Shown: in pieces, positions 1 through 64,000 of the stretch
How the letters are laid out: every line of letters starts with the position of its first letter
How positions within the stretch are numbered: position 1 is the first letter of the stretch
DNA from: an uncultured Neglectibacter sp.
GTDB taxonomy: Bacteria; Bacillota; Clostridia; Oscillospirales; Acutalibacteraceae
DNA: 64,000 nt
Assembly (NCBI GenBank): GCA_946554335.1
Contig: CAMNSA010000006.1
Location: 62,001-126,000, forward strand
Direction: 5' to 3'
Made by a program: the position numbers and the translations under genes
Notes under the pieces: generated by a model
The model's database searches: none
Told to the model about the DNA's origin: nothing
What the model saw: only the letters and a program-made list of their open reading frames with translations

Positions 1-1
1 C

Positions 2-1234
2 TGTGCGGCGCTGGAGCAGGGAATTTTGATCCTGACAGGAGGACCCGGCACCGGGAAAACCACTATTCTAAAGGGAATCATCCAAATCCTAAAGGAGATG
101 GGGGAGGTGGTGTTTCTGGCCGCTCCTACGGGGAGAGCCGCCAAACGCATGAGTGAGCTTACCGGGGAAGAGGCCAAAACCATTCACCGGATGCTTCAGG
201 TGGAGTGGGATGAGCAGGATCGCCCGGTATTCGCCAAAAACGAGCGGAACCCCCTGGAGTGCGACTGCCTGGTGATCGACGAGCTTTCCATGGTGGACAG
301 CTTCCTGTTTGAAAGCGTGCTTCGGGCGCTGCCTCTATCTTGTCGGCTGATTCTGGTGGGCGACAGCGATCAACTGCCCTCTGTCGGGGCGGGAAATGTG
401 CTGGGAGATCTGATCGCTTCCCGCCGGTTCCCAACGGTACAGCTCAAGGAGATCTTCCGGCAGTCCATGGAGAGCCTGATCGTACTGAATGCTCACCGCA
501 TTGTGGAGGGAAAGCAGCCGGAGCTTTTAAAACGGGATAATGATTTTTTCTTTATGCCTCAATCAGACCCTCAGCTTGCAGGCGACCTGATCGTCTCTCT
601 GTGCGCGAAACGCCTGCCGGCGAGCTACGGTTATTCCCCTGTGGGAGACATTCAGGTGCTGTGCCCCGGGCGTAAGGGAGAGCTGGGCACGGTGGAGCTC
701 AATAAGCGGCTGCGGGAAGCGGTGAATCCCAAAAGCCGGGAGAAAGCCGAGATCTCCATAGGCGGAGCTCTGTTCCGTCAGGGGGACAAGGTGATGCAGA
801 TCCGCAATAACTACGACCTTCCCTGGACGCGGGAGGACGGTACCGGCGGCCAGGGGATTTTTAACGGAGATATGGGCGTGATCACCCAGATCGACCGGGC
901 CGGAGGTGTTTTGCGGGTGCAGGTGGACGAAAAGGAGGTCCTTTACGACTTCGAGCACGCCGCCAACGAGCTGGAGGCTGCCTACGCGGTGACGGTCCAC
1001 AAGAGCCAGGGCAACGAGTTTACCGCCGTGGTGCTTCCGGTGCTGAAAACCCCTACGCAGCTGTGCTATCGGAATCTGCTTTACACCGCCGTCACCCGGG
1101 CCAAAAAGATTCTGATCCTGGTGGGCCGCCGGGAAGTGATCGCCCAAATGATCGAGAACGACCGGAAAACCCGGCGCTATACCGGCCTTTTGGGGTTCCT
1201 CAATGGGGCGGGCGAGGGAGAAAATATAAAATAG
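2..1234 (+). CDS. recD2: RecD2/YrrC-like ATP-dependent DNA helicase, 3' part
   Basis: The reading frame is open from the first base of the window, so the gene starts upstream; the first internal TTG is not the real start. Visible helicase motifs in order: Walker A (GGPGTGKT, near base 40), the Walker B-type DELSM box (near base 280), GDSDQLPSVGAG (motif III), and the C-terminal UvrD-like part with VTVHKSQGNEF and LLYTAVTRAK (motifs V and VI). This is the arrangement of superfamily 1B RecD2 enzymes, 5'-3' DNA helicases of Firmicutes that act without RecBC. The missing N-terminal part would hold the OB/HhH domains. A strong hairpin follows 18 bases after the stop. Sure of the family; the exact cellular role is from the family. 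Confidence 0.93.
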   Translation, partial: CAALEQGILILTGGPGTGKTTILKGIIQILKEMGEVVFLAAPTGRAAKRMSELTGEEAKTIHRMLQVEWDEQDRPVFAKNERNPLECDCLVIDELSMVDSFLFESVLRALPLSCRLILVGDSDQLPSVGAGNVLGDLIASRRFPTVQLKEIFRQSMESLIVLNAHRIVEGKQPELLKRDNDFFFMPQSDPQLAGDLIVSLCAKRLPASYGYSPVGDIQVLCPGRKGELGTVELNKRLREAVNPKSREKAEISIGGALFRQGDKVMQIRNNYDLPWTREDGTGGQGIFNGDMGVITQIDRAGGVLRVQVDEKEVLYDFEHAANELEAAYAVTVHKSQGNEFTAVVLPVLKTPTQLCYRNLLYTAVTRAKKILILVGRREVIAQMIENDRKTRRYTGLLGFLNGAGEGENIK

Positions 1235-1251
1235 AAATCTTTTTTCACTAT

Positions 1252-1297
1252 AAAAAGACCGTATCCGGAAAGCTGGGTTTCCCGGATACGGCCTTTT
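1252..1297. terminator. Bidirectional intrinsic terminator
   Basis: A 10-bp perfect stem (CCGTATCCGG / CCGGATACGG) is flanked by an A run on the left and a T run on the right, so it can end both recD2 (plus) and the zinc-ribbon gene (minus), which converge here. Confidence 0.9.
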
Positions 1298-1336
1298 CTG
1301 TGAAAGAGAAGAATGTTTGGAAGCTGAAAAGGAAGC

Positions 1337-3160
1337 TTATGCTCCGAAGTCCTTCGCGTCGCCGCTGACCTCGTAATTGTAGTTGTCCCGGCGGGCGCTC
1401 ACCACATCGTGGAAGAGCGTTTCCTCATCCTGATAGCCGTGCAGGCTCCAACCGTAGCCGGACAGCCAGAAGGTAGAGGAAAGATCCTTCTCTGAAAGGT
1501 AGTGAAGCGTCCCGTCAGGCAGCTTGAACAGTCCCTTAAAGCTGATGGGGAAGTAGGCTTCGCTGACCTTTTTCCCATCCTTCAGCACATTGGTCTTGTA
1601 GATGATTACGAGAGAATTATTCTCCCGGAGATCGTCGCCTTGAGCCTTTGCGGTAAGCAGGTACTCGCCCAGCAGGGTGACCTTTTCCGTTTTGAGTGAA
1701 TCGGGATAGCTCTTGGACACCGCGCTTGTCACCAGATCCTCTGCCCGGTCGATCAGAGGCTTGAGATCCTCTTCTGTAAGGTCAGAATACTGTTTGAGTT
1801 CCGGCACGGTATCGTATTTTTCGAAGCCATCGCCTGCTTCGCCGGTGTACCGGTCCGCGCCGGCGGTAATAATAGCGTCATAAGCCGAATAGGGATTGTT
1901 GAAGCCGAAGGTGGAGTAGCTGCCGTCTCCCAGGGGAGAATTTCCAACGATCTCGCCGGTACCGTCACAGGAGATTTTTCCATCTTTGAAGAGTACATTG
2001 CGGAAATAGACAGGAAAATATACTACGGTGTCCGGGAATCCGCCTTTGTTGTTGGAGGCGACGGCGCGCAGAACACAGTAGAAAATATTGGCGGCGCTGC
2101 CATCAACATTTTCCTTTGCCAGCAGAAAGGCGTAGCCGGCATATTCCAGCGTTCCCAGTTTACTTCCGTTGTTGTAGTGGGACGCTGCCTGGGCGCGGAT
2201 GAGATCCTCTGCCTCCTTCTTGGTCCAGGAGAGGAATTCCTCGTCCATGTCCTGATAGCCTGTCACATATTCCGCAAGCCCGGAGACCGTAAAGGATTTA
2301 GAGGTTTCCTGAACCAGATAACCCTCGGCGGCCGGATTGTAACCTTCCGGGATTTCCAGGGTGGCGGTGACCGTGTCGCCGTTGGAGAGATTTTCCGTCT
2401 TATCCAGCTTTACCGTTGCGAGGTTCAGCTGGGGCGCGTTTTCCGCATACCGATAGCTGGCGGTGCCAAAGGGAGAGATTCCTTCAAAGCTCACCTCCAG
2501 GCTGTCCAAAGGCGAAATCTTCTGGGGCTCCGCCAGTCCTTCTACGGTAAAGGAGGCCTCTTCGCCGGAGAATTTAATATGAAACTGGCTGATAAGCTCG
2601 TTCTGATAGCTGATTTTGGTAACGACCTTATCGCCGTTGGAGAGATTCTCCGCATAGAGCGGATCCAGGCGTAGGGCTTGCCGGCATGCGATGTATTGCG
2701 GGGAGAGGGACACGGAGTCTACATCCATATGCAGCGCCTTGGCGACTGCGGCGTCAAATTTGTTTGTGTCGAGAGAGATGTGAGCGCTTCCCGCTGTGTT
2801 ATAGCCGGAAAACTCCGCCTGAAGCATTTTGTCCAGCGCAATGGTTTTCGGCTGAGCAAGCACCACAATTAAAATGATCAAAAGGACCAGGACTGCACCG
2901 GCTATTCCCCAAAGCTTCTTGCTTTTCAGCCAAGGCTTTATCGCGGTCAGAGCCTTTTGCGCGGGCGCCGTATTCTGTGCAGACGGCCCGGATACCGCAT
3001 TAGGGCTATCTGAAGCTGGGGAAAAGGGAGGAGGCGTTTCGGCGTTTTGCTGTTGGGAAGCGGCAGCCTGATTAAGGCAGCTTTGCGCCACCGGGGTTCC
3101 GCACTGCGGGCAGACCGTCAGATTGTCGTCCATTTTTGTACCGCATTTTTTACAAAACAT
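1337..3160 (-). CDS. Zinc-ribbon membrane-anchored protein of unknown function
   Basis: 607 residues. The N-terminus is a zinc ribbon with two CxxC pairs (CKKCG...CPQCG, residues 3-20), then a Pro/Ser/Ala/Gln-rich linker to about residue 75, a Lys-flanked membrane helix (about 82-103, GIAGAVLVLLIILIVVLA), and a roughly 500-residue outer domain. I recognise no catalytic motif in the outer part. The sequence LSNGDKV/LSNGDTV occurs twice (near residues 173 and 257), a sign of an internal duplication. The start is set by AAGGAGA six bases upstream of ATG. It lies 92 bases downstream of the sigma-factor gene on the same strand and may be part of its regulon. Related zinc_ribbon_2 membrane proteins are common in Clostridia and uncharacterised. 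Function unknown. Confidence 0.85.
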   Translation of the reverse strand: MFCKKCGTKMDDNLTVCPQCGTPVAQSCLNQAAASQQQNAETPPPFSPASDSPNAVSGPSAQNTAPAQKALTAIKPWLKSKKLWGIAGAVLVLLIILIVVLAQPKTIALDKMLQAEFSGYNTAGSAHISLDTNKFDAAVAKALHMDVDSVSLSPQYIACRQALRLDPLYAENLSNGDKVVTKISYQNELISQFHIKFSGEEASFTVEGLAEPQKISPLDSLEVSFEGISPFGTASYRYAENAPQLNLATVKLDKTENLSNGDTVTATLEIPEGYNPAAEGYLVQETSKSFTVSGLAEYVTGYQDMDEEFLSWTKKEAEDLIRAQAASHYNNGSKLGTLEYAGYAFLLAKENVDGSAANIFYCVLRAVASNNKGGFPDTVVYFPVYFRNVLFKDGKISCDGTGEIVGNSPLGDGSYSTFGFNNPYSAYDAIITAGADRYTGEAGDGFEKYDTVPELKQYSDLTEEDLKPLIDRAEDLVTSAVSKSYPDSLKTEKVTLLGEYLLTAKAQGDDLRENNSLVIIYKTNVLKDGKKVSEAYFPISFKGLFKLPDGTLHYLSEKDLSSTFWLSGYGWSLHGYQDEETLFHDVVSARRDNYNYEVSGDAKDFGA

Positions 3161-3252
3161 GTTTCATTCTCCTTATTCATGATCTGTTTTTTTATGTCTT
3201 CGCGTTCCGTTTAAAAACGCAGCGCGTTGTTTGAATCGGTCAAGCTCCTGCC

Positions 3253-4734
3253 TTATCCGAGAAATTCCAGGGGTTCCCGGTTCTGTAACTGTAGGGGGAA
3301 TATTTCGACATTTTCCGCCTCAAAGCGGTGCGCGTCTTCATCTCCCATGGTAAATTCCAGCTCCGGGTCTTTGCTTTCCACAACGGTCCCGTTCTCCAGG
3401 GTCACCCGCCAGATGGATTCCGCGCCGCTCATACGCATCAGCTCGTGACGGTATAAACCGGGAGCCTCTTTGGGAATATGGATAGTGTCGCTTAAAAAGC
3501 TTCCGGAGGCTTTTTGGGTCGTATAGCCATCTCCGGTGCGCTCTCCCTGATAGATATGCCAGAAGGAATATCTCATTGCATCCACCGTGAACTGCGCCCC
3601 CACGATCAGCTCCTGGACGCCGTCGCTGTCCATATCGTAAAGAAAATAGTGATAGCCCTCTATGGGAGCGCCTTCGGGAAGCTCGGGAAAACCAAAATCA
3701 GGGTCGCCCTGCTCCACGCTGTCCAGCACCTGCTCAAAGGCCTGGGAAAGAGAGAACTGTTCCGCCTCTGCCTGAGAGGGCGCTTCCGAAGAGATTGGCT
3801 CCGTCGCAGACGCCGCCGGGGAAGCTTCCGTCAGGGTGGATGGCCCAGAGACAAGGAGCGTCTGAGAGGATGTCGGCTCAGCCGGAAATACCTTGGGCAC
3901 CAGGATCGCCGCTCCCGCGGCACAGACCAAAACGCCCGCCAAAGCTGTGGCAGCGGCCTTTCCGGCCGCTGTTTTGAAAAAGACCTTTCCGGCTTTTTTT
4001 GCGGCCTTTCCGGAAACCTCCAGAGCTTTTTTCCCCGGTGCGGAAGGCGCTTTTGCCGGAATGGGCTCTTTTGTGGGGAGAGGCGCTTTTAACGAAAGGG
4101 GAGGGAGCATGGCCTTTTCCGAATTCATCAGACACAAAAGCAGGGAGATGGGAGCGAATCCGTAGAAATCGCAGCCCTTTTTCTTCAGCTCCTCCGCTTT
4201 CTTTTCCAGCGCTCTCCTGCCGTAAAGGAGACGGGATTTCACCGTGTTTTCCGGAATTTCCAAAGCTCCTGCGATCTCCCGAATCTTCTGTCCGTCCAGG
4301 TAGTACATCAGAACGCAGAGACGCTGTTCATCGGAAAGAGTGTCGATCATTTCCCGTACCAGGCGTCCGGTCTCCTCCACGGAATAATTGGCCTCCGGCT
4401 GGCTTTGAATGTCCTCGTCCTCAATCTCTTCAAAAAGGACTTCACCCTCTTCCGTCTGGGAAAACAGCAGGGGAGATTTTTTGGCAAGGGCATTTTTTGC
4501 GCAATTCGCCACGATTCGCCCAAGCCAGGCAGGAAAGGTTTCCGGATCCTTTAGATTGGGAAGAGCTTTCCAGGCCTTCAGGTAGGCATCCTGCAAAATG
4601 TCTTCCGCGCTGTCCGCGTTTTTCATGTATTTCAGCGCCAGATAGTACATGCTTTGATGAGTGACCTCATACAGAAAGGCAAATGCCTTCTCGTCGCCCT
4701 CTATGGCGCTGGTTACTGCCGGGGTATATGTCAT
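3253..4734 (-). CDS. ECF sigma factor fused to a transmembrane helix and extracellular domain
   Basis: 493 residues from the ATG at 4734, which has GGAGGAGG about nine bases upstream; longer in-frame readings have no such site. Sigma-70 region 2 spans about 20-87 (core LYEVTHQSMYYLALKYMKNA, then AEDILQDAYLKAW), an acidic linker follows, and region 4 spans about 124-178 with helix-turn-helix IREIAGALEIPENTVKSRL. Unlike a plain ECF factor (about 180 residues), it goes on with a Lys/Ala/Pro linker, a single membrane helix (about 258-283) and about 200 outer residues that include a calcium-loop-like stretch DMDSDGVQELIVG. The membrane part may hold the factor until a signal arrives, as an anti-sigma factor would; that is inference. 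It overlaps the upstream 47-aa ORF by 4 bases (ATGA). Confidence 0.88.
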   Translation of the reverse strand: MTYTPAVTSAIEGDEKAFAFLYEVTHQSMYYLALKYMKNADSAEDILQDAYLKAWKALPNLKDPETFPAWLGRIVANCAKNALAKKSPLLFSQTEEGEVLFEEIEDEDIQSQPEANYSVEETGRLVREMIDTLSDEQRLCVLMYYLDGQKIREIAGALEIPENTVKSRLLYGRRALEKKAEELKKKGCDFYGFAPISLLLCLMNSEKAMLPPLSLKAPLPTKEPIPAKAPSAPGKKALEVSGKAAKKAGKVFFKTAAGKAAATALAGVLVCAAGAAILVPKVFPAEPTSSQTLLVSGPSTLTEASPAASATEPISSEAPSQAEAEQFSLSQAFEQVLDSVEQGDPDFGFPELPEGAPIEGYHYFLYDMDSDGVQELIVGAQFTVDAMRYSFWHIYQGERTGDGYTTQKASGSFLSDTIHIPKEAPGLYRHELMRMSGAESIWRVTLENGTVVESKDPELEFTMGDEDAHRFEAENVEIFPLQLQNREPLEFLG

Positions 4735-4874
4735 TTTTGTGTTTCCTCCTCCTTTTTCCGTTTCAGCACCGCCTGAAAGATCTTTTCTTTCTCTCCCTCG
4801 CTGAGCTTTGTCTGCGAGCGTTCCCTGTGGAGAAGGGAGAGAAACCAGGCGATAACACTGCCGCGCTTTTTCAT
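4731..4874 (-). CDS. 47-aa small protein translationally coupled to the sigma factor
   Basis: The frame encodes 47 residues, MKKRGSVIAWFLSLLHRER at the start and a Lys/Glu-rich tail (KRKKEEETQK). It has a good SD (AGGAGGCG, seven bases before ATG), lies just downstream of an ECF-type promoter, and its TGA overlaps the sigma-factor ATG in ATGA, a typical coupling arrangement. The segment around residues 7-15 is a short amphipathic or hydrophobic stretch, too short for a full membrane helix. I do not recognise the family. The position suggests a small regulator or a leader ORF for the sigma factor. Confidence 0.65.
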   Translation of the reverse strand: MKKRGSVIAWFLSLLHRERSQTKLSEGEKEKIFQAVLKRKKEEETQK

Positions 4875-4925
4875 AATTGTCGCCTCCTGCCTGTCGGTCG
4901 AAGAGTTCCGACCCTTGGGTTACAC

Positions 4926-4957
4926 TATTCAGACAGCGGAGAGAGGAAAAAGGTTTT
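4926..4957 (-). promoter_or_regulatory. Putative ECF-sigma (autoregulatory) promoter
   Basis: Read on the minus strand, a -35-like AAAACCTTTTT is followed about 16 bases later by GTCTGAATA, close to the AAC-type -35 and CGTC/GTCTAATA-type -10 boxes that Firmicute ECF factors recognise. It lies about 50 bases before the small ORF and the sigma gene, as expected for autoregulation. Recognition by this sigma factor is inference. Confidence 0.55.
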
Positions 4958-5064
4958 AACTTTTTAAAAAATTTTTTTAAAGAGGGAAATAACTTAAAAA
5001 ATTCTATCACAAAAGATGATGTGAATCAATCTGTGGGAAAAGTTTTCTTCTCTCCTTTCCGTGA

Positions 5065-5167
5065 TTGACAAAACCGGAAGGGCAAGGTACTATAGAGGCA
5101 GGCTTTTCATTTTTACGATCCGCTCTCAGGGTTTTGGGTTGTGCTTTCCGGCTTTGCGTGCTATAAT
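5065..5167 (+). promoter_or_regulatory. Tandem promoters upstream of the MATE gene
   Basis: P1 is TTGACA (5065-5070), a 17-base spacer, and TACTAT (5088-5093). P2 is an extended -10, TGCTATAAT (5159-5167), with a weak -35 (TTGTGC, 5139-5144) at 17 bases. Together with the minus-strand ECF-type promoter they occupy the 370-base gap between the sigma locus and the exporter; nothing else was seen there. Confidence 0.7.
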
Positions 5168-5243
5168 GGTTGAATTGGCAACTATTATAGGGAATCAGGT
5201 GAATGGTTTGCATTTTATCAATCCGGAAAAAATCTGCCGGGGC

Positions 5244-6596
5244 ATGCAGATGGGAGAGATCCCTTCCGAGAGGACCATTGTAAAAACCGCTTTGAATATC
5301 GCGTGGCCCTCTGTGCTGGAATCTTTCTTTGTGAGTTTGGCAGGCATGGTGGACACTATTATGGTGGGTTCTTTGGGCTCCTATGCCATTGCGGCGGTGG
5401 GGCTTACGGTGCAGCCCAAGTTTCTGTGCCTCGCCCTGTTCCTTTCCATGAATGTGGCGGTGAGCGCCATCGTAGCCAGAAGAAAGGGCTCCGGCGACCG
5501 GGAAAGCGCCAACCGTGTGGTGAGAATGCTCCTCCTTTTTACTATCATCCTCAATTTGCTGATCAGCGCTTTGATCGTCGCCTTCGCGAGCCCGATCGTG
5601 GCCATGATGGGTTCCAAGCCGGACACTCATGAGTACGCGGTGGAGTATTTGAGGATCGTAGTGGGCGGTTCCATTTTTTCCGTGATCTCTCTGATGCTCA
5701 ACGCCGCTCAGCGGGGAGCGGGAAACACCCGGATCGCCATGACTACCAACATCATTTCCAATGCGGTGAACGTGCTGTTCAATTACCTTTTGATTGGCGG
5801 CAACTTCGGCTTTCCCGCCCTGGGGATCAGAGGGGCGGCCATCGCCACGGTGCTGGGCACGGTCTGCGCCTGTGTTTTAAGCATTGCCTCCGTGATGCAC
5901 AAGGACGGGTTTATCTATCTTCGTTCTGTCAAGGGCTGGATCGCCGACCGCTACAGTATTCGTTCCCTTTTCAATGTGGGCTCCAGCGCCTTTGTGGAAC
6001 AGATCTGTTTGAGGATCGGTTTCCTGCTCTTTTCCATGACGGTGGCCCATTTGGGCACCACTGAGCTGGCCGCTCACCAGATCGGCGCCAATATGATGAG
6101 TATGTCTTTTGCTTTCGGAGACGGCTTTTCGGTAGCCTCCGTGACGCTGATCGGTCAGAGCCTGGGGAAAAAGCGGCCGGATATGGCGAAAATTTACGGC
6201 AATGTCTGCCAGAAGACGGGCCTGCTTTGCGCCTGTGTGGTCTCGACCATCTATTTCTTCTTCGGCAGGGGAATTTATTCCATCTACACGGATGACCCGC
6301 TGATCCTCGATTATGGCTCTATGATCATGCGTATTTTGAGCGTGGTGCTCTTTTTCCAGATCGAACAGGTGGTATTTTTCGGTTGTCTGCGCGGGGCGGG
6401 AGACACCCGTTTCACGGCGATGGTGTCCCTGCTGAGCGTCACCTGTATCCGCCCGGGTGTGAGCTGGCTTCTGTGCTATCCTCTAGGCTTTGGATTGATC
6501 GGCGCGTGGCTGGGCACTGCCTGCGATCAGATCGTGCGGTTCTTTTTGAGCTTCCTTCGCTTCCGAAAGGGGAACTGGACGAAGCTGAAGCTTTAA
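5244..6596 (+). CDS. MATE family multidrug/metabolite exporter
   Basis: 450 residues from ATG 5244, the usual MATE length. About 12 hydrophobic segments, the repeated six-helix halves, and family landmarks such as SLAGMVDTIMVG in helix 1 and LNAAQRGAGNTRIAM in the first half, mirrored by FGCLRGAGDTRFTAM in the second half. MATE proteins export cationic drugs or metabolites with Na+ or H+ antiport across the cytoplasmic membrane. The start is uncertain: GTG 5199, preceded by AGGGA, would add 15 residues; starts further upstream would lie over the P2 -10 box and are unlikely. Substrate unknown. The EEP-family gene follows after 57 bases and is probably cotranscribed. Confidence 0.9.
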   Translation: MQMGEIPSERTIVKTALNIAWPSVLESFFVSLAGMVDTIMVGSLGSYAIAAVGLTVQPKFLCLALFLSMNVAVSAIVARRKGSGDRESANRVVRMLLLFTIILNLLISALIVAFASPIVAMMGSKPDTHEYAVEYLRIVVGGSIFSVISLMLNAAQRGAGNTRIAMTTNIISNAVNVLFNYLLIGGNFGFPALGIRGAAIATVLGTVCACVLSIASVMHKDGFIYLRSVKGWIADRYSIRSLFNVGSSAFVEQICLRIGFLLFSMTVAHLGTTELAAHQIGANMMSMSFAFGDGFSVASVTLIGQSLGKKRPDMAKIYGNVCQKTGLLCACVVSTIYFFFGRGIYSIYTDDPLILDYGSMIMRILSVVLFFQIEQVVFFGCLRGAGDTRFTAMVSLLSVTCIRPGVSWLLCYPLGFGLIGAWLGTACDQIVRFFLSFLRFRKGNWTKLKL

Positions 6597-6653
6597 ACAT
6601 AAAAAAGTTTTCAGAAAAAGAGAACGAGTTTAAGGGGAAAGAGGTTATTCACC

Positions 6654-7442
6654 ATGAAAAAAGAGCTTTGCCTGGTCAGCTTTAATCTGCGGTGCCTGTT
6701 TTATGGGGACGGAATCAATTCCTTCGTCCACCGCGCCGGCATGATCCTTCACAAGATCGATGAAAGGCGTCCGGATGTGATCTGCTTTCAGGAGGCGACC
6801 GGAGAGATCGTTCCATTTTTAAAGAAGCACTTGCCGGAGTATGAGCTGCATTTCCGGGGAAGAAATGCAGATTTGGGAGGCGAGGGCCTGTGCGCCGCTT
6901 TAAACAAAAGCACTGCCCAGCTTTTTGACGCCGATATCTTCTGGCTTTCTCCCACCCCCTTTGTGCCTGGCTCCCGTTTTGAAAGTCAAAGCGATTGTCC
7001 CCGTATCTGCCAAAGTCTGTCAGTGCGCCTGGATGGCGGCATCGTTTTCAGGCTCTATCACACGCACCTGGATCATATCAGCGATGAAGCGCGGATCCTG
7101 GGGATCCGTCAGGTGATGGCGAGGGTGAGCAAGGACCGGGAAAAGGGAGAAGACCCTCTGTTTATCCTGGGCGACTTCAACGCTCTTCCCGGCAGCAGGA
7201 CCATCGAGTTCTGCGATGAGTTTCGGGAAGTGAAGATCAAAGACCTGACCCGGGAAAGCGGCGGAACCTTCCACGACTTCGGGCGAAACCGGGAGCCTGA
7301 AAAGATCGATTATATCTACACCGACCTGCGCACGGCCGCCTGCCCTCACACAGTAGGGCTTTGGAAGGATACGGATTCGGGCATCTACCTTTCCGACCAC
7401 TACCCGGTAGAACTGAAAATATCTCTGGGCGACCGGGCGTAG
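6654..7442 (+). CDS. Endonuclease/exonuclease/phosphatase (EEP) family hydrolase
   Basis: 262 residues. EEP-fold motifs are present in order: SFNLRC near the N-terminus, the metal-binding CFQEA (E of QE), GDFNALPGS (D/N catalytic pair) and the C-terminal SDHYPV catalytic His. No signal peptide, so probably cytoplasmic. The family covers phosphodiesterases and phosphomonoesterases such as sphingomyelinase-like and inositol-phosphatase-like enzymes; the substrate cannot be told from the sequence. GGGAAAGAGG precedes the ATG. A terminator follows at 7474, so the MATE-EEP pair forms a unit. Confidence 0.85.
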   Translation: MKKELCLVSFNLRCLFYGDGINSFVHRAGMILHKIDERRPDVICFQEATGEIVPFLKKHLPEYELHFRGRNADLGGEGLCAALNKSTAQLFDADIFWLSPTPFVPGSRFESQSDCPRICQSLSVRLDGGIVFRLYHTHLDHISDEARILGIRQVMARVSKDREKGEDPLFILGDFNALPGSRTIEFCDEFREVKIKDLTRESGGTFHDFGRNREPEKIDYIYTDLRTAACPHTVGLWKDTDSGIYLSDHYPVELKISLGDRA

Positions 7443-7473
7443 ACTGATATAAAACAGAACAGAAAGCTGAAAG

Positions 7474-7525
7474 AAACAGGCGTCTTTGAAAAGGATTTTT
7501 CTTTTCGGACGCCTGTTTTCCTTTT
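7474..7525 (+). terminator. Intrinsic terminator after the EEP gene
   Basis: An 11-bp perfect stem, AAACAGGCGTC / GACGCCTGTTT, is followed by TCCTTTT. Confidence 0.85.
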
Positions 7526-7549
7526 GCAAAAAAATGAAAAAATTGTCAT

Positions 7550-7578
7550 TCATAAGCCGGAGGGATTTTGTCAAAATA
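7550..7578 (+). promoter_or_regulatory. Possible forespore (sigma-G-like) promoter of the SASP gene
   Basis: TCATA, a 17-base spacer and CAAAATA resemble the sigma-G pattern (GHATR and CATWHTA), with one mismatch in each box. SASP genes are normally transcribed by sigma-G. The match is imperfect, so this is a suggestion only. Confidence 0.35.
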
Positions 7579-7626
7579 CTTAATGCAAACGCAAAAACCA
7601 AAAAACTTTTGAAGGAGAAAAAAGCA

Positions 7627-7818
7627 ATGAAGAGCAATTCTGTTATGGTGCCCGAAGCTAAGGAAGCCATGAACCGCTTCAAGATGGAGTCTGCCTCTGA
7701 GGTCGGCGTAAGCCTGAAGCAGGGCTACAACGGTGATCTTACCTCCCGTCAGGCCGGATCTATCGGCGGCCAGATGGTGAAGAAGATGATCGAGAGCTAC
7801 GAAAAGGGCATGAAGTAA
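7627..7818 (+). CDS. Alpha/beta-type small acid-soluble spore protein (SASP)
   Basis: 63 residues from the ATG with AAGGAG upstream. The C-terminal half, LTSRQAGSIGGQMVKKMIES, is the SASP DNA-binding helix-turn-helix signature, and FKMESASEVGV matches the germination-protease site region (E followed by a small residue). These proteins coat and protect spore DNA and are degraded by GPR at germination. The gene shows that the organism forms endospores. An in-frame extension to 7486 runs through the upstream terminator and promoter and is not real. It is monocistronic between two terminators. Confidence 0.95.
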   Translation: MKSNSVMVPEAKEAMNRFKMESASEVGVSLKQGYNGDLTSRQAGSIGGQMVKKMIESYEKGMK

Positions 7819-7833
7819 GAAGCCTTTTTGGAG

Positions 7834-7867
7834 AAAAGCCCGGCCGGGAATTCCCGGCCGGGCTTTT
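7834..7867. terminator. Bidirectional terminator between SASP and BofC-like gene
   Basis: A near-perfect palindrome with A and T ends (AAAAGCCCGGCCGGG, AATT, mirrored) lies between convergent genes. Confidence 0.9.
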
Positions 7868-7869
7868 CC

Positions 7870-8286
7870 TTATCGGTAGTCCTCTAAAATCGATTTCACT
7901 TCACTGAGGCTCTTTGCCGTGATCCCGCTGCGAAGCAGGTCGATATCCGCTTTTGGAAGCAGGGAGACCTGTACCTCAGAAGTGAGAATGGGAGAGGGGT
8001 CATTATTTTTGAATACGCCGATTTTTCCTTCATACACTGTAATCAGGTAGTGATCCCTCTGAGGCTCGGCGGGCGCTCCTGCTTCCCGGGTTTCTTGACT
8101 TGAGGAAGGCTTTGGGGTATAATCAATTATACTGTTTATACTGTTTTGTTGTGTAGATTCGGGAAGAGCCGCTTGTGTTTCCCGCTTGAGAGAGAGGGAG
8201 GCCGCGGTGATCACCAGCGCGGTCACAGCGGTAATGGACAAGACTAGGATCGTTTTTTTACTGTTTTTAAAGTTGCTGCCATTCAA
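7870..8286 (-). CDS. BofC C-terminal-domain-like membrane-anchored protein
   Basis: 138 residues. An N-terminal membrane helix (about 13-33) is followed by a Ser/Pro/Gln/Glu-rich linker and a C-terminal domain (about 80-138) with YLITVYEGKIGVF and LPKADIDLLRSGI, the pattern I associate with the BofC C-terminal domain. BofC of Bacillus is a secreted forespore protein controlling SpoIVB and pro-sigma-K processing. The match is from memory of the family and the protein is shorter than Bacillus BofC at its N-terminus. The neighbouring SASP gene fits a sporulation role. It is divergent from the PBP gene. Confidence 0.55.
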   Translation of the reverse strand: MNGSNFKNSKKTILVLSITAVTALVITAASLSLKRETQAALPESTQQNSINSIIDYTPKPSSSQETREAGAPAEPQRDHYLITVYEGKIGVFKNNDPSPILTSEVQVSLLPKADIDLLRSGITAKSLSEVKSILEDYR

Positions 8287-8366
8287 AAATCATCACCTCG
8301 GTTTTAGTATGAGGCGCTTTGCCCCATCCTATACCGGGACGGCTTCAGGATAGAAGGAGGATCGCT

Positions 8367-10805
8367 TTGCTGAATCGAGAAGATATGAACAAATACAACA
8401 CCTCTGTCCGTCCGGTGGTTTCCGGCCGCACAGAGGGGGAGCTTTCTCAAGCGGCGGGGGCCACGGCGAAAGCCGTTGGAGGAATGGTGTGGAAGATTGT
8501 GAAGACAGTCATTTTTATCGGCTGTATCACAGGCCTTCTGGTATTTCTTTCCGTCGCTTCCTTTATTCTCAGCTTCCGGGATATTGAGCCTCCCAACCTC
8601 TCCGCCATGAGTCTCAATTTCTCCAGCAGGATCTTTATTGACCATGAGGACGGAACTTCTACGGAATATATGACCCTTCACGCCAATGAGGACCGTGTCT
8701 GGGCCTCTCTTTCCGAGATCCCGCAGTCCATGATCGACGCCCAGATCGCCATTGAGGACAAGCGTTTCATGGAGCATAAGGGGGTGGACTGGCGCTCTAC
8801 CGCCGGCGCGGTAGTGAGCCTTTTGACCAATACTCCCGGCCGCGGCGGCTCCACCTTGACCCAGCAGCTTATCAAAAACCTGACGAAAGAGAATCAGGTT
8901 AGCGTACTGCGTAAGGTCAAGGAGATCTTCACGGCTCTCAATATGGAAAAAAAGTACAGCAAGCAGGAGATCCTGCAGGCTTACCTCAATGTGGTAAACT
9001 ACGGGAACCAGTGTCAGGGCGTGCAGGCGGCGGCCAATCTGTACTTTGGCAAGGATATTATCGACTGCTCCATTGCTGAGTGTGCCCTGATTGCCGGGAT
9101 CACCCAAAACCCCTATCAGTATAATCCTCTGATCTTCCCGAAAGACGCCAAAGAAAAGGCTCTCGTGGTCCTGGATCAGATGTATAAGCAGGAGAAGATT
9201 TCTCAGACGGAGCTGGACGCCGCCGAAAAAGAGATCGCCGCCATGGAATTCATAGGTGAAGAGGAAGAAGAGGAAGAAGAGGAAGAGACTCCGGTCCAGG
9301 ATGAGGACAAGTGGAATTGGTATATCGAGACCCTGGTGGAGGATGTGATCGCGGACATTTCCAAAACGCAGAATGTGGATTATGATTTTGCCGAATATAT
9401 GCTCTATAATTCCGGTCTGGAGATTCATACGCCCATGAATTTGAAGATGCAGACGGATATTGAGAAGTTCTTCCTGGGCAAAGAGAATATGCCGGAGGAC
9501 CCCAATGTAGAGGTAGGCTTCTTTATGATGGACTATTCCGGCAAGGTTATGGCGGTGGTGGGAAGCCGCTTCCAGCGAACCGGCGTGCGTCTTTGGAACA
9601 ACGCTACCCAGAGCGTGCGGCAGACAGGCTCTTCTATCAAGCCGATCTCTGTCTACTCGGTGGGGATCATGGAAGACGCCATCACTTACGGTACGGTACT
9701 CAAGGATTCCCCGCTGCCGGAGTCTGTTACCGGCATGAGCGACTGGCCGGCAAACTTCTCACTGAACTATGAAGGAACTATGAATGTGGATCATGCCATT
9801 GAGGTGTCTCAAAACGCTCCGGCGGCCTGGCTTGCCCAGAGCGTCACGCCCCAGGCCTGCTATCAGTGGCTTACCCAGAAGCTGCATTTTAAAAATTTGA
9901 CGGAGGAAGACTCAGAAAGCCTTTCCGCCATGGCGCTGGGCGGAATGTCCAACGGCGCCACCGTGCGGGAAATGACGGCGGCTTTCCAGATTTTCGGCAA
10001 CGGCGGCTACTACTACGAGCCCTACACCTACAACTATGTGCTGGATCATGACGAGCTGACGATCCTGGATAACCGGGACAGACAGGGCGAACAGGTGATG
10101 AGCCTGGAGGACGCCACTGTGATGAACAAGCTGCTTCACCGTCCCACCGAGGGGGCGGAGGGAACGGCTACCGGCGTGATGCAGGATCTGGCAGTAGATG
10201 TGTACGGAAAAACCGGAACTACAGACGATATGTACGACTATTGGTTTGTGGGAGGAACGCCCTTCTGCGTAGCGGGGATCTGGAACGGATATCCCAACCC
10301 GGACTATGTGGAGGACAATACGATACACAAGTATACCTGGCGGGCTGTGATGCAGTATATGTTGGACAATTATGACTGGTCCGGCAAGAGCTACCGGTTA
10401 AGCGAGGACGTGGTGCAGGCCACCTTCTGCCGCAGCAGCGGCCTTTTGGCGTCCAGCGGGAAATGCTTTGATACGGCTACCGGTTGGTATTCTCCGGACA
10501 ATGTTCCCCGTACCTGTGACGGCTCTAAGGATCATATCGCTTTCGGAAAGCCCACCGTCTCGCCGTCTCCTTCGCCGTCGCCTTCCGTGTCGCCCTCTGT
10601 GTCACCCTCGGCGTCGCCCTCTGTAGAGCCCTCTGTGGAGCCTTCTGTTGTTCCCAGTATTCCACCGGACAGCAGTGTGATCGAGGATCCCGTTTCCTCT
10701 GATCCCAGCTCCTCTGAGGATCCTGAGCCCTCGTCCAGCGAAGCGCCTGTTTCCACCTTTGTGCCGGATATTCCGCCTGCCCCGGCTCCCGCGCCGGAAC
10801 CTTAG
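8367..10805 (+). CDS. Class A penicillin-binding protein (bifunctional transglycosylase/transpeptidase)
   Basis: 812 residues from TTG 8367, chosen because GAAGGAGG ends six bases upstream; ATG 8385 is too far from it. A membrane helix lies at about 38-62. The GT51 domain shows EDKRFMEHKGVDW and RGGSTLTQQLIKNLT. The transpeptidase domain shows the SxxK motif (TGSSIKP), SQN as SxN, and KTGTT. It polymerises and crosslinks peptidoglycan outside the membrane. An acidic run of about 12 Glu (near residue 295) interrupts the linker between the domains, and the last 90 residues are a Ser/Pro/Val/Glu-rich tail built of SPSPSV/EPSV repeats, as often seen in clostridial PBP1A proteins. Confidence 0.95.
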   Translation: MLNREDMNKYNTSVRPVVSGRTEGELSQAAGATAKAVGGMVWKIVKTVIFIGCITGLLVFLSVASFILSFRDIEPPNLSAMSLNFSSRIFIDHEDGTSTEYMTLHANEDRVWASLSEIPQSMIDAQIAIEDKRFMEHKGVDWRSTAGAVVSLLTNTPGRGGSTLTQQLIKNLTKENQVSVLRKVKEIFTALNMEKKYSKQEILQAYLNVVNYGNQCQGVQAAANLYFGKDIIDCSIAECALIAGITQNPYQYNPLIFPKDAKEKALVVLDQMYKQEKISQTELDAAEKEIAAMEFIGEEEEEEEEEETPVQDEDKWNWYIETLVEDVIADISKTQNVDYDFAEYMLYNSGLEIHTPMNLKMQTDIEKFFLGKENMPEDPNVEVGFFMMDYSGKVMAVVGSRFQRTGVRLWNNATQSVRQTGSSIKPISVYSVGIMEDAITYGTVLKDSPLPESVTGMSDWPANFSLNYEGTMNVDHAIEVSQNAPAAWLAQSVTPQACYQWLTQKLHFKNLTEEDSESLSAMALGGMSNGATVREMTAAFQIFGNGGYYYEPYTYNYVLDHDELTILDNRDRQGEQVMSLEDATVMNKLLHRPTEGAEGTATGVMQDLAVDVYGKTGTTDDMYDYWFVGGTPFCVAGIWNGYPNPDYVEDNTIHKYTWRAVMQYMLDNYDWSGKSYRLSEDVVQATFCRSSGLLASSGKCFDTATGWYSPDNVPRTCDGSKDHIAFGKPTVSPSPSPSPSVSPSVSPSASPSVEPSVEPSVVPSIPPDSSVIEDPVSSDPSSSEDPEPSSSEAPVSTFVPDIPPAPAPAPEP
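10555..10770 (+). repeat. Low-complexity Ser/Pro repeat in the PBP tail
   Basis: Short repeats of the type TCGCCGTC and CCCTCTGTG encode tandem SPS, SVSP and VEPS units. It is coding and probably slippage-prone; a disordered wall-spanning tail is likely. Confidence 0.8.
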
Positions 10806-10842
10806 ACGGGAATTCAGGTGCGCGGAGGCCTCAATGAACCAG

Positions 10843-10883
10843 AAACCGCCGGAATTTGCTTTTTGGCACTCCGGCGGTTTTTC
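10843..10883 (+). terminator. Intrinsic terminator after the PBP gene
   Basis: AAACCGCCGGA pairs with TCCGGCGGTTT and runs into TTTTT. Confidence 0.9.
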
Positions 10884-10906
10884 ACACCGATTTCCCAAAA
10901 AAATGC

Positions 10907-10935
10907 TTGATTTTTCCCTGTCCTTGTGATAAACT
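10907..10935 (+). promoter_or_regulatory. Promoter of the pheB-hom-thrB-lysC operon
   Basis: TTGATT, 17 bases, TAAACT with an extended TGA just before the -10. It lies 40 bases upstream of pheB and after the PBP terminator. Confidence 0.6.
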
Positions 10936-10974
10936 GTTTTCTGCTGCAAAACAATAGTATTTTGGTGGTGGACA

Positions 10975-11412
10975 ATGGAACAGGGCTCCTATCTGGTGAT
11001 CGATGAAAAAGTTCTGCCGGAAGTGTATCAAAAGGTAGTGCTTGCCGCCTCCCTTTTGGAAAGCGGTCAGGCTGCCAGCACTTCCGAGGCGGTGAAGCTC
11101 GCCGGGATCTCCCGCAGCGTGTACTATAAGTATAAAGACGCGGTGTTTCCCTATGCGAAAAAGGAAGAACGGGGGATCCTCACAGTACAGGCCATGCTTA
11201 CGGACAAGCCTGGGGTGCTGGTGGGCCTGCTTACGGTTTTTTACGAGGCGGGGGCCAATATTTTGACGGTAAATCAGAATATTCCCGTGAAGGGCAGGGC
11301 TTTTGTCTCTGTTTCCGCACGGGTGGGGAAGATGCAGCTGTCTCCGGGGGCTTTGCTGGAGAAGCTTCGGGACCTTTCGGGGGTCATAAAGATCGACAGT
11401 ATCATAGATTGA
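10975..11412 (+). CDS. pheB: ACT domain protein PheB (UPF0735)
   Basis: 145 residues. The N-terminal helical part has a helix-turn-helix-like stretch (SEAVKLAGISRSVYYKYKDAVFP), and the C-terminal ACT domain (about 68-145) shows LTVQAMLTDKPGVLVGLLTVFYEAGANILT. Members sit beside hom and threonine genes in many Firmicutes and are thought to sense an amino acid; no enzymatic activity is established. The start is ATG after GGTGGTGG. It is the first gene of the aspartate-family operon, so it could be an amino-acid-responsive regulator of it (inference). Confidence 0.88.
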   Translation: MEQGSYLVIDEKVLPEVYQKVVLAASLLESGQAASTSEAVKLAGISRSVYYKYKDAVFPYAKKEERGILTVQAMLTDKPGVLVGLLTVFYEAGANILTVNQNIPVKGRAFVSVSARVGKMQLSPGALLEKLRDLSGVIKIDSIID

Positions 11413-11469
11413 AAACGGGGCCTGCGCTTTTGAAGCGCCCGGCCTCTTGGGAAAGGAATGGGTACGGCT

Positions 11470-12714
11470 ATGGCGGAAATTGCGGTGTTGGGTCACGGCG
11501 TGGTGGGCTCCGGCGTGTTGGAGGTTTTGCTTTCTCACAAGGACAGCATCACTTCAAGAGCCAAAGAGGAGATCACCGTAAAGCATATTTTGGATATCCG
11601 GGATTTTCCTGAGCTTCCTTACAGGGAGAAATTCACGAAAAACTTTGAGGATATTTTAAACGATGAGAGCGTCAGGATCGTGGTGGAAGTGATGGGCGGG
11701 CTGGACCCGGCATTTTCCTATGTGAAGGCGTGTTTGGAGCATGGAAAAAGCGTGGTCACCTCCAATAAGGAGCTGGTGGCGGAAAAGGGCGCCGAGCTGC
11801 TCTCCATTGCCCAGAAGAATAACCTGAACTTTCTCTTCGAGGCCAGCGTGGGAGGGGGAATCCCCATCATCCGTCCCATCAGCCAGTGCCTGGCGGCCAA
11901 CGAGGTCAACGAGATTGCCGGAATATTAAACGGCACGACCAATTTCATTCTCACGAAAATGCTTCGGGAGCATATGGACTTTGACGAGGCGCTGAAGCTG
12001 GCCCAGAAGCTGGGCTACGCGGAGCGGGACCCGGCCGCTGATGTGGAGGGGGACGACGCCTGCCGGAAGATCTGTATTCTGGCGTCTCTTGCCTTTGGGA
12101 CTCATGTGTATCCCAAAAGCGTGCACACCCGGGGAATTTCAAAGATCACCCTGGCCGATATGGGTTATGCCCAGGCCTGGGGCGGCGTGATCAAGCTCAT
12201 CGGCGAGGTCAGGGCCCTGGACAACGGAAGGATCCGCATCGAGGTCGGTCCCATGTTTGTATCTCAGGAGAGCCAGCTTGCCAATGTGGACGATGTGTTC
12301 AACGGGATCCTGGTCCGGGGGGATATTACCGGGGATGTGGTGTTTTACGGAAAGGGCGCGGGCAAGCTGCCCACGGCCAGCGCAGTGGTGGCGGATGTGA
12401 TCGACTGCGTCAAGCATTTCAAGGCCCGGAAATATCTTTTCTGGGAAGAGGGAAAAGACGGCTATGTAGAGCCCTATGCGAATTCCGCAGAGCAGGAGTT
12501 TGTAAGAGCCCAGGCCGCCGATTCTGAAGAGGCATTCGGAAAAGCTTCCCAGGTGTTTCCCGGCGCGACCCGCCTGATTCGAAAAGATGCCCAGCCGGGG
12601 GAGATCGGCTTTTTGACCCCGGAGATCCCAGTAAAAGAGTTTGCAAACCGCCTTTCCCGGTTAGAACAGGACGGCGTCAAGGTGCTCAACACCATAAAGG
12701 TTTCTGATTTATAA
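11470..12714 (+). CDS. hom: Homoserine dehydrogenase
   Basis: 414 residues from ATG 11470 (MAEIAVLGHGVVGSGV, the NAD(P)-binding Rossmann loop). ATG 11458 would add four residues but abuts the SD-like AAAGGA with no spacing, so 11470 is preferred. Catalytic landmarks are GILNGTTNFILTKM and AERDPAADVEGDDACRK. It reduces aspartate semialdehyde to homoserine in the threonine and methionine branch. The C-terminal 80 residues after the catalytic domain may be the usual regulatory segment, but I cannot assign a clear ACT motif there. Followed by thrB after 16 bases. Confidence 0.95.
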   Translation: MAEIAVLGHGVVGSGVLEVLLSHKDSITSRAKEEITVKHILDIRDFPELPYREKFTKNFEDILNDESVRIVVEVMGGLDPAFSYVKACLEHGKSVVTSNKELVAEKGAELLSIAQKNNLNFLFEASVGGGIPIIRPISQCLAANEVNEIAGILNGTTNFILTKMLREHMDFDEALKLAQKLGYAERDPAADVEGDDACRKICILASLAFGTHVYPKSVHTRGISKITLADMGYAQAWGGVIKLIGEVRALDNGRIRIEVGPMFVSQESQLANVDDVFNGILVRGDITGDVVFYGKGAGKLPTASAVVADVIDCVKHFKARKYLFWEEGKDGYVEPYANSAEQEFVRAQAADSEEAFGKASQVFPGATRLIRKDAQPGEIGFLTPEIPVKEFANRLSRLEQDGVKVLNTIKVSDL

Positions 12715-12730
12715 AAAGGAGCGAAAGGCC

Positions 12731-13627
12731 ATGATTCGAATCGATATCCCGGCTACCAGCGCGAATTTAGGCTCCGGCTTTGATTCTCTGGGGATCGCCC
12801 TCACTATGAAAAACCGGGTTTGGATGGAAGAGTCCGACATCCTGGAGATCCGTTGTACAGATGATGTCAAGGTGCCTCTGGACAACTCGAACCTGATTTT
12901 CTGGGCGGCAAGCCACCTCTATGAGATCTGCGGGAAAAAGCTAAAGGGTCTTAAGATCATTCAGGAGAACAACATCCCCATGGCCCGGGGCTTAGGCAGC
13001 AGCTCTGCCTGTATCGTGGCAGGAATTTTAGGGGCGAACCGCTTTATGGGAAATCCCTTGTCTCAGGGGGATCTGATCCATCTGGCCGCCAAAATAGAAG
13101 GACATCCGGACAACACTAGTCCGGCCATTTCCGGGGGCCTGGTGGCTTCTGCCATGGAGGGAGAACGGGTCTACAGCGTCAGCGTTCCTGTTTCGGAGAA
13201 GATCCGCTTCGCCGTGATGATCCCTCCCTTTGAGCTGAAAACGGAAAAGGCCCGCGCGGCTCTTCCCAAGGACTATTCCAGAGAGGACGCAGTTTATAAC
13301 CTGTCCCGTTCCGCCTTGATGACCGCCTCTCTCTTTTCCGGAAAGCTGGAGAATTTGCGGGTGGCGGTGCAGGACCGGATCCATCAGCCCTATCGAAGCG
13401 GGCTCATTGAACATTATGACACAGTGTTCCGTATGAGCTATGAGCTGGGTAGTTTGGGCACCTATGTCAGCGGCGCCGGTCCCACCATCATCGCCATGAT
13501 TGATTCTGAAAACGCCAAGGCCTTCGGGGAAAGCTGTTTAAGCCATCTGGAGGACAGGAACGTCAAGGGCTGGCGGGTGGAAATTTTAAGCGCCGATCAG
13601 CAGGGCGCGCAGATCATTATTGAATAA
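12731..13627 (+). CDS. thrB: Homoserine kinase
   Basis: 298 residues. GHMP kinase fold with the ATP-binding motif PMARGLGSSSACIVAG (near residue 85), an N-terminal PATSANLGSGFDSLG motif and a C-terminal SGAGPTI. It phosphorylates homoserine for threonine synthesis. AAGGAG lies upstream of the ATG. No thrC is in the window; threonine synthase must be encoded elsewhere. A hairpin lies between it and lysC. Confidence 0.96.
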   Translation: MIRIDIPATSANLGSGFDSLGIALTMKNRVWMEESDILEIRCTDDVKVPLDNSNLIFWAASHLYEICGKKLKGLKIIQENNIPMARGLGSSSACIVAGILGANRFMGNPLSQGDLIHLAAKIEGHPDNTSPAISGGLVASAMEGERVYSVSVPVSEKIRFAVMIPPFELKTEKARAALPKDYSREDAVYNLSRSALMTASLFSGKLENLRVAVQDRIHQPYRSGLIEHYDTVFRMSYELGSLGTYVSGAGPTIIAMIDSENAKAFGESCLSHLEDRNVKGWRVEILSADQQGAQIIIE

Positions 13628-13645
13628 GCGAGGCTTCAAAGCCTT

Positions 13646-13684
13646 AGAGGCTCCGACTGAGGAAGCTGAACGGGGCCTCTTTTA
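13646..13684 (+). terminator. Terminator-like hairpin (possible attenuator) between thrB and lysC
   Basis: AGAGGCTCC pairs with GGGGCCTCT (one G-U) and is followed by TTT. A smaller hairpin AGGCTT/AAGCCT (13631-13644) and an alternative GCCT/AGGC pairing (13641-13651) overlap its left arm, so the folds exclude one another. The T tract is short, so readthrough to lysC is expected. Confidence 0.5.
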
Positions 13685-13706
13685 AGAAAGGACGGCGGTC
13701 TTTATC

Positions 13707-14918
13707 ATGTCATTGATCGTACAGAAATTCGGCGGCAGCTCGGTGAGAGACGCCCAGAGGATAGAGAATGTGGCGGACATCGTCACCTCTACCTACAAAG
13801 AGGGAAACGATGTGGTGGTGGTGGTTTCCGCCCAGGGCGATACCACGGATGACCTGATCGCAAAAGCGCAGGAGATCAACGAAAAAGCCTCCAAGCGGGA
13901 GATGGATATGCTGCTTTCCGCGGGAGAACAGATCTCCGCTTCTCTGCTTGCCATGGCTATTGAGAAGCTGGGCTATCCTGTTGTCTCCCTGCTGGGATGG
14001 CAGGCGGGCTTTGACACCACCTCCGATTACGGAAGCGCCAGGATCAAAAAGGTGGACGCCTCCCGGATCCGAAAAGAGCTGGATAAGCACCGGATCGTGG
14101 TGGTCACAGGCTTTCAGGGGGTCAACCGGTACGGGGATATGACCACCTTGGGACGCGGCGGTTCTGATACCAGCGCGGTGGCCATCGCCGCCACCATGCA
14201 CGCGGATCTGTGCCAGATCTATACCGATGTGGACGGCGTGTATACGGCGGATCCCAGAAAGATCCCCGGCGCCACCAAGCTGGATGTGATCTCTTATGAC
14301 GAGATGCTGGAGCTGGCTACACTGGGAGCGCAGGTGCTTCACAACCGCTCTGTGGAGATGGCAAAAAAGTATAATATCGAATTGGAAGTCCTTTCCAGCT
14401 TGACCCGGCGGAAGGGAACCATTGTGAGGGAGGATAACAAAATGGAAAAAATGCTGATCAGCGGAGTAGCGAAAGACGATAATATTGCCAGAATTTCCAT
14501 CATTGGCGTGCCGGATAAGCCGGGGCTTGCTTTTAAGATCTTTTCAAAGCTCGCCTCCAAGGGCATCAATGTGGATATCATTTTGCAGTCCATCGGCCGC
14601 AACGGCACCAAGGATATCAGCTTCACAGTGGAAAAGAATAAGATGGAGGAGACCATTGAGCTGCTCAACACCTATACGGAGACCTTGGGTGCGTCCAGCA
14701 TCGTCTCTGACGACAATGTGACAAAGGTCTCCATTGTGGGGGCGGGCATGGAGTCTCATCCCGGCGTGGCGGCGGAAATGTTCGAGGCGTTGTTCACCCG
14801 CAATATCAATATCCAGATGATCTCCACCAGTGAGATCAAGATCTCCGTCTTGATCCACAAGGTGGATGGAGACAGAGCAGTGGAGGCGATCCACGAAAAG
14901 TTTTTTGACAATATTTGA
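13707..14918 (+). CDS. lysC: Aspartate kinase
   Basis: 403 residues. The amino-acid kinase domain begins with IVQKFGGSSV and contains GRGGSDTSAVAIA and YTDVDGVYTADPR; two C-terminal ACT domains cover about 265-403 (VPDKPGLAFKIFSKLASKGINVD and the second with SHPGVAAEMFEAL). It catalyses the first step of lysine, threonine and methionine synthesis and is probably feedback-inhibited through the ACT pair. GAAAGGA lies 12 bases before the ATG. Last enzyme gene of the operon; a strong hairpin follows 50 bases after its stop. Confidence 0.97.
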   Translation: MSLIVQKFGGSSVRDAQRIENVADIVTSTYKEGNDVVVVVSAQGDTTDDLIAKAQEINEKASKREMDMLLSAGEQISASLLAMAIEKLGYPVVSLLGWQAGFDTTSDYGSARIKKVDASRIRKELDKHRIVVVTGFQGVNRYGDMTTLGRGGSDTSAVAIAATMHADLCQIYTDVDGVYTADPRKIPGATKLDVISYDEMLELATLGAQVLHNRSVEMAKKYNIELEVLSSLTRRKGTIVREDNKMEKMLISGVAKDDNIARISIIGVPDKPGLAFKIFSKLASKGINVDIILQSIGRNGTKDISFTVEKNKMEETIELLNTYTETLGASSIVSDDNVTKVSIVGAGMESHPGVAAEMFEALFTRNINIQMISTSEIKISVLIHKVDGDRAVEAIHEKFFDNI

Positions 14919-14969
14919 TTTTTCTGAAAGCAGCTTTGCTGCCAGATATTGATTCCAAAGGAAAAGAGT

Positions 14970-15010
14970 AATCACCTCCGGACTGAGAAGAATAAAGTCC
15001 GGGGGTGATT
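14970..15010 (+). promoter_or_regulatory. 14-bp hairpin that sequesters the next gene's SD
   Basis: Left arm AATCACCTCCGGAC (14970-14983) pairs with right arm GTCCGGGGGTGATT (14997-15010), one G-U pair, 13-base loop. The right arm contains the SD (GGGGGTGA) of the 64-aa ORF, and the left arm carries ATCACCTCC, the same as the anti-SD end of 16S rRNA. The right arm runs into TTTTG, so the hairpin may also act as a weak terminator for lysC. Confidence 0.75.
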
Positions 15011-15013
15011 TTG

Positions 15014-15208
15014 ATGTTTCCTTATTTTTGGGATGGAACGGCTATAAGCGGCGCTATGGGCGCGACCTATGCTACCCTGATGCGGGATGACAAAGGGTTT
15101 CAGGATCTGCCGGAAGAGGTGCGGGAAGCCATTGAAGCGAGAAAAGGCGAGATCCGCACAGAGGAAGATCTGCGCAGAATGGCAAACGACCTGATGCTTC
15201 GCAAGTAA
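15014..15208 (+). CDS. 64-aa protein of unknown function
   Basis: The ATG follows GGGGGTGA at five bases. The product starts MFPYFWDGTAISGAMGATYATL and ends in a charged helical part (EEVREAIEARKGEIRTEEDLRRMANDLMLRK), so it could be a small amphipathic helical protein. I do not recognise the family. Its SD is inside a stable hairpin, so translation is expected to be low unless the stem is opened. A strong terminator follows. Confidence 0.65.
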   Translation: MFPYFWDGTAISGAMGATYATLMRDDKGFQDLPEEVREAIEARKGEIRTEEDLRRMANDLMLRK

Positions 15209-15213
15209 AAGGC

Positions 15214-15255
15214 AAAAACCGGGAGAGGCTTTGAAAAGCTTCTCCCGGTTTTTTT
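15214..15255 (+). terminator. Intrinsic terminator
   Basis: AAAAACCGGGAGAGGCTT pairs with AAGCTTCTCCCGGTTTTT through a TGAA loop (one G-U). A and T ends make it usable from both sides, including for the minus-strand methyltransferase. Confidence 0.92.
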
Positions 15256-15276
15256 AAGAGCGGAGCCAGCGGAAAA

Positions 15277-15972
15277 TCAGTTCTTTGCTTGAAAGAGACA
15301 GGCCCACATAAAATCAAGCCCCTGAATCGTTCCCGGAATGTCGTTTTGGTATTTTCGAATCTCCAGGACATTAAAATGAGGAGAAAAAAGCTCATAGAGC
15401 CGTTCCTTTTGAAAGGCCAGTCCGGCGTTGAATTTTTGACGGTAATATGCCCAGTCGTCTATTTCGTCGGCACAGTTTTCTCCCCAGGCAAAGCATAACA
15501 GGCCGAAATATCCTCTCGGCTTTAAAAGTTTTTTGAGAAGCTCCAGATAAGTGAGTCTTCTGTGGGGCGCCAGGTGGTGCAGCATTCCGGAGTCATACAC
15601 AAGATCGTATTGCCCGGAAACTGGTGTTTTGATCACATCCTGGCAGATAAAATTTACCTTGACTCCTTCATGTGCCATAAAGGCTTCAGCGTTTTTGATA
15701 GCCTCTGAAGAGAGATCGTAAGCCGTTGTGGAAATTCCTTGTTTGGCCATGTAAACAGCGTTTCTGCCCTCGCCGCAGCCCAATTCCACCGCTGTCTGGA
15801 TGGAAGATTCTCTTTTTAAAAGGGCCGCCAGGTTTTCATCGGGCATGGTATTCTGCGTCAGAAAAGGAACCGGCCTTTTGCGCTCCTGGTAGAAACCGTC
15901 CCAGAAGACGCCGGAGGCCTGATCGTCCAGTAAGGCGAAAACATCCTCATAATTGTTGATGTAGGGTTTCAT
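15277..15972 (-). CDS. Class I SAM-dependent methyltransferase
   Basis: 231 residues from the ATG with AGAGG five bases upstream; the ATG 27 bases earlier overlaps the upstream gene and lacks an SD. Motif I is AVELGCGEGRNAVYMAKQG (SAM binding), then AYDLS (acidic end of strand 2) and YDLVYDSGMLHHL (motif post-I/II). The substrate is not evident; proteins of this type act on small molecules. It follows the esterase by 13 bases on the same strand, so the two are one operon. Confidence 0.88.
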   Translation of the reverse strand: MKPYINNYEDVFALLDDQASGVFWDGFYQERKRPVPFLTQNTMPDENLAALLKRESSIQTAVELGCGEGRNAVYMAKQGISTTAYDLSSEAIKNAEAFMAHEGVKVNFICQDVIKTPVSGQYDLVYDSGMLHHLAPHRRLTYLELLKKLLKPRGYFGLLCFAWGENCADEIDDWAYYRQKFNAGLAFQKERLYELFSPHFNVLEIRKYQNDIPGTIQGLDFMWACLFQAKN

Positions 15973-15985
15973 TGAGCCTCTTTTC

Positions 15986-16816
15986 TCATTCGGAAACATG
16001 CCCGGAGCTGACGCCCTTCACGGCATCGTCCAGAGGCAGCCAGTTCATGACCTTCAGGATATATTCATCCCAGAAATACCAGTCATGCTTGCCGGGACCT
16101 TCCTCCCAGGTGGTGTCATAACCCAGCTTCTTTAAGTAATCCCGGAACTCTCTGTTGGGCGTGATGAGATGGTCTTCCGTGCCGCAGCACAGGTAGATCT
16201 TGGGCTTGCCGCCCTGCTTTGCGTCCTTTTCGGCCAGAGCGTAATAATCGTTCTCGCCGCCCTTAACCTTTGTAAGATCGCCGAATACAGCCTCATAATA
16301 GCCCTTGTTGGTCATGAGAAAATCGGTGTACTCCGTGTGGTTTTCCAGGGTGTCCAGAATCAATGCGGAGGAAAGGCCGCAGATGGCCCCAAAGGTCTCC
16401 GGATTCTGTAAGCCGTTTACAATGGCGCCGAAGCCGCCCATGGATAAGCCGCCGATAAAGGTATCCTCCCGCTTTTGAGAGAGAGGGAAGCTGCGGCGGG
16501 TGAAGTCCACCAGCTCCTTACCGATGAAATCTCCGTACATCTCGCTGGAGCGGGAATTATTTACATAAAATTTGTTGTCACCGGAGGGCATCACCACCGC
16601 GAGATTCCGTTCCTCGGCCCAGGCCTGTACCCGGGTGCCGCTGACCCAGTCGGTGTAATTCCCGAAAATACCATGGAGCAGATAGAGTGTTTTAAAGGTT
16701 TTGGGAGCGATGGTAGTCTCTTTGGAAAAGTCGGTCTTGTCTGTGGGAAGTACCACCTGGATCGGAACGGTGCGCATGAGAGACTTTGAGAAAAAGTTGC
16801 ATTGGATCAGAGCCAT
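15986..16816 (-). CDS. Esterase D-like alpha/beta hydrolase
   Basis: 276 residues from the ATG with AGGAGGGC upstream; a longer frame to 16963 covers the promoter. The alpha/beta-hydrolase nucleophile elbow is GGLSMGGFG, the oxyanion loop LLHGIFGNYTDW, and the catalytic His is in GKHDWYFW. The family (PF00756: esterase D, tributyrin esterase EstA) cleaves short-chain or aryl esters. No signal peptide, so cytoplasmic. First gene of a two-gene unit with the methyltransferase. Confidence 0.9.
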   Translation of the reverse strand: MALIQCNFFSKSLMRTVPIQVVLPTDKTDFSKETTIAPKTFKTLYLLHGIFGNYTDWVSGTRVQAWAEERNLAVVMPSGDNKFYVNNSRSSEMYGDFIGKELVDFTRRSFPLSQKREDTFIGGLSMGGFGAIVNGLQNPETFGAICGLSSALILDTLENHTEYTDFLMTNKGYYEAVFGDLTKVKGGENDYYALAEKDAKQGGKPKIYLCCGTEDHLITPNREFRDYLKKLGYDTTWEEGPGKHDWYFWDEYILKVMNWLPLDDAVKGVSSGHVSE

Positions 16817-16851
16817 AAGCAGAGCCCTCCTTTTGAAATTGTTTTTTTCCT

Positions 16852-16888
16852 TATACATTAGTATACACGATAGTTGTGGGAAAGTAAA
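16852..16888 (-). promoter_or_regulatory. Promoter and operator-like palindrome of the esterase gene
   Basis: On the minus strand TTTACT, 17 bases, TATACT. The -10 lies inside the inverted repeat TATAC-ATTA-GTATA (16852-16865), a plausible repressor site. Confidence 0.55.
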
Positions 16889-16942
16889 GCGACAGCGGAA
16901 GGTAAAAAGAAAAATTCTGGTGATTTCTTCCAAATTTCGGCG

Positions 16943-16971
16943 TTGACTTTCCGAAGGTTTCATGCTAACCT
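16943..16971 (+). promoter_or_regulatory. lacZ promoter
   Basis: TTGACT, 17 bases, TAACCT preceded by TGC (extended -10), 50 bases before the lacZ ATG. Confidence 0.6.
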
Positions 16972-17020
16972 GAATTTGTACACTTTTTGAGGAAGGAAAA
17001 AGAAGAGGAGGAGTATCAGA

Positions 17021-20000
17021 ATGAATTACGATTGGGAAAACCCATCCTTACAGCATAAGAACCGGCTTCCGGGGCGAAGCAGCTTTTTCGGATTCCCGGA
17101 CGCAGCCTCCGCCTTAAAGGGCGATGCACTTTTGAGTCCTTTTGTATGTTCGCTGGATGGAGAGTGGGACTTCTTTTTGGCCCCTTCTCCGCTCCTGACC
17201 CCGCCCCGGTTTGAAGAGGGGGAACTGGATGAGAATACACAGTGGAGCAGGATCACCGTGCCGGGCTGCTGGCAGATGCAGGGGTGGGGGATCCCGGTCT
17301 ATTCCGCTTCACCTTACCTGTTTCCCACAGATCCGCCCTATGTGGCAGCAGACAATGATACCGGCTGTTACCTGCGCCGTTTTACCTTGCCCGAAAGCAT
17401 GAAGAACAGGCCGGTGACCCTGCGCTTTGAGGGCGTGGGTTCCATGTTTTATGTCTATGTCAATGGGCATGAGGCCGGAATGTCCAAGGGCGCTCATATG
17501 GCGGCGGAGTTTGATGTCACCCCGCTTTTGCGGGAGGGGGAAAATACCCTGTGCGTCAAGGTGCTGCGCTTCAGCGACGGAAGTTATCTGGAGATCCAGG
17601 ATATGTATCATATGTCTGGCATTTTCCGCAGTGTCTATCTGTTGGCCTGGCCCGAAAAGGGCAGGGCAGAGGATATTTTCGTTCAGGCTGACAGCACCGG
17701 TGCGCTCAGCGTTTGCGTTTCGGGCGTTTCCGGTTTTTCGGGCGTGCTCTATGATGGGGAGACAAGCTGCGCGAGCCTTTCAGAGGGGCAGAACTCCGTC
17801 CAAGTGGAGGATCCCCATCTCTGGAGCGCGGAGGACCCTTATCTCTACCGGCTGGTGATACAGGTGGAGGATGAGTTTTTCCCCATCTTCGTAGGCTTTC
17901 GCACAGTGGAGATCAGGGACAGTCAGCTTCTTGTCAACGGAAAGGCCATCAAGGCCAAGGGCGTGAATCATCACGATACCAACACACAGCTGGGATGGGC
18001 CGTCAGCCACGAGGCGCTGGAAACCGATGTCCTGCTGATGAAGCGGCACAATATCAACTTTGTGCGTACCAGCCACTATCCCAGCGACCCCTATTTTTAC
18101 GATCTGTGCGACCGGTACGGTATCTATGTACTGGACGAAGCGGATATTGAGTGTCACGGTATGGGGATCACCGATGTGAATATCCTTTCCTCAGACCGGG
18201 ACTGGGAGTACGCCTATGTGGACCGCGCTCAGCGGATGGTCCTGAGAGATCGCTGTCATCCCTGCGTCATCGTCTGGTCCATGGGCAACGAAAGCGGTTT
18301 CGGGGAGAATTTCCGAAGCGTGTCCAAGGCCATCAAGGAGCTGGATGGGGGACGGCCCGTCCACTATGCCGGGGCGAAGGATCTGCCCAGCCTGATCCCG
18401 GAAGAGGTGGCCAAGGATCCGGAAAAGATGTATCAGATGCGGGAGGCCAGGATGAAGCAGCCCTGGGACCCCTGCGTGGATATGGCGAGCACCATGTATA
18501 TGTCTCCCACCGATCTGGAAAAGGAGGGGGAGAAGGAGGACCCGCTGCCGTTTCTGGTGTGTGAGTACGCCCACTCCATGGGCAACGGCCCCGGCTCGCT
18601 CAAGGAGTATTGGGAGGTCATCTACCGGCACCCCAGGCTGATCGGGGCCTGCGTATGGGAGTGGCAGGACCACGGGATCCTCCGCTTCACGGACGAGGGC
18701 AAAAAATATTACGCTGGCGGCTATGATCTGCATATGCCCTATAAGCGGGACGGGATCAACGGGAACTTCTGCAACGATGGGCTCCTCAGCCCGGAAAAGG
18801 TTCCTCATCCGGGCCTGATCGAATTGAAAAAAGCCCTTCAGCCGCTGTATTTTGAGCTTGTCAGGACCGACCCCGTCACCCTGCGCGTCACCAGCAGATA
18901 CCAGTTTATTTCCGGGGAAACGGTGGGACACTGGGAGTTGAAAAAGGACGCCCTTACCTTCCGAGAGGGAGAGCTGAATATTGACGATCTCGCTCCGGGA
19001 GAGACAAAGGAATATGTTTTGCCCGTTTCCTCCGGCGGAGAAGAGGCTTTTTTGAATCTTTCCTTTGTGCTTAGGCACAGTACTTCCTGGGCGCCCCGGG
19101 GGCATGAAGTGGCCTGTGAACAGTTCCTGCTGGGAAGCCGCGCGATCCCCCAGGCGCCCAAGAGCGAAGAGCCCCTCCACGGAAAGCGGCAGGGCTTTGT
19201 GTACACGGTCACCGGAGGGAATTTCTCCCTGAGCTTTGACCTGCTTCACGGGTATCTCAGCCGCTGGGAAAGCGGCGGTAAAGAGGTACTCGCCATGCCG
19301 ATGAAGCAGAATTACTGGCGCGCCCCCACTGACAACGATGTGGGTATTGTGGGGCCCATGCGTCCCGGAGCCGCAAACAACTGGAAGGATAACGGGCTGG
19401 ACCGGCTGATCCCCAGAAATCTTCAGGAGCCTGAGATCAAAGAGGAGAAGGGGAAAATCACCCTCACCTTCCGGCAGCGCTGGGGAGCCCACCCCTTCCC
19501 CTGTGTGCTGGATAACGAGATGAGCTATACCGTCTACCCGGAGGGCAGCGTGGATGTTTCGGTAAGCTACCGCCAGCTTGACACCCCCTATCTCAAGGAG
19601 GACTTCTGGTGGCCCCGCCTGGGCTTTACCCTGGGGATCGGGCAGGCCTTTGACACGGTGAGCTGGCACGGCCGCGGGCCCGGCGAAAACTATTCGGACC
19701 GCTGCTGGGCGAGTAATATCGGTTGGTATCAAAAGAAAGTGACAGAGCTTCATACCTCCTACAGCCGGATGCAGGAAAACGGAGCCAGGACGGATTGCCG
19801 CAGCCTGCGCGTGGAGAACCGCAGGGGACAGGGGCTTTCTGTCACCGCCCTTTCCGCACCCTTTACCTTCACCTGCCACGACTATACAGACGCCGCCCTT
19901 ACAGAGGCTTGGCACGAGTATGAGTTGAAGCGGGCGGGCTGCACTGTAGTGGATATCGACCTTTGTCAAAGCGGCCTTGGCTCCAACAGCTGCGGTCCGG

Positions 20001-20074
20001 AGCCGATGACCCGCTATAAGCCGACGCTCACTTCGGGGGATGTGAGCTTCACCTTCCGGATGAAGGCGGAATAA
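17021..20074 (+). CDS. lacZ: Beta-galactosidase, GH2 (LacZ type)
   Basis: 1017 residues, the length of full LacZ. Domains in order: sugar-binding jelly roll (about 35-210), immunoglobulin-like, TIM barrel (about 300-600), and the C-terminal Bgal small-chain domain (about 740-1010). Acid/base Glu is E424 in WSMGNESGFG and the nucleophile is E515 in VCEYAHSMGNGPGS. It hydrolyses terminal beta-galactosides such as lactose. No signal peptide: cytoplasmic. GAGGAGG sets the start. It stands alone, with no transporter or regulator beside it, between its own promoter and the rpsU promoter. Confidence 0.97.
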   Translation: MNYDWENPSLQHKNRLPGRSSFFGFPDAASALKGDALLSPFVCSLDGEWDFFLAPSPLLTPPRFEEGELDENTQWSRITVPGCWQMQGWGIPVYSASPYLFPTDPPYVAADNDTGCYLRRFTLPESMKNRPVTLRFEGVGSMFYVYVNGHEAGMSKGAHMAAEFDVTPLLREGENTLCVKVLRFSDGSYLEIQDMYHMSGIFRSVYLLAWPEKGRAEDIFVQADSTGALSVCVSGVSGFSGVLYDGETSCASLSEGQNSVQVEDPHLWSAEDPYLYRLVIQVEDEFFPIFVGFRTVEIRDSQLLVNGKAIKAKGVNHHDTNTQLGWAVSHEALETDVLLMKRHNINFVRTSHYPSDPYFYDLCDRYGIYVLDEADIECHGMGITDVNILSSDRDWEYAYVDRAQRMVLRDRCHPCVIVWSMGNESGFGENFRSVSKAIKELDGGRPVHYAGAKDLPSLIPEEVAKDPEKMYQMREARMKQPWDPCVDMASTMYMSPTDLEKEGEKEDPLPFLVCEYAHSMGNGPGSLKEYWEVIYRHPRLIGACVWEWQDHGILRFTDEGKKYYAGGYDLHMPYKRDGINGNFCNDGLLSPEKVPHPGLIELKKALQPLYFELVRTDPVTLRVTSRYQFISGETVGHWELKKDALTFREGELNIDDLAPGETKEYVLPVSSGGEEAFLNLSFVLRHSTSWAPRGHEVACEQFLLGSRAIPQAPKSEEPLHGKRQGFVYTVTGGNFSLSFDLLHGYLSRWESGGKEVLAMPMKQNYWRAPTDNDVGIVGPMRPGAANNWKDNGLDRLIPRNLQEPEIKEEKGKITLTFRQRWGAHPFPCVLDNEMSYTVYPEGSVDVSVSYRQLDTPYLKEDFWWPRLGFTLGIGQAFDTVSWHGRGPGENYSDRCWASNIGWYQKKVTELHTSYSRMQENGARTDCRSLRVENRRGQGLSVTALSAPFTFTCHDYTDAALTEAWHEYELKRAGCTVVDIDLCQSGLGSNSCGPEPMTRYKPTLTSGDVSFTFRMKAE

Positions 20075-20138
20075 AAGCGGCCTTGTTTTCCTTGTTCCCG
20101 GACTTTTTCCGATCTCAGGGAAAATGAAAAAGTTGGGC

Positions 20139-20167
20139 TTGACAAGCTGTCTGCGCAACGATATAAT
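20139..20167 (+). promoter_or_regulatory. Consensus sigma-A promoter of rpsU
   Basis: Perfect TTGACA and TATAAT hexamers with a 17-base spacer, as expected for a highly expressed ribosomal protein gene. Confidence 0.92.
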
Positions 20168-20231
20168 AATTTGTGTTCTATGTGATAGAGAACACACCCC
20201 TGCCGGATGGCGGATGGGAGGGAAACAATAG

Positions 20232-20408
20232 ATGGCTGAAATCAGAATCAAGGATAATGAGTCTCTGGACAGCGCTCTGCGCCGTTTTAAGAAGCAGTGT
20301 GCCAGGGCCGGTGTTATCCAGGAGGTGCGCAAGAGAGAAGCTTATGAAAAGCCCTCTGTCAAGCGCAAGAAAAAATCAGAAGCAGCTCGCAAGCGGAAAT
20401 ACAAGTAA
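20232..20408 (+). CDS. rpsU: 30S ribosomal protein S21
   Basis: 58 residues, [20 protein letters not shown] at the start, then a basic C-terminus rich in Lys/Arg ([15 protein letters not shown]). This is the full bS21 family pattern and length. It sits on the platform of the small subunit near the anti-SD end of 16S rRNA. Its own consensus promoter and a terminator flank it, so it is monocistronic here. Confidence 0.96.
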
Positions 20409-20426
20409 GGCTGCTGGAATGATCTT

Positions 20427-20455
20427 AAAAGGCGGGCCTTTGCGCCCGCTTTTTT
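20427..20455 (+). terminator. Terminator after rpsU
   Basis: AAAAGGCGGGC pairs with GCCCGCTTTT (one bulged G) followed by further T residues. Confidence 0.85.
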
Positions 20456-20480
20456 GCGACTTTTTGAGCTTTGGAGGAAC

Positions 20481-20990
20481 ATGAGTATTTTTCAACCGAC
20501 TGCCATGAAAAGGCGGATCACCGATATCACGCCCCAGTTTTTGCAAAAGCTGGGAAGCGAGGCCGTCCTCCTGGATGTGGACAACACCATCGCCACCTAC
20601 ACCTCTCATGAGCCCATGGAGGGAGCGGTGGAATGGGCGCAGCAGATGGTGGAGTCCGGCTTTCGCGTGATGATCGTTTCCAACAATTATAAAAAGCGGG
20701 TCGCGCCCTTTGCCGCACGGTTTGGTCTGGATTGGATCAGCTTTGCCATAAAGCCGCTGCCCTTCGGATATCTGAGGGCAAAGCGGCGCTTAAAGGCGTC
20801 TCTCGATCACTGCGTGATCATCGGGGATCAGATTTTTACCGATGTCATCGGCGCGAACCTTTGCGGAATGAAATCTATTTTACTTTCTCCCCTTGAGCCG
20901 GAGGAGGGAGTCTCCTTTCGGGTGCGCAGGCACTTTGAACGGGGGCTCAGAAAAAAATATGAAGCCAGGAAGGATGTAGTGAAAGAATGA
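20481..20990 (+). CDS. YqeG family HAD-IIIA phosphatase
   Basis: 169 residues from the ATG after GGAGG. HAD motifs: LLDVDNTIATY (DxD, motif I), MIVSNN (motif II) and IIGDQIFTDVIGAN (motif III/IV). YqeG proteins are small HAD phosphatases conserved in Firmicutes; PgpP-like phosphatidylglycerophosphate phosphatase activity has been shown for relatives, and I cannot tell whether it applies here. Its stop overlaps the pepP start by four bases (ATGA), so they are translationally coupled. Confidence 0.9.
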   Translation: MSIFQPTAMKRRITDITPQFLQKLGSEAVLLDVDNTIATYTSHEPMEGAVEWAQQMVESGFRVMIVSNNYKKRVAPFAARFGLDWISFAIKPLPFGYLRAKRRLKASLDHCVIIGDQIFTDVIGANLCGMKSILLSPLEPEEGVSFRVRRHFERGLRKKYEARKDVVKE

Positions 20991-22066
20991 AAAACCCGGT
21001 AGAGCGTTTACGCGAAGCTTTGATCGGAACAGATTCTCAGAAGGCGGCCCTGGTGTTTTCCGAGCGCAACCGCCGGTATTTTACGCAGTTTCCTGCTACG
21101 GATGGAGCTTTGCTTATCACGGCGGAAAAAAGCTATCTGCTGATGGATTTCCGCTATGAGGAGGCGGCCCGTTACCGCGCCCAAAACTGTGAGGTGGTGG
21201 GTTTTGAATCCCTGATGGAAAAGCTGCAGGGGCTGCTCACTCAGCATGGGATCAAGGCGGTCTTCCTGGAGACTGAAATGCTTTCCGTTGCTCAGGCAAA
21301 GCGCTTTGAGGCGGCTTTTGAAAAGGTGGGGATCCAGGCGCTGCTTACCACCCAGCTGGACGACGCCATCCGCAGCCTCAGAATGATCAAGTCTCCCGAA
21401 GAGGTGGCGAAGATCGAGGCCTCCCAGGAGATTACAGACGCGGCCTTTTCCCATATCCTGCCCTATATCAAAGAGGGCGTCACCGAGAGAGCGCTCGCCT
21501 TGGAGCTGGAGTTCTTTATGAGGAAGCAGGGCGCAGAGAATGTGGCCTTTGAGCTTATTGTGGCCGCCGGAAAGAATGGTTCTCAGTGCCATGCGGTGCC
21601 CTCGGACAATGTGGTGCACAAGGGCGATTTCATCACCATGGACACCGGAGCGCTCCTGGACGGCTACCACTCCGACATGACCCGCACAGTGGCCCTGAGC
21701 CAGGTTTCCGCCGAGCAGAAGGCCGTCTATGACACGGTGCTCAAGGCTCATTTGGCGGTGATCGACGCCGTGAAACCGGGAATGGCCTGCAATGAAGTGG
21801 ACAAGGTGGCAAGAGACATTATTGAGAAGGATTATCCGGGGACCTTCGGCCATGGCCTGGGCCACGGCGTAGGCTTTGAGATTCATGAATGGCCCCGTTT
21901 TTCCCGCTTGGATTCCACCCCCTGCGCAGAGGGCATGGTGATCACGGACGAGCCCGGCATCTATCTGACCGGCCGCTATGGAGTACGCATTGAGGACATG
22001 CTGCTGATCACCAGGGATGGCTGCAGAAGCCTTACCAAGTCTCCCAAAGAGCTGATCACTCTGTAA
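20987..22066 (+). CDS. pepP: Xaa-Pro aminopeptidase (M24 family)
   Basis: 359 residues: creatinase N-terminal domain (about 1-125) and pita-bread M24B catalytic domain. Metal ligands are visible as D and D in DTGALLDGYHSDMTRT, H in GHGLGHGVG, E in TDEPGIYL and E in GVRIEDMLLIT. It removes N-terminal residues from Xaa-Pro peptides in the cytoplasm. The gene precedes efp, an order conserved in Firmicutes (yqhT-efp in Bacillus), but efp here also has its own promoter. Confidence 0.94.
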   Translation: MKNPVERLREALIGTDSQKAALVFSERNRRYFTQFPATDGALLITAEKSYLLMDFRYEEAARYRAQNCEVVGFESLMEKLQGLLTQHGIKAVFLETEMLSVAQAKRFEAAFEKVGIQALLTTQLDDAIRSLRMIKSPEEVAKIEASQEITDAAFSHILPYIKEGVTERALALELEFFMRKQGAENVAFELIVAAGKNGSQCHAVPSDNVVHKGDFITMDTGALLDGYHSDMTRTVALSQVSAEQKAVYDTVLKAHLAVIDAVKPGMACNEVDKVARDIIEKDYPGTFGHGLGHGVGFEIHEWPRFSRLDSTPCAEGMVITDEPGIYLTGRYGVRIEDMLLITRDGCRSLTKSPKELITL

Positions 22067-22122
22067 ATTGCGGGTATTCCCCCGAAATTGCGAGAAATCT
22101 CAGGGGATTTTCCGAAAAGTTC

Positions 22123-22151
22123 TTGCAATCAGGCGTCCAATCAGCTAAAAT
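22123..22151 (+). promoter_or_regulatory. efp promoter
   Basis: TTGCAA, 17 bases, TAAAAT, 32 bases before the efp ATG. Confidence 0.65.
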
Positions 22152-22183
22152 AACAGAAGAAATGTTTTGGAGGTTGTTACTTT

Positions 22184-22741
22184 ATGATTACCGCAGGCGA
22201 TTTCAGAAACGGCGTTACCTTTGAAATGGACGGCAATGTGGTTTCTATTATTGAATTTCAGCATGTAAAGCCCGGCAAAGGCGCTGCCTTTGTGCGCACG
22301 AAGATCCGCAATGTCATCACCGGGGCAGTGACTGAAAAGACCTTTAACCCCAACGACAAGTATCCCACTGCCTATATCGAGAGAAAAGAGATGGAGTATC
22401 TCTACAGCGACGGAGATCTCTACTATTTCATGGATAACGAGACCTACGAGCAGACTCCCATCAACAGCAGTGTGCTGGGAGACAACTTCAAGTTCGTCAA
22501 GGAGAACATGACCTGCAAGGTGCTGTCCTACAAGGGCAATGTATTCGGCGTGGAGCCTCCCAACTTTGTGGAGCTGGAGGTCACGAAGACCGAGCCCGGC
22601 GTGAAGGGCGATACCGCGACCAATACCCTGAAGCCGGCCACTTTGGAGACCGGCGCGGAGATCCGCGTTCCCCTGTTTATCAACGAGGGCGAGAAGATCC
22701 GCATCGATACCCGTACCGGCGAATATATGGAGCGTGCCTGA
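22184..22741 (+). CDS. efp: Translation elongation factor P
   Basis: 185 residues, the standard EF-P length, with KOW-like domain I and two OB domains. The tip loop VKPGKGAAF places Lys32 at the site that reaches the peptidyl-transferase centre. EF-P relieves ribosome stalling at polyproline. No modification gene (ymfI, yeiP, epmA types) is in the window. TTGGAGG precedes the ATG. Confidence 0.97.
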
Positions 22742-22833
22742 TCCATACTGATAGGATAGGAATTGCGTTTCGGCTTGTTGCGCGACGGGCTGAAAGCCTT
22801 TACACAAATTAAAGCGAGGGATGGTGATCATCA

Positions 22834-23262
22834 ATGACCAATTCAGAGAGAGCTTCTTATATCCGCGGTTTGATGGATGGCCTGGAGCTGGATCCTGAGG
22901 CTAAGGAGACGAAGGTGTTAAACGCCATGGCAGAGCTGCTGGACGACCTGTGCTTTTCCATTGAAGAGCTGGAGGACGGTGTGGCAGAGATGGCGGACCA
23001 GGTGGATGAGATCGATGAAGACCTGGGAATGTTGGAAGAGGATTATTACGGCGAGGAAGACGGATGCGATTGCTGTGATGAAGATTTTGAAGGCAATCTG
23101 TTTGAGGTCACCTGCCCCAAGTGTCACAACACCATTGAGCTCAATGATGAGATGCTGGAAGAGGGTTTCATCATGTGCCCTGAGTGCGGAGAGAAACTGG
23201 AGTTTGACCTGGAAGAGGACGAAGACTCCTGCGACTGCGGCTGTGAGCACTGCAAGGGATAA
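22834..23262 (+). CDS. CD1247-type acidic zinc-ribbon protein
   Basis: 142 residues. N-terminal helical domain (about 1-65, MTNSERASYIRGLMDGLELD) of the CD1247 type, a very acidic middle, then a CPKC...CPEC zinc ribbon and a Cys-rich tail (CDCGCEHC). It is commonly found next to efp in Clostridia; function unknown. The high Asp/Glu and Cys content suggests metal binding. GAGGGATGG precedes the ATG and a terminator follows. Confidence 0.85.
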   Translation: MTNSERASYIRGLMDGLELDPEAKETKVLNAMAELLDDLCFSIEELEDGVAEMADQVDEIDEDLGMLEEDYYGEEDGCDCCDEDFEGNLFEVTCPKCHNTIELNDEMLEEGFIMCPECGEKLEFDLEEDEDSCDCGCEHCKG

Positions 23263-23283
23263 GCTTCCATATTTTAGATGATG

Positions 23284-23325
23284 GACCGCCGGGGAGAAGT
23301 AAAAATGCTCCCCCGGCGGTTTTTG
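23284..23325 (+). terminator. Terminator after the CD1247-type gene
   Basis: ACCGCCGGGGAG pairs with CTCCCCCGGCGGT (one extra base) and runs into TTTTT. Confidence 0.88.
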
Positions 23326-23342
23326 TCTGCCGGAAAACAGGA

Positions 23343-23370
23343 AAAGCGGGGAGTGAAAACTCCCCGCTTT
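23343..23370 (-). terminator. Terminator of the M3 peptidase gene
   Basis: A perfect 12-bp stem with a GAAA tetraloop (AAAGCGGGGAGT/ACTCCCCGCTTT), with T residues on the minus-strand side. Confidence 0.8.
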
Positions 23371-23394
23371 GTCTGTATGGATCTCATTTATCTA

Positions 23395-25086
23395 TCAGGA
23401 CACTTCGTTGGCTTCCAGCCACTGTGCGGTAGCGCCGCACACTTTTTTTACGCAGCCATCGTCCAGGGGAGAGAGCAGGCCTGCCGAGTGGACCAGCTCC
23501 ACAAAGGTCCTGGTCCCGCCCAGCTTGACGAGCTCCAGATATTTCTTCCAGGCTGTTTCCCGGCTTTCCAGGGAGAGCTGGAAAAACTGCAAGGACATGA
23601 CCTGTGCCAGGCAGTAGTCGATATAGTAGAAGGGCGAGGTGTAGATGTGCAGCTGCCGCTGCCAGCCCGCGCCCCGACCGTAAAAGGGAAGGTCGCCGAA
23701 GTCCAGGTAGGGGCGGTAACGCTTTTCCAGGCGAAGCCAGGTCTCGTTGCGTTCCTCCGGAGTCATGTCAGGGTTTCGGTAGACCTCCTCCTGGAAATGG
23801 TCCACCAGACACCCGTAGGGGATAAAGGACAGGGCGTCTTCCGCGTGGGAAAGCTCATACTTCTCCGTCTGGTCCCCAAAGAAAAGATAGTGCCAGGGGG
23901 CGGTGAGAAATTCCATGCTCATAGAGTGAGTTTCGGCGCCCTCCATGGTGGGGCAGCGGAGAGCGTGGGTTTCAACGGTTTTGTTGGCGATGAAATCGGC
24001 AAAGGCGTGGCCCGCCTCATGAGTGAGCACATCCACATCCCCGGAGGTGCCGTTGAAATTGGAAAAGATGAAGGGGAGGCCGTAATCCTCCAGCCCGGTG
24101 CAGTAGCCGCCCGGCGCTTTGCCCTCCTTAGCCAGCACATCAAACAGTTCGTTCTCAAACATCACCTTTATAAATTCTGCGGTTTCCGGAGAGAGCTCTT
24201 TGTACATCTGCTTTCCCGCGGCCAGAATCTCTTCCGGCGTTCCCTGGGGCGCGGCGGAGCCATCCTTGAATTTCAGCGCGTTGTCCCAGAATTTGAAATC
24301 GTCTGCGCCGATGCGCCGGGCCTGACGCTCTTTGATCTTGACGGTGAGCGGCACCAGATCCCGCACCACTTGGTCGCGGAAGCGGGCAATATCTGCGGGA
24401 GAGTAGCAGTTTCTCTGGCGGCGGATGGCCCCCAGCTCCACAAAGCTTTCAAAGCCCAGTGCCTTGGCCTGCTGGGTCCTGTTTTTCACCAGCTTGTCAA
24501 ACAGCTGGTCAAACTCCTGCCGGTGCTCGTCGAAAAAGGAGCCCTCCGCCTCCAAAGCCGCCTTTCTGGTGGTTCTTGAGGTGCTTTCCTTGTAGGGGCC
24601 CAGCTGCGCCACGGTGAGGACCTTCCCCCCAAAGGGGATCCGGGCGCTGGCGTAGAGCTTTTGATACTCCGTCACAAGCTGATTCTCCTCCTGCATCAGG
24701 GGGATGATCTCCGGAGAAAAGGCGCGAAGCTCCAGCTCGATATTTTGAAACAGCAGCGCTCCCAGGCGATCCTCCAGCTCCCGGCGGAAGGGGGAGGGGA
24801 CCAGGGCGCGGTGGAAGGACTGCAGCTTTTCCTCTAACAGAGGCGCGCTTTGGTCGTGGTATTCCTGCTCGGCGATATAAAACTCGTCCCGAGTGTCAAT
24901 GGAGTTGTGGATCGCGCACAGGGTAATCTGGGTGTCAAGCCCGGAAAGCAGAGTCTCAAATTCCCGGTAAACGCGCTCCTGCTCCTTGGCGCTTTCAGCC
25001 CCAAAGAGGGCTCCGGTCAATTGATCGATCTTGGAAAAGGCGGCGGCATAATCAGGACGCCGGTATTCCATCTGAGAAAATTTCAT
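23395..25086 (-). CDS. M3 family oligoendopeptidase (PepF-like)
   Basis: 563 residues. The thermolysin-like zinc motif is in LTHEAGHAFADF (HExGH), with the third-ligand Glu in the following segment MEGAETHSMSMEF. M3 enzymes cut short oligopeptides in the cytoplasm. AGGAGG lies upstream of the ATG. Length and motif agree with the M3_like oligoendopeptidase subfamily. It is monocistronic and divergent from the AraC regulator. Confidence 0.94.
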   Translation of the reverse strand: MKFSQMEYRRPDYAAAFSKIDQLTGALFGAESAKEQERVYREFETLLSGLDTQITLCAIHNSIDTRDEFYIAEQEYHDQSAPLLEEKLQSFHRALVPSPFRRELEDRLGALLFQNIELELRAFSPEIIPLMQEENQLVTEYQKLYASARIPFGGKVLTVAQLGPYKESTSRTTRKAALEAEGSFFDEHRQEFDQLFDKLVKNRTQQAKALGFESFVELGAIRRQRNCYSPADIARFRDQVVRDLVPLTVKIKERQARRIGADDFKFWDNALKFKDGSAAPQGTPEEILAAGKQMYKELSPETAEFIKVMFENELFDVLAKEGKAPGGYCTGLEDYGLPFIFSNFNGTSGDVDVLTHEAGHAFADFIANKTVETHALRCPTMEGAETHSMSMEFLTAPWHYLFFGDQTEKYELSHAEDALSFIPYGCLVDHFQEEVYRNPDMTPEERNETWLRLEKRYRPYLDFGDLPFYGRGAGWQRQLHIYTSPFYYIDYCLAQVMSLQFFQLSLESRETAWKKYLELVKLGGTRTFVELVHSAGLLSPLDDGCVKKVCGATAQWLEANEVS

Positions 25087-25262
25087 GAAGGGTTCCTCCT
25101 TTGGATGAAGCGCAAGTCGGAAAAAGACAAATGGATCAAGCTGTAAAAAGGGTTCGAAAAGTCCCCAAAAGCTTCTCCCGAACAGCGCCTTGCTCTTTTT
25201 GCTATTCTAACATGGAAAAGCGGTCAAGTCCATGGGAAGAAAAGAAAATTTGGGAAAAAAGC

Positions 25263-25291
25263 TGGACAAAAAAAGGCGGGACTGATAAACT
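25263..25291 (+). promoter_or_regulatory. Promoter of the AraC-type regulator
   Basis: TGGACA, 17 bases, TAAACT with extended TGA, about 50 bases before the ATG. The rest of the gap 25087-25341 shows no gene. Confidence 0.5.
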
Positions 25292-25341
25292 AGAAAGAGG
25301 TAAACCAGGGTTTGACAAGTTTCGATTTGGAGGCTGTTTTT

Positions 25342-26241
25342 ATGCAATATCTCTGCACATTCAATTCCCTTCCCCATGTGAGCTTTATGAATTATTTTGC
25401 TCCCAAAGGGGAGTGGACTCATTTCAGAAGGCAGAACGGGGAATATATCCTCTACTATCTGGTGGATGGCGCGATGTATCTGAAGGAGGGGGACAAAGAG
25501 TATTCCCTGCGGGCAGGAGATGTGTTCCTTTTGCAGCCTGGCCTTGTACATGAGGGCACGAAGCCTGCGGAATGTGCCTATTACTTTGTGCATTTCAGCA
25601 ATGTCTGCGTGCTGCCCTATGAGGAAGAGGATGATTCTATGGTGCAGCACAACCCTTTTCAAAGTTACTCGGAAAACGGCGAGGGCCTCTACGATATGGA
25701 ATATTGCATTCTCCCGAAATTTTTGCATATTCGTAGCGACAGGGCCCGCGCTCAGATCACCGCCTGCTTTGACGAGGCTATCGAGCGGCGCAGAAGCGGA
25801 GCAAAAAATTACAGGGTGTTTTGGGCCTGCAAGTTTTTGGAGATCCTGATGGTCATCTCCCAAAACAGCGCCGACGCCGCCTTTGAAGCGGTGAACAGCG
25901 AACTGCCTGCCCGCACCATGCGCAGAATGGAAGAATTGACCGCCTACCTGAATGAGCGATACATGGAAAAGATCACGGGAAAGCAGCTGGAAGATATGCT
26001 GGGAATGAATTTTGACTATTTGAACCGCATTTTTCGGAAGCTCAAGGGAAAAACCATCTTTCAGTATCTGGGGCGAGTGCGGATCAACCGGGCCAAGGAG
26101 CTGCTGGCCACCACCGATATGAAGCTTGCGGAGATCGCCCTGGAAACCGGCTTTTCCGATGAGTTTTATTTAAGCCGTCAATTCAAGAAGCATACCGGCG
26201 TCTCTCCGGCCCTCTATTCCAAGGGGAGAATGAAAAACTGA
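25342..26241 (+). CDS. AraC family transcriptional regulator with cupin sensor domain
   Basis: 299 residues from ATG 25342 (GGAGG nine bases upstream). An N-terminal AraC-type cupin (about 20-110, LKEGDKEYSLRAGDVFLLQPG) and a C-terminal double helix-turn-helix (about 195-295, ITGKQLEDMLGMNFDYLNRIFRK and LAEIALETGFSDEFYLSRQFKKHTGVSP). Such proteins usually sense a sugar and act on adjacent genes. It lies just upstream of the aldolase-kinase-isomerase operon and is a good candidate for its regulator (inference). Confidence 0.92.
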   Translation: MQYLCTFNSLPHVSFMNYFAPKGEWTHFRRQNGEYILYYLVDGAMYLKEGDKEYSLRAGDVFLLQPGLVHEGTKPAECAYYFVHFSNVCVLPYEEEDDSMVQHNPFQSYSENGEGLYDMEYCILPKFLHIRSDRARAQITACFDEAIERRRSGAKNYRVFWACKFLEILMVISQNSADAAFEAVNSELPARTMRRMEELTAYLNERYMEKITGKQLEDMLGMNFDYLNRIFRKLKGKTIFQYLGRVRINRAKELLATTDMKLAEIALETGFSDEFYLSRQFKKHTGVSPALYSKGRMKN

Positions 26242-26501
26242 GAAGGATCGTTTCCGCGTAAACTCACAGCGGCTCCTCTCCACCATCAGTGAAAGGCTTG
26301 AGCGGGGATAAACCGCACCTTATCAAATGCAATGTTCGAGCCATTCGCCGTGCCGAATCACTGCTTTATGACCGCTGCCGCTTTGTGGAGAGCCGCCCTG
26401 CTTTTTTCGCGGAAATGGGAGGAGATAAAACAAAATTTTCACAAGTCGGGAATGTCAAAAAAAAAGCTGTATCGTCCATTCTTTTTGTCCGCTATTGACG
26501 G
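26242..26501 (+). other. Non-coding stretch without recognised gene
   Basis: The 260 bases after the araC-type gene hold no ORF with an SD. A TATAGT (26502-26507) at its end is a possible -10 for the structured leader that follows, but no good -35 is seen. Confidence 0.5.
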
Positions 26502-26513
26502 TATAGTAAAGCT

Positions 26514-26828
26514 GTAGAAAAGAGGGGTCTCGGAGAAACACCGTTAGCTTCTTCTTTCTCAGATGCCTGGAAGGGACGCGAAGCTCGGAAAGACTTCCAA
26601 AATGGATAGATGGGTACGGAAAAATCTATTTCCATGCAGGAAGGCGACCTGGACAGGAAAAAAACGATTTGTGCGCCGGCAATAGGCCGGGCACACTTTG
26701 GGGAGTTAGGATAGGAAAAGGGATGCCGGGGCCGGCTGTAGAGCCGGCCGGGCATATCCCCTCCTAACAGAGCAGCAGAAACCCGGCAGGACAAAAGGAA
26801 GCACTTTCCCATGAAGCACTTCCTTTTT
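26514..26828 (+). ncRNA. Structured leader RNA or small RNA, unassigned, ending in a terminator
   Basis: At least five helices in order: GAGAAA/TTTCTC (26533-26560); TGGAAG/CTTCCA (26568-26599); ATGGATAGAT with ATCTA..TCCAT (26602-26635); a 9-bp GTGC-CCGGC/GCCGG-GCAC stem with one bulge (26671-26694); and a composite stem GTTAGGA...TCCTAAC enclosing GGGATGCC and an 8-bp GGCCGGCT/AGCCGGCC tip (26705-26768). A terminator (26793-26828) ends it 35 bases before the aldolase gene. A free GTTAG at 26543-26547 could compete for CTAAC. This is the layout of a riboswitch or attenuator, or a separate small RNA. I could not match it to a known class. Confidence 0.6.
26793..26828 (+). terminator. Terminator in front of the aldolase gene
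   Basis: AAAAGGAAG pairs with CTTCCTTTT, ending in five T residues. It lies in the 5' leader of the operon, so it must be conditional or end a separate RNA. Confidence 0.75.
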
Positions 26829-26862
26829 GCACCAATAAAACTAAAAAGGAGTTGGAATTCAA

Positions 26863-27717
26863 ATGCCTCTGGTAAAAGTCAACGAAGTTCTTCAGCACGC
26901 GACCGAGAACCATTACGGCGTTGCCGCCTGCAATGTGTTCAACTACGAAACAGTCAAATGGGTGGCAGAAGCCGCCAATCGGGAAAAGATCCCGGTAATC
27001 ATTCAGCTGTTTCCTGGCTTTGAGAGATACATCGCCATCAAGCATGTGGCAGATTTCGCCAAGGAATTCGCCTATAAGTCTGAGGTGCCGATCGCGGTTC
27101 ATCTGGATCACTCCCATGGGTTTGACATCGCTGTGGGCGGCATCAAGGCCGGCTACCCTTCTGTGATGGTAGACGGCTCCGCTCTGCCTTATGAAGAGAA
27201 TGTGGCGGTTACCTCCGCGGTAGTGAAAGTGGCTAATGTGTTCGATGTAGATGTGGAAGCCGAGCTGGGACATGTGGGCTCCGGCGCCAACCTTGACGAC
27301 ATTGTCAATTCCGACCATTACACCAATGTGGATCAGGCCAAGGAATTTGTGGAGCGCACCGGCTGCGGTTCTCTGGCAGTGGCTGTAGGAAATGCTCACG
27401 GGCCTTATGTGCAGACTCCCAAGCTGGACTTTGACCGCATCGCCGCTTTGAGAAAGGCCGTTCCGGTGCCGCTGGTACTGCATGGCTGCTCTGATATTCC
27501 TCATGATCAGCTTCAGGAGAGCGTGCGCCTGGGCATGAGCAAGTTCAACATCGCCACGGAGTATTTCCGTGCCTGCTACAAGAGCATTGCCGAGAGCGTG
27601 GAGAAGACCGCCGAGAGGAGCAGCTTCACTGCTTTGCTGGACGCGGCTTCCGAGGGCGCTATCGACTTTGTGCGCAGCAAGATGCAGCTGCTCAACCCCA
27701 ATAAGTTCTCCCTGTAA
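26863..27717 (+). CDS. Class II (zinc) ketose-bisphosphate aldolase
   Basis: 284 residues. HLDHSHG carries the catalytic Asp and the first zinc His; further ligands lie in the AHGPY loop (GNAHGPYVQ) and LVLHGCSDIP. The fold and length match fructose/tagatose-bisphosphate aldolases (FbaA/GatY/KbaY group). The usual HGxSG/T motif is HGCSD here, which may point to a different substrate. It would split a ketose 1-phosphate or bisphosphate to DHAP or a similar triose and an aldehyde. AAGGAG precedes the ATG. First gene of a four-gene operon. Confidence 0.9.
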   Translation: MPLVKVNEVLQHATENHYGVAACNVFNYETVKWVAEAANREKIPVIIQLFPGFERYIAIKHVADFAKEFAYKSEVPIAVHLDHSHGFDIAVGGIKAGYPSVMVDGSALPYEENVAVTSAVVKVANVFDVDVEAELGHVGSGANLDDIVNSDHYTNVDQAKEFVERTGCGSLAVAVGNAHGPYVQTPKLDFDRIAALRKAVPVPLVLHGCSDIPHDQLQESVRLGMSKFNIATEYFRACYKSIAESVEKTAERSSFTALLDAASEGAIDFVRSKMQLLNPNKFSL

Positions 27718-27743
27718 GCTTGAGAGAAAGGAATGGACAGAAA

Positions 27744-28706
27744 GTGAAGAAGTATGAAGTAGCGGGGATTGATACCCCCTGTGTTGACCTTGCCGTCAAT
27801 GTGGACGCACTTCCGAAGCCCAACAAGGGCACTGCCATCAATCAGTTGAGCTGGCAGGGAGGAGGCAAGGTGGCTTCCGGAATGGTGGCTTCTGCCCGGC
27901 TGGGTGCGAAGTGTGCCATCCTGGCGGCGGTGGGAAGCGACGATTACGGTCAGTTCTGCATCAAGGATTTTGAACGGCATGGGATCGATGTGTCCGGCTC
28001 CAAGGTGCGGGAAGGAAAGACCACCTCGCTCTCTATAGTACTCAGCGATAAGGAGACCAACGGACGCAGTATCGTCTTCCACCGGGGTACCACAGACAGC
28101 CTCACTGAGGATGAACTGGATAACGAGATTCTGGAAAACTGCCAGTGGTTCTTTGTGGCCAGGTTGGCCGGATCTGCCCTGGAGGCTACCCGCCGCGCCA
28201 AAGCGGCCGGGGCGAAGGTGATTATCGACGCGGACTCCTATTCCGAAGACACCATGAAAAACATTGGCTTGGTAGACGCCTTTGTTGGCTCTGAGTTTTT
28301 CTATAATGGTCTGTTCCAGGATGACCATTACGAGGAGAACTGCAAGAAGGTTTGCGCCATGGGTCCCTCCATCGTGGTGTTCACGCTGGGAGCCAAGGGC
28401 TGCGTAGGCTACAGCGAAGAGGGTGGATTCTTTGAGCTTCCCTCTTTTGACATTGTGGTACAGGATACCGTTGGCGCTGGCGATGTGTTCCACGGCGCCT
28501 ATGTGGTAGGTCTTGTGCGGGGGCTCTCCGCAAAAGAGGCGGCCCGCCTGGCTACCGGCGTTTCCTGCATCAAGTGCACCAGGATCGGCGGCAGAGCCGG
28601 TATTCCTGACTGGGATACCGTCCAGAAATACATTCAGACCGGAGAAATCGATTACACCGAGATCGACAAGCGTGTAGAATTCTACGGTAAGAAATTACAG
28701 CTCTGA
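27744..28706 (+). CDS. PfkB family carbohydrate kinase
   Basis: 320 residues from GTG 27744 with AAAGGA upstream; TTG 27720 is an alternative. PfkB signatures are GGGKVASGMVASARLGAKC near residue 35 and DTVGAGDVFHGAYV (catalytic Asp) near 245. It phosphorylates a sugar or sugar phosphate with ATP. In context it should phosphorylate the ketose made by the isomerase, giving the substrate of the aldolase. Substrate not determinable by sequence alone. Confidence 0.92.
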   Translation: MKKYEVAGIDTPCVDLAVNVDALPKPNKGTAINQLSWQGGGKVASGMVASARLGAKCAILAAVGSDDYGQFCIKDFERHGIDVSGSKVREGKTTSLSIVLSDKETNGRSIVFHRGTTDSLTEDELDNEILENCQWFFVARLAGSALEATRRAKAAGAKVIIDADSYSEDTMKNIGLVDAFVGSEFFYNGLFQDDHYEENCKKVCAMGPSIVVFTLGAKGCVGYSEEGGFFELPSFDIVVQDTVGAGDVFHGAYVVGLVRGLSAKEAARLATGVSCIKCTRIGGRAGIPDWDTVQKYIQTGEIDYTEIDKRVEFYGKKLQL

Positions 28707-28748
28707 TCCCAACGGATAAAATTTCAGAAGAAAGAAGGCAATTATGTT

Positions 28749-30137
28749 ATGAAAAAGCAGACCATTATTCTGGGCGTAGCCCCCACCTCCCGCGGTATGC
28801 TCAGCAAAGAGGTGGCGAAGGAGCAGAAGGATAAGTTCATGGCTGTCATTCGCTCTATTCTCCCCGATGTAGTGCAGATCGTGGATGTTGACGACATTTG
28901 CGACAACGGTATTCTCTATCAGACCGATAAGATCCCCGCTGTGGTGGATAAATTCAGGAAGGCCAATATCGACGCCCTCTTTGTTCCTCACTGCGACTTC
29001 GGCGAAGAGCAGTGCGCTGCTGTGGTAGCCGCTGCTTTGAAGGTTCCCACCCTGGTTTGGGGACCCAGAGACGAACGCCCCAACACCGATGTGAGCCGCG
29101 GCCGTGACACCCAGTGCGGAATGTTCGCCTGCACCAAGGTTATGAGACGCTATGGCGTACAGTATAGCTACATCTGGAACTGCGAGACCGACAGCGACGA
29201 TTTCAAGAACGGATATGACAACTTCATCCGCGTCGTCTCCGTGATCAAGACGGTGAAGACCCTGCGTATCGCCAAGTTCGGCGCCCGCCCGGTGCCCTTC
29301 ATGAGCGTTATGGCCAACGAGGGTGATCTGGCTACCCGTTACGGCATTACCACCGTTCCCGTATCTCCCGCTGCCATTGCGGCCCGCGCGAATGAGATCG
29401 AGAAGGAGAACGATCCCCGTTACACTGCTTACGCGGAGGATATCAAGAAGCGCTTTGATGTGACCGCTATGCCTCCTGAGAAGGTTCTGCGCATGGCTTC
29501 CGTGAAGCTGGCCGTGAAGGATCTGATGGAGAAGAACAACTGCACCGTGGGCGCGATGGAGTGCTGGGGTGCTGCCAATACGCTGGGCATCGGCATTTGC
29601 GGCATCATGGGCGAGCTGGCCGACGAGGGTCTGCCTATCTCCTGCGAGACCGATATCAATGGCGCTGTCACCATGGCTATCCTGCGCGCCATTACTCTGG
29701 GTGAGCAGTCCGAGTTCCTGGCTGATCTGACGATCCGTCATCCCCAGAACGACAACGCCGAACTGCTGTGGCACTGTGGGCCGTTCCCCTATTCCATGAA
29801 GGACGCTGCCTGCAACGCCCGCCTGACCGCCAATGCTCAGGAGCGCTTTGAGCTGAAGAAGGGCGACATCACTGTTTGCCGCTTTGACGAGTGTGACGGC
29901 AAGCATTACCTCTTCGGCGGCGAAGGCCGCGCTGTTGACGGACCCGAGACCAACGGCACCTATGTGTGGTTTGAGACGGACAACTGGAAGCGCTGGGAAG
30001 AGAAGCTGATGTTTGGGCCCTACATCCACCATGTTGGCGGCATATACGGAAACTACAAGAAGGTTCTCCGTGAAGCTGCCCGCTATCTCGGCATGATCTT
30101 TGACGACGCCGACGAGCAGGGTGTTTATAGCCTGTAA
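28749..30137 (+). CDS. L-fucose/L-arabinose isomerase family protein
   Basis: 462 residues. The N-terminal Rossmann-like half (about 1-170) and the metal-binding C-terminal half are typical of the FucI/AraA fold: MECWGAANTLGIGICGIMGEL and SCETDINGAVTMAILR contain the conserved acidic metal ligands (CW...E and E-x-D), and HCGPFP carries the His. The family interconverts aldoses and ketoses; some members isomerise sulfoquinovose or other modified sugars. Substrate unknown. A 15-bp hairpin follows the stop. Confidence 0.88.
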   Translation: MKKQTIILGVAPTSRGMLSKEVAKEQKDKFMAVIRSILPDVVQIVDVDDICDNGILYQTDKIPAVVDKFRKANIDALFVPHCDFGEEQCAAVVAAALKVPTLVWGPRDERPNTDVSRGRDTQCGMFACTKVMRRYGVQYSYIWNCETDSDDFKNGYDNFIRVVSVIKTVKTLRIAKFGARPVPFMSVMANEGDLATRYGITTVPVSPAAIAARANEIEKENDPRYTAYAEDIKKRFDVTAMPPEKVLRMASVKLAVKDLMEKNNCTVGAMECWGAANTLGIGICGIMGELADEGLPISCETDINGAVTMAILRAITLGEQSEFLADLTIRHPQNDNAELLWHCGPFPYSMKDAACNARLTANAQERFELKKGDITVCRFDECDGKHYLFGGEGRAVDGPETNGTYVWFETDNWKRWEEKLMFGPYIHHVGGIYGNYKKVLREAARYLGMIFDDADEQGVYSL

Positions 30138-30151
30138 GATAAGAGAATAGA

Positions 30152-30184
30152 CAGTAAGGCGAAAACCTGGTTTTCGCCTTACTG
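30152..30184 (+). terminator. Long hairpin after the isomerase gene
   Basis: A 15-bp perfect stem with a CTG loop (CAGTAAGGCGAAAAC / GTTTTCGCCTTACTG). The T tract is short, so it may stabilise mRNA or reduce transcription into the cupin gene. Confidence 0.65.
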
Positions 30185-30278
30185 GTTTCTCGGTTTCCGT
30201 TCGGGCAGGCAGAGCCTATGGCGGCCTCAGATTTACGGGAGCTGAGAGCGAAAATTTATAAAAGGATTGGTGAATAGC

Positions 30279-30779
30279 ATGAGAGAGATTAAGCCTCAGG
30301 CATTGGATAGAGAAGCGTTCCGCCGCTATGGCGATTACATCGATCTGCTTCATGTAAAGCAGGTAGAGGAGAGAGCGGCCACCGGCGCTACCAATGTATT
30401 CGCTCCTGACCTTCTGGAGTATCATTTTGACAAGCGTATGCCTACCTCCGCCTGCATTGCCAGGGTATCCGAGTGTGAGCGTGTGATCACCGCTTTGGAG
30501 TATCATCAGTACACCTGCGAGGGAATTCTTCCTCTGGACGGTGATATTGATATTTTCGTAGGCCCCTCCAGCTTCCGGGTAGATCCGGAGGCGGTAGAAG
30601 CCTTCCGTATTCCCCAGGGCACCATGGTCCGCCTGAACCCCGGCGTGCTGCATGGCCGTCAGTTTGTTGTCAACACTCCCGCAGTGAATGTTCTGATTAT
30701 GCTGCCCGAGCGTACCTTCGGCAATGACTGCACCTTTACCCGCCTGGAGGGCGATGATCAGATTCTGATCCTGCCCTGA
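30279..30779 (+). CDS. AllA/ureidoglycolate lyase-like cupin protein
   Basis: 166 residues from ATG 30279; in-frame TTG/GTG starts (30267/30270) are closer to AAAGG and remain possible. The cupin core TCEGILPLDGDIDIFVGP and IPQGTMVRLNPGVLHGRQF, plus NVLIMLPERTFGNDC, resemble the ureidoglycolate hydrolase (AllA, PF04115) family. No purine-degradation genes are nearby, so in this operon it more likely acts on a sugar derivative or its product (inference). Terminator follows. Confidence 0.7.
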   Translation: MREIKPQALDREAFRRYGDYIDLLHVKQVEERAATGATNVFAPDLLEYHFDKRMPTSACIARVSECERVITALEYHQYTCEGILPLDGDIDIFVGPSSFRVDPEAVEAFRIPQGTMVRLNPGVLHGRQFVVNTPAVNVLIMLPERTFGNDCTFTRLEGDDQILILP

Positions 30780-30805
30780 GTCCGGCGTTGATTGCCTGAA
30801 ACAGA

Positions 30806-30839
30806 GAAACCACTGCTTTTTTGCGGTGGTTTCTTTTTT
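30806..30839 (+). terminator. Terminator of the sugar operon
   Basis: GAAACCACTGC pairs with GCGGTGGTTTC (one G-U), then TTTTTT. Confidence 0.92.
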
Positions 30840-30919
30840 CGTTCTCTCTCCTTTGAAAATTAGGTAAAATAAAGGCTATGAGTAAAGTCATGATACTTAT
30901 AAAAGTTTTTTTGCATCTT

Positions 30920-30928
30920 TGCTATAAT
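30920..30928 (+). promoter_or_regulatory. Extended -10 promoter of the GH13 gene
   Basis: TGCTATAAT lies 30 bases before the start codon; no good -35 at 17 bases, as usual for extended -10 promoters. Confidence 0.55.
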
Positions 30929-30959
30929 ACTTCCAAAACAAAGGCGAGAAAGGAAAGTG

Positions 30960-32753
30960 ATGATCCGCATGAACCGGCAGGCAATTCTACATATTCCGAA
31001 AAGCAACTATGCCTTTCCCATTGCGCCCCGGGTGCTGCGAATTCGACTTCGCACGGCAAAGGGGGATATTGACAAGGTCCGTCTGGTGATCGGCAACCAA
31101 TACCGCTGGAACACCCGCGGGGAATACCCCATGGAGAAATTCGGAAGCGACGGGATGTTTGATTACTATCAATGTGAGCACCGTTGTGAGGATCCCCGCC
31201 TGGGCTATTACTTTTTGATTCAGAAAGGCGAAGAGGAACTGATCTATACGGAGAACGGCTTTCTGGAGCCCGGCAGCGTCGATATCGACCATGACCGGAT
31301 CGGATTTGTCCATTTCCAGTTTCCCTTCATCAATGAGATCGATATTCATCAAAAACCCTCCTGGGTCAATGAAACGGTGTTTTATCAGATTTTCCCGGAA
31401 CGCTTCTATAACGGCGACCATTCCAGGGATCCGGAGGAGATCTGCAAATGGGGAGAAAAGCCCGAACGGCACAATTATTTTGGCGGCGATCTTTCCGGAA
31501 TCATTCAAAAACTCCCGTATCTTGCAGAGCTTGGCGTGAACGCCCTGTACCTGACTCCTATTTTTGAGGCGCTTTCCAATCATAAATACGATACCATTGA
31601 CTATACCCGTATCGATCCTCATTTTGGAGATGAGAGTACCCTGGTAGAGCTGGTTCAAAGGGCCCATGAAAAGGGGATCCGCATCATGTTGGACGGAGTG
31701 TTCAACCACTGCGGCGGGTGTTTCCGTCAGTTTCAGGATGTGGTGGCTCACGGAGAGGACTCCCCCTATCGGGATTGGTTCCGCATTTACAGCTTCCCTG
31801 TTACCTTTGATCCCTTGAATTTCGACGGCTTTGGGACAACGCCCTTTGTTCCCTCCTCGGAGGCTGTTCGAGCCTATCCGCCTGAGATCCGGAAGAAATT
31901 CTGTATGCCCAAGCTGAATACGGAAAATCCGGAGGTAAGGGAATATCTCCTGGGAGCAGTGGCAAAGTGGACCAGGACCGGCATCGACGGCTGGCGGCTG
32001 GATGTGGCCGACGAGGTGGACGCCTGCTTTTGGAGAGAGTTCCGCAGGACGGTGCGGGGAATCAATCCCGACGCCATCATTATCGGAGAAAACTGGTGGA
32101 ATTCTCAGCCCTGGCTGCGGGGAGACCAATTTGACGGCGTGATGAATTACGCAGTTCAGCGCTCCAGCGTACTGTATTTTGCCCGAGAGAAGATCGGCCC
32201 CAAAACCTTTGAGGAAAATCTGACGGAATATCTGATGCGCTACAGCGATCAGGCCAATGATTCTATGCTGAATTTGCTGGACAGCCATGATACCGCGCGG
32301 TTTTTCAACGATTGCGGCGGGGAGAAGGGTAAGCTGAAGAACGCCGCCGTATTTCAGTATACCTATGTGGGAATGCCCTGCACCTACTACGGAACGGAGA
32401 TCGGCATGACGGGAGAAAACGACCCGGACTGCCGAAAGACCTTTGACTGGAACGAGGCAAATTGGGATAAAGACCTGTTTTCCTTCTATCAAAAGCTGAT
32501 CTCCCTGCGGAAAACCCGTAAGGCGCTGCAATACGGGACGATCCGTTTCTGGTCTACGGAAACGGTCTTTCTGATGGAGCGGACTTTTGAGGGAGAGCGG
32601 CTGATCATCGCCATCAACAATACGGCAAAGCCGCAAAGCTGCCAGCTTCCCTGCGAAAGCGGGAAGGAGCTTCTCGGCGGTGAGAAGCTTGGAGAAAATG
32701 GAGAGCTTGCCCTTGCGCCCTATTCCTCTGCCATTGTAGAAGCAGACCGGTAA
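30960..32753 (+). CDS. GH13 alpha-glucan hydrolase (neopullulanase/cyclomaltodextrinase type)
   Basis: 597 residues from ATG 30960 (AAAGGA five bases upstream). The N-terminal CBM34-like domain (about 1-130) is typical of cyclomaltodextrinase/neopullulanase. Catalytic residues: nucleophile D348 in GWRLDVADEV, acid/base E377 in IIGENWW, and D444 in LLDSHDTARF. It lacks a signal peptide, so it works on maltodextrins, cyclodextrins or pullulan fragments after uptake. Monocistronic with its own promoter and terminator. Confidence 0.94.
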   Translation: MIRMNRQAILHIPKSNYAFPIAPRVLRIRLRTAKGDIDKVRLVIGNQYRWNTRGEYPMEKFGSDGMFDYYQCEHRCEDPRLGYYFLIQKGEEELIYTENGFLEPGSVDIDHDRIGFVHFQFPFINEIDIHQKPSWVNETVFYQIFPERFYNGDHSRDPEEICKWGEKPERHNYFGGDLSGIIQKLPYLAELGVNALYLTPIFEALSNHKYDTIDYTRIDPHFGDESTLVELVQRAHEKGIRIMLDGVFNHCGGCFRQFQDVVAHGEDSPYRDWFRIYSFPVTFDPLNFDGFGTTPFVPSSEAVRAYPPEIRKKFCMPKLNTENPEVREYLLGAVAKWTRTGIDGWRLDVADEVDACFWREFRRTVRGINPDAIIIGENWWNSQPWLRGDQFDGVMNYAVQRSSVLYFAREKIGPKTFEENLTEYLMRYSDQANDSMLNLLDSHDTARFFNDCGGEKGKLKNAAVFQYTYVGMPCTYYGTEIGMTGENDPDCRKTFDWNEANWDKDLFSFYQKLISLRKTRKALQYGTIRFWSTETVFLMERTFEGERLIIAINNTAKPQSCQLPCESGKELLGGEKLGENGELALAPYSSAIVEADR

Positions 32754-32774
32754 AAGAGAATACATCTGATCAGA

Positions 32775-32816
32775 CTGCCGCGGACCTTTTCTGTGTCCGC
32801 GGCAGCTTTGTGTTTT
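32775..32816 (+). terminator. Terminator of the GH13 gene
   Basis: Perfect 11-bp stem CTGCCGCGGAC / GTCCGCGGCAG followed by CTTTGTGTTTT. A second hairpin, AAGAGCTTTTT/AAAAAGCTCTT (32826-32852), follows at once. Confidence 0.85.
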
Positions 32817-32870
32817 GCGGGCGGAAAGAGCTTTTTAAAGTAAAAAGCTCTTCTTCCTTAGAAAATTTCA

Positions 32871-32879
32871 TGCTATAAT
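32871..32879 (+). promoter_or_regulatory. Extended -10 promoter of the DUF3783 gene
   Basis: TGCTATAAT, 79 bases before the ATG. Confidence 0.55.
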
Positions 32880-32957
32880 ATTCTCACGCTGTGCCCAAAG
32901 TTATGCAAAGCGGATACCAGTTCTTGTCAAATCAATCCGTTTCAGGGAGTGAATCAA

Positions 32958-33341
32958 ATGAATACGCCCATGGTACTTCTCTATCATCTGGATTCCCCAA
33001 AGGGGATGAGGATCAAAATGCTCTGCCTGGCCTTGAAGATCCGCGTGCGAACGGTGGGGGAAGAAGAGTTCGGCGAATCTCTTTTGAGCCTTTGCGGGTT
33101 AGCGCCTAAAGAGAATAAGACGCCTCAGGGAGAAAGCTTCTCCGGGGAAATGTTGGTGATGGTCAACTTCTCCAACGCGCTGATGAACCAGTTTCTGCTG
33201 GGCTTTCGCAAGAAGAAAATTCCGCCGGTGGCGTTAAAAGCTGTCCTGACGCCGGAAAACAGCGCCTGGGACTCCTGCAAACTCCATGAGGAGCTGCTCA
33301 GGGAGCATCGCGCTATGAACCCGGAGGAGGAGAAAGCTTGA
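32958..33341 (+). CDS. DUF3783 domain protein
   Basis: 127 residues from the ATG with GGGAG eight bases upstream. The N-terminus MNTPMVLLYHLDSPKGMRIKML and the later MLVMVNFSNALMNQFLLGFRKKKIPPVALKAVLTPEN match the DUF3783 pattern, a family found in Clostridia and of unknown function. The stop overlaps the yaaA start (TTGA), so the two are translationally coupled. Confidence 0.8.
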   Translation: MNTPMVLLYHLDSPKGMRIKMLCLALKIRVRTVGEEEFGESLLSLCGLAPKENKTPQGESFSGEMLVMVNFSNALMNQFLLGFRKKKIPPVALKAVLTPENSAWDSCKLHEELLREHRAMNPEEEKA

Positions 33342-34111
33342 AGCTCATCATTTCCCCGGCAAAGAAAATGCGGGAGGATACTGACTTTCTCTGCCCGCGC
33401 TCCCAGCCGGAATTTCTCCCGAAGACCCGGAAACTGCTGGAGTATTGCCGGTCCCTATCCAAAGAAGAACTTCAAAGGCTGCTCTGCTGCGGAAAGGGGA
33501 TTGCCGATCTGAGCTACCAGCGGTTTCAGGCCATGGACTTGGATAACGCTCTCACGCCGGCCTTGCTTGCCTTTGACGGGATCCAGTATCAATACATGGC
33601 CCCACAGCTCTTTACCCGGGAACAATTTCGGTACGCGGAAGATCATCTGTTGATCCTTTCCGGATTCTATGGGGTGCTGCGCCCTTTTGACGGCGTGTGT
33701 CCCTACCGCCTGGAGATGCAGGCCAAGGTGAGGACCTCCTTTTGCAGAAATCTCTATGAGTTTTGGGGCGGTTCTCTGGCGGAGGCTGTTTTCCGGGACA
33801 CCGATGTTTTGATCGACCTGGCCTCCCAGGAGTACGCCAAAACGGTCTCTCCCTTTGTCCCAAAGGGCAAACGGTGCATCAAGGTGACCTTCGGGGAAAT
33901 ACCTTGTGAAGCAGGGAGGCAGGGGAAGTCTGTGGAAAAGGGCGTCTATGTAAAAATGGCGCGGGGAGAGATGGTCAGGTTCCTGGCGGATACCCAGGCG
34001 CGGGATCCGGAAGCGCTCAAGGAATTCCGGGGGCTTGGCTACCGATTTTGTCCGGAAGCTTCTGCGGAAGAACACTATGTATTTTTGAGAAACGGGAGAA
34101 ACCTTTCCTAA
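33338..34111 (+). CDS. yaaA: YaaA family peroxide stress protein
   Basis: 257 residues. It starts with TTG, fixed by GGAGGAG upstream and the four-base overlap with the previous stop. Family landmarks: KLIISPAKKM at the N-terminus, LSGFYGVLRPFDGVCPYRLEM in the middle and NLASQEYAK-like DLASQEYAKTV. YaaA (DUF328) limits iron-dependent oxidative damage in E. coli and binds DNA. A 10-bp inverted repeat, GAAACCTTTC/GAAAGGTTTC (34098-34123), spans the stop codon. Confidence 0.93.
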   Translation: MKLIISPAKKMREDTDFLCPRSQPEFLPKTRKLLEYCRSLSKEELQRLLCCGKGIADLSYQRFQAMDLDNALTPALLAFDGIQYQYMAPQLFTREQFRYAEDHLLILSGFYGVLRPFDGVCPYRLEMQAKVRTSFCRNLYEFWGGSLAEAVFRDTDVLIDLASQEYAKTVSPFVPKGKRCIKVTFGEIPCEAGRQGKSVEKGVYVKMARGEMVRFLADTQARDPEALKEFRGLGYRFCPEASAEEHYVFLRNGRNLS

Positions 34112-34227
34112 ATGAAAGGTTTCCATGACACAATCGCAAGATTCCTTCAAGATTTTCGTAAGAAGTTTTCGATAAACTGGTCCCATCAGAGAAAGCAGAT
34201 CTTATCCGGTCTGCGAGAGGGGGCCTT

Positions 34228-34935
34228 ATGATGATGAAAAAACTGTGGAAATGGGGGAGCCGGTTCCTGTTGTTGGTAGTTTTTCTGATTCTCTGCACAG
34301 TGGGAGTTCTGGTGTTTCAGGGCTGGCAGGTCTATCAGGAAGCGATCAGGGAAACGCCTCTGTCCGAAAAGGTGGGATTGGTACAAAAGCAGGAGGATTA
34401 CACGCAAATCGGAGAACTCCCCAAGGTCTATCTCGACGCGGTGCTGGCGGCGGAGGATCATCGTTTTTACGATCATGGCGGTATCGATCTTTTTGCCATC
34501 GCCCGGGCCTGCTTCCATGATCTGATCACGCTTTCCCTTGAGGAAGGGGGCAGCACTATTACGCAGCAGCTGGCCAAAAATCTGTATTTCACCCAGGAAA
34601 AGAGCTTGGTCAGAAAGATCGCGGAGGTTTTCGTGGCGCTGGATCTGGAACGGGAATATGAAAAAAACGAGATTTTAGAGCTGTATCTGAACAGTATCTA
34701 TTTCGGAAATGGGTGTTATACGGTCAGAAGCGCCAGCCTCGCCTATTTTGGGAAGGAGCCGGGAGAGATGACGCCCTTTGAAAGCACGCTTTTGGCGGGG
34801 ATCCCCAACGCTCCTTCCGTCTATGACCTTACAGAAAATCCGGATCTGGCCGCACAGCGGCAAAAGCAGGTGGTTTCCGCCATGGTGAGAAACAAGTTTT
34901 TGTCAGAGCAGGAGGCACGGGAAATTTTCGCCTGA
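34228..34935 (+). CDS. Monofunctional peptidoglycan glycosyltransferase (GT51)
   Basis: 235 residues. One N-terminal membrane helix (about 12-32) and a GT51 domain with EDHRFYDHGGID and EGGSTITQQLAKNLYF, the catalytic Glu motifs. No transpeptidase domain follows, unlike the class A PBP at 8.4 kb. It polymerises lipid II outside the membrane. The start is one of three consecutive ATG codons after GAGAGGGGG. No own terminator before rhaB is visible. Confidence 0.93.
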   Translation: MMMKKLWKWGSRFLLLVVFLILCTVGVLVFQGWQVYQEAIRETPLSEKVGLVQKQEDYTQIGELPKVYLDAVLAAEDHRFYDHGGIDLFAIARACFHDLITLSLEEGGSTITQQLAKNLYFTQEKSLVRKIAEVFVALDLEREYEKNEILELYLNSIYFGNGCYTVRSASLAYFGKEPGEMTPFESTLLAGIPNAPSVYDLTENPDLAAQRQKQVVSAMVRNKFLSEQEAREIFA

Positions 34936-34991
34936 GAAAAAGCTTTGCGGAAGAGAGGGTTTGTGATAAGATAAAGAAAGGGGGTGGGACC

Positions 34992-36383
34992 ATGAAACCT
35001 GTTTACTACCTGGCTGTGGATATCGGAGCTTCCTCCGGACGCCATATTTTGGGGCGCGTGGAAGAAGGAAAGCTGATCACGGAGGAGGTCTACCGCTTTC
35101 CAAACGGTGCGAAGAAGAAAAACGGACAGCTCCTCTGGGATGTGGAGGAGCTGCTTTCCCAGATCCTCGCCGGAATGAAGGTCTGCGGAGAACTGGGAAA
35201 GATCCCTGTCTCTATGGGGATCGATACCTGGGGAGTGGATTTCGTCCTTCTGGATCGGGAGGGAAGGCCCCTGACCCCTGCGGTAGCCTACCGGGACAGC
35301 CGTACTGCGGGGATGGATCGGGAAGTCGAAAAGCTGATCTCCTTTCCCGAACTTTATGAAAGAACGGGGATCCAGAAGCAGAGCTTCAACACCGTTTACC
35401 AACTTATTGCCCTGAAAAAATCAGAACCCGCGGTCATCAAAAAAGCGTCCCGCTTCTTGATGGCCCCGGACTATTTTCACTACCGCCTCACCGGAAAAGG
35501 AGAAAATGAGTATACCAACGCCACCACCACCGCCCTGGTAAACGCGGAAACAAAACAGTGGGATCACGAGCTTCTGGAGCTTTTAGGGTTTCCCTCCGGT
35601 ATTTTCGCTCCCCTTCGGACGCCGGGGGAAAGCCTGGGCAGACTGCTGCCATGGGTGAGAGAAGAGGTGGGCTTTGACTGCGAGGTGATCCTTCCCGCCA
35701 CCCACGATACAGGCTCCGCCTTTCTGGCAGTTCCGGTGGAGGGAGAGGAGTATGCCATCCTTTCCAGCGGTACCTGGAGCCTTTTGGGAGTGGAAAACAG
35801 CGTTCCCATCACCTCTCGGGAAAGCAGGATGCAGAATTTCACCAACGAGGGAGGGTATCGGTTTCGGTTTCGTTATTTAAAAAATATCATGGGCCTTTGG
35901 ATGCTACAATCCGTTCGAAAAGAGCTTGGAAACTGCTCTTTTCAGGAGCTGGAGCAGCTTGCCCGGCAGGAGGAGAGCTTTGAGGGCCGGGTGGATGTGA
36001 ACGATGAAAGCTTTTTAGCCCCGGACAGCATGATAGAGGCTGTCAATGCTCACTGCGGAAAAGGACCTCTCTCTCCGGGGCAGACCATCAGCTGTATTTA
36101 TCAGAGCCTTTCTTCGGAATACGCCAATACTGTTTCCCAGATCCGCACCCTCACCGGCAGAGAGATCAAGGCGCTGCACATCGTAGGGGGCGGAAGCCAG
36201 GACCGGTATCTGAACGCCCTTACCGCCAAAGCGCTGGGGCTTCCGGTCTACGCGGGCCCTACAGAGGGCACGGGCCTGGGGAACCTGATGGTGCAGATGA
36301 TCGCAAAAGGAGAATTTGCAGGGCTTTCTCAGGCCAGAGAGGCGCTGAGGAAAAGCTTTGAAGTGGAAAAATATTGGCCGTAA
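34992..36383 (+). CDS. rhaB: Rhamnulokinase
   Basis: 463 residues, FGGY kinase family. AVDIGASSGRHILG is the N-terminal phosphate loop, DTWGVDFVLLD follows, and the second phosphate motif is LHIVGGGSQDRYLNALTA. It phosphorylates L-rhamnulose at C1. AAAGGGGGTGG precedes the ATG. It overlaps or abuts rhaA at its 3' end; order rhaB-rhaA-rhaD as in many Firmicutes and enterics. Confidence 0.95.
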   Translation: MKPVYYLAVDIGASSGRHILGRVEEGKLITEEVYRFPNGAKKKNGQLLWDVEELLSQILAGMKVCGELGKIPVSMGIDTWGVDFVLLDREGRPLTPAVAYRDSRTAGMDREVEKLISFPELYERTGIQKQSFNTVYQLIALKKSEPAVIKKASRFLMAPDYFHYRLTGKGENEYTNATTTALVNAETKQWDHELLELLGFPSGIFAPLRTPGESLGRLLPWVREEVGFDCEVILPATHDTGSAFLAVPVEGEEYAILSSGTWSLLGVENSVPITSRESRMQNFTNEGGYRFRFRYLKNIMGLWMLQSVRKELGNCSFQELEQLARQEESFEGRVDVNDESFLAPDSMIEAVNAHCGKGPLSPGQTISCIYQSLSSEYANTVSQIRTLTGREIKALHIVGGGSQDRYLNALTAKALGLPVYAGPTEGTGLGNLMVQMIAKGEFAGLSQAREALRKSFEVEKYWP

Positions 36384-36397
36384 AGGAGGAAAGGATC

Positions 36398-37651
36398 GTG
36401 GAAGAGAGGTATCAGTGGGCGAAGGCTCAATATGAGGCCTTGGGCGTCCGGGTAGAAGAGGCCCTGGAGAAGCTGAAGGAGGTTCCCATCAGCGTCCATT
36501 GCTGGCAGGGGGATGATGTGCTGGGCTTTGAAAACCGGGGAGAGGCACTTTCCGGAGGGATCCAGACCACGGGAAATTACCCCGGGCGGGCCAGGAATTT
36601 TTCCGAGCTTACAGCGGATTTTCAGAAAGCCATGAGCCTGACCCCGGGAAAGAAACGGATCAACCTTCACGCGAGCTACGCGATGTTTGAGCCTGGGGAA
36701 GAAGCTGACCGAAATGCCCTTCTGCCCAGGCATTTCGCCAAATGGATCGCCTTTGCAAAGGAGAACGGCTATGGGGTCGACTTCAACCCCACCTTTTTCA
36801 GTCATCCCATGGTGACGGACAATCTGACCCTTTCCTCCCCGAAGGAGGAGGTGCGCAGGTTCTGGGTAGAGCACGGGATCTGCTGCCGCCGGATCAGCTC
36901 CGCCATCGCAGAGGAACTGCAAAGCCCGGTGCTGTGCAATGTCTGGATCCCGGATGGATATAAGGATATTCCGGCGGACCGATTAGGGCCCCGGGAACGC
37001 CTGAAAAAGAGCCTGGACGAGATCTTTGCCGAGAGGCTTCCCGGCGTCATTGACTGCGTGGAAAGCAAGGTGTTCGGCATCGGGATGGAATCCTATACCG
37101 TGGGATCGTCAGAATTCTATCTGAGCTACGCGGCCTCTCATCCCGGCGTTTACGACCTTCTGGATAACGGACACTACCATCCCACTGAAATGGTCAGCGA
37201 TAAGATCCCGAGCCTTCTCGCCTTCTTTGACAAGGTGCCGCTGCATGTCACCCGCCCGGTGCGCTGGGACAGTGATCATGTGGTGCTTTTTGAGGATGAG
37301 CTGCGGGAGATCGCCAAAGAGATCGTCCGCAATCAGGCGCTGGAGCGGGTATTGATCGGCCTGGATTTCTTCGACGCCTCCATCAATCGGGTGGCGGCCT
37401 GGGTGGTGGGTGTGCGCAGTATGGAAAAGGCGCTGCTTTACGCTTTGCTGCAGCCGTCAGAGGAGATGAAGCGGCTCCAGGACGAGATGGATTTCACCGC
37501 TTTGATGGCGCTGAACGAGAGGCTGAAAACCATGCCCTTCGGGGATGTTTGGGACTGCTACTGCCAGAGGCAGGGCGTGCCCGGCGAAGGGGAATGGCTG
37601 GAGCAGGCGAGGACCTATGAAAGGGAAGTTCTCCTGCATCGGGAGGGCTGA
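36398..37651 (+). CDS. rhaA: L-rhamnose isomerase
   Basis: 417 residues from GTG 36398, set by AAAGGAGG eight bases upstream, which gives the usual RhaA length. Landmarks: SVHCWQGDDVLGFE, GKKRINLHASYAMFE and GLDFFDASINRVAAWVVG near the C-terminus. Converts L-rhamnose to L-rhamnulose with Mn2+. Central gene of rhaBAD. Confidence 0.96.
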   Translation: MEERYQWAKAQYEALGVRVEEALEKLKEVPISVHCWQGDDVLGFENRGEALSGGIQTTGNYPGRARNFSELTADFQKAMSLTPGKKRINLHASYAMFEPGEEADRNALLPRHFAKWIAFAKENGYGVDFNPTFFSHPMVTDNLTLSSPKEEVRRFWVEHGICCRRISSAIAEELQSPVLCNVWIPDGYKDIPADRLGPRERLKKSLDEIFAERLPGVIDCVESKVFGIGMESYTVGSSEFYLSYAASHPGVYDLLDNGHYHPTEMVSDKIPSLLAFFDKVPLHVTRPVRWDSDHVVLFEDELREIAKEIVRNQALERVLIGLDFFDASINRVAAWVVGVRSMEKALLYALLQPSEEMKRLQDEMDFTALMALNERLKTMPFGDVWDCYCQRQGVPGEGEWLEQARTYEREVLLHREG

Positions 37652-37689
37652 CCCACCGGTGTGAGCCTCAAAAAGAAAGGAAGAGAAAA

Positions 37690-38517
37690 ATGGCGGTTTT
37701 GGAAAATGCGGCGGTAAAGAAGTATTTGAGAATGTGCACAGACGGCTGGCTTCAGGGCTGGCATGAGCGAAACGGCGGAAACCTCACCTACCGAATGACC
37801 CGGGAAGAGGCGGAATTCTGCCGGGAGGACTTTTCCTTTGCGGGAAGCTGGCACCGGATGGGCGTAACGGCGGGAAATCTGCGGGGAGAATATTTCCTCA
37901 CCACGGGAACCGGAAAGTTCTTCCGGAACATGGAGGAGGATCCCCAACATAACGCGGGGATCGTGGAGATTAACGAGGAGGGAAACGCCTGGCGTATCGT
38001 CTGGGGCCTGGAAAACGGCGGGACGCCCACCAGCGAGTTCCCCAGCCATTTTCTGAATCACAGTGTGCGCAAGGAGGCGACAAACGGCGAGTGCCGCCTG
38101 ATTTACCATGCCCATCCTGCCAACCTGATCGCCCTGACCTATCTGCTGCCCCTCACCGCCAAAGATTTTACTCGGACTCTGTGGCAAAGCGCCACAGAGT
38201 GTCCGGTGGTATTTCCGGGCGGGGTGGGCGTAGTGCCCTGGATGGTTCCCGGGAAGGAGGAGGTCGCGGTGGCCACCAGCCGGTTGATGAGGGAGTATGA
38301 CGCCGTGGTGTGGGCCCATCACGGGCTGTTTGTGTCCGGCCCGGATTTTGATACGACCTTCGGCCTGATGCACACGATTGAAAAGGGCGCGCAGATCTGT
38401 ATTCTGGCGCTGAGCGCGGGAGGCGGAAAGCTTCGCCAGACGATCACAGGTGCGAATTTGAGAGCGATCGCGAAGGATTTCGGCATCACGCTACGGGAAG
38501 AATTCTTAGAGGACTGA
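37690..38517 (+). CDS. rhaD: Rhamnulose-1-phosphate aldolase
   Basis: 275 residues, class II aldolase/adducin fold. Zinc ligands lie in IYHAHPANLIAL (H-x-H) and VVWAHHGLF; GGNLTYRM is near the N-terminus. Splits rhamnulose 1-phosphate to DHAP and L-lactaldehyde. No lactaldehyde reductase, rhaM mutarotase, transporter or RhaR-type regulator is in the window. Ends the rha operon. Confidence 0.96.
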   Translation: MAVLENAAVKKYLRMCTDGWLQGWHERNGGNLTYRMTREEAEFCREDFSFAGSWHRMGVTAGNLRGEYFLTTGTGKFFRNMEEDPQHNAGIVEINEEGNAWRIVWGLENGGTPTSEFPSHFLNHSVRKEATNGECRLIYHAHPANLIALTYLLPLTAKDFTRTLWQSATECPVVFPGGVGVVPWMVPGKEEVAVATSRLMREYDAVVWAHHGLFVSGPDFDTTFGLMHTIEKGAQICILALSAGGGKLRQTITGANLRAIAKDFGITLREEFLED

Positions 38518-38617
38518 GAAAAGGCTTTCCCTTTTTTTCCAAAAAGTGTTATGATAGAAAAAAGGGCGAAGGGCAAAAACACCTTTTAGCAAATCAAAAA
38601 ACGGGAGGAAGAAAGCG

Positions 38618-39499
38618 ATGAATTGGACGACATTTGACGAGGAGGCCGAGAGACTGCGGCTTTTGAATCTGCGGGTCTGGAAGGACGGAAAAGAAGTGCT
38701 TCGCAGGGACTATGACGCACAGATGCGCAGGAATCAGTATTCCGCCAGCAAAAGCTTTACCAGCGCGGCGGTGGGAATCGCTCAGAGGGAGGGCCTGCTT
38801 TCTCTGGAGGAGCCCCTGACGGAGGCCTTTCGGAACGAGCTTCCTTCCAATCCCTGTGAGAACCTGAAAAAGGCCACGGTGCGGGATCTGCTTACCATGG
38901 CTCTGGGTCAGGAAAAGGGATACCTGATGGGAGAACAGAGGCCCTTCTTAACGGAGAAGGACTGGGTGCGTTACTCCCTTGCCCAGCCCTTTCCCTACGC
39001 TCCGGGCAGCAAGTTTGTCTACAACAATGTGGGTCCCTACCTGGCGGGCGTCCTGGTGCAGCGCAGGGCCGGATGCGACCTTGTCCACTACCTGACGCCC
39101 AGGCTCTTTGAGCCTCTGGGGATCTCTCGCCCCACCTGGGAGCAGGATCCGATGGAATATAGCTTCGGGGCGGGAGGCCTGTTCCTCTCTGTCTCAGAGC
39201 TGGCGAAGTTCGGCCTTTTGCTTTTGCAGGGGGGAAGTTGGGAAGGAAAACAGCTGATCCCGGCGGACTACTTGAGAGAGGCCAGCAAAAAGCAGGTGGA
39301 AAACGGAAAAGAGGGGTATGGCTACCTCTTTTGGCGCGGGGCCAGGAATTCTTTCCGGGCAGACGGAAAGTATGGGCAGTTCGCCATCGTTTTTCCGGAC
39401 GACGGGGCCATGATTGCGGTAAACGCGGAGGCGAGAGACCAGGATGGTCTGCTCAACTTTCTGATGGAGTACCAGCCGGAGCTGATTTCAATGGCATGA
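38618..39499 (+). CDS. Serine hydrolase of the beta-lactamase/class C fold
   Basis: 293 residues, no signal peptide. SxxK is S42-A-S-K45 in QYSASKSFTSA and the Tyr motif is YNN (about 135) in FVYNNVGPYLAG. C-terminal FSFGAGG-like YSFGAGGLFLSV fits the fold. Such cytoplasmic proteins are often esterases or peptidases rather than resistance enzymes, so I do not call it a beta-lactamase. GGGAGGAAG precedes the ATG. A strong terminator follows. Confidence 0.88.
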   Translation: MNWTTFDEEAERLRLLNLRVWKDGKEVLRRDYDAQMRRNQYSASKSFTSAAVGIAQREGLLSLEEPLTEAFRNELPSNPCENLKKATVRDLLTMALGQEKGYLMGEQRPFLTEKDWVRYSLAQPFPYAPGSKFVYNNVGPYLAGVLVQRRAGCDLVHYLTPRLFEPLGISRPTWEQDPMEYSFGAGGLFLSVSELAKFGLLLLQGGSWEGKQLIPADYLREASKKQVENGKEGYGYLFWRGARNSFRADGKYGQFAIVFPDDGAMIAVNAEARDQDGLLNFLMEYQPELISMA

Positions 39500-39532
39500 T
39501 CTGGCCCGGCGGAATAGAGCTATCCCTTATAC

Positions 39533-39574
39533 AAAAACGCTCCTTCTTGCTCGTAAGCAAGAAGGAGCGTTTTT
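39533..39574. terminator. 19-bp perfect bidirectional terminator
   Basis: AAAAACGCTCCTTCTTGCT, loop CGTA, and its exact complement with T tail. It ends the hydrolase gene (plus) and the small and membrane protein genes (minus). Confidence 0.93.
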
Positions 39575-39603
39575 GCAACAGAACAGAAGTTTTTTTCGGC
39601 AAT

Positions 39604-39762
39604 TTACTCTCTTACAGTAATCGTGAGCCTTTTTTCCCGTGATCCGGATTGAAGAGGCTCTGTTTTCAAGAGATCAACCATTTCATAGCCAGTCACCTTG
39701 CCATCGGAGAGAAAAAAGCCGATGAGATAACCTCGCTCGGTGAGATGATAGCCGCGTCTCAC
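39604..39762 (-). CDS. 52-aa small ORF downstream of the membrane protein gene
   Basis: The GTG start follows GAGGA at four to five bases and begins one base after the upstream stop codon. The product, RRGYHLTERGYLIGFFLSDG near the start and ending in REKRLTITVRE, has no membrane helix. Codon use looks normal. I do not recognise the family; it could be a real small protein or chance. It lies before the 19-bp terminator. Confidence 0.4.
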   Translation of the reverse strand: MRRGYHLTERGYLIGFFLSDGKVTGYEMVDLLKTEPLQSGSREKRLTITVRE

Positions 39763-39763
39763 A

Positions 39764-40444
39764 CTATTCCTCGATTATGTTGAATCCGAAGCTAAAGCTG
39801 TTGATGCCGTATCCTGCATCGCTCCCGAATTTGGAGTAGTAAGTAGCTCCGTTAATGATATAAACTCTGTTGCTTTTCCACACCATGTGAACCCCTCGTA
39901 CATGATTCAAATGGCAGACCGGGATCTCTTCCCCCAAATTGTCAGCCGGTTCCAGCATGACCTCAATATCCATTCCGCTGATCAAATTTCCGCTGGTTTT
40001 GTAGAAATATACGGTGCAGGACTTGTCCTGCGGCGACCCGTACAGAATAAGGCCGGGGCGGTCCTTTATAGGGTCAGGAGATGCGGTACTCAGGCGGACT
40101 CCCGTGTGCATAAGCATCAGCATGGCGATCAACATCCCGCCTATTACCAGGGTTATGCAGGAACATAGATTTGCCAGCAAATTCCTTGTGCTGTTCATCA
40201 GGCGGTGTGAAAAGCAGAGCATGGAATAAAGCGCCGTATTGAGGGCAAGCCAGACCCCAAGGCTGAAAAGCAATAGCCATCCCAAAGGGGGAAGGACAAA
40301 GAAGGAGTAGCCGACGATCAATGCAGCAACCGCGGCTCCCACCAAGAACAGGAAAGCGGCGGAGGAAATGACAAGCAGTAAAACCCTTTTTGCCGTGGAA
40401 AGCTTCATCAGGCGTTTCATCATGGGATTCTTTTCAAAAGGCAC
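39764..40444 (-). CDS. Membrane protein of unknown function
   Basis: 226 residues from GTG 40444 with GGAGGAG eight bases upstream. Three hydrophobic segments (about 18-43, 47-72 and 86-112), then a soluble domain with TVYFYKTSGNLISGMDIEVML and VWKSNRVYIINGATYYS. No family recognised. It is transcribed away from the Dlt-like operon from a strong promoter (40561-40589). Confidence 0.75.
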   Translation of the reverse strand: MPFEKNPMMKRLMKLSTAKRVLLLVISSAAFLFLVGAAVAALIVGYSFFVLPPLGWLLLFSLGVWLALNTALYSMLCFSHRLMNSTRNLLANLCSCITLVIGGMLIAMLMLMHTGVRLSTASPDPIKDRPGLILYGSPQDKSCTVYFYKTSGNLISGMDIEVMLEPADNLGEEIPVCHLNHVRGVHMVWKSNRVYIINGATYYSKFGSDAGYGINSFSFGFNIIEE

Positions 40445-40560
40445 GGATCATTCTCCTCCCTCGGTGTGCTGCCGCCGATGCTATAGTTCCTTTTTTCCGG
40501 CTCCTTCTTTTGCGCCGTTCTGCCTTTTTTCGCTTCTTTCTTCTTGCGGTGCTCAATATA

Positions 40561-40589
40561 ATTGTAGGCCATAATTATCAATGTGTCAA
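40561..40589 (-). promoter_or_regulatory. Strong minus-strand promoter of the membrane protein gene
   Basis: On the minus strand TTGACA, 17 bases, TACAAT, about 117 bases before the GTG. Confidence 0.75.
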
Positions 40590-40687
40590 TAAAATTTAAG
40601 GTATAGTGTCATAATTTGGTAAAAACAGACTAGAAATAAAAAGATAACCGGAACAAAGGAAACAAGGAAGTCGAGGGACAATTCAGT

Positions 40688-40716
40688 TTGACATTATTTG
40701 GGCTGTGGGGTAAAAT
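40688..40716 (+). promoter_or_regulatory. Strong promoter of the Dlt-like operon
   Basis: TTGACA, 17 bases, TAAAAT, 224 bases before the ATG of the adenylation gene, leaving a long leader. Confidence 0.82.
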
Positions 40717-40722
40717 ACTCTA

Positions 40723-40939
40723 ATAGATTAGTAATTTGAGGCGAGGGGCCAAAGGCCTCTGGGAAGGACTCAGTTTCCGGCTGGGGACCGGCAGGAGGCA
40801 AATGAGATCACACCGCCGAAAGGCCGGAAAACGCCAGGTCGCTTCCGATGATAAGTCCCCGGGATTAGAAAGATAGATTCCCGCCATATTTATAGACGGC
40901 TTCGTTTTGCACGAGTTTTGGAAAGGATGATTCTCAGCT
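40723..40939 (+). promoter_or_regulatory. Structured 5' leader of the Dlt-like operon
   Basis: About 215 bases without an ORF. Helices: AGGGGCC-AAA-GGCCTCT (40744-40760), a GCC-GAAA-GGC tetraloop hairpin (40815-40824), and a long-range 8-bp pairing CTGGGGAC (40781-40788) with GTCCCCGG (40855-40862) that encloses it. CCGGC occurs twice (40778, 40788) and can pair with GCCGG at 40823. No T-tract terminator. A riboswitch or protein-binding leader is possible; I could not assign a class. Confidence 0.5.
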
Positions 40940-42469
40940 ATGGCGCTGCAGAAAAATGTGTTGGAATATCTGGAGGAGTCAGCGCGCCGGTATCCGGACA
41001 AGCTTGCCTTCACCGATGACAAAATAGAGCGCACCTATTCCCAATTTTTGCAAGAGGCTCAGCGGATCGGGACCATGCTGATCCACGAGGTGGACTGCCT
41101 GAATTCTCCCATCGCGGTTTTGGTGGACCGCAGAGTTTCCAGTCTGGAGGCCTTTTTCGGGATCCTTTTTAGCGGCAATTTTTATGTTCCGGTGGATAAC
41201 AAAATGCCCCGCCAGCGGGTGGAGGCCATGCTGGAAAAGCTTTCTCCGGCGGCGGTGCTCTATGACCCTCAGGACGAGCGCCTTGCCCTGGAATTTGCAG
41301 ACCGCTATCATCTGCTGTGCACGGAGAAAAAGGCCCTGTATGAGCCGGACGAGGCCCTGCTTGCCGGGCGGCGTTCACAGATTTTGGATATTGATCCGGT
41401 CTACACCATCTTTACCTCCGGCTCTACCGGCGTACCCAAGGGCATCGTGATCTCCCACCGGGCAGTGATCGATTTTATCGACTGGATGGCTTCTGCCTGC
41501 GGCATTATGCAGCAGGATGTTATGGGCAATCAGGCGCCCTTCTATTTTGACTGCTCTGTGAAGGATATTTATCTCACCATAAAATGTGGAGCGACTGCCC
41601 ATGTTTTGCCGAAAAAGCTGTTCGCTTTTCCCATTCTGCTGATGCAGTATCTCAGGGAAAAGCAGGTCACGGCGCTGATATGGGCCACCTCCGGCTTTAA
41701 TCTGGTGGCAAATTCCGGTGTGCTTCAAAAGCTGCCGCCGGAGCATGTGCGTCTGGTCGCGGTAGGCGGCGAGGCAATGCTGGCGAAGAATTTGAATATC
41801 TGGCGGCGGGCAATTCCGAACGCCGTGTTCTTTAATCTTTACGGCCCTACCGAGGTCACGGTGGACTGCACCTACTACCGGGTAGATCGGGAATTCCTGG
41901 ATACGGAGGCGGTGCCCATCGGCCGGCCCTGCGGGAACAAGGAGGTGCTGCTTCTGGACGAGACCCTGCGCCCTGTGGCGGACGGTGAGCCGGGAGAGAT
42001 TTGTGTGCGGGGTATCGGCGTAGCCAGGGGATATTATAATGATCCGGAAAAGACCGAAGCTGCCTTTGTACAGAATCCCAACCGGCCGTACTATCCGGAC
42101 ATCCTCTACCGCACGGGGGACATCGCCGTGCGAAACCTGGACGGCCTTTTGGTATTCCAGTCCCGAAAGGACGGCCAGATCAAGCACATGGGATATCGAA
42201 TCGAGCTGGGAGAGATTGAGCGGGCTGTCAGCGGCTTCTCCAAGATCCGGGAGAATTTCTGCTTTTATGACAGAGGGAAAGAACAGATCGTTTGCCTTTA
42301 TGACGGCGACGCCCAGGCGGAGGAAGTCATCCGCTATTTGGGGGATCTTTTGCCGAAATATATGTATCCCAATATTTTGGAAAAGAAAAGCTTGCTGCAC
42401 AACGCCAATGGAAAGATAGACCGCGCCCGGATGCAGGAGGAATATTTCCGTGGAAATCAGAAAAGCTGA
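40940..42469 (+). CDS. DltA-like adenylation enzyme (carrier-protein ligase)
   Basis: 509 residues, adenylate-forming family. Core motifs: FTSGSTGVPKGI (A3), NLYGPTEVTVDCTYY (A5), YRTGDIA (A7), GYRIELGEIERA (A8) and NANGKIDR (A10). NQAPFYFDCSVKDIYLTIKCGAT strongly resembles DltA, which charges D-Ala onto DltC. The Cys in the FCGE segment that helps DltA choose D-Ala is replaced by Gly (about residue 276, VAVGGEAM), so the substrate may differ. It activates a carboxylic acid, likely an amino acid, and loads the carrier protein encoded two genes downstream. AAAGGA lies 12 bases upstream. Confidence 0.85.
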   Translation: MALQKNVLEYLEESARRYPDKLAFTDDKIERTYSQFLQEAQRIGTMLIHEVDCLNSPIAVLVDRRVSSLEAFFGILFSGNFYVPVDNKMPRQRVEAMLEKLSPAAVLYDPQDERLALEFADRYHLLCTEKKALYEPDEALLAGRRSQILDIDPVYTIFTSGSTGVPKGIVISHRAVIDFIDWMASACGIMQQDVMGNQAPFYFDCSVKDIYLTIKCGATAHVLPKKLFAFPILLMQYLREKQVTALIWATSGFNLVANSGVLQKLPPEHVRLVAVGGEAMLAKNLNIWRRAIPNAVFFNLYGPTEVTVDCTYYRVDREFLDTEAVPIGRPCGNKEVLLLDETLRPVADGEPGEICVRGIGVARGYYNDPEKTEAAFVQNPNRPYYPDILYRTGDIAVRNLDGLLVFQSRKDGQIKHMGYRIELGEIERAVSGFSKIRENFCFYDRGKEQIVCLYDGDAQAEEVIRYLGDLLPKYMYPNILEKKSLLHNANGKIDRARMQEEYFRGNQKS

Positions 42470-43241
42470 AACCTGTGAAGAGGTCACAGACCTTGTGAAA
42501 AAGTGGTTTCGTCCGGGAGTATGCACGAATTTGTTTTTATCTGCCCAGGAACTGAAACGGGAAGCTGAGCTGGGAACGCTCTACTACGGCCTTTGGCCTC
42601 AGGGGTTCCTGCTTTTGCGGAAACGGGGGGGCTTTTTCCGAGGCGCGTATCAGTTTCTCCCCGGCGAGGCTTGTCCGAAGCTTCCCGATGAACTCCATGT
42701 GATTTTGGAGATCCCCGCGCGGCCGAAGGACAAAACCGTTCCCGAGGCCCGCGAGTTTTGGAAGTCAGGCGGGTTTACCCCGGTGCTGGAGCGTCTGCGG
42801 TATGCAAAAGATTTAAACAACACCCCGGACCTTTCCGCTCCGGAAGGGAAGATCGTGTCGGCAAAGGGAAAGCTTGTGGGAGAGGCGCTGTCCTTTCTGC
42901 AAGCGCATTTTGACCCTCTCACCGGCTGTCTGCCCAGCTTCGAGGAGCTTTCTCAGGATCAGGCGTTCTGCCTTTTAGACGAAGGGGGAGCGGTGGCGGG
43001 TGTGCTCCACGCCGCTTTCGGAAAAGCTTCTTCTGAGATCCGACACCTGGCGGTTCGTAAGGAGCTGCGGGGCAGAGGATACGGAGGAGAACTGATTCGT
43101 GCCTATGAGTCCCAATGCCCTTCCCCAAAAAGTCTGGTTTGGACCGGTAAGGAAAATTCCGCCGCCCGCCGTCTTTATGAAAAACGGGGGTATTCCCCGG
43201 ACGGCTGGACAGCGCTTGTGTTAGAACATGGAAAGGAATGA
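42450..43241 (+). CDS. GNAT family acyltransferase inside the Dlt-like operon
   Basis: 263 residues from GTG 42450, AGGAGGA seven bases upstream, overlapping the adenylation gene by 20 bases. The C-terminal half (about 150-263) is a GNAT domain with the acetyl-CoA loop VRKELRGRGYGGEL and ENSAARRLYEKRGY. The N-terminal half is not recognised but could be a second, degenerate GNAT domain. Classical dlt operons have no such gene. It could N-acylate the loaded amino acid or the carrier-bound group (inference). Confidence 0.82.
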   Translation: MEIRKAETCEEVTDLVKKWFRPGVCTNLFLSAQELKREAELGTLYYGLWPQGFLLLRKRGGFFRGAYQFLPGEACPKLPDELHVILEIPARPKDKTVPEAREFWKSGGFTPVLERLRYAKDLNNTPDLSAPEGKIVSAKGKLVGEALSFLQAHFDPLTGCLPSFEELSQDQAFCLLDEGGAVAGVLHAAFGKASSEIRHLAVRKELRGRGYGGELIRAYESQCPSPKSLVWTGKENSAARRLYEKRGYSPDGWTALVLEHGKE

Positions 43242-43247
43242 GTGGAA

Positions 43248-43469
43248 ATGAAGGAAAAAATTGAAGAGATCTTAAAGGAGCTTTGCCCCGGGATCGATCT
43301 GGAAAGCACGGAGATGATCGATGATGGTTTGATCGATTCCTTTGACATGGTGGCCCTTGTCAGTGAGCTGGTGGACGCCTTCGGTGTGGAGATCTCCGTG
43401 GAGGATATCATTCCCGAGAATTTCAACTCCGTCGACGAGATGGCCGCGCTAGTCGAAAGGCTGAAGTAA
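43248..43469 (+). CDS. DltC-like acyl/aminoacyl carrier protein
   Basis: 73 residues. The phosphopantetheine attachment Ser is S31 in DDGLIDSFDMVALVSEL, the DltC/ACP-type site; helices II and III are acidic (VEISVEDIIPENFNSVDEMAALV). GTG 43242 is an alternative start, two codons earlier. It should carry the acyl group from the adenylation enzyme to the MBOAT protein. The DltA-like and MBOAT genes flank it, as in dlt operons. Confidence 0.9.
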   Translation: MKEKIEEILKELCPGIDLESTEMIDDGLIDSFDMVALVSELVDAFGVEISVEDIIPENFNSVDEMAALVERLK

Positions 43470-43472
43470 GGG

Positions 43473-45029
43473 ATGGGGATCTTTTCTCTTTCCTACGCGG
43501 CCTTTGTGGCAGTTGGGCTTTTCGCTTACTATCTGATTCCCCAAAAGGCGCAGTGGTGCGTGCTGTTGGCTCTTTCCTGGGGCTTTTATCTTACGGCCGG
43601 ACCTCGGGCCATGGGCTATCTTTTGTTTGTGACGGCCTCCACCTACGCCGCCGCCCTTTTTCTGAATAAGCAAAACCGTTTTCTCAAAAGCCTTGGTAAG
43701 GAAGAGCGGGAAGCGTGCGCCCCTGCTGTAAAAAAGAAGAAGCGAGCCGCGGCTCTCCTGCTGATGCTTGCAAATTTCGGCTTGCTCTTTTTTGTGAAAT
43801 ACTGGGATTTCACCGCAGCGTCTTTTCAGCGGCTGGGGATCAGTCTGCCTTCACTCGGGCTGCTGGTCCCGCTGGGAATTTCCTATTACATGTTCCAGTC
43901 CGTGGGGTATGTGATCGATGTGTACCGGGGGAAGTATGATGCGCAGAGAAACTTTTTCCGGTACGCGCTGTTCGTGTCGTTCTTTCCCCAGATCATCCAG
44001 GGCCCTATCGGCAGATTTGACGCTCTGGCCCCTCAGCTCTTTGCACAGCGCCGCTTCTCCTTTGAGAATCTGAAATCCGGGCTTCAGCTGGCGCTTCTCG
44101 GGTGCCTGAAAAAGCTTGTGATCGCGGATCGTGCCGCGGTGGCAGTAGAGAAGATCTACGGGGATCATCAGGCCTACGGCGGCGTGATGATCGCCATCGG
44201 AGTGCTGTTTTACTGCATTCAGCTCTATTGCGATTTTTCCGGCGGCATCGATATCGTCAGAGGTGTGGGCAGGATGTTCGGAGTGGAGCTTACGGAAAAC
44301 TTCCGCCGTCCCATTTTTGCCCAGAGCCTTACGGATTTCTGGCGCAGATGGCATATCAGCCTGGGAGCCTGGATGAAGGATTATCTGTTCTATCCCATCT
44401 CGCTGTCTAAGCCGATTTTGAAATTCGGCAAGTTTTCCAGAAAGAAGATCGGCGGCCGTTTGGGCAAGATCCTGCCCACCTCTGTCGCGACCTTCCTCAT
44501 CTATTTCGTGATCGGTATCTGGCACGGTTCCAGCTGGAAGTACATTGCCTTTGGCTTCTATAACGGTATTCTCATCACCTCGGGTCTGCTTTTGGAGCCT
44601 CTTTTCTCCCGGGTGCGAGAAAAGCTATCCCTTACGGACGGACACAGGGGCATGAAAGTGTTTCGAACCCTGCGCACCTGCGTTCTGGTGTTTATCGGGC
44701 GCTATATCACCCGGGCAGGCAGCCTTCGCACCGGTGTTTCCATGCTTTGGAAAACGGTGAGGCACCCCATTCCGTCTCAGTTCCTGCAAGGAGGACTGTT
44801 CTCTTTGGGTCTTACCGGAGGAGATCTTTTGGTCGTCGGCGTGGGCGTGCTTCTTCTGCTGGTGGCGGAGTTTTTGGAGGAGCGCGGGAAAAGCCTCAGC
44901 GAGCGGCTGGATGAGAAGCCCTTTTGGGTTCAGTGGATCACTATGGCGCTGGGACTTTTTGTCCTGCTTTTGTTGGGCGTATTTCGGGGAGACTATATTT
45001 CCGCGGAGTTTATCTATCAGCAGTTTTAA
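43473..45029 (+). CDS. DltB-like MBOAT O-acyltransferase
   Basis: 518 residues with about 11 hydrophobic segments. The MBOAT motifs are TDFWRRWHISLGAWMKDYLFYP (H294) and GIWHGSSWKYIAFGFYNG (catalytic H351). MBOAT proteins of this type take the group from a carrier protein or CoA and pass it through the membrane. It starts three bases after the carrier-protein stop with only a weak SD, so translation is probably coupled. Confidence 0.93.
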   Translation: MGIFSLSYAAFVAVGLFAYYLIPQKAQWCVLLALSWGFYLTAGPRAMGYLLFVTASTYAAALFLNKQNRFLKSLGKEEREACAPAVKKKKRAAALLLMLANFGLLFFVKYWDFTAASFQRLGISLPSLGLLVPLGISYYMFQSVGYVIDVYRGKYDAQRNFFRYALFVSFFPQIIQGPIGRFDALAPQLFAQRRFSFENLKSGLQLALLGCLKKLVIADRAAVAVEKIYGDHQAYGGVMIAIGVLFYCIQLYCDFSGGIDIVRGVGRMFGVELTENFRRPIFAQSLTDFWRRWHISLGAWMKDYLFYPISLSKPILKFGKFSRKKIGGRLGKILPTSVATFLIYFVIGIWHGSSWKYIAFGFYNGILITSGLLLEPLFSRVREKLSLTDGHRGMKVFRTLRTCVLVFIGRYITRAGSLRTGVSMLWKTVRHPIPSQFLQGGLFSLGLTGGDLLVVGVGVLLLLVAEFLEERGKSLSERLDEKPFWVQWITMALGLFVLLLLGVFRGDYISAEFIYQQF

Positions 45030-45049
45030 GAGAGAGGAGGGCGATTGGA

Positions 45050-46915
45050 ATGGAAGAAAAGACAAAAGAGCTTATCTCTCCTGCCGGGAAAAATTCTGCC
45101 CGTCGGTGGTGCCTTGCCTTTTTTGCCACCCTTCTGCTGCTTTTGGCGGCGTTGTGCGTCTTTAATTTTCTTATAGACCCCTTCGGCGTGTTCGGCGACC
45201 CCATTTTTGACTGGTATTCCTATAACGAGACCAACAACCCCAGAGCGGCGAAAATCGCCTACCTGGAGAAGCACCATGAGGAGTATGACTCCTATATCAT
45301 TGGGGCCTCCTCCACCAGCTCTTTTTCCAAGGAAACGCTGGACAAGTATTTTGACGCGGATTTTTATAACCTCATCATGTATGGTTCCGATTTGCTGGAT
45401 GTGGAAAAGACCTGCGATTATGTGCTGGAGCATTACGAGGTCAAAAATTTGGTGATGAATGTCTTTATTTCTACGGGATTTCGGTATGACGAGCCCAACG
45501 ACGACCTCACCAACGCCCTGCACGAGAAGGTGAGCGGGGAGAATCCTCTGCTTTTTTATGGACGCTACCTTTTGATGAACCCGCAGTATTCCTTTGAGAA
45601 GCTGCGCGCCAGAAGAAACGATACCTATCTCTCTCAGCCCTTTGATGTGTTTGAGCCGGTTTCCGGCGCCTATGATAAGCGGGCGCGGGACGCAGAGCCC
45701 ATTGGAGATCTGGAAGGGTATCTGGAAAGCTACCCGGTATTTAAAAACTATCCTCAGTACGACAGGAAGATGGAGCATATTGACGACGCAGTGGACAGTG
45801 TAAAGCGCGTCAGTGAAAAGTGCCGGGAAAAGGGAGTGAATCTGCTGGTGGTGTCCGCTCCGGCCTACTATGAGAGCGTCCTGTGGTACGATAAGGAGGA
45901 TGTCAAGGAGTTTTATACCAAGCTTAGTATGGTAACTCCTTTCTGGGATTTTACCGTGAGCAGCGTGAGCCTGGAGCCCCGGTATTTCTACGATGAGACC
46001 CATTTCCGCAACGCAGTGGGGGATATGGCCCTGGCTAAGGTTTTCGGGGATACCGGCGTCTATGTGCCGGAGGACTTCGGCACTCTGGTTACAGAGGAAA
46101 ATGCGAGCGCCCATGTGGATAGCTTTTGGGAGCTGGAAGAGCGGATGGAGACCTATACGAAGGAGGTTCCCATTCTCCTGTATCACCATATTACGGAAGA
46201 CCCCAACGACAACGCTATCACGCCGCAGCAGTTTGAGAGACAGATGGAGCTTTTGAAAGCGGGAGGGTATGAGACGGTCACCTTTGATGAGATGATCGAC
46301 TATGTGGAAAAAGGGATGGAGCTGCCTCAGAAGGCGGTGTGTATCACCTTTGACGACGGCTATAAAAGCAACTACGAGATCGCCTATCCGATTTTAAAAG
46401 AATACGGAATGAAAGCGACCATTTTCGTCATCGGCTCCACAGTGGGAAACACAGAGCATTATAAGGACACGGACTTTCCCATCACCCCTCATTTCAACTT
46501 TGAGGAGGCCAAGGAGATGGTGGACTCCGGCGTGATTTCCATCCAAAGCCATACCTACGATATGCACCAGTGGGCTGACTACGAAACGGGGGAGAAGATC
46601 CGGAAAAATATCCTCAGGCTGGACGGGGAAACGGAAGAGGAATACAGAACAGCATTGCGGAACGATTTTACCCGCTCCAAAGAGGAGATCGAGCAGGGGA
46701 CGGGGGAGGAGGTCAATGTGCTCGCCTATCCCGGCGGAGAGTACAGCACCCTAAGTCAGGTGGTGCTCAGTTCTCAGGGGGTGAAGGCTACCCTTTCCAT
46801 CCGCCCGGGCAAGGCCGTTCTCGTCAAAGGCCTGCCCCAAAGTCTCTATGCCATGAGGCGGTTTTATATCCGGCCGGATACGGAGGAAAGTGAGTTTTTA
46901 GGCTGGCTTGAATGA
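45050..46915 (+). CDS. Fusion of SGNH/DltD-like domain with a PgaB/IcaB-type polysaccharide deacetylase
   Basis: 621 residues from the ATG with GAGGAGGG upstream. One N-terminal helix (about 22-44) anchors it outside. The first domain (about 60-340) has GASSTSSF with S87 as likely nucleophile and DETHF with D315/H318, an SGNH triad like DltD and AlgX/AlgJ partners of MBOAT proteins. The second domain (about 370-621) is carbohydrate esterase 4: TFDDG (D435, D436) and SHTYDMH (H501, H506; spacing of four as in PgaB and IcaB). So one protein may acylate and de-N-acetylate a surface glycan. Last gene of the operon. Confidence 0.85.
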   Translation: MEEKTKELISPAGKNSARRWCLAFFATLLLLLAALCVFNFLIDPFGVFGDPIFDWYSYNETNNPRAAKIAYLEKHHEEYDSYIIGASSTSSFSKETLDKYFDADFYNLIMYGSDLLDVEKTCDYVLEHYEVKNLVMNVFISTGFRYDEPNDDLTNALHEKVSGENPLLFYGRYLLMNPQYSFEKLRARRNDTYLSQPFDVFEPVSGAYDKRARDAEPIGDLEGYLESYPVFKNYPQYDRKMEHIDDAVDSVKRVSEKCREKGVNLLVVSAPAYYESVLWYDKEDVKEFYTKLSMVTPFWDFTVSSVSLEPRYFYDETHFRNAVGDMALAKVFGDTGVYVPEDFGTLVTEENASAHVDSFWELEERMETYTKEVPILLYHHITEDPNDNAITPQQFERQMELLKAGGYETVTFDEMIDYVEKGMELPQKAVCITFDDGYKSNYEIAYPILKEYGMKATIFVIGSTVGNTEHYKDTDFPITPHFNFEEAKEMVDSGVISIQSHTYDMHQWADYETGEKIRKNILRLDGETEEEYRTALRNDFTRSKEEIEQGTGEEVNVLAYPGGEYSTLSQVVLSSQGVKATLSIRPGKAVLVKGLPQSLYAMRRFYIRPDTEESEFLGWLE

Positions 46916-46973
46916 CCCTTTCCCGGCAGAAGAAAAGCGGTTCAAAAGAGAAAAAGAAGAATAAAAAATTATC

Positions 46974-47002
46974 TTGACAAGGCATGAGGTTTCCGCTATA
47001 AT
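46974..47002 (+). promoter_or_regulatory. Consensus tRNA promoter
   Basis: Perfect TTGACA, 17 bases, perfect TATAAT, 30 bases before tRNA-Asp. Confidence 0.93.
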
Positions 47003-47031
47003 GAAACGGTCGCCTGGAGGCGGAAGAAAAT

Positions 47032-47108
47032 GGCCCGGTAGTTCAGCTGGTTAGAACGCTAGCCTGTCACGCTAGAGGTCGACGGTTCGAGCCCGTTCCG
47101 GGTCGCCA
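47032..47108 (+). tRNA. tRNA-Asp (GTC)
   Basis: 77 bases with encoded CCA. Acceptor GGCCCGG pairs with CCGGGTC, anticodon loop contains GTC, T arm GACGG-TTCGAGC-CCGTT. First gene of a two-tRNA transcript. Confidence 0.96.
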
Positions 47109-47111
47109 TTT

Positions 47112-47187
47112 GCTGCTATGGCTCAGGTGGTAGAGCACATCCTTGGTAAGGATGAGGTCTCCAGTTCGAATCTGGATAGCAGCTCCA
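47112..47187 (+). tRNA. tRNA-Thr (GGT)
   Basis: 76 bases with encoded CCA. Acceptor GCTGCTA/TAGCAGC, anticodon stem CATCC/GGATG with loop TTGGTAA (anticodon GGT), T arm TCCAG-TTCGAAT-CTGGA. Its 3' 23 bases are repeated twice downstream. Confidence 0.96.
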
Positions 47188-47347
47188 GAAAGCGCTGTAC
47201 TTGTTATGAGTACAGCGCTCTTTGTTTTTTAGGGAGACCTCATCCTATCGCCGTGAAAACGGCGGGGGTTTGGGGCGCAGCCCCATGTTATTCAGGGGAA
47301 GAAGCGAAGCTTCTTCCAAAAGGTATCGCAGATACCTTTTTTCCAGC
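47165..47347 (+). repeat. 183-bp tandem unit, copy 1
   Basis: The unit starts with the last 23 bases of tRNA-Thr (T loop to CCA), then the terminator, then four short-loop hairpins: CGCCGT-GAAA-ACGGCG (47249-47264), TGGGGC-GCA-GCCCCA (47271-47285), GGAAGAAGC-GAA-GCTTCTTCC (47297-47317) and AAAAGGTATC-GCA-GATACCTTTT (47318-47340), the last also a terminator. Confidence 0.93.
47191..47230 (+). terminator. tRNA operon terminator
   Basis: AGCGCTGTAC pairs with GTACAGCGCT, then CTTTGTTTTTT. An exact copy lies at 47374-47413. Confidence 0.92.
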
Positions 47348-47530
47348 TTCGAATCTGGATAGCAGCTCCAGAAAGCGCTGTACTTGTTATGAGTACAGCG
47401 CTCTTTGTTTTTTAGGGAGACCTCATCCTATCGCCGTGAAAACGGCGGGGGTTTGGGGCGCAGCCCCATGTTATTCAGGGGAAGAAGCGAAGCTTCTTCC
47501 AAAAGGTATCGCAGATACCTTTTTTCCAGC
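47348..47530 (+). repeat. 183-bp tandem unit, copy 2
   Basis: Identical to copy 1 over its full length as far as I can read. The only difference is just outside: the T arm reads CCAGC-TTCGAATCTGG instead of CCAG-TTCGAATCTGG at the junction, so the tRNA part here is a fragment, not a working tRNA. Confidence 0.93.
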
Positions 47531-47553
47531 TTCGAATCTGGATAGCAGCTCCA
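47531..47553 (+). repeat. Third copy of the tRNA-Thr 3' end (23 bp)
   Basis: TTCGAATCTGGATAGCAGCT plus CCA, after which the sequence diverges. It marks the left edge of the accessory segment with the type III system and looks like an attachment-site core. Confidence 0.88.
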
Positions 47554-47642
47554 CACCTGTGATGAGCAAGTTGCGAACCGCAGTTTTTCTATGTTTTGAC
47601 TTTGCGGCCCGCACTCGAATATCCTTTTTGCGGTCCTGCCAC

Positions 47643-47683
47643 AAAAGCGCTATACTCTATGTGAGTATGGCGTTTTTTGTTTT
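47643..47683. terminator. Diverged copy of the tRNA terminator
   Basis: AAAAGCGCTATACTC pairs with GAGTATGGCGTTTTTT, followed by GTTTTTTGGAGGAGACC, which resembles the terminator and following bases of the 183-bp unit. The 90 bases between 47554 and 47642 hold no gene that I can support. Confidence 0.8.
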
Positions 47684-47742
47684 TTGGAGGAGACCCCTTT
47701 CTGCGCCACAGCTTGAAATGCTGGGAGGCGAGGCGAAACAGG

Positions 47743-47771
47743 TTGATAAAATGCGGATTCTGTGGTAAGGT
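47743..47771 (+). promoter_or_regulatory. Possible promoter of the type III system
   Basis: TTGATA, 17 bases, TAAGGT with extended TGG, 37 bases before the res ATG. Confidence 0.4.
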
Positions 47772-47807
47772 GTAATATAAGATTATATCGGCTGAAGGAG
47801 AAGCTCC

Positions 47808-50687
47808 ATGCTTTATCAGATGATTGCGAACGCCCGTGACCGCTGGCTTCGGTCCGCTGGCTGTACCGTTACGGATTTGCTCGGGTACATCATGAGAACA
47901 GGACAGCTGCGTGACGCGCAGATGGAAGCTGTTAAGACCTATCTTTTTTTAAAAATCGAATGCGGCACGAAAGCCTTGGCGGAATTGTTTTGTGAAGGCA
48001 AGTTTAACAGCCTGGATCTCAATACGATCCCGCTGACTCCGCTTTCCCATGATTTCCTTTTTTCTCATCCGGAAGCAGCAGCGCTTCTGGAGTATTCTCT
48101 TTTGAAAAATGATAAAGGGGAACAGGTATCCGAAAAGCTGGCGGAAGAGCTGAAAGCGGTTCCGGAAAGCGTGGATGCGAAGGGCTTCTTCCAAAAAGCC
48201 TTTTATGGAGTTTCCTATACAGACTATCTTTTCAGCCTTCCCATGGGAGCCGGAAAAACCTATCTGATGGCGGCTTTTATTTACCTTGATTTGTACTTTG
48301 CCCAGCAGGAGCCGGAAAACCCCGTTTTTGCTCACAATTTCATTATTTTTGCTCCTTCCGGTTTGAAATCTTCTGTAGTGCCGAGCCTGAAGACGATCCA
48401 GAATTTTGACCCGGAATGGGTGATCCCGCAGCCTGCCGCCTCGCAGATCCGGCGGATGCTGTGCTTTGAGGTGCTGGATCAGGGAAAAACGGCCAGTAAA
48501 TCCAATAAGACGAAAAATCCCAATGTTCAGAAAATCGCCAATCACCAGCCGCTCTCTGAGCTTTTCGGTCTGGTAGCTGTTACAAATGCGGAAAAGGTGA
48601 TACTGGACCGTATCAATGAGAAACAGGGCCAGCTTTCCCTTTATGAAGAGAGCGATGATGAGCGGGATCGACAGGCTAACGAGCTGAGAAATCTGATCGG
48701 CAAGCTGCCCGCTCTCTCTGTTTTTATCGACGAGGTGCATCACGCAGTGAGCGAAGAGATCAAGCTGCGCGCCGTTGTCACAGCGTGGGCGCAAAACGGC
48801 ACGGTAAATTCCGTGATCGGTTTTTCCGGCACGCCCTATTTGGAGAAGGCGGAAAAGATTCAGGTTACAGATTCTCTTTCTGTAGGGACGGCTGAGATCG
48901 CCAACGTCGTCTATTACTACCCTTTGGTGGACGGCGTGGGGAATTTTCTCAAAAGCCCTGTGGTGAAAATTGCGGAGACAGCGGACCGGGAAAGGATCAT
49001 AGAAAACGGCGTCCGGGAATTTCTGAACGCCTATCAAAATACCGTATATCAGGACGGAACGACCGCCAAGCTGGGGATCTACTGTGGGACCATTGAAGCT
49101 TTGGAGGAAACGGTGTTTCCTCTTGTCTCCCGTGTCATGGGAGAGTATGGGCTTCCTGTCGGCTGTGTTTTGAAGTTCCACAAAGGCAATAAGCGATATC
49201 CTCAGCCTGCGGACAGTCAAATGCAGTTTGACACGCTGGACAAGCCCATTTCTCCCATTCGCATCATTTTGCTGGTGCAGATCGGCAAGGAGGGCTGGGA
49301 TTGCCGCAGCCTGACCGGAATCATTCTTTCTCAGGAGGGCGACTGCCCCAAAAATATGGTGCTGCAAACCTCCTGCCGTTGTCTGCGGCAAGTGGATAAG
49401 GGAAAGCATGAGACAGCCTTGATCTATCTTAACAGCGTCAACGGGGAGAAGCTGATCGCTCAGCTTCAGCAGCAGCACCACATCTCACTGGAAGAGTTTT
49501 CTTCGGGAAGCTCCAATTTCGTGAAGCTGAACCGCTATGACAGGACGAAATATTTAAAGCTTCCCAAAGTGGATTTCTATCAGCTGAAGGTCAGCTTTGA
49601 GACCGTTATAGAGCAGGAAGCCGATCCGGAAAAAGAGATCCCCAATGCGGTGGTCAAGATAGCGGGAAGTGTGGTGAAACGAACGGACTTTTCTCTGGAA
49701 AATATCGCCCATGAGGTGGACGACACAGAGCGGGGAAGAGAGCTGGCGGTGTTTTCTCAGTGGATTTACCGCCTTTCCCGCAGCAGCTTTGGTCTGCTCA
49801 CCATGGAACAGCTTGCGGCTTTTGAAGACGCCTTAAAAGAAGTTTTTGACGCCATCACCTATGAGGGAGAAGAGGGACGGCGATATTTCAGCTCCCGATA
49901 TGACAGAGCGGAGGTAGAGGCGAATATCCGAAAATCTTTCTGTGGGAAAAGAAGCTTTGAAACCAAAACAGAGCGGATCCCGGAGGAAGCGTCTTTGCTG
50001 AATATTTCTCATTTTTCTTCCGCTGTTTATGCTCGGAATATCGAGGAGTATTTCCCGGGGCAGGATACGGTAGAGAGGATCGTGCTGGACGACAAAGGCA
50101 GGTTCAAAAGTAAGCCGGAAATCGAAGCGGCCATTCATTCTCTGGAAGCGGACGGCAGCGAGGCAAATCTGGCCATTGCAAAACAGCTCCGGGCGCAAAC
50201 TGTTTCCCATCCCCAGAAGGACCGTTCCTTCCATTATCTCCCTTACCATACAGACAGCCGCTTTGAGCAGACCTTTTTGCAGGAGGTGCTGCCTTTGCCG
50301 GAGGTGGAGCGGTTCGGCCTGGAGGTCTACTACAACGGCGATCGTGCTATGACGGAGTTTAAAATAAAGTGCTACAGCTCCGCCGGACATGGCTGGAATT
50401 ATATCGGAATGTATACCCCGGATTTTCTTGTGATCCAGCGAAAAGGCGGGAAAATCCATAAGGCGTTGATCGTGGAGACGAAGGGAAAAATCTACGCCAA
50501 CGATCCGACCTTTCAGGATAAACGGATGTTTGTGGAATCTGAGTTTTTAAGGCAGAACAACGCCGCCTTTGGCTATGAGCGGTTTGAGTATCTGTATCTG
50601 GAGGACTCCATGCCGGAGCAGGAACGGATCGTCAAGACACATGAGAAAATTCAGAAGTTTTTTGAGGAGGCAAACCATGCCCATTAA
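47808..50687 (+). CDS. Type III restriction enzyme Res subunit (helicase-nuclease)
   Basis: 959 residues. The superfamily 2 helicase part has Walker A PMGAGKTYL (about 145) and DEVHH (about 307), with SGTPYLEKAE (motif III) and GWDCRSLTGIILS. The C-terminal PD-(D/E)xK nuclease shows YTPDFLVI and VETKGKIYAN (about 870-890). It is an ATP-dependent restriction subunit that works with the Mod methylase. GAAGGAG precedes the ATG. It lies upstream of mod, the reverse of the usual mod-res order, and overlaps it by 11 bases. Confidence 0.9.
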   Translation: MLYQMIANARDRWLRSAGCTVTDLLGYIMRTGQLRDAQMEAVKTYLFLKIECGTKALAELFCEGKFNSLDLNTIPLTPLSHDFLFSHPEAAALLEYSLLKNDKGEQVSEKLAEELKAVPESVDAKGFFQKAFYGVSYTDYLFSLPMGAGKTYLMAAFIYLDLYFAQQEPENPVFAHNFIIFAPSGLKSSVVPSLKTIQNFDPEWVIPQPAASQIRRMLCFEVLDQGKTASKSNKTKNPNVQKIANHQPLSELFGLVAVTNAEKVILDRINEKQGQLSLYEESDDERDRQANELRNLIGKLPALSVFIDEVHHAVSEEIKLRAVVTAWAQNGTVNSVIGFSGTPYLEKAEKIQVTDSLSVGTAEIANVVYYYPLVDGVGNFLKSPVVKIAETADRERIIENGVREFLNAYQNTVYQDGTTAKLGIYCGTIEALEETVFPLVSRVMGEYGLPVGCVLKFHKGNKRYPQPADSQMQFDTLDKPISPIRIILLVQIGKEGWDCRSLTGIILSQEGDCPKNMVLQTSCRCLRQVDKGKHETALIYLNSVNGEKLIAQLQQQHHISLEEFSSGSSNFVKLNRYDRTKYLKLPKVDFYQLKVSFETVIEQEADPEKEIPNAVVKIAGSVVKRTDFSLENIAHEVDDTERGRELAVFSQWIYRLSRSSFGLLTMEQLAAFEDALKEVFDAITYEGEEGRRYFSSRYDRAEVEANIRKSFCGKRSFETKTERIPEEASLLNISHFSSAVYARNIEEYFPGQDTVERIVLDDKGRFKSKPEIEAAIHSLEADGSEANLAIAKQLRAQTVSHPQKDRSFHYLPYHTDSRFEQTFLQEVLPLPEVERFGLEVYYNGDRAMTEFKIKCYSSAGHGWNYIGMYTPDFLVIQRKGGKIHKALIVETKGKIYANDPTFQDKRMFVESEFLRQNNAAFGYERFEYLYLEDSMPEQERIVKTHEKIQKFFEEANHAH

Positions 50688-52545
50688 ATATATTCCCTTC
50701 ATCCCGGAGCCCATTGAGGGGCAGGCGGTTCTGGGCAATTTCAACCGGATCCTGAAATACCGGGGCGCGGACGATGTTTCTATGACGCTTCAGCGGGGGA
50801 TGCCCCTCTATGAGCTAGAGAAGCAGGAGACCGTGGGGAAAAATGCTGACGGCAACATGGTCATTCGCGGCGAGTGCGTTTCCTCCTGCGCCTACTTAAA
50901 GGAACAGGGCATCCAGATGGATCTGGTGTACATCGACCCGCCCTTTGCCAGCGGTGCAGACTATGCCAAAAAGATCTATATCCGCCGAAATCCCAAGGCA
51001 GTGGAAGCTATTTCTCAAGCGGAGCAGGAGTTGGACATTGAGGAACTGAGAGCCTTTGAGGAAAAGATGTACGGCGACGTGTGGGACAAGGAGAAATATC
51101 TCAACTGGATGTATGAAAACCTGATGGCCATCAAATCTGTCATGAGCGAAACAGCTTCCATTTATGTACATCTGGATTGGCATATCGGGCACTATGTGAA
51201 GATCCTGCTGGATGAGATCTTCGGGGAAGACCATTTCCGCAACGAGATCATCTGGTACTATGACGATAAATTCGCCACCGGCGGGAATTCCTTAGACAAA
51301 AACCATGATTTGATTTACCTTTATTCCAAAGGCGACGGCTGCGTGGAAAACCCCTATCTGATCCCCAAGGATGAGGTCAGCAAACGGGCGCTTAGGCAGA
51401 AGGTGAACGGCAAAACGGTGGACGTTCGGGATGAGGACGGCAATAAAATCATGGTGGAGTATTCGGAAAAGCGGATCGACGATGTGTGGTGGATCCCCAG
51501 AACGATATCCAAAAATCACAGCGAGAACTATGCAACCCAAAAGCCTGAGGAGATCCTGAAGCGGGTGATCTCCCACTCCTCCGATCCCGGGATGCTGGTG
51601 GCGGATTTTTTCGGCGGAAGCGGTACGGCGGCCGCCGCGGCTCACAAGCTGGGCAGACGGTTCCTGCACTGTGACGTCAGCCTAAATTCCATCCAGACTA
51701 CCCGGGACCGGTTAAAAGCGGCCGGGGCAGAGTTCAGCGTTTTAGAGATTAAGGACGGCGTGCAGCTCTATCGCAACCCGGTGCAGACTATGGAAAAGAT
51801 CAAATCGCTGATCCCGGGGCTGAAAAAGACGACCTCGCTCTCTTCCTTCTGGGCAGGAGCGATTTCAGACAGTAAGCTGGGGACGGTGCCGGTCTATGTG
51901 CCGAACCTGCTGGACAGCTTTTCCAAGCTGCTGGACGAGGTGACGGTGAACCGAATCCTCCATCAGGAGATTCCGGATCTCCCGTTTTCCGTCAAAAAGG
52001 TGATCGTCTACTATATCGATATCGCTGGACGGAAGGAGATCGAGGCGTTTATCCGGGAGAACGACAGCACGGCGGTGGAGCTTGAGCTGCGGGATTTGAA
52101 AGAGGTTCTGGACGATGTTGTGATGGGGGATTACGCGGAATTTCACATGGAGGAGGCCCGTGACAGCCTGTACGGCGGTTATGCTCTCTTGATAGACAAA
52201 TTTCTCAGCGACCAGGTGATGCGGGAAATCCGTGAGTTTAACCGAAAAGGTCAGATCAGCTCTACAAAGAAAAAGTCCTTTCAGCCTATTGTAATCAGCG
52301 AGGAGGGATTGGAGCTGATTGAATACATGAGCGTAGATTGTACCGCCTCTGAAGGCGAATGGTATTCAGACAGCGAGGTCAAAATCGATAAGCTGGGCTA
52401 TGTCATCGGAAGTGACGGGAAAACAAAAAAATTCTGGGACGGAACGATCAGAAGCGAAAAATATCCCCTGCGGTTAAAGATCCGGAATATCTGCGGGGAC
52501 GAGACGGTTTGGCCGGTAGACGATCCACTGGCAAATATGAAGTGA
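50677..52545 (+). CDS. Type III DNA-methyltransferase Mod subunit
   Basis: 622 residues from the ATG with GAGGAGG seven bases upstream. Beta-class adenine-N6 methylase order: motif IV DPPF (D87, variant of DPPY) first and the SAM motif ADFFGGSGTAAA (about 310) second. The region between and after them (about 110-290 and 400-600) should hold target recognition. It methylates one strand of an asymmetric site to protect it from Res. No repeat tract for phase variation was seen in the gene. Confidence 0.9.
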   Translation: MPIKYIPFIPEPIEGQAVLGNFNRILKYRGADDVSMTLQRGMPLYELEKQETVGKNADGNMVIRGECVSSCAYLKEQGIQMDLVYIDPPFASGADYAKKIYIRRNPKAVEAISQAEQELDIEELRAFEEKMYGDVWDKEKYLNWMYENLMAIKSVMSETASIYVHLDWHIGHYVKILLDEIFGEDHFRNEIIWYYDDKFATGGNSLDKNHDLIYLYSKGDGCVENPYLIPKDEVSKRALRQKVNGKTVDVRDEDGNKIMVEYSEKRIDDVWWIPRTISKNHSENYATQKPEEILKRVISHSSDPGMLVADFFGGSGTAAAAAHKLGRRFLHCDVSLNSIQTTRDRLKAAGAEFSVLEIKDGVQLYRNPVQTMEKIKSLIPGLKKTTSLSSFWAGAISDSKLGTVPVYVPNLLDSFSKLLDEVTVNRILHQEIPDLPFSVKKVIVYYIDIAGRKEIEAFIRENDSTAVELELRDLKEVLDDVVMGDYAEFHMEEARDSLYGGYALLIDKFLSDQVMREIREFNRKGQISSTKKKSFQPIVISEEGLELIEYMSVDCTASEGEWYSDSEVKIDKLGYVIGSDGKTKKFWDGTIRSEKYPLRLKIRNICGDETVWPVDDPLANMK

Positions 52546-52555
52546 GGCGATATCT

Positions 52556-53560
52556 ATGAATTCTTACTCCCTTTGGACAGGCTCTTATACGGACGGGAAG
52601 CCGGGGGAAGGCGTGCATTTTTTGCGGTTTGACGGAGATCGTCTGTGGGAAGAGCGGAGCTTCGGCCCCTTGACTGACCCTTCCTATGTGCAGCCGGTGG
52701 GAGATCGGGTGTTCGGGGTGGAGGAGCTGCCGGAAAAGGGCTCGATCATCGAACTTATTCCGGGCGCTTCCCAAATTCGCCGCCATCCCGTGCCCGGGTC
52801 GGGCTTTTGTCATATCACAGCCTGCGGGAAGAAACTATATGCTTCCGGCTATGCCGGAGGGTGCCTGACCGGGGTGGATATGGATTCCGGAGAGCTCTGC
52901 TGTTATCTGGAGCATTTCGGGAAGGGCTCCGACCCCGAGCGCCAGGAAAAGGCGCATATCCATTCGGCGCTTCCCACGCCGGATGGAAAGCGGCTCTTGG
53001 TGGCTGACCTGGGCCTTGACAAGCTTTTCCAGTATGAGATACAGGAAAGCGGCAAGCTGTCCCCCGATAAGCAGCAGTCCTCTGTCAAAACGGAGGATAG
53101 ACAGGGGCCGCGCCACTTTGTCTTTCATCCGGGCAGCAGCTGGCTTTATCTGGTGACGGAGCTGGATCTTTCTCTGCTGGTATACCGGTACGATCCAAAG
53201 CTTTCCCGCCTGGAATTCTTAGAGGAGCATTTTCTGGGAGGGAAGAGAGGCAGCTCTTTGGCGGCGGATGTTCATGTCAGCCCGGACGGCAGGTTCGTGT
53301 ACGCCTCTGTGCGGGGGATCGACCGGATCTTCTGGTTTTCCGTGGGAGAGGATGGAAGGCTGCGCAGAGAGGGAGACTGTTCCAGCGGCGGAGAGGAGCC
53401 GAGAAGCTTCGATTTAAGCCCCGACGGCCGCTTTTTAGCCGTTGCCAATCAACATTCCGGAGCGCTTGCCATGTTTGCGCGAAATGAGCGGACAGGAGCG
53501 CCGGAGGGCCCCGTTTTGCGGCGCTCTATTCCCGGCGTGTCCTGTGTCAAGTGGGCTTAG
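52556..53560 (+). CDS. Lactonase family seven-bladed beta-propeller protein
   Basis: 334 residues. Repeated blades of the 6-phosphogluconolactonase/Lactonase (PF10282) type: SYTDGKPGEGVHFLRF, HIHSALPTPDGKRLLVADLGLDKLF, GPRHFVFHPGSSWLYLVTEL, DVHVSPDGRFVYASVRG and FDLSPDGRFLAVANQHSG. Its start lies ten bases after mod, so it shares that transcript, though its role is metabolic. It may hydrolyse a sugar lactone; substrate unknown. A terminator follows. Confidence 0.88.
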   Translation: MNSYSLWTGSYTDGKPGEGVHFLRFDGDRLWEERSFGPLTDPSYVQPVGDRVFGVEELPEKGSIIELIPGASQIRRHPVPGSGFCHITACGKKLYASGYAGGCLTGVDMDSGELCCYLEHFGKGSDPERQEKAHIHSALPTPDGKRLLVADLGLDKLFQYEIQESGKLSPDKQQSSVKTEDRQGPRHFVFHPGSSWLYLVTELDLSLLVYRYDPKLSRLEFLEEHFLGGKRGSSLAADVHVSPDGRFVYASVRGIDRIFWFSVGEDGRLRREGDCSSGGEEPRSFDLSPDGRFLAVANQHSGALAMFARNERTGAPEGPVLRRSIPGVSCVKWA

Positions 53561-53604
53561 GTTTGAAAAATTCGGTAGAGACATGGAGATCCTTTTGCGA
53601 TTGG

Positions 53605-53637
53605 GAGAGAGCTTTTTGAGGGCTCTCTCTTTTTTTG
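53605..53637 (+). terminator. Terminator after the lactonase gene
   Basis: GAGAGAGC pairs with GCTCTCTC and runs into T residues. Confidence 0.85.
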
Positions 53638-53772
53638 TTTTCAACTGGGACAAGTAAAATAAATGATATTTGGAAAGTCACAATACTCATAACCTTTATT
53701 TGAGTTGTTTGTTACAATAAAACTGGAATTTGAGAACTTTTTCAGAATTATCTTTACAAGGGGAGAGAAGTA

Positions 53773-56106
53773 ATGGAGCAAAAAGTGGAAGTAACCTATA
53801 ATCCTCAGCTGGGATACCTGAAAACGGTGTTTGACCACAATTTCGATTTTCTCACGGAAATTCGGGATTATCAGGCGGGGGAGAGCTGCCTGGAACTTAC
53901 GGTAGGCACCTATCAGAAAAAGAAAGCCCGTGTGCGTATTGATTTTCTGACAGGGGAAGCCTTTCGCTTCCGGATGTATCCTCTGGAAAAAACCGGCCTC
54001 TGCGAGAACGCCGTATTTTCTCTGGAAGGAAATTACAAGGTCAGTGTGAAGGAATATGACGCCTATTTGGAGGCCGCTGCCGGACGGATGACGCTGCGCC
54101 TTAGGAAGCGTCCCTGGGAGCTTTCTGTCTTTTTGGACGGAAAACTTTTGACCCGTGAGAATGTGTGCGACTCCAATGTAGACAATATGTGCAAGTATCT
54201 TCCCATCGGCTTTGACTGTGACAGCGAGGGCAATGTGACCAAGGTCCGGGAGACCATGTACCTTTATTCCGATGAAAGCTTCTACGGGTTTGGAGAGAAG
54301 TTTACCGGCTTTGATAAGCGCGGACAGGTGATCCACTGCCGCCAGTGTGACGCTCTCTCTACTAATACAGAGAGATCCTACAAAACCTTCCCCTATTTTA
54401 TGAGCAGCCGGGGTTACTCCATCCTGCTCAATACCTATACGGACAATGTGTTCGATATGGGCGCGGGTTCCGGCGTGTCCTATGGGATGGAGGTTTCGGA
54501 CCAAATGCTGGACTATGTGATGTTCTGCAACCGGGACTATAAAGGACTTATCCGTGACTACACAGAGCTTACCGGACGCTCTCCCATGATCCCCAAATGG
54601 GCCTTTGGGCTTTGGATGTCCAAATGCAGCTACCGCACCCAGGAAGAGGTGGAAACAGTGGCTTCTACCCTGAGAGAGAAGGGGATCCCGGCTGACGTGA
54701 TCCATATTGACGGCTGGCAGAACATGAGCAATTCCGGGCTTTGGCAGTGGGATCTGGAGCGCTTTCCGGACCCAAAGGGCATGATTGAAAAGCTTCGTTC
54801 CATGCATTTCCATTTGAGCCTGTGGATGTGGCCGTATATCGCTGTGGGGACAGAGGGCTTTGAGTTTGCGAAGGAGAAGGGGTATCTGGTAAAGAATGAG
54901 AAGGGGGAGATCTCCACCTTCCACTCTGCCGCTACCAGCGATCACTATTTTGCAGCTTTTGATTTTACCAATCCCCATATGGTAGAGTGGTATCGCGGCC
55001 TGGTGCAAAATGTGGTAAAGGAGGGAGTCGGCGTCATTAAAACTGACTTTTCCGAGGCGGTTCCCCTGGACGCGGTCTATTACGACGGCTCCAATGGACT
55101 TCAGGGACACAACAAGCTGCCCCTGCTCTATGCCAAAACTATCTATGAGGCGTGCCGCGATGTGAAGCTCCCCAATGGAGAGAGACCTATGCTCTGGGGG
55201 CGCAGCGGCTATGCCGGAAGTCAGAACTATCCCGGAAACTGGGCGGGAGACTCCTCTACCCATGAGAACAACCTGGCCTGTATCTTGCGCGGCGGCCTTT
55301 CCATCGGTCTTTCCGCCGTGCCCTTCTGGGGGCATGATATCGGAGGCTTTTACAATACGGACAGCGACGGCTATGAGTGCCCGCCTACGGAGAACCAGTA
55401 CATCCGCAGCGCGCAGTTCGGTCTTTTGAGTCCCTTGAGCCGCTGTCACGGAAAGACCCCGAGAGAGCCATGGAATTTCTCTCAAAAAGCGCAGGAGGTT
55501 TTCCTCTCTTACGACAAGCTGCGCTATCGCCTGGCCCCCTATTTGTATTCCACTGCTTGGGAGGCGCACAATACCGGAATCCCCATGCTCAGAGCGCTCC
55601 TTTTGGAGTATCCCTATGACCGCGCCGCGAGAGAGATCGGAATGCAGTATATGCTGGGTAACTCCCTGCTGGTGGCGCCTGTATTCGACCAGGACGACTT
55701 TGCGCTGTATCTGCCCAAAGGAAGTTGGGTCTGCCTGCACACAGGGGAGAGAGTTTCCGGCGGAGGCTGGATCGCCCCTGCGATCACGCAGGAGGATATC
55801 CCGGTTTATCTTCGGGAGAATTCGGCTGTGATTTTCCAGAAAGAGGTCTTGTTCCTGGAGGAAAAGAGCTTTACCGGCCTCACCCTTCGCTTGAACCTGA
55901 CAGGCAGTCTCTCTCAAAGCTTTTACGACGACGGTGTGGAATATGGGGTAAAGGCCAGACGCACCGGCTCCACCGTGGAGATCGAGACAGATCTTCCGTT
56001 GGAGAAAATTGAGGCGTACGTTCCCGAAGCGGTTTCCGCGATCTATGTCAACGGGAAGGCTTGGACGCTTCACTGCGAGGGTAATGTCTATACGGCAGAT
56101 GTTTGA
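53773..56106 (+). CDS. GH31 glycosidase of the YicI (alpha-xylosidase) type
   Basis: 777 residues. N-terminal beta-sandwich (about 1-240), TIM barrel with nucleophile D425 in VIKTDFSEAVP and acid/base D493 in NWAGDSST, and RGGLSIGLSAVPFWGHDIGGF. The KTDF nucleophile motif is that of YicI-like alpha-xylosidases rather than WxDMNE alpha-glucosidases. No signal peptide. It likely cuts alpha-xylosides or alpha-glucosides imported by the downstream ABC transporter. GGGGAGAG precedes the ATG. A terminator (56149) separates it from the binding-protein gene. Confidence 0.92.
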   Translation: MEQKVEVTYNPQLGYLKTVFDHNFDFLTEIRDYQAGESCLELTVGTYQKKKARVRIDFLTGEAFRFRMYPLEKTGLCENAVFSLEGNYKVSVKEYDAYLEAAAGRMTLRLRKRPWELSVFLDGKLLTRENVCDSNVDNMCKYLPIGFDCDSEGNVTKVRETMYLYSDESFYGFGEKFTGFDKRGQVIHCRQCDALSTNTERSYKTFPYFMSSRGYSILLNTYTDNVFDMGAGSGVSYGMEVSDQMLDYVMFCNRDYKGLIRDYTELTGRSPMIPKWAFGLWMSKCSYRTQEEVETVASTLREKGIPADVIHIDGWQNMSNSGLWQWDLERFPDPKGMIEKLRSMHFHLSLWMWPYIAVGTEGFEFAKEKGYLVKNEKGEISTFHSAATSDHYFAAFDFTNPHMVEWYRGLVQNVVKEGVGVIKTDFSEAVPLDAVYYDGSNGLQGHNKLPLLYAKTIYEACRDVKLPNGERPMLWGRSGYAGSQNYPGNWAGDSSTHENNLACILRGGLSIGLSAVPFWGHDIGGFYNTDSDGYECPPTENQYIRSAQFGLLSPLSRCHGKTPREPWNFSQKAQEVFLSYDKLRYRLAPYLYSTAWEAHNTGIPMLRALLLEYPYDRAAREIGMQYMLGNSLLVAPVFDQDDFALYLPKGSWVCLHTGERVSGGGWIAPAITQEDIPVYLRENSAVIFQKEVLFLEEKSFTGLTLRLNLTGSLSQSFYDDGVEYGVKARRTGSTVEIETDLPLEKIEAYVPEAVSAIYVNGKAWTLHCEGNVYTADV

Positions 56107-56148
56107 TCCATTTGTAAAAGCGGAAGAAAAAAGTCATTTTTTGAAAGG

Positions 56149-56178
56149 AGCAGGGAGAGGAATTCTCCCTGCTTTCTT
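56149..56178 (+). terminator. Terminator after the GH31 gene
   Basis: Perfect 10-bp stem AGCAGGGAGA / TCTCCCTGCT followed by TTCTT. Confidence 0.75.
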
Positions 56179-56295
56179 GTGAAAACCATGAACGAACCGG
56201 GAGATAGAGAACGATTTTCTGGACACCATGCCAAAAAAGTAAAATCTGGCATATCCTACAGGTCAAAAAACTTATAGCAAAGGCGTTATGCAGGT

Positions 56296-56304
56296 TGCTA
56301 TAAT
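56296..56304 (+). promoter_or_regulatory. Extended -10 promoter of the ABC operon
   Basis: TGCTATAAT, 86 bases before the lipoprotein ATG. A second TATAAT (56346-56351) also lies in the leader. The 283-base gap between GH31 and the binding protein holds no ORF with an SD. Confidence 0.5.
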
Positions 56305-56389
56305 GGCCCCAGATCAGTTGAAATAAATTGTAGAATTACATTTTCTATAATTGTTTCGACTAATTTTTAGAAAGAAGGGACGAAAACAA

Positions 56390-57721
56390 ATGAAAAAGAG
56401 AATCCTTTGTGCTGTTCTTGCAGCTGCAATGGCCGCCTCTGTGCTGGCCGGATGCGGCGGAGACACGAAGCCGAGCAGCTCTGCTCCCAAGGAGGATAAG
56501 CCCGCTTCCTCTCCCGCAAGCCAAAGCACGCCTGAGTCCACTCCCGCAAGTACCGGAGAGGCAGTGGAGATCGAGTTCGTACAGCAGAAGAGAGAAGCGG
56601 TTGACTCCTTCCAGGCCGTGATCGATCTGTTCCAGGAGAAGAACCCCAACATCACCGTCAAGCAGAGCGTTATGCCTGACGCCGCCACCGTGCTGATGAC
56701 CCGTGCGTCCACCAATGAGATGCCCGATGTGTTGATGCACTGGCCTACCGATTCTCAGTACATCCAGTTTGCTCAGCAGGGCCGTCTGCGTCCTCTGGAC
56801 GATGTGTGCATGGATAACGTGCTGGAGCAGTATATTGATGTTTTAAAGTCTGCTGACGGCCACAATTACTGCCTGCCCTTCTCCTGCAACTTCATGGGCG
56901 TTTTCTATGACACGGAGAAGTTTGCAGCCGCCAAGTACGAGGTGCCCAAGACCTGGGATGAGCTGATTACCATTGCTAAGGATATCAAGTCCAAGGGCGA
57001 GGTCGCTTTCATGTTCCCGGACAAGGACGCCTGGACGATTTCCCAGCTGTGGAGCAATATTGAGGGCAAGAACCGCCCCGATAATGCGCAGTATTATGCG
57101 GACCTGCGCAGCGGCGCCACCACCTTCCAGGACGATGAACTTGCAAATGACGCTTGGAAAAAGATTCTGGAACTGCACGAGTACAGCCAGGGCGATACCC
57201 TTTCTCTGGGCTATGACCAGTGCATCAGCGATTTTGCTACCGGAACCGGATACATGTTCATCCAGGGCATCTGGGCTTCTGCCTCTATTGAGGCGGCCAA
57301 TCCCGACAAGAAGTTCAATATGTTCCCCATGCCCAACGACAGCGGCGACATCAAGCAGCCCATCGGTCTTGACACCGGTATCTGCGCCGGCGCCGACAGT
57401 TCTCCCGAGAAGGCCGCTGCCGCGGACCTCTTCCTGAAATTCATGTCCACCACCGAAGCTGCTCAGCTTTATTCTGACCTGGATCACTCTCCCTCCTGCA
57501 TTAAGGGTGTAAATGCTGTGATTCCCCAGGGACAGGGCATTGTTGACATTCTGGCGGAAAAAGGTGTTCTGAGCGTTGCTTCTCTGCCTGCGGGATTTGA
57601 GGAGACCAAGCGTTCCAAGATCCAGAATGTGATCCTGAACGGCGATATCACCGGCTATCTCACCGAGATGACCAGCGATTATCTGGCTGCCTGTCAGGCT
57701 GAGGATGAGCAGACTTCCTGA
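56390..57721 (+). CDS. Sugar ABC transporter substrate-binding lipoprotein
   Basis: 443 residues from ATG 56390. The signal peptide ends in a lipobox, SVLAGC (Cys at about 22), followed by a Ser/Pro/Lys/Thr-rich linker. The fold is the extracellular solute-binding protein family 1 (MalE/UgpB-like) with VMPDAATVLMTRASTNEMPDVL and WDELITIAKDIK. It binds an oligosaccharide outside the membrane. A 12-bp hairpin separates it from the permease genes. Confidence 0.93.
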   Translation: MKKRILCAVLAAAMAASVLAGCGGDTKPSSSAPKEDKPASSPASQSTPESTPASTGEAVEIEFVQQKREAVDSFQAVIDLFQEKNPNITVKQSVMPDAATVLMTRASTNEMPDVLMHWPTDSQYIQFAQQGRLRPLDDVCMDNVLEQYIDVLKSADGHNYCLPFSCNFMGVFYDTEKFAAAKYEVPKTWDELITIAKDIKSKGEVAFMFPDKDAWTISQLWSNIEGKNRPDNAQYYADLRSGATTFQDDELANDAWKKILELHEYSQGDTLSLGYDQCISDFATGTGYMFIQGIWASASIEAANPDKKFNMFPMPNDSGDIKQPIGLDTGICAGADSSPEKAAAADLFLKFMSTTEAAQLYSDLDHSPSCIKGVNAVIPQGQGIVDILAEKGVLSVASLPAGFEETKRSKIQNVILNGDITGYLTEMTSDYLAACQAEDEQTS

Positions 57722-57764
57722 GGAAATTCGTAAAGGATCTGTTTTGCTTAATTAGTTCCGATTT

Positions 57765-57796
57765 GATAAGACCCGGAGTTCCTTCCGGGTCTTATC
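57765..57796 (+). terminator. 12-bp inverted repeat between binding protein and permeases
   Basis: GATAAGACCCGG pairs exactly with CCGGGTCTTATC over an 8-base loop. The T tract is weak, so it is likely to protect the lipoprotein mRNA and lower permease expression. Confidence 0.7.
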
Positions 57797-57823
57797 AATA
57801 GGGGAAAACAGGAGGTGCACGAT

Positions 57824-58738
57824 ATGTCAAAACCTTCCGCGCGGGCCGTGGCCTCTTCCACAAACGGCATGAAGCGCAGAAACCGGGTCATGGTGCTGTT
57901 TACGCTCCCTGTGGTGCTTCTTTTTTCCACATTTTTCACTGTTCCTGTGATCCTGGGCGTCTATTACAGCATGACCAACTGGACCGGCATTGCAAAAGAC
58001 TATAAGTTTATCGGGCTTAGGAATTACGGCAATGTTTTAACGGATAAGCGATTTTGGAACGCCATCTTTTTCAATTTCAAGTACACCATATGCCTGGTGA
58101 TCGGTGTTTTGGTGCTCTCCCTCTTGATTGCCCTGGCAATCAACCAGCTGGGGAAATCCAGCACAGTATTCCGCACCATTTATTTTATTCCTGCGGTGCT
58201 GAGCCTGGTGACGGTAGGCCTGATCTGGAACGAATTGTTCCTGCGCGCTTTCCCGCCTATCGGCAAGGCCCTGAACATCGGATTTTTAAGTACCAGCCTT
58301 TTGGGAAATCCCGCTACCGCAATGTTCGGAATTTTGATCGTGAATCTATGGCAAGGATGTGCAACGCCCACGGTGCTGTTTATCGCAGGGCTGCAAAGCG
58401 TCCCCAAGGACCTGTATGAGGCCGCTACCATCGACGGCGCCAATGCCTGGCAAAAGTTTAAGAACATTACGGTTCCGTTCCTGCTTCCCATTGTCACCAT
58501 GCTGGTGATTACCACCACCAAGGGCGGTCTTACGATTTTTGACTATATTCAGTCGATGACGGCCGGCGGCCCCGCGCAAGCGACAGAAGCAATCGGTATT
58601 CTGATCTATCGCCATGCGATGAGTGAGGGAAAATTTGCGCAGTCTGTTGCGGAATCCATGTGCCTCTTTGTGATCGTGGCGATCGTTTCCTTTGCCACCA
58701 TCAAATTATCAAGTAAGAAACAGGTAGGTGATGACTGA
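57824..58738 (+). CDS. Sugar ABC transporter permease 1
   Basis: 304 residues from the ATG with AGGAGG eight bases upstream. Six membrane segments, with the EAA loop DLYEAATIDGANAWQKFKNITVPFL (binds the ATPase). MalF-type permease. It overlaps the second permease by one base (TGATG). Confidence 0.94.
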   Translation: MSKPSARAVASSTNGMKRRNRVMVLFTLPVVLLFSTFFTVPVILGVYYSMTNWTGIAKDYKFIGLRNYGNVLTDKRFWNAIFFNFKYTICLVIGVLVLSLLIALAINQLGKSSTVFRTIYFIPAVLSLVTVGLIWNELFLRAFPPIGKALNIGFLSTSLLGNPATAMFGILIVNLWQGCATPTVLFIAGLQSVPKDLYEAATIDGANAWQKFKNITVPFLLPIVTMLVITTTKGGLTIFDYIQSMTAGGPAQATEAIGILIYRHAMSEGKFAQSVAESMCLFVIVAIVSFATIKLSSKKQVGDD

Positions 58739-59577
58739 TGAGACTTTCTGTAGGCGGTAAAATTTTAAAAGTTGTTTCCTACGCGTTTTTAATTCTTGGG
58801 GCGCTGATTATTTTATTCCCCTTCTTTGTCACGATCATCACTTCCCTGAAGACCCAGCAGGAATCGGCAGAGAGCTTCTTTGCGCTTCCCTCCAGCTTTT
58901 ACCTGGAGAATTTTAAAAGTGTGTTCCAGAAGGCAGGCTATTTTACCTATTTCAGAAACTCTGCCCTGATCACGATCACCTCTGTTGTTTTGATTTTTCT
59001 CTTGGACCCCATGTGTGCTTACGGAATTTCCAGGAATCTGCATAAGCCCTATTTTAAGATCATCCATTATTACCTGCTTTGCGGCATTTTCGTACCGTTT
59101 CAGGTGGTCATGATCCCTCTGGTAAAGTATTTGGGCACTTTGCATCTGACAAGCCAGTTAGGACTTATCATCATGCATGTGACCTTCGCTTCCTCTCAGG
59201 CAATCTTCCTTCTGGTAAATTATATCCGTTCTGTTCCGCCGGATCTGGAAGAGGCGGCTTCCATCGACGGGTGTACCACCTTCGGAGCCTATTGGCGTGT
59301 GGTGATCCCCCTTGTGAAGCCCATGACGATGACCATTATGGTGCTCAATGCCCTGTGGGTTTGGAACGATTTCCAGATGCCCTTGATCATCCTTAATAAG
59401 TCTGCTGAAACCTGGACGCTGCCCTTGTTCCAGTATAACTTCAAATCGCAGTATACCTATGATTACAACATGGCCTTCGCTTCTTACCTGGTGGCGATGG
59501 TGCCGGTTCTGATCGTTTATGTCTGCGCTCAGAAGTATATTGTGGCCGGCTTGACTCAAGGCGCAGTTAAAACATAA
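58738..59577 (+). CDS. Sugar ABC transporter permease 2
   Basis: 279 residues. Six membrane segments and the EAA loop DLEEAASIDGCTTFGAYWRVVIPLVKP. MalG-type permease, pairs with permease 1. There is no ATPase gene nearby; clostridia often use a shared MsmX/UgpC-type ATPase for such transporters (inference). Confidence 0.95.
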   Translation: MRLSVGGKILKVVSYAFLILGALIILFPFFVTIITSLKTQQESAESFFALPSSFYLENFKSVFQKAGYFTYFRNSALITITSVVLIFLLDPMCAYGISRNLHKPYFKIIHYYLLCGIFVPFQVVMIPLVKYLGTLHLTSQLGLIIMHVTFASSQAIFLLVNYIRSVPPDLEEAASIDGCTTFGAYWRVVIPLVKPMTMTIMVLNALWVWNDFQMPLIILNKSAETWTLPLFQYNFKSQYTYDYNMAFASYLVAMVPVLIVYVCAQKYIVAGLTQGAVKT

Positions 59578-59607
59578 TTTAATAAAAGCTTTTATAAAAA
59601 GCATTTT

Positions 59608-59650
59608 AAAAATTCCCTTTTCATGCTATTATAATGAAAAGGGAATTTTT
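59608..59650 (+). terminator. 17-bp perfect terminator of the ABC operon
   Basis: AAAAATTCCCTTTTCAT pairs with its exact complement over a 9-base loop and ends in TTTTT. Its loop and right arm contain TATAAT (59630-59635), a possible -10 for the kinase gene that follows. Confidence 0.9.
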
Positions 59651-59665
59651 AGTGGATGTGGTAAA

Positions 59666-61498
59666 ATGAAGCGTTTCTTTCAAAGATTGTCCCTGGGAAA
59701 CAGAATACTTCTCGGATACTTTCTTTTGCTGATTATGTTTTTATGCCCAACTATTCTTTTCTATTTAAAAAGCGTTGATACGACCATCCGGTTCCAGGCA
59801 GCATCCATGGAGCAGCTCAACCGGCAGCTGAGCCTGAATATTGATGTGCTTTTGGAGCCTTTGGACCGTGTAAACATGATCCAATATTCTGACGGTACCT
59901 TGCGGAATATTCTCCTTACCAACGGGTCCAAGAAAGACAGTACACGGCGATTTCAGGACGACCTCTATATGCGAAACGCCTTAAACCACGCCTTCCGTTC
60001 CAGCTCTATGATCCTGCGGGGACAGGTGATCAATAAGTACGGGGACTCTTACTCCAACCTTACCTGGGATTCTGATGTGTATCCTGGCTACAGCGAGATC
60101 CTTGCTTTGTCGGGAGACCCTTACGCCACTTTTTATACCGGGGTCCATGAAACCTCGATCCAGCTGGCCAAGTATCGCATCATCACCATGTTTCAGGGGC
60201 TTTACTATTATAACGGCTATCTTGGGATGATCATTGTAGATTTGAACTATGATACTTTTTTAGACCGCTTTAATAAGGCCTATACGGGAGACTCACTGAG
60301 CTCTCTCTGTGTTCTCAGTGAATCGGAAACGATCTACCGTTCACCCGGGGCTTCCTTGTCTGAAGAGCTGGAAAATGAGGAAACTCATTCTTTCTTGTGG
60401 GAAAGCGCTCGCTCAATCCATGAATCGAAAGAAGAAAATAGGATCGTGGAGATCGGCGGAAAAAAGTATCTGATCTGCGTTTCTGAAAATCAGAAAACGG
60501 GCTGGATGCTTTTGCAGTATGTGCCGATGAGCGTGTTGAATGAAGCCGGGTTTAACGGGATCAAAAACCTATTGGCCATCGCCTTTATCGTGTTGATTTT
60601 GGCATCGGTTATCAGTGTGTTTTTGTCCCGGCAGCTGATCCGGCCGTTAAACCGCATTTTGGCCGACATGAAGTTTTCCAGCAGCGGCCATTTGCGCCTG
60701 ATGGAGATCCCTGAACACATGAAGCGCAATGAGATCGGGATGCTGATCTCCAATTACAACGCTATGGCAAAGCAGATCAATGCAGATATTGACGCGACAT
60801 ATCTTTATGAGCTCAACAACAAGCAGATGCAGCTGAAGATGCTGCGTTACCAGATCAATCCCCATTTTATGTATAACACGCTGAATACCATCAGCGCACT
60901 GGCGGAGATTCGGGGAGAGGAGGATATTGTCCTCACCACCCAGAGCCTTTCCAAGATCCTTCACTACAATGTGAAGGGGGAGGATGTGGTGAACATACAG
61001 GATGAGTTAGAGTATGTGAGAAGTTATCTGCAGATCCAGGATATTCGGTTCCCAGGGAGGTTTTTTACCTCCATCGAGGTAGAGGAAAAGGTAAAAAATT
61101 GCGCGATGCTGAAATTCCTGATTCAGCCGATCCTGGAAAACTCCATCTCTCACGGTCTACGGGATAGGAGGGTAGACGCCAGAATTGAGATCAAGGCGAG
61201 GACTCTCTCCGATACGCTTTTGATCACGGTCTATGATAACGGCAGCGGAATGCCCCGAGAGGAGTGGGAGAAATGGAATCAGAAGTTTGCCCGGTCGCCT
61301 CTGGGAAAGCTTTCTGAAGACTCCGGGGAAGACGGGATCGGTCTTTTGAATGTCAATATGAGGATCAAGAATTTTTACGGCCCGGAATATGGGTTGGAAA
61401 TTTACAGTGAAGAGGGAGAATATACGAAAGTTACCCTGCGCCTGAAAGCAATGCAGGATACCAAGGCGAGATTGAGCGATAAGGGGGGAAAACCTTGA
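59666..61498 (+). CDS. YesM-type sensor histidine kinase
   Basis: 610 residues. Two membrane helices (about 14-34 and 300-320) flank a Cache-like outer domain; HAMP segment SRQLIRPLNRIL; His kinase motif with H400 in YQINPHFMYNTLNTISAL; C-terminal ATPase with DNGSGMP and DGIGLLNVNMRIKNFYG. YesM-type kinases sense extracellular sugars. Its stop overlaps the regulator start (TTGA). It most likely controls the adjacent ABC/GH31 genes. Confidence 0.95.
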   Translation: MKRFFQRLSLGNRILLGYFLLLIMFLCPTILFYLKSVDTTIRFQAASMEQLNRQLSLNIDVLLEPLDRVNMIQYSDGTLRNILLTNGSKKDSTRRFQDDLYMRNALNHAFRSSSMILRGQVINKYGDSYSNLTWDSDVYPGYSEILALSGDPYATFYTGVHETSIQLAKYRIITMFQGLYYYNGYLGMIIVDLNYDTFLDRFNKAYTGDSLSSLCVLSESETIYRSPGASLSEELENEETHSFLWESARSIHESKEENRIVEIGGKKYLICVSENQKTGWMLLQYVPMSVLNEAGFNGIKNLLAIAFIVLILASVISVFLSRQLIRPLNRILADMKFSSSGHLRLMEIPEHMKRNEIGMLISNYNAMAKQINADIDATYLYELNNKQMQLKMLRYQINPHFMYNTLNTISALAEIRGEEDIVLTTQSLSKILHYNVKGEDVVNIQDELEYVRSYLQIQDIRFPGRFFTSIEVEEKVKNCAMLKFLIQPILENSISHGLRDRRVDARIEIKARTLSDTLLITVYDNGSGMPREEWEKWNQKFARSPLGKLSEDSGEDGIGLLNVNMRIKNFYGPEYGLEIYSEEGEYTKVTLRLKAMQDTKARLSDKGGKP

Positions 61499-63114
61499 AA
61501 ATCGTAGTTGTGGATGACGAGTTCTATGCCAGAAAAGCGCTGGTAAAGATGCTCAGAGAGTTTGGAGGAAAATTCCAGGTGGCGGCCGATTTGGAAACCG
61601 GGAAAGAGGCGGTGGAATATATAGAGCAAAATCCCGGAATAGACGCCGTAATCACCGATATTCGTATGCCGGAAATGGACGGCATCAGGCTTGCTGAGTA
61701 TCTTTACCGGAATTATCCGGAAATCCAGGTGATCATCGAAACCGGATATACCGATTTTGAGTATGCCCAGGAGGCAATCCGCTACCATGTCCGGGATTAT
61801 ATTACAAAGCCCATCCATCGGGAAGAACTGGAAACAGCTCTGGATAATATCTGGATGGAAAAGCAAAGTACACAGGGTGCGGTATTCCGCCATGCTCAGG
61901 AAAGTGCGGTGGAATACTCCAAGGAACAGCTCTCCATCCGGGAGCTATACGAAAACTCGGAGCTTCAGAAACAGTTTATGCCAAAATGCTTTGACTGCTT
62001 TGAGACCATGTCTTACCGGATCCTGCTTTTGCAGGTTGAGGGAAAGGAAAACGCAGAGCAGAAGGCCGATCTGAAGGCCGCTCTTGAGCGGCAGGCCGGA
62101 ACAAAGCTTTGCGAGGTATTCTATTTCAGCGGCAACCGGGAATATGTGCTGCTTAGTTTTCTGGAAAAGGATGAGGCAGAAAGCGGAATCCACGATGAAA
62201 TTTCGGATCCCTTGGTTGCCAAGGGATTGCGCAGCTTGGTAAGCTGCGCAAATGCTGTCCTTGATTGGGGAAGCAAAGCGCTGGGTCTCAGCCTCAGCGC
62301 GGCAGTCAGCCGGGAGCATCAGGGAAGAGAAGAGTTTTATGACGCCTATAAAGAGGCAGTGTATGCGATCAATCAACGGCTCCTGCAGGGCTGGAATAAG
62401 GTTTTCACCTGTGAACGCAAGCAGAAGGAGCAGCATATCTCTTCCTTGGACCAGAAGGATGAAGCCGCTTTACGGCAGGCCCTGGGGCGCAGCGACAGCG
62501 AGGGGGCCAAAGAGGTTCTTCTTCGTATTCTGGAGGATCCGGAGCTTTCCCGAAATGAAGATATCTACGAGCTTTACAAGCGGATTATCAGCGTACTGGG
62601 AATTTTCAACCAACAGTACAGACAGTCGGACCACGGGGGAGACGCCCGAATGATGGTGATGTTTTCCAGAAGATATGACCTTTATAATTTCAGACATATG
62701 TCAGAGCTGGAGGACTATCTTCTGGACATGATAAAGCAGCTTTGCAGCCAATCTCAGGAGATCCCCTATAACGGAAGGGATATCATCATAGAGATCACGG
62801 AATACATCAGCCGAAGCTATCAGTATGACATCTCCCTGCAAGACCTGGCTGAAAAGAAGTATTTTATGAATGTATCTTACTTAAGCCGGCTTTTTAAGGC
62901 AAATGTGGGAAAGACCTTCTCCAAATACCTCATTGAATACCGGCTGGAAAAGTCCAGGGAGCTGCTGGAAAAGACCATTTTGAAGGTCAGTGAGATCGCG
63001 GCTCATGTGGGGTACAACGATGTATCCCACTTTATTCAGTCCTTTCGCAAGGTCTATGGCATGACTCCGGAAGAGTATCGTGGAAGCTGCGGGAAAAGAG
63101 AAAAAGACAGGTAA
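61495..63114 (+). CDS. YesN-type AraC response regulator
   Basis: 539 residues, TTG start coupled to the kinase. Receiver domain (about 1-120) with VVVDDE and phosphorylation site D55 in AVITDIRMPEMDG; a middle part of about 300 residues as in large YesN proteins; and a C-terminal AraC double helix-turn-helix (about 435-535) with ISLQDLAEKKYFMNVSYLSRLFK and VSEIAAHVGYNDVSHFIQSFRKVYGMTPEEYR. It is the DNA-binding partner of the kinase and probably activates the ABC/GH31 genes. Confidence 0.95.
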   Translation: MKIVVVDDEFYARKALVKMLREFGGKFQVAADLETGKEAVEYIEQNPGIDAVITDIRMPEMDGIRLAEYLYRNYPEIQVIIETGYTDFEYAQEAIRYHVRDYITKPIHREELETALDNIWMEKQSTQGAVFRHAQESAVEYSKEQLSIRELYENSELQKQFMPKCFDCFETMSYRILLLQVEGKENAEQKADLKAALERQAGTKLCEVFYFSGNREYVLLSFLEKDEAESGIHDEISDPLVAKGLRSLVSCANAVLDWGSKALGLSLSAAVSREHQGREEFYDAYKEAVYAINQRLLQGWNKVFTCERKQKEQHISSLDQKDEAALRQALGRSDSEGAKEVLLRILEDPELSRNEDIYELYKRIISVLGIFNQQYRQSDHGGDARMMVMFSRRYDLYNFRHMSELEDYLLDMIKQLCSQSQEIPYNGRDIIIEITEYISRSYQYDISLQDLAEKKYFMNVSYLSRLFKANVGKTFSKYLIEYRLEKSRELLEKTILKVSEIAAHVGYNDVSHFIQSFRKVYGMTPEEYRGSCGKREKDR

Positions 63115-63210
63115 ATTTTAAAATTGTCAGAAAAATGTAAGAAATGAGGAAGAGGCTGGTTAATAATTGTTGATAGAGTAACAAAAAAGCAGAGGAAAAG
63201 AGGAAGCGCC

Positions 63211-64000
63211 GTGGGTTTTCTGGAATGGCTGAAGATCATTTTTCTGGGGGTCGTAGAGGGAATTACGGAATGGCTGCCCATCAGCAGTACTGGCCATATG
63301 ATCCTAGTGGACGAATTCCTGCACCTGAAGGTGACGGAGCAGTTTATGGATATGTTCCGTTATGTGATCCAGTTGGGGGCCATTTTAGCGGTATTGGTGC
63401 TGTTTTTCCATCGCCTCAATCCTCTTTCTCCCCGAAAGAGCAGGCGGGAGAAGCGAAACACCTGGGGCCTGTGGGGGAAGGTGATCGTCGCCTGTATTCC
63501 CTCCGCCGTGATCGGCCTGCTGCTTAACGACTGGATGGATGAGCACCTGATGAATTATCAGGTGGTGGCGGCCGCTTTGATCGTTTATGGAATTTTGTTC
63601 CTGCTTATTGAGCGCCGCCGCACCGCTGCCCATGCCCGCGCGCTGGACAGCGTGGACGCGCTCTCTTTTCGCACCGCTTTCTTTATCGGTCTGTTCCAGG
63701 TGCTTTCCATTATTCCCGGGACCTCCCGTTCCGGCGCAACTATTTTGGGCGGAATGTTTCTAGGCTGTTCCCGTGGGCTTTCTGCGGAATTTTCCTTTTT
63801 CCTGGCCATTCCCACCATGGTGGGCGTCAGCATTTTGAAGCTGGGAAAATATGCAGTGGAGCAGGTTTCCGCGGGGCTTCCTCTTTTCAGTACCCAGGAG
63901 GCCCTGATCCTGGCTGTGGGAATGGTCACAGCCTTTGTGGTGTCTCTGCTGGTCATCCGGTTCCTGATGGATTTTGTCAGAAAGCACGACTTTAAGGCTT
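63211..64000 (+). CDS. uppP: Undecaprenyl-diphosphatase (UppP/BacA), partial
   Basis: At least 263 residues, open to the window end. GTG start with AGAGGAAG seven bases upstream. BacA signatures: [13 protein letters not shown] near the N-terminus and [19 protein letters not shown] in the second half. It recycles undecaprenyl pyrophosphate for wall synthesis and can give bacitracin tolerance. Several membrane helices. The last part is missing. Confidence 0.95.

Follow-up and report, generated by a model that had tools for sequence, protein, structure and literature searches.

A Predicted Carrier-Dependent Surface Acylation Cassette with an Added GNAT and an SGNH-like/CE4 Fusion Protein in a Neglectibacter Genome

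Organization of the locus

The window analysed here is a stretch of 64,000 nucleotides from an uncultured Neglectibacter sp. (contig CAMNSA010000006.1, positions 62,001 to 126,000). Open reading frames and profile searches of the window revealed five genes on the + strand, encoding an adenylation enzyme (A), a GNAT, a carrier protein, an MBOAT, and a fusion of an SGNH-like domain with a CE4 deacetylase. They form one tight operon, in which the A and GNAT genes share 20 bases and the later gaps measure 0, 3, and 20 bases. The original prediction had named these five genes, and the open reading frames and Pfam matches placed each of them at the same position and on the same strand. Its description of a Dlt-like A, carrier, MBOAT, and SGNH-like arrangement with an added GNAT and a CE4 fusion was likewise supported. 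The features are as follows.

40688..40716, + strand: sigma-70-type promoter match, TTGACA-17-TAAAAT, 11 of 12 consensus positions (consensus match only)
40717..40939, + strand: 5' leader of about 220 bases, without evidence for a regulatory RNA
40940..42469, + strand: gene 1, stand-alone amino-acid adenylation enzyme (A) with the code DCKIAGLVDK; PF00501 and TIGR01733 above cut-off
42450..43241, + strand: gene 2, GNAT N-acetyltransferase that starts with GTG and has an additional N-terminal half; PF00583 above cut-off
43242..43469, + strand: gene 3, phosphopantetheine carrier protein, alternative start at 43248 possible; PF00550 above cut-off
43473..45029, + strand: gene 4, MBOAT with the C-terminal acyl-shuttle motif FIYQQF (Tyr515); PF03062 above cut-off
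45050..46132, + strand: gene 5, N-terminal part, membrane anchor and SGNH-like transferase domain with Ser87, Asp315, and His318, from motif columns, hydropathy, and profile comparison
46133..46915, + strand: gene 5, C-terminal part, PgaB/IcaB-like CE4 polysaccharide deacetylase with Asp435, Asp436, His501, and His506, from PF01522 above cut-off, PgaB structures, and motif columns
45050..46915, + strand: gene 5, whole extent of the fusion gene

The one strong promoter proposed for the cassette is represented by the near-consensus site listed above. However, the promoter scan returned nine promoter-like sites, against 5.9 (sd 2.3) in shuffled sequence, so the site counts as a match rather than as proof. 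A riboswitch in the 220-base leader was considered and rejected, as the search gave no Rfam match at the gathering score and only sub-threshold chance matches. The folding z score of the leader was 0.14, and upstream of related A genes no conservation extended beyond the start codon, except for one 19-base match in locus L188. The genes upstream of the cassette in the window belong to rhamnose utilisation. Base composition, with 0.50-0.56 GC in the cassette genes and 0.527 in the window, did not point to recent transfer.

Relatives of the cassette

In a scan of named genomes, we found 164 relatives and kept 80. The SGNH-like and CE4 domains were fused in all 80 kept loci, and all five genes occurred in the window's order in 53 of them, spread over Clostridia; the search for this gene order had been suggested with the original prediction. 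This is a six-frame count; ORF calling alone gave 38/80, because some carriers and GNATs are hidden under longer reverse ORFs, and two loci (L126 and L156) had been labelled GNAT-less incorrectly for that reason. With the same order in 53/80 loci, the cassette is far from a chance assembly. Its carriers include the cultured, harmless species Agathobaculum butyriciproducens DSM 100391 (L182) and Ruminiclostridium hungatei DSM 14427 (L168).

Other related loci differ in what loads the acyl group. Nine retain A, carrier, MBOAT, and the fusion gene and have no GNAT. Related fusion proteins also stand beside other loaders, either FkbH or A enzymes of a second lineage that come without a GNAT. A loader swap between lineages (A with GNAT, second A lineage without GNAT, FkbH) is thus supported at the gene level; neighbours were examined for 40 of the A matches only.

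Among 521 flanking genes at the 80 loci, the largest cluster occurred at ten loci (an ABC-ATPase, judged by eye) and the next at seven; FkbH and its carrier, at seven loci each, were the only clusters that resembled part of a system. Polymer-synthesis neighbours were therefore rejected as a clue to the target, since none was consistent across these loci.

Adenylation enzyme

The A protein scored 226 bits with PF00501 and 341.7 bits with TIGR01733 (cut-off 317.4). Its code was read by alignment to 1AMU and compared among 54 five-gene rows, which include three same-contig pairs (L079/L120, L080/L150, and L081/L168) and one apparent misalignment (L086). Asp235 and Asp331 were present in 54/54 rows and Lys239 in 51/54. 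The residue at PheA position 301 is Gly in the window's A (G 43, A 10, and S 1 among the 54 rows) and thus differs from the Cys of the DltA-type D-Ala pocket in 3E7W. A canonical DltA was also rejected at the genome level: no protein exceeded the DltA cut-off, and the best match was the cassette's own A.

Lys239 and Asp331 modestly resemble glutamate codes, with which the code agrees at only five of nine positions (one of the nine reference letters being tentative). Surfactin A1, predicted to take Glu or Asp, is given the code DAKDLGVV (PMC10548584), and DAQDLGVVDK is described as serving Glu and Gln (PMC12283262). No named paper was found in support of the exact code DAKDLGVVDK, of which PMC10548584 contains a part. 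Because Asp235 and Lys239 are so widely kept, the substrate is more likely to be an amino acid with an acidic or amide side chain than D-Ala. The earlier wording, activation of an amino or other carboxylic acid, is narrowed accordingly.

MBOAT, carrier protein, and GNAT

The MBOAT (PF03062, 65.1 bits) aligns to DltB 6BUG/8JEM. The acyl-shuttle residue Tyr515 at its C-terminus was conserved in 73/73 sequences; His351 was His in 68/73 and Gln in 5/73, and His294 was replaced by Asn in 7/73. The shuttle Tyr holds the acyl group in PatA and, on DltX, in the Dlt pathway (PMC12148441). The MBOAT is predicted to receive its acyl group from the carrier, as DltB does, but bears the acyl-shuttle Tyr on its own C-terminus. 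The same genome encodes two further AlgI-like MBOATs with this ending.

The carrier (PF00550, 28.8 bits) has its attachment residue, Ser33, in common with 62/62 relatives, and a carrier-bound acyl donor of the Dlt type is predicted. The GNAT matched PF00583 with 43.2 bits. All 50 members of its family matched the Pfam GNAT, with R207 of the acetyl-CoA loop kept in 48/50 and G210 in 46/50. Although base composition gave no sign of transfer, GNAT matches were found in only two of 398 family genomes. One is the present genome; the other match is weak (24%, E 7.8e-7) and, to judge from the 2.4 kb around it, does not belong to a cassette of this kind. No match appeared in five other genomes of the same genus. 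In one of the 80 loci (L125, a metagenome-assembled genome), the GNAT is fused to the carrier. The fusion hints that the GNAT acts on the carrier-loaded residue, and it lends this one hint to the "perhaps N-acylated" residue of the original prediction.

SGNH-like/CE4 fusion protein

The fusion protein has one membrane anchor by hydropathy (residues 24-42). Its N-terminal half carries the SGNH-like motifs GxS87, N107, and D315-x-x-H318, with S87, D315, and H318 each conserved in 77/78 sequences. No SGNH/GDSL Pfam family matched this half in any of 31 members, and no PDB sequence matched it better than E 0.1. Profile-profile comparison with the SGNH-like proteins of sister cassettes (see below) gave 96.9% across 279 columns when a 6-row profile was used, and 85% across just 44 columns when the profile had 78 rows; the comparisons with DltD, at 8.3% and 16.7%, yielded no match of note. 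The SGNH-like assignment thus rests on the motifs together with the match to the sister-cassette proteins.

The CE4 assignment of the C-terminal half is secure by sequence criteria. PF01522 matched residues 425-579 with 93.5 bits, D435 was conserved in 78/78 and D436, H501, and H506 each in 77/78, and the best PDB match by sequence was the PgaB structure 4u10. In 300 family genomes, the other matches of the fusion protein covered the CE4 half only. The fusion protein appears to attach an acyl group outside the cell and probably also removes acetyl groups from sugars.

Two exceptional loci bear on the relation between the halves. In L197, the SGNH-like motif residues are lost (G-P, N, C) and CE4 is kept, and its 15.3 kb stretch contains no match for MBOAT, carrier, or A, as would be seen were the SGNH-like domain dependent on the MBOAT. 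Locus L123 lacks the CE4 motif and retains the rest, so the two activities can part.

Comparison with known systems

The Dlt pathway for teichoic acid D-alanylation (DltA, DltB, DltC, DltD, and DltX) likewise combines a stand-alone adenylation enzyme, a carrier, and an MBOAT with a membrane-anchored SGNH-like protein, to which the putative SGNH-like half of gene 5 would correspond, and it shares the principle of an acyl-Tyr shuttle. The cassette differs in its A code, gene order, extra GNAT, and CE4 fusion, and its shuttle motif lies on the MBOAT instead of DltX. The canonical order is A-MBOAT-carrier-SGNH (dltABCD); the earlier statement that A-carrier-MBOAT-SGNH matches dltABCD was mistaken. 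All NCBIfam scores fell below cut-off (DltA 276.7/559.85, DltC 35.5/68, and DltB 152/375 bits). DltD (PF04914) matched neither gene 5 nor any other protein of the genome; it matched 5/118 class genomes and both controls, B. subtilis and L. lactis. With no protein above a Dlt cut-off, no DltD match in the genome, and an A code unlike that of DltA, the cassette is, on these sequence criteria, not a dlt operon.

PatA/PatB and AlgI/AlgX-type O-acetylation systems also pair an MBOAT bearing a C-terminal FxYxxF-type motif with a separate SGNH partner. They use acetyl-CoA as donor, without a carrier protein (PMC12148441). In the cassette, by contrast, the MBOAT follows A, GNAT, and carrier, and its putative SGNH-like partner bears CE4. 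The poly-GlcNAc N-deacetylases PgaB and IcaB share the CE4 domain and its motif residues, and their models match the CE4 half best; this half is fused to an SGNH-like domain and scores below the equivalog cut-offs (134.1 of 321.9 bits with the PgaB model TIGR03938).

The sister cassettes of Clostridia have the order racemase-A-carrier-MBOAT-SGNH, without GNAT or CE4. Their A, carrier, and MBOAT are homologous to those described here (A identity 39-47% in the rows fetched), whereas their SGNH protein is separate and, in 18/23, has Cys where the nucleophile would stand. An Asp/Glu racemase occurs in 20/35 and a PLP decarboxylase in 3/35, compared with 0/85 fusion loci for either (the 85 include the three same-contig repeats named above). 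No published description of the present gene set was found in the open-access literature, in agreement with the original view that no characterised system has exactly this set. The cassette is a real and apparently undescribed variant of the carrier-MBOAT-SGNH kind.

Proposed pathway and alternatives

What is observed, namely the five genes, the order they keep, their catalytic motifs, and the loader swap in related loci, is the basis for a pathway that we propose with moderate confidence, a self-contained route of carrier-dependent surface acylation. The A protein would adenylate an amino acid and load it on the carrier, where the GNAT would N-acetylate it; glutamate is the most likely substrate, with glutamine or aspartate as possible alternatives. 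The MBOAT would then pass the acyl group across the membrane to the Tyr in the FxYxxF motif at its C-terminus; with the shuttle Tyr on the MBOAT itself, DltX would not be needed. From this Tyr, the membrane-anchored SGNH-like domain would take the acyl group onto its own Ser and transfer it as an ester to a polymer of the cell surface. The CE4 domain would N-deacetylate amino sugars, either of that polymer or of one nearby. From this basis we infer all the chemical steps, as well as the identity of the acyl group, its ester bond, and the polymer that receives it; the single glycan of the original prediction, both acylated and deacetylated, is likewise a hypothesis. Because the cassettes lack a consistent polymer-synthesis neighbour, peptidoglycan would be the most natural target, at best an even bet.

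The same pathway might operate with a GNAT that acts on the amino acid before loading or serves some other purpose. The nine loci without GNAT are consistent with this version, and membership of the GNAT family does not by itself reveal a substrate; the position of the GNAT between A and carrier in 53/80 loci, and its fusion to the carrier in one, argue against it. We consider it unlikely, though a version to be taken seriously.

A poly-GlcNAc cassette of the PNAG (PgaB/IcaB) type, in which one exopolysaccharide, PNAG, is trimmed by CE4 and also receives the acyl group, would explain why PgaB (TIGR03938, 134 bits) and IcaB models and PgaB structures best match the CE4 half. That score is well below the 321.9-bit cut-off, however. 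A PgaC/IcaA synthase above cut-off was found in 0/7 carrier genomes (weaker glycosyltransferase matches in 7/7), and no recurrent synthase adjoins the cassettes at the 80 loci, which makes this origin improbable.

To a similarly small degree, the fusion protein may instead be an extracellular N-acyl exchanger, in which CE4 would strip acetyl groups and the SGNH-like domain would re-acylate the freed amine as an amide. Swapped loaders would then give glutamyl-, N-acetyl-glutamyl-, or, with FkbH, glyceryl-type groups. In Nod factor synthesis, the CE4 deacetylase NodB is paired with NodA for carrier-dependent acylation of a GlcNAc-type sugar. The exchange may be likened to this pair, but outside the cell, and as an analogy only, since NodB/NodA is cytoplasmic, uses a fatty acyl group, and has no MBOAT or SGNH.

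Canonical teichoic acid D-alanylation by diverged proteins is very unlikely. DltA, DltC, and DltB are among the best NCBIfam matches of A, carrier, and MBOAT and constitute the known carrier-MBOAT route, and the genome encodes a teichoic-polymerase-type protein (PF04464); the scores below cut-off, the absence of DltD, and Gly in place of the Cys of 3E7W at position 301 speak against it, and PF04464 occurs in only 2/7 carrier genomes tested. A small nonribosomal-peptide-like natural product pathway, suggested by the match of A to TIGR01733, a model of NRPS adenylation domains, has only the slimmest chance, given five genes without a condensation or thioesterase domain that end in a membrane acyltransferase with a shuttle Tyr and a membrane-anchored deacetylase.

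Significance

In a recent study of MBOAT-SGNH acyltransferases, Dlt, with a carrier donor and the Tyr on DltX, is contrasted with the others, which have an acyl-CoA donor and the Tyr on the MBOAT (PMC12148441). The cassette joins both types, combining a carrier donor with a shuttle Tyr on the MBOAT. If the proposed pathway is true, acylation would be tied to N-deacetylation within one protein. Each of the two modifications is separately known to protect peptidoglycan against lysozyme. The envelope chemistry of gut and rumen Clostridia is little known, and these bacteria would possess a surface-acylation platform in which the loader, being exchangeable, determines the acyl group.

Organization of the Operon

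The operon is preceded by a promoter match, and its genes overlap or are separated by gaps of 0–20 bases:

40688–40716, promoter match, ahead of the five genes
40940–46915, forward strand, five-gene set: adenylation enzyme (A), GNAT, carrier protein, MBOAT, and 621-residue SGNH-CE4 fusion protein

The second half of the fusion protein is a CE4 polysaccharide deacetylase. Rhamnose genes lie upstream, and two tRNA genes and a type III restriction-modification pair lie downstream; the neighbors therefore do not name the target of the operon. Base composition gave no sign of a foreign origin of the cassette, although almost all sampled genomes of the family lack it (GNAT match in 2 of 398 genomes).

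Two further features were observed nearby. At 47112–47553, three copies of the 23-base 3' end of tRNA-Thr lie at a 183-base spacing, together with an exact 183-base duplication, directly before the restriction-modification pair (47808–52545), an arrangement suggestive of recurrent integration at a tRNA gene. The β-lactamase-fold protein at 38618–39499 scored best against the 3-succinylated cholic acid synthase model, at 164 bits against a cut-off of 800, and is thus only a distant relative.

Distribution of the Cassette

We searched 391 genomes of the class with the A protein (E ≤ 1e-75) and found matches in 80. Among 40 neighborhoods examined, A, GNAT, MBOAT, and the fusion occurred in order in five; in two of these, the ORF caller had missed the carrier, which is present in the same contigs. 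A GNAT match was absent from 34, and one locus (L082) combines GNAT with a stand-alone SGNH-like protein that lacks CE4.

Using the SGNH-like domain alone as the query, with one genome per species, we obtained 294 stretches together with 164 relatives and retained 80 of the latter. CE4 was fused to the SGNH-like domain in all 80. A six-frame recount gave the order A-GNAT-carrier-MBOAT-fusion in 53 loci, and in L125 the order is identical but a single frame encodes both GNAT and carrier. GNAT was missing from nine loci, and four were cut at the contig start. The patterns MBOAT-fusion-carrier (six loci) and fusion-carrier (two) were also found, together with five single patterns (L152, L155, L189, L192, and L197). 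Named species with the cassette include Evtepia gabavorous, Ruminiclostridium hungatei, and Agathobaculum butyriciproducens; the nearest relative is an uncultured Neglectibacter (L119; A identity 82%). No description of the five-gene set turned up in a search of an open-access library.

Conserved Residues

In the fusion proteins, SGNH-like Ser87, Asp315, and His318 and CE4 Asp436, His501, and His506 were each retained in 77 of 78, and CE4 Asp435 in all 78. The two exceptions are informative: L197 lost the SGNH-like residues and kept those of CE4, and its stretch has no MBOAT, carrier, or A match; L123 lost the CE4 residues and kept the remainder. The N-terminal half is tentatively assigned as SGNH-like from its motif and from distant profile matches, of which one was strong and another, obtained with a different profile, short; profile comparison with DltD gave no convincing match. 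Separately, the presumed SGNH-like nucleophile in the racemase cassettes L085–L117 is Cys (GDCE) where Ser would be expected in 18 of the 23 proteins aligned.

The C-terminal Tyr was retained in 73/73 MBOATs, within a motif whose first position is F (68) or Y (5) and whose last is F (48), Y (15), or I (10). The His aligning with the DltB catalytic His was retained in 68 and replaced by Gln in five, all from the GNAT-less second lineage; these five (L184, L188, L194, L196, and L198) still have the C-terminal Tyr. Another His is Asn in seven MBOATs, those of FkbH-type loci. The carrier Ser was retained in 62/62.

GNAT Arg115, Arg117, Asn27, Trp231, and Tyr243 were retained in 49–50 of 50 proteins and could form an acid-binding pocket; a profile search of the PDB placed generic GNATs closest to this protein (6wqb, E 3.2e-12). 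GNAT would act on the carrier-bound residue, an assignment based on these residues, the position of the gene between A and carrier, and the GNAT-carrier fusion in L125.

Candidate Substrate

A codes were mapped on 1AMU for 54 five-gene rows, which include three same-contig pairs. Asp235, Asp331, and Lys517 were invariant, and Lys239 was present in 51 (R in two, Q in one). The window code, DCKIAGLVDK, shares the Lys239, Gly301, Val330, Asp331 pattern with the surfactin A1 domain, whose code DAKDLGVV is predicted for Glu/Asp (PMC10548584); DAQDLGVVDK serves Glu and Gln (PMC12283262). The window code agreed with a glutamate code at 5/9 positions, with DltA (3E7W, DLMTMCTVA) at two, and with an Asp code at two. 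This agreement is suggestive, no more, of a glutamate-type substrate. The gene context agrees loosely: of 35 sister A cassettes lacking the fusion, 20 have an Asp/Glu racemase and three a PLP decarboxylase (DapDC/ODC fold), and neither accompanies any of 85 fusion loci.

In L112, L115, and L118, A-carrier-MBOAT cassettes, a DapDC/ODC-type PLP decarboxylase lies between A and carrier. Two or three adenylation genes adjoin in tandem among the A-protein matches of eight genomes (G445, G501, G648, G681, G698, G733, G750, and G732).

Proposed Acyl Relay and Acceptor

The acyl group would be relayed via Tyr, as modeled on DltX and PatA (PMC12148441). According to that paper, a carrier is lacking in the non-Dlt MBOAT-SGNH pathways and the motif sits on the MBOAT; the present cassette has a carrier as well as the MBOAT-borne motif.

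Peptidoglycan as the acceptor would explain why no polymer genes accompany the cassettes, and why PNAG synthase (over cut-off in 0/7 cassette-bearing genomes tested) and teichoic polymerase (2/7) are missing from most genomes tested. The resemblance of the CE4 half to PgaB favors, more broadly, a GlcNAc polymer as the putative acceptor.

Exchange of Loaders

In an A-protein tree built by a quick method without bootstrap, all five-gene rows clustered in a single group of 62 that includes a few GNAT losses (support 91, not starred). The GNAT-less fusion loci L184, L188, L194, and L198 grouped with the PLP-decarboxylase lineage (98, starred).

FkbH proteins put glyceryl-type groups onto carriers in polyketide pathways. 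FkbH lies beside eight of the 85 fusion loci, all eight without an A match, and exceeded the NCBIfam cut-off in L190 and L192. In these loci (L171, L183, L185, L186, L190, L191, L192, and L195), FkbH, mostly with a carrier, takes the place of an adenylation enzyme. We interpret FkbH beside the fusion protein as a glyceryl-type loader. The five-gene A group, the PLP-decarboxylase A lineage, and the FkbH loci thus indicate at least three loaders for one outer protein family.
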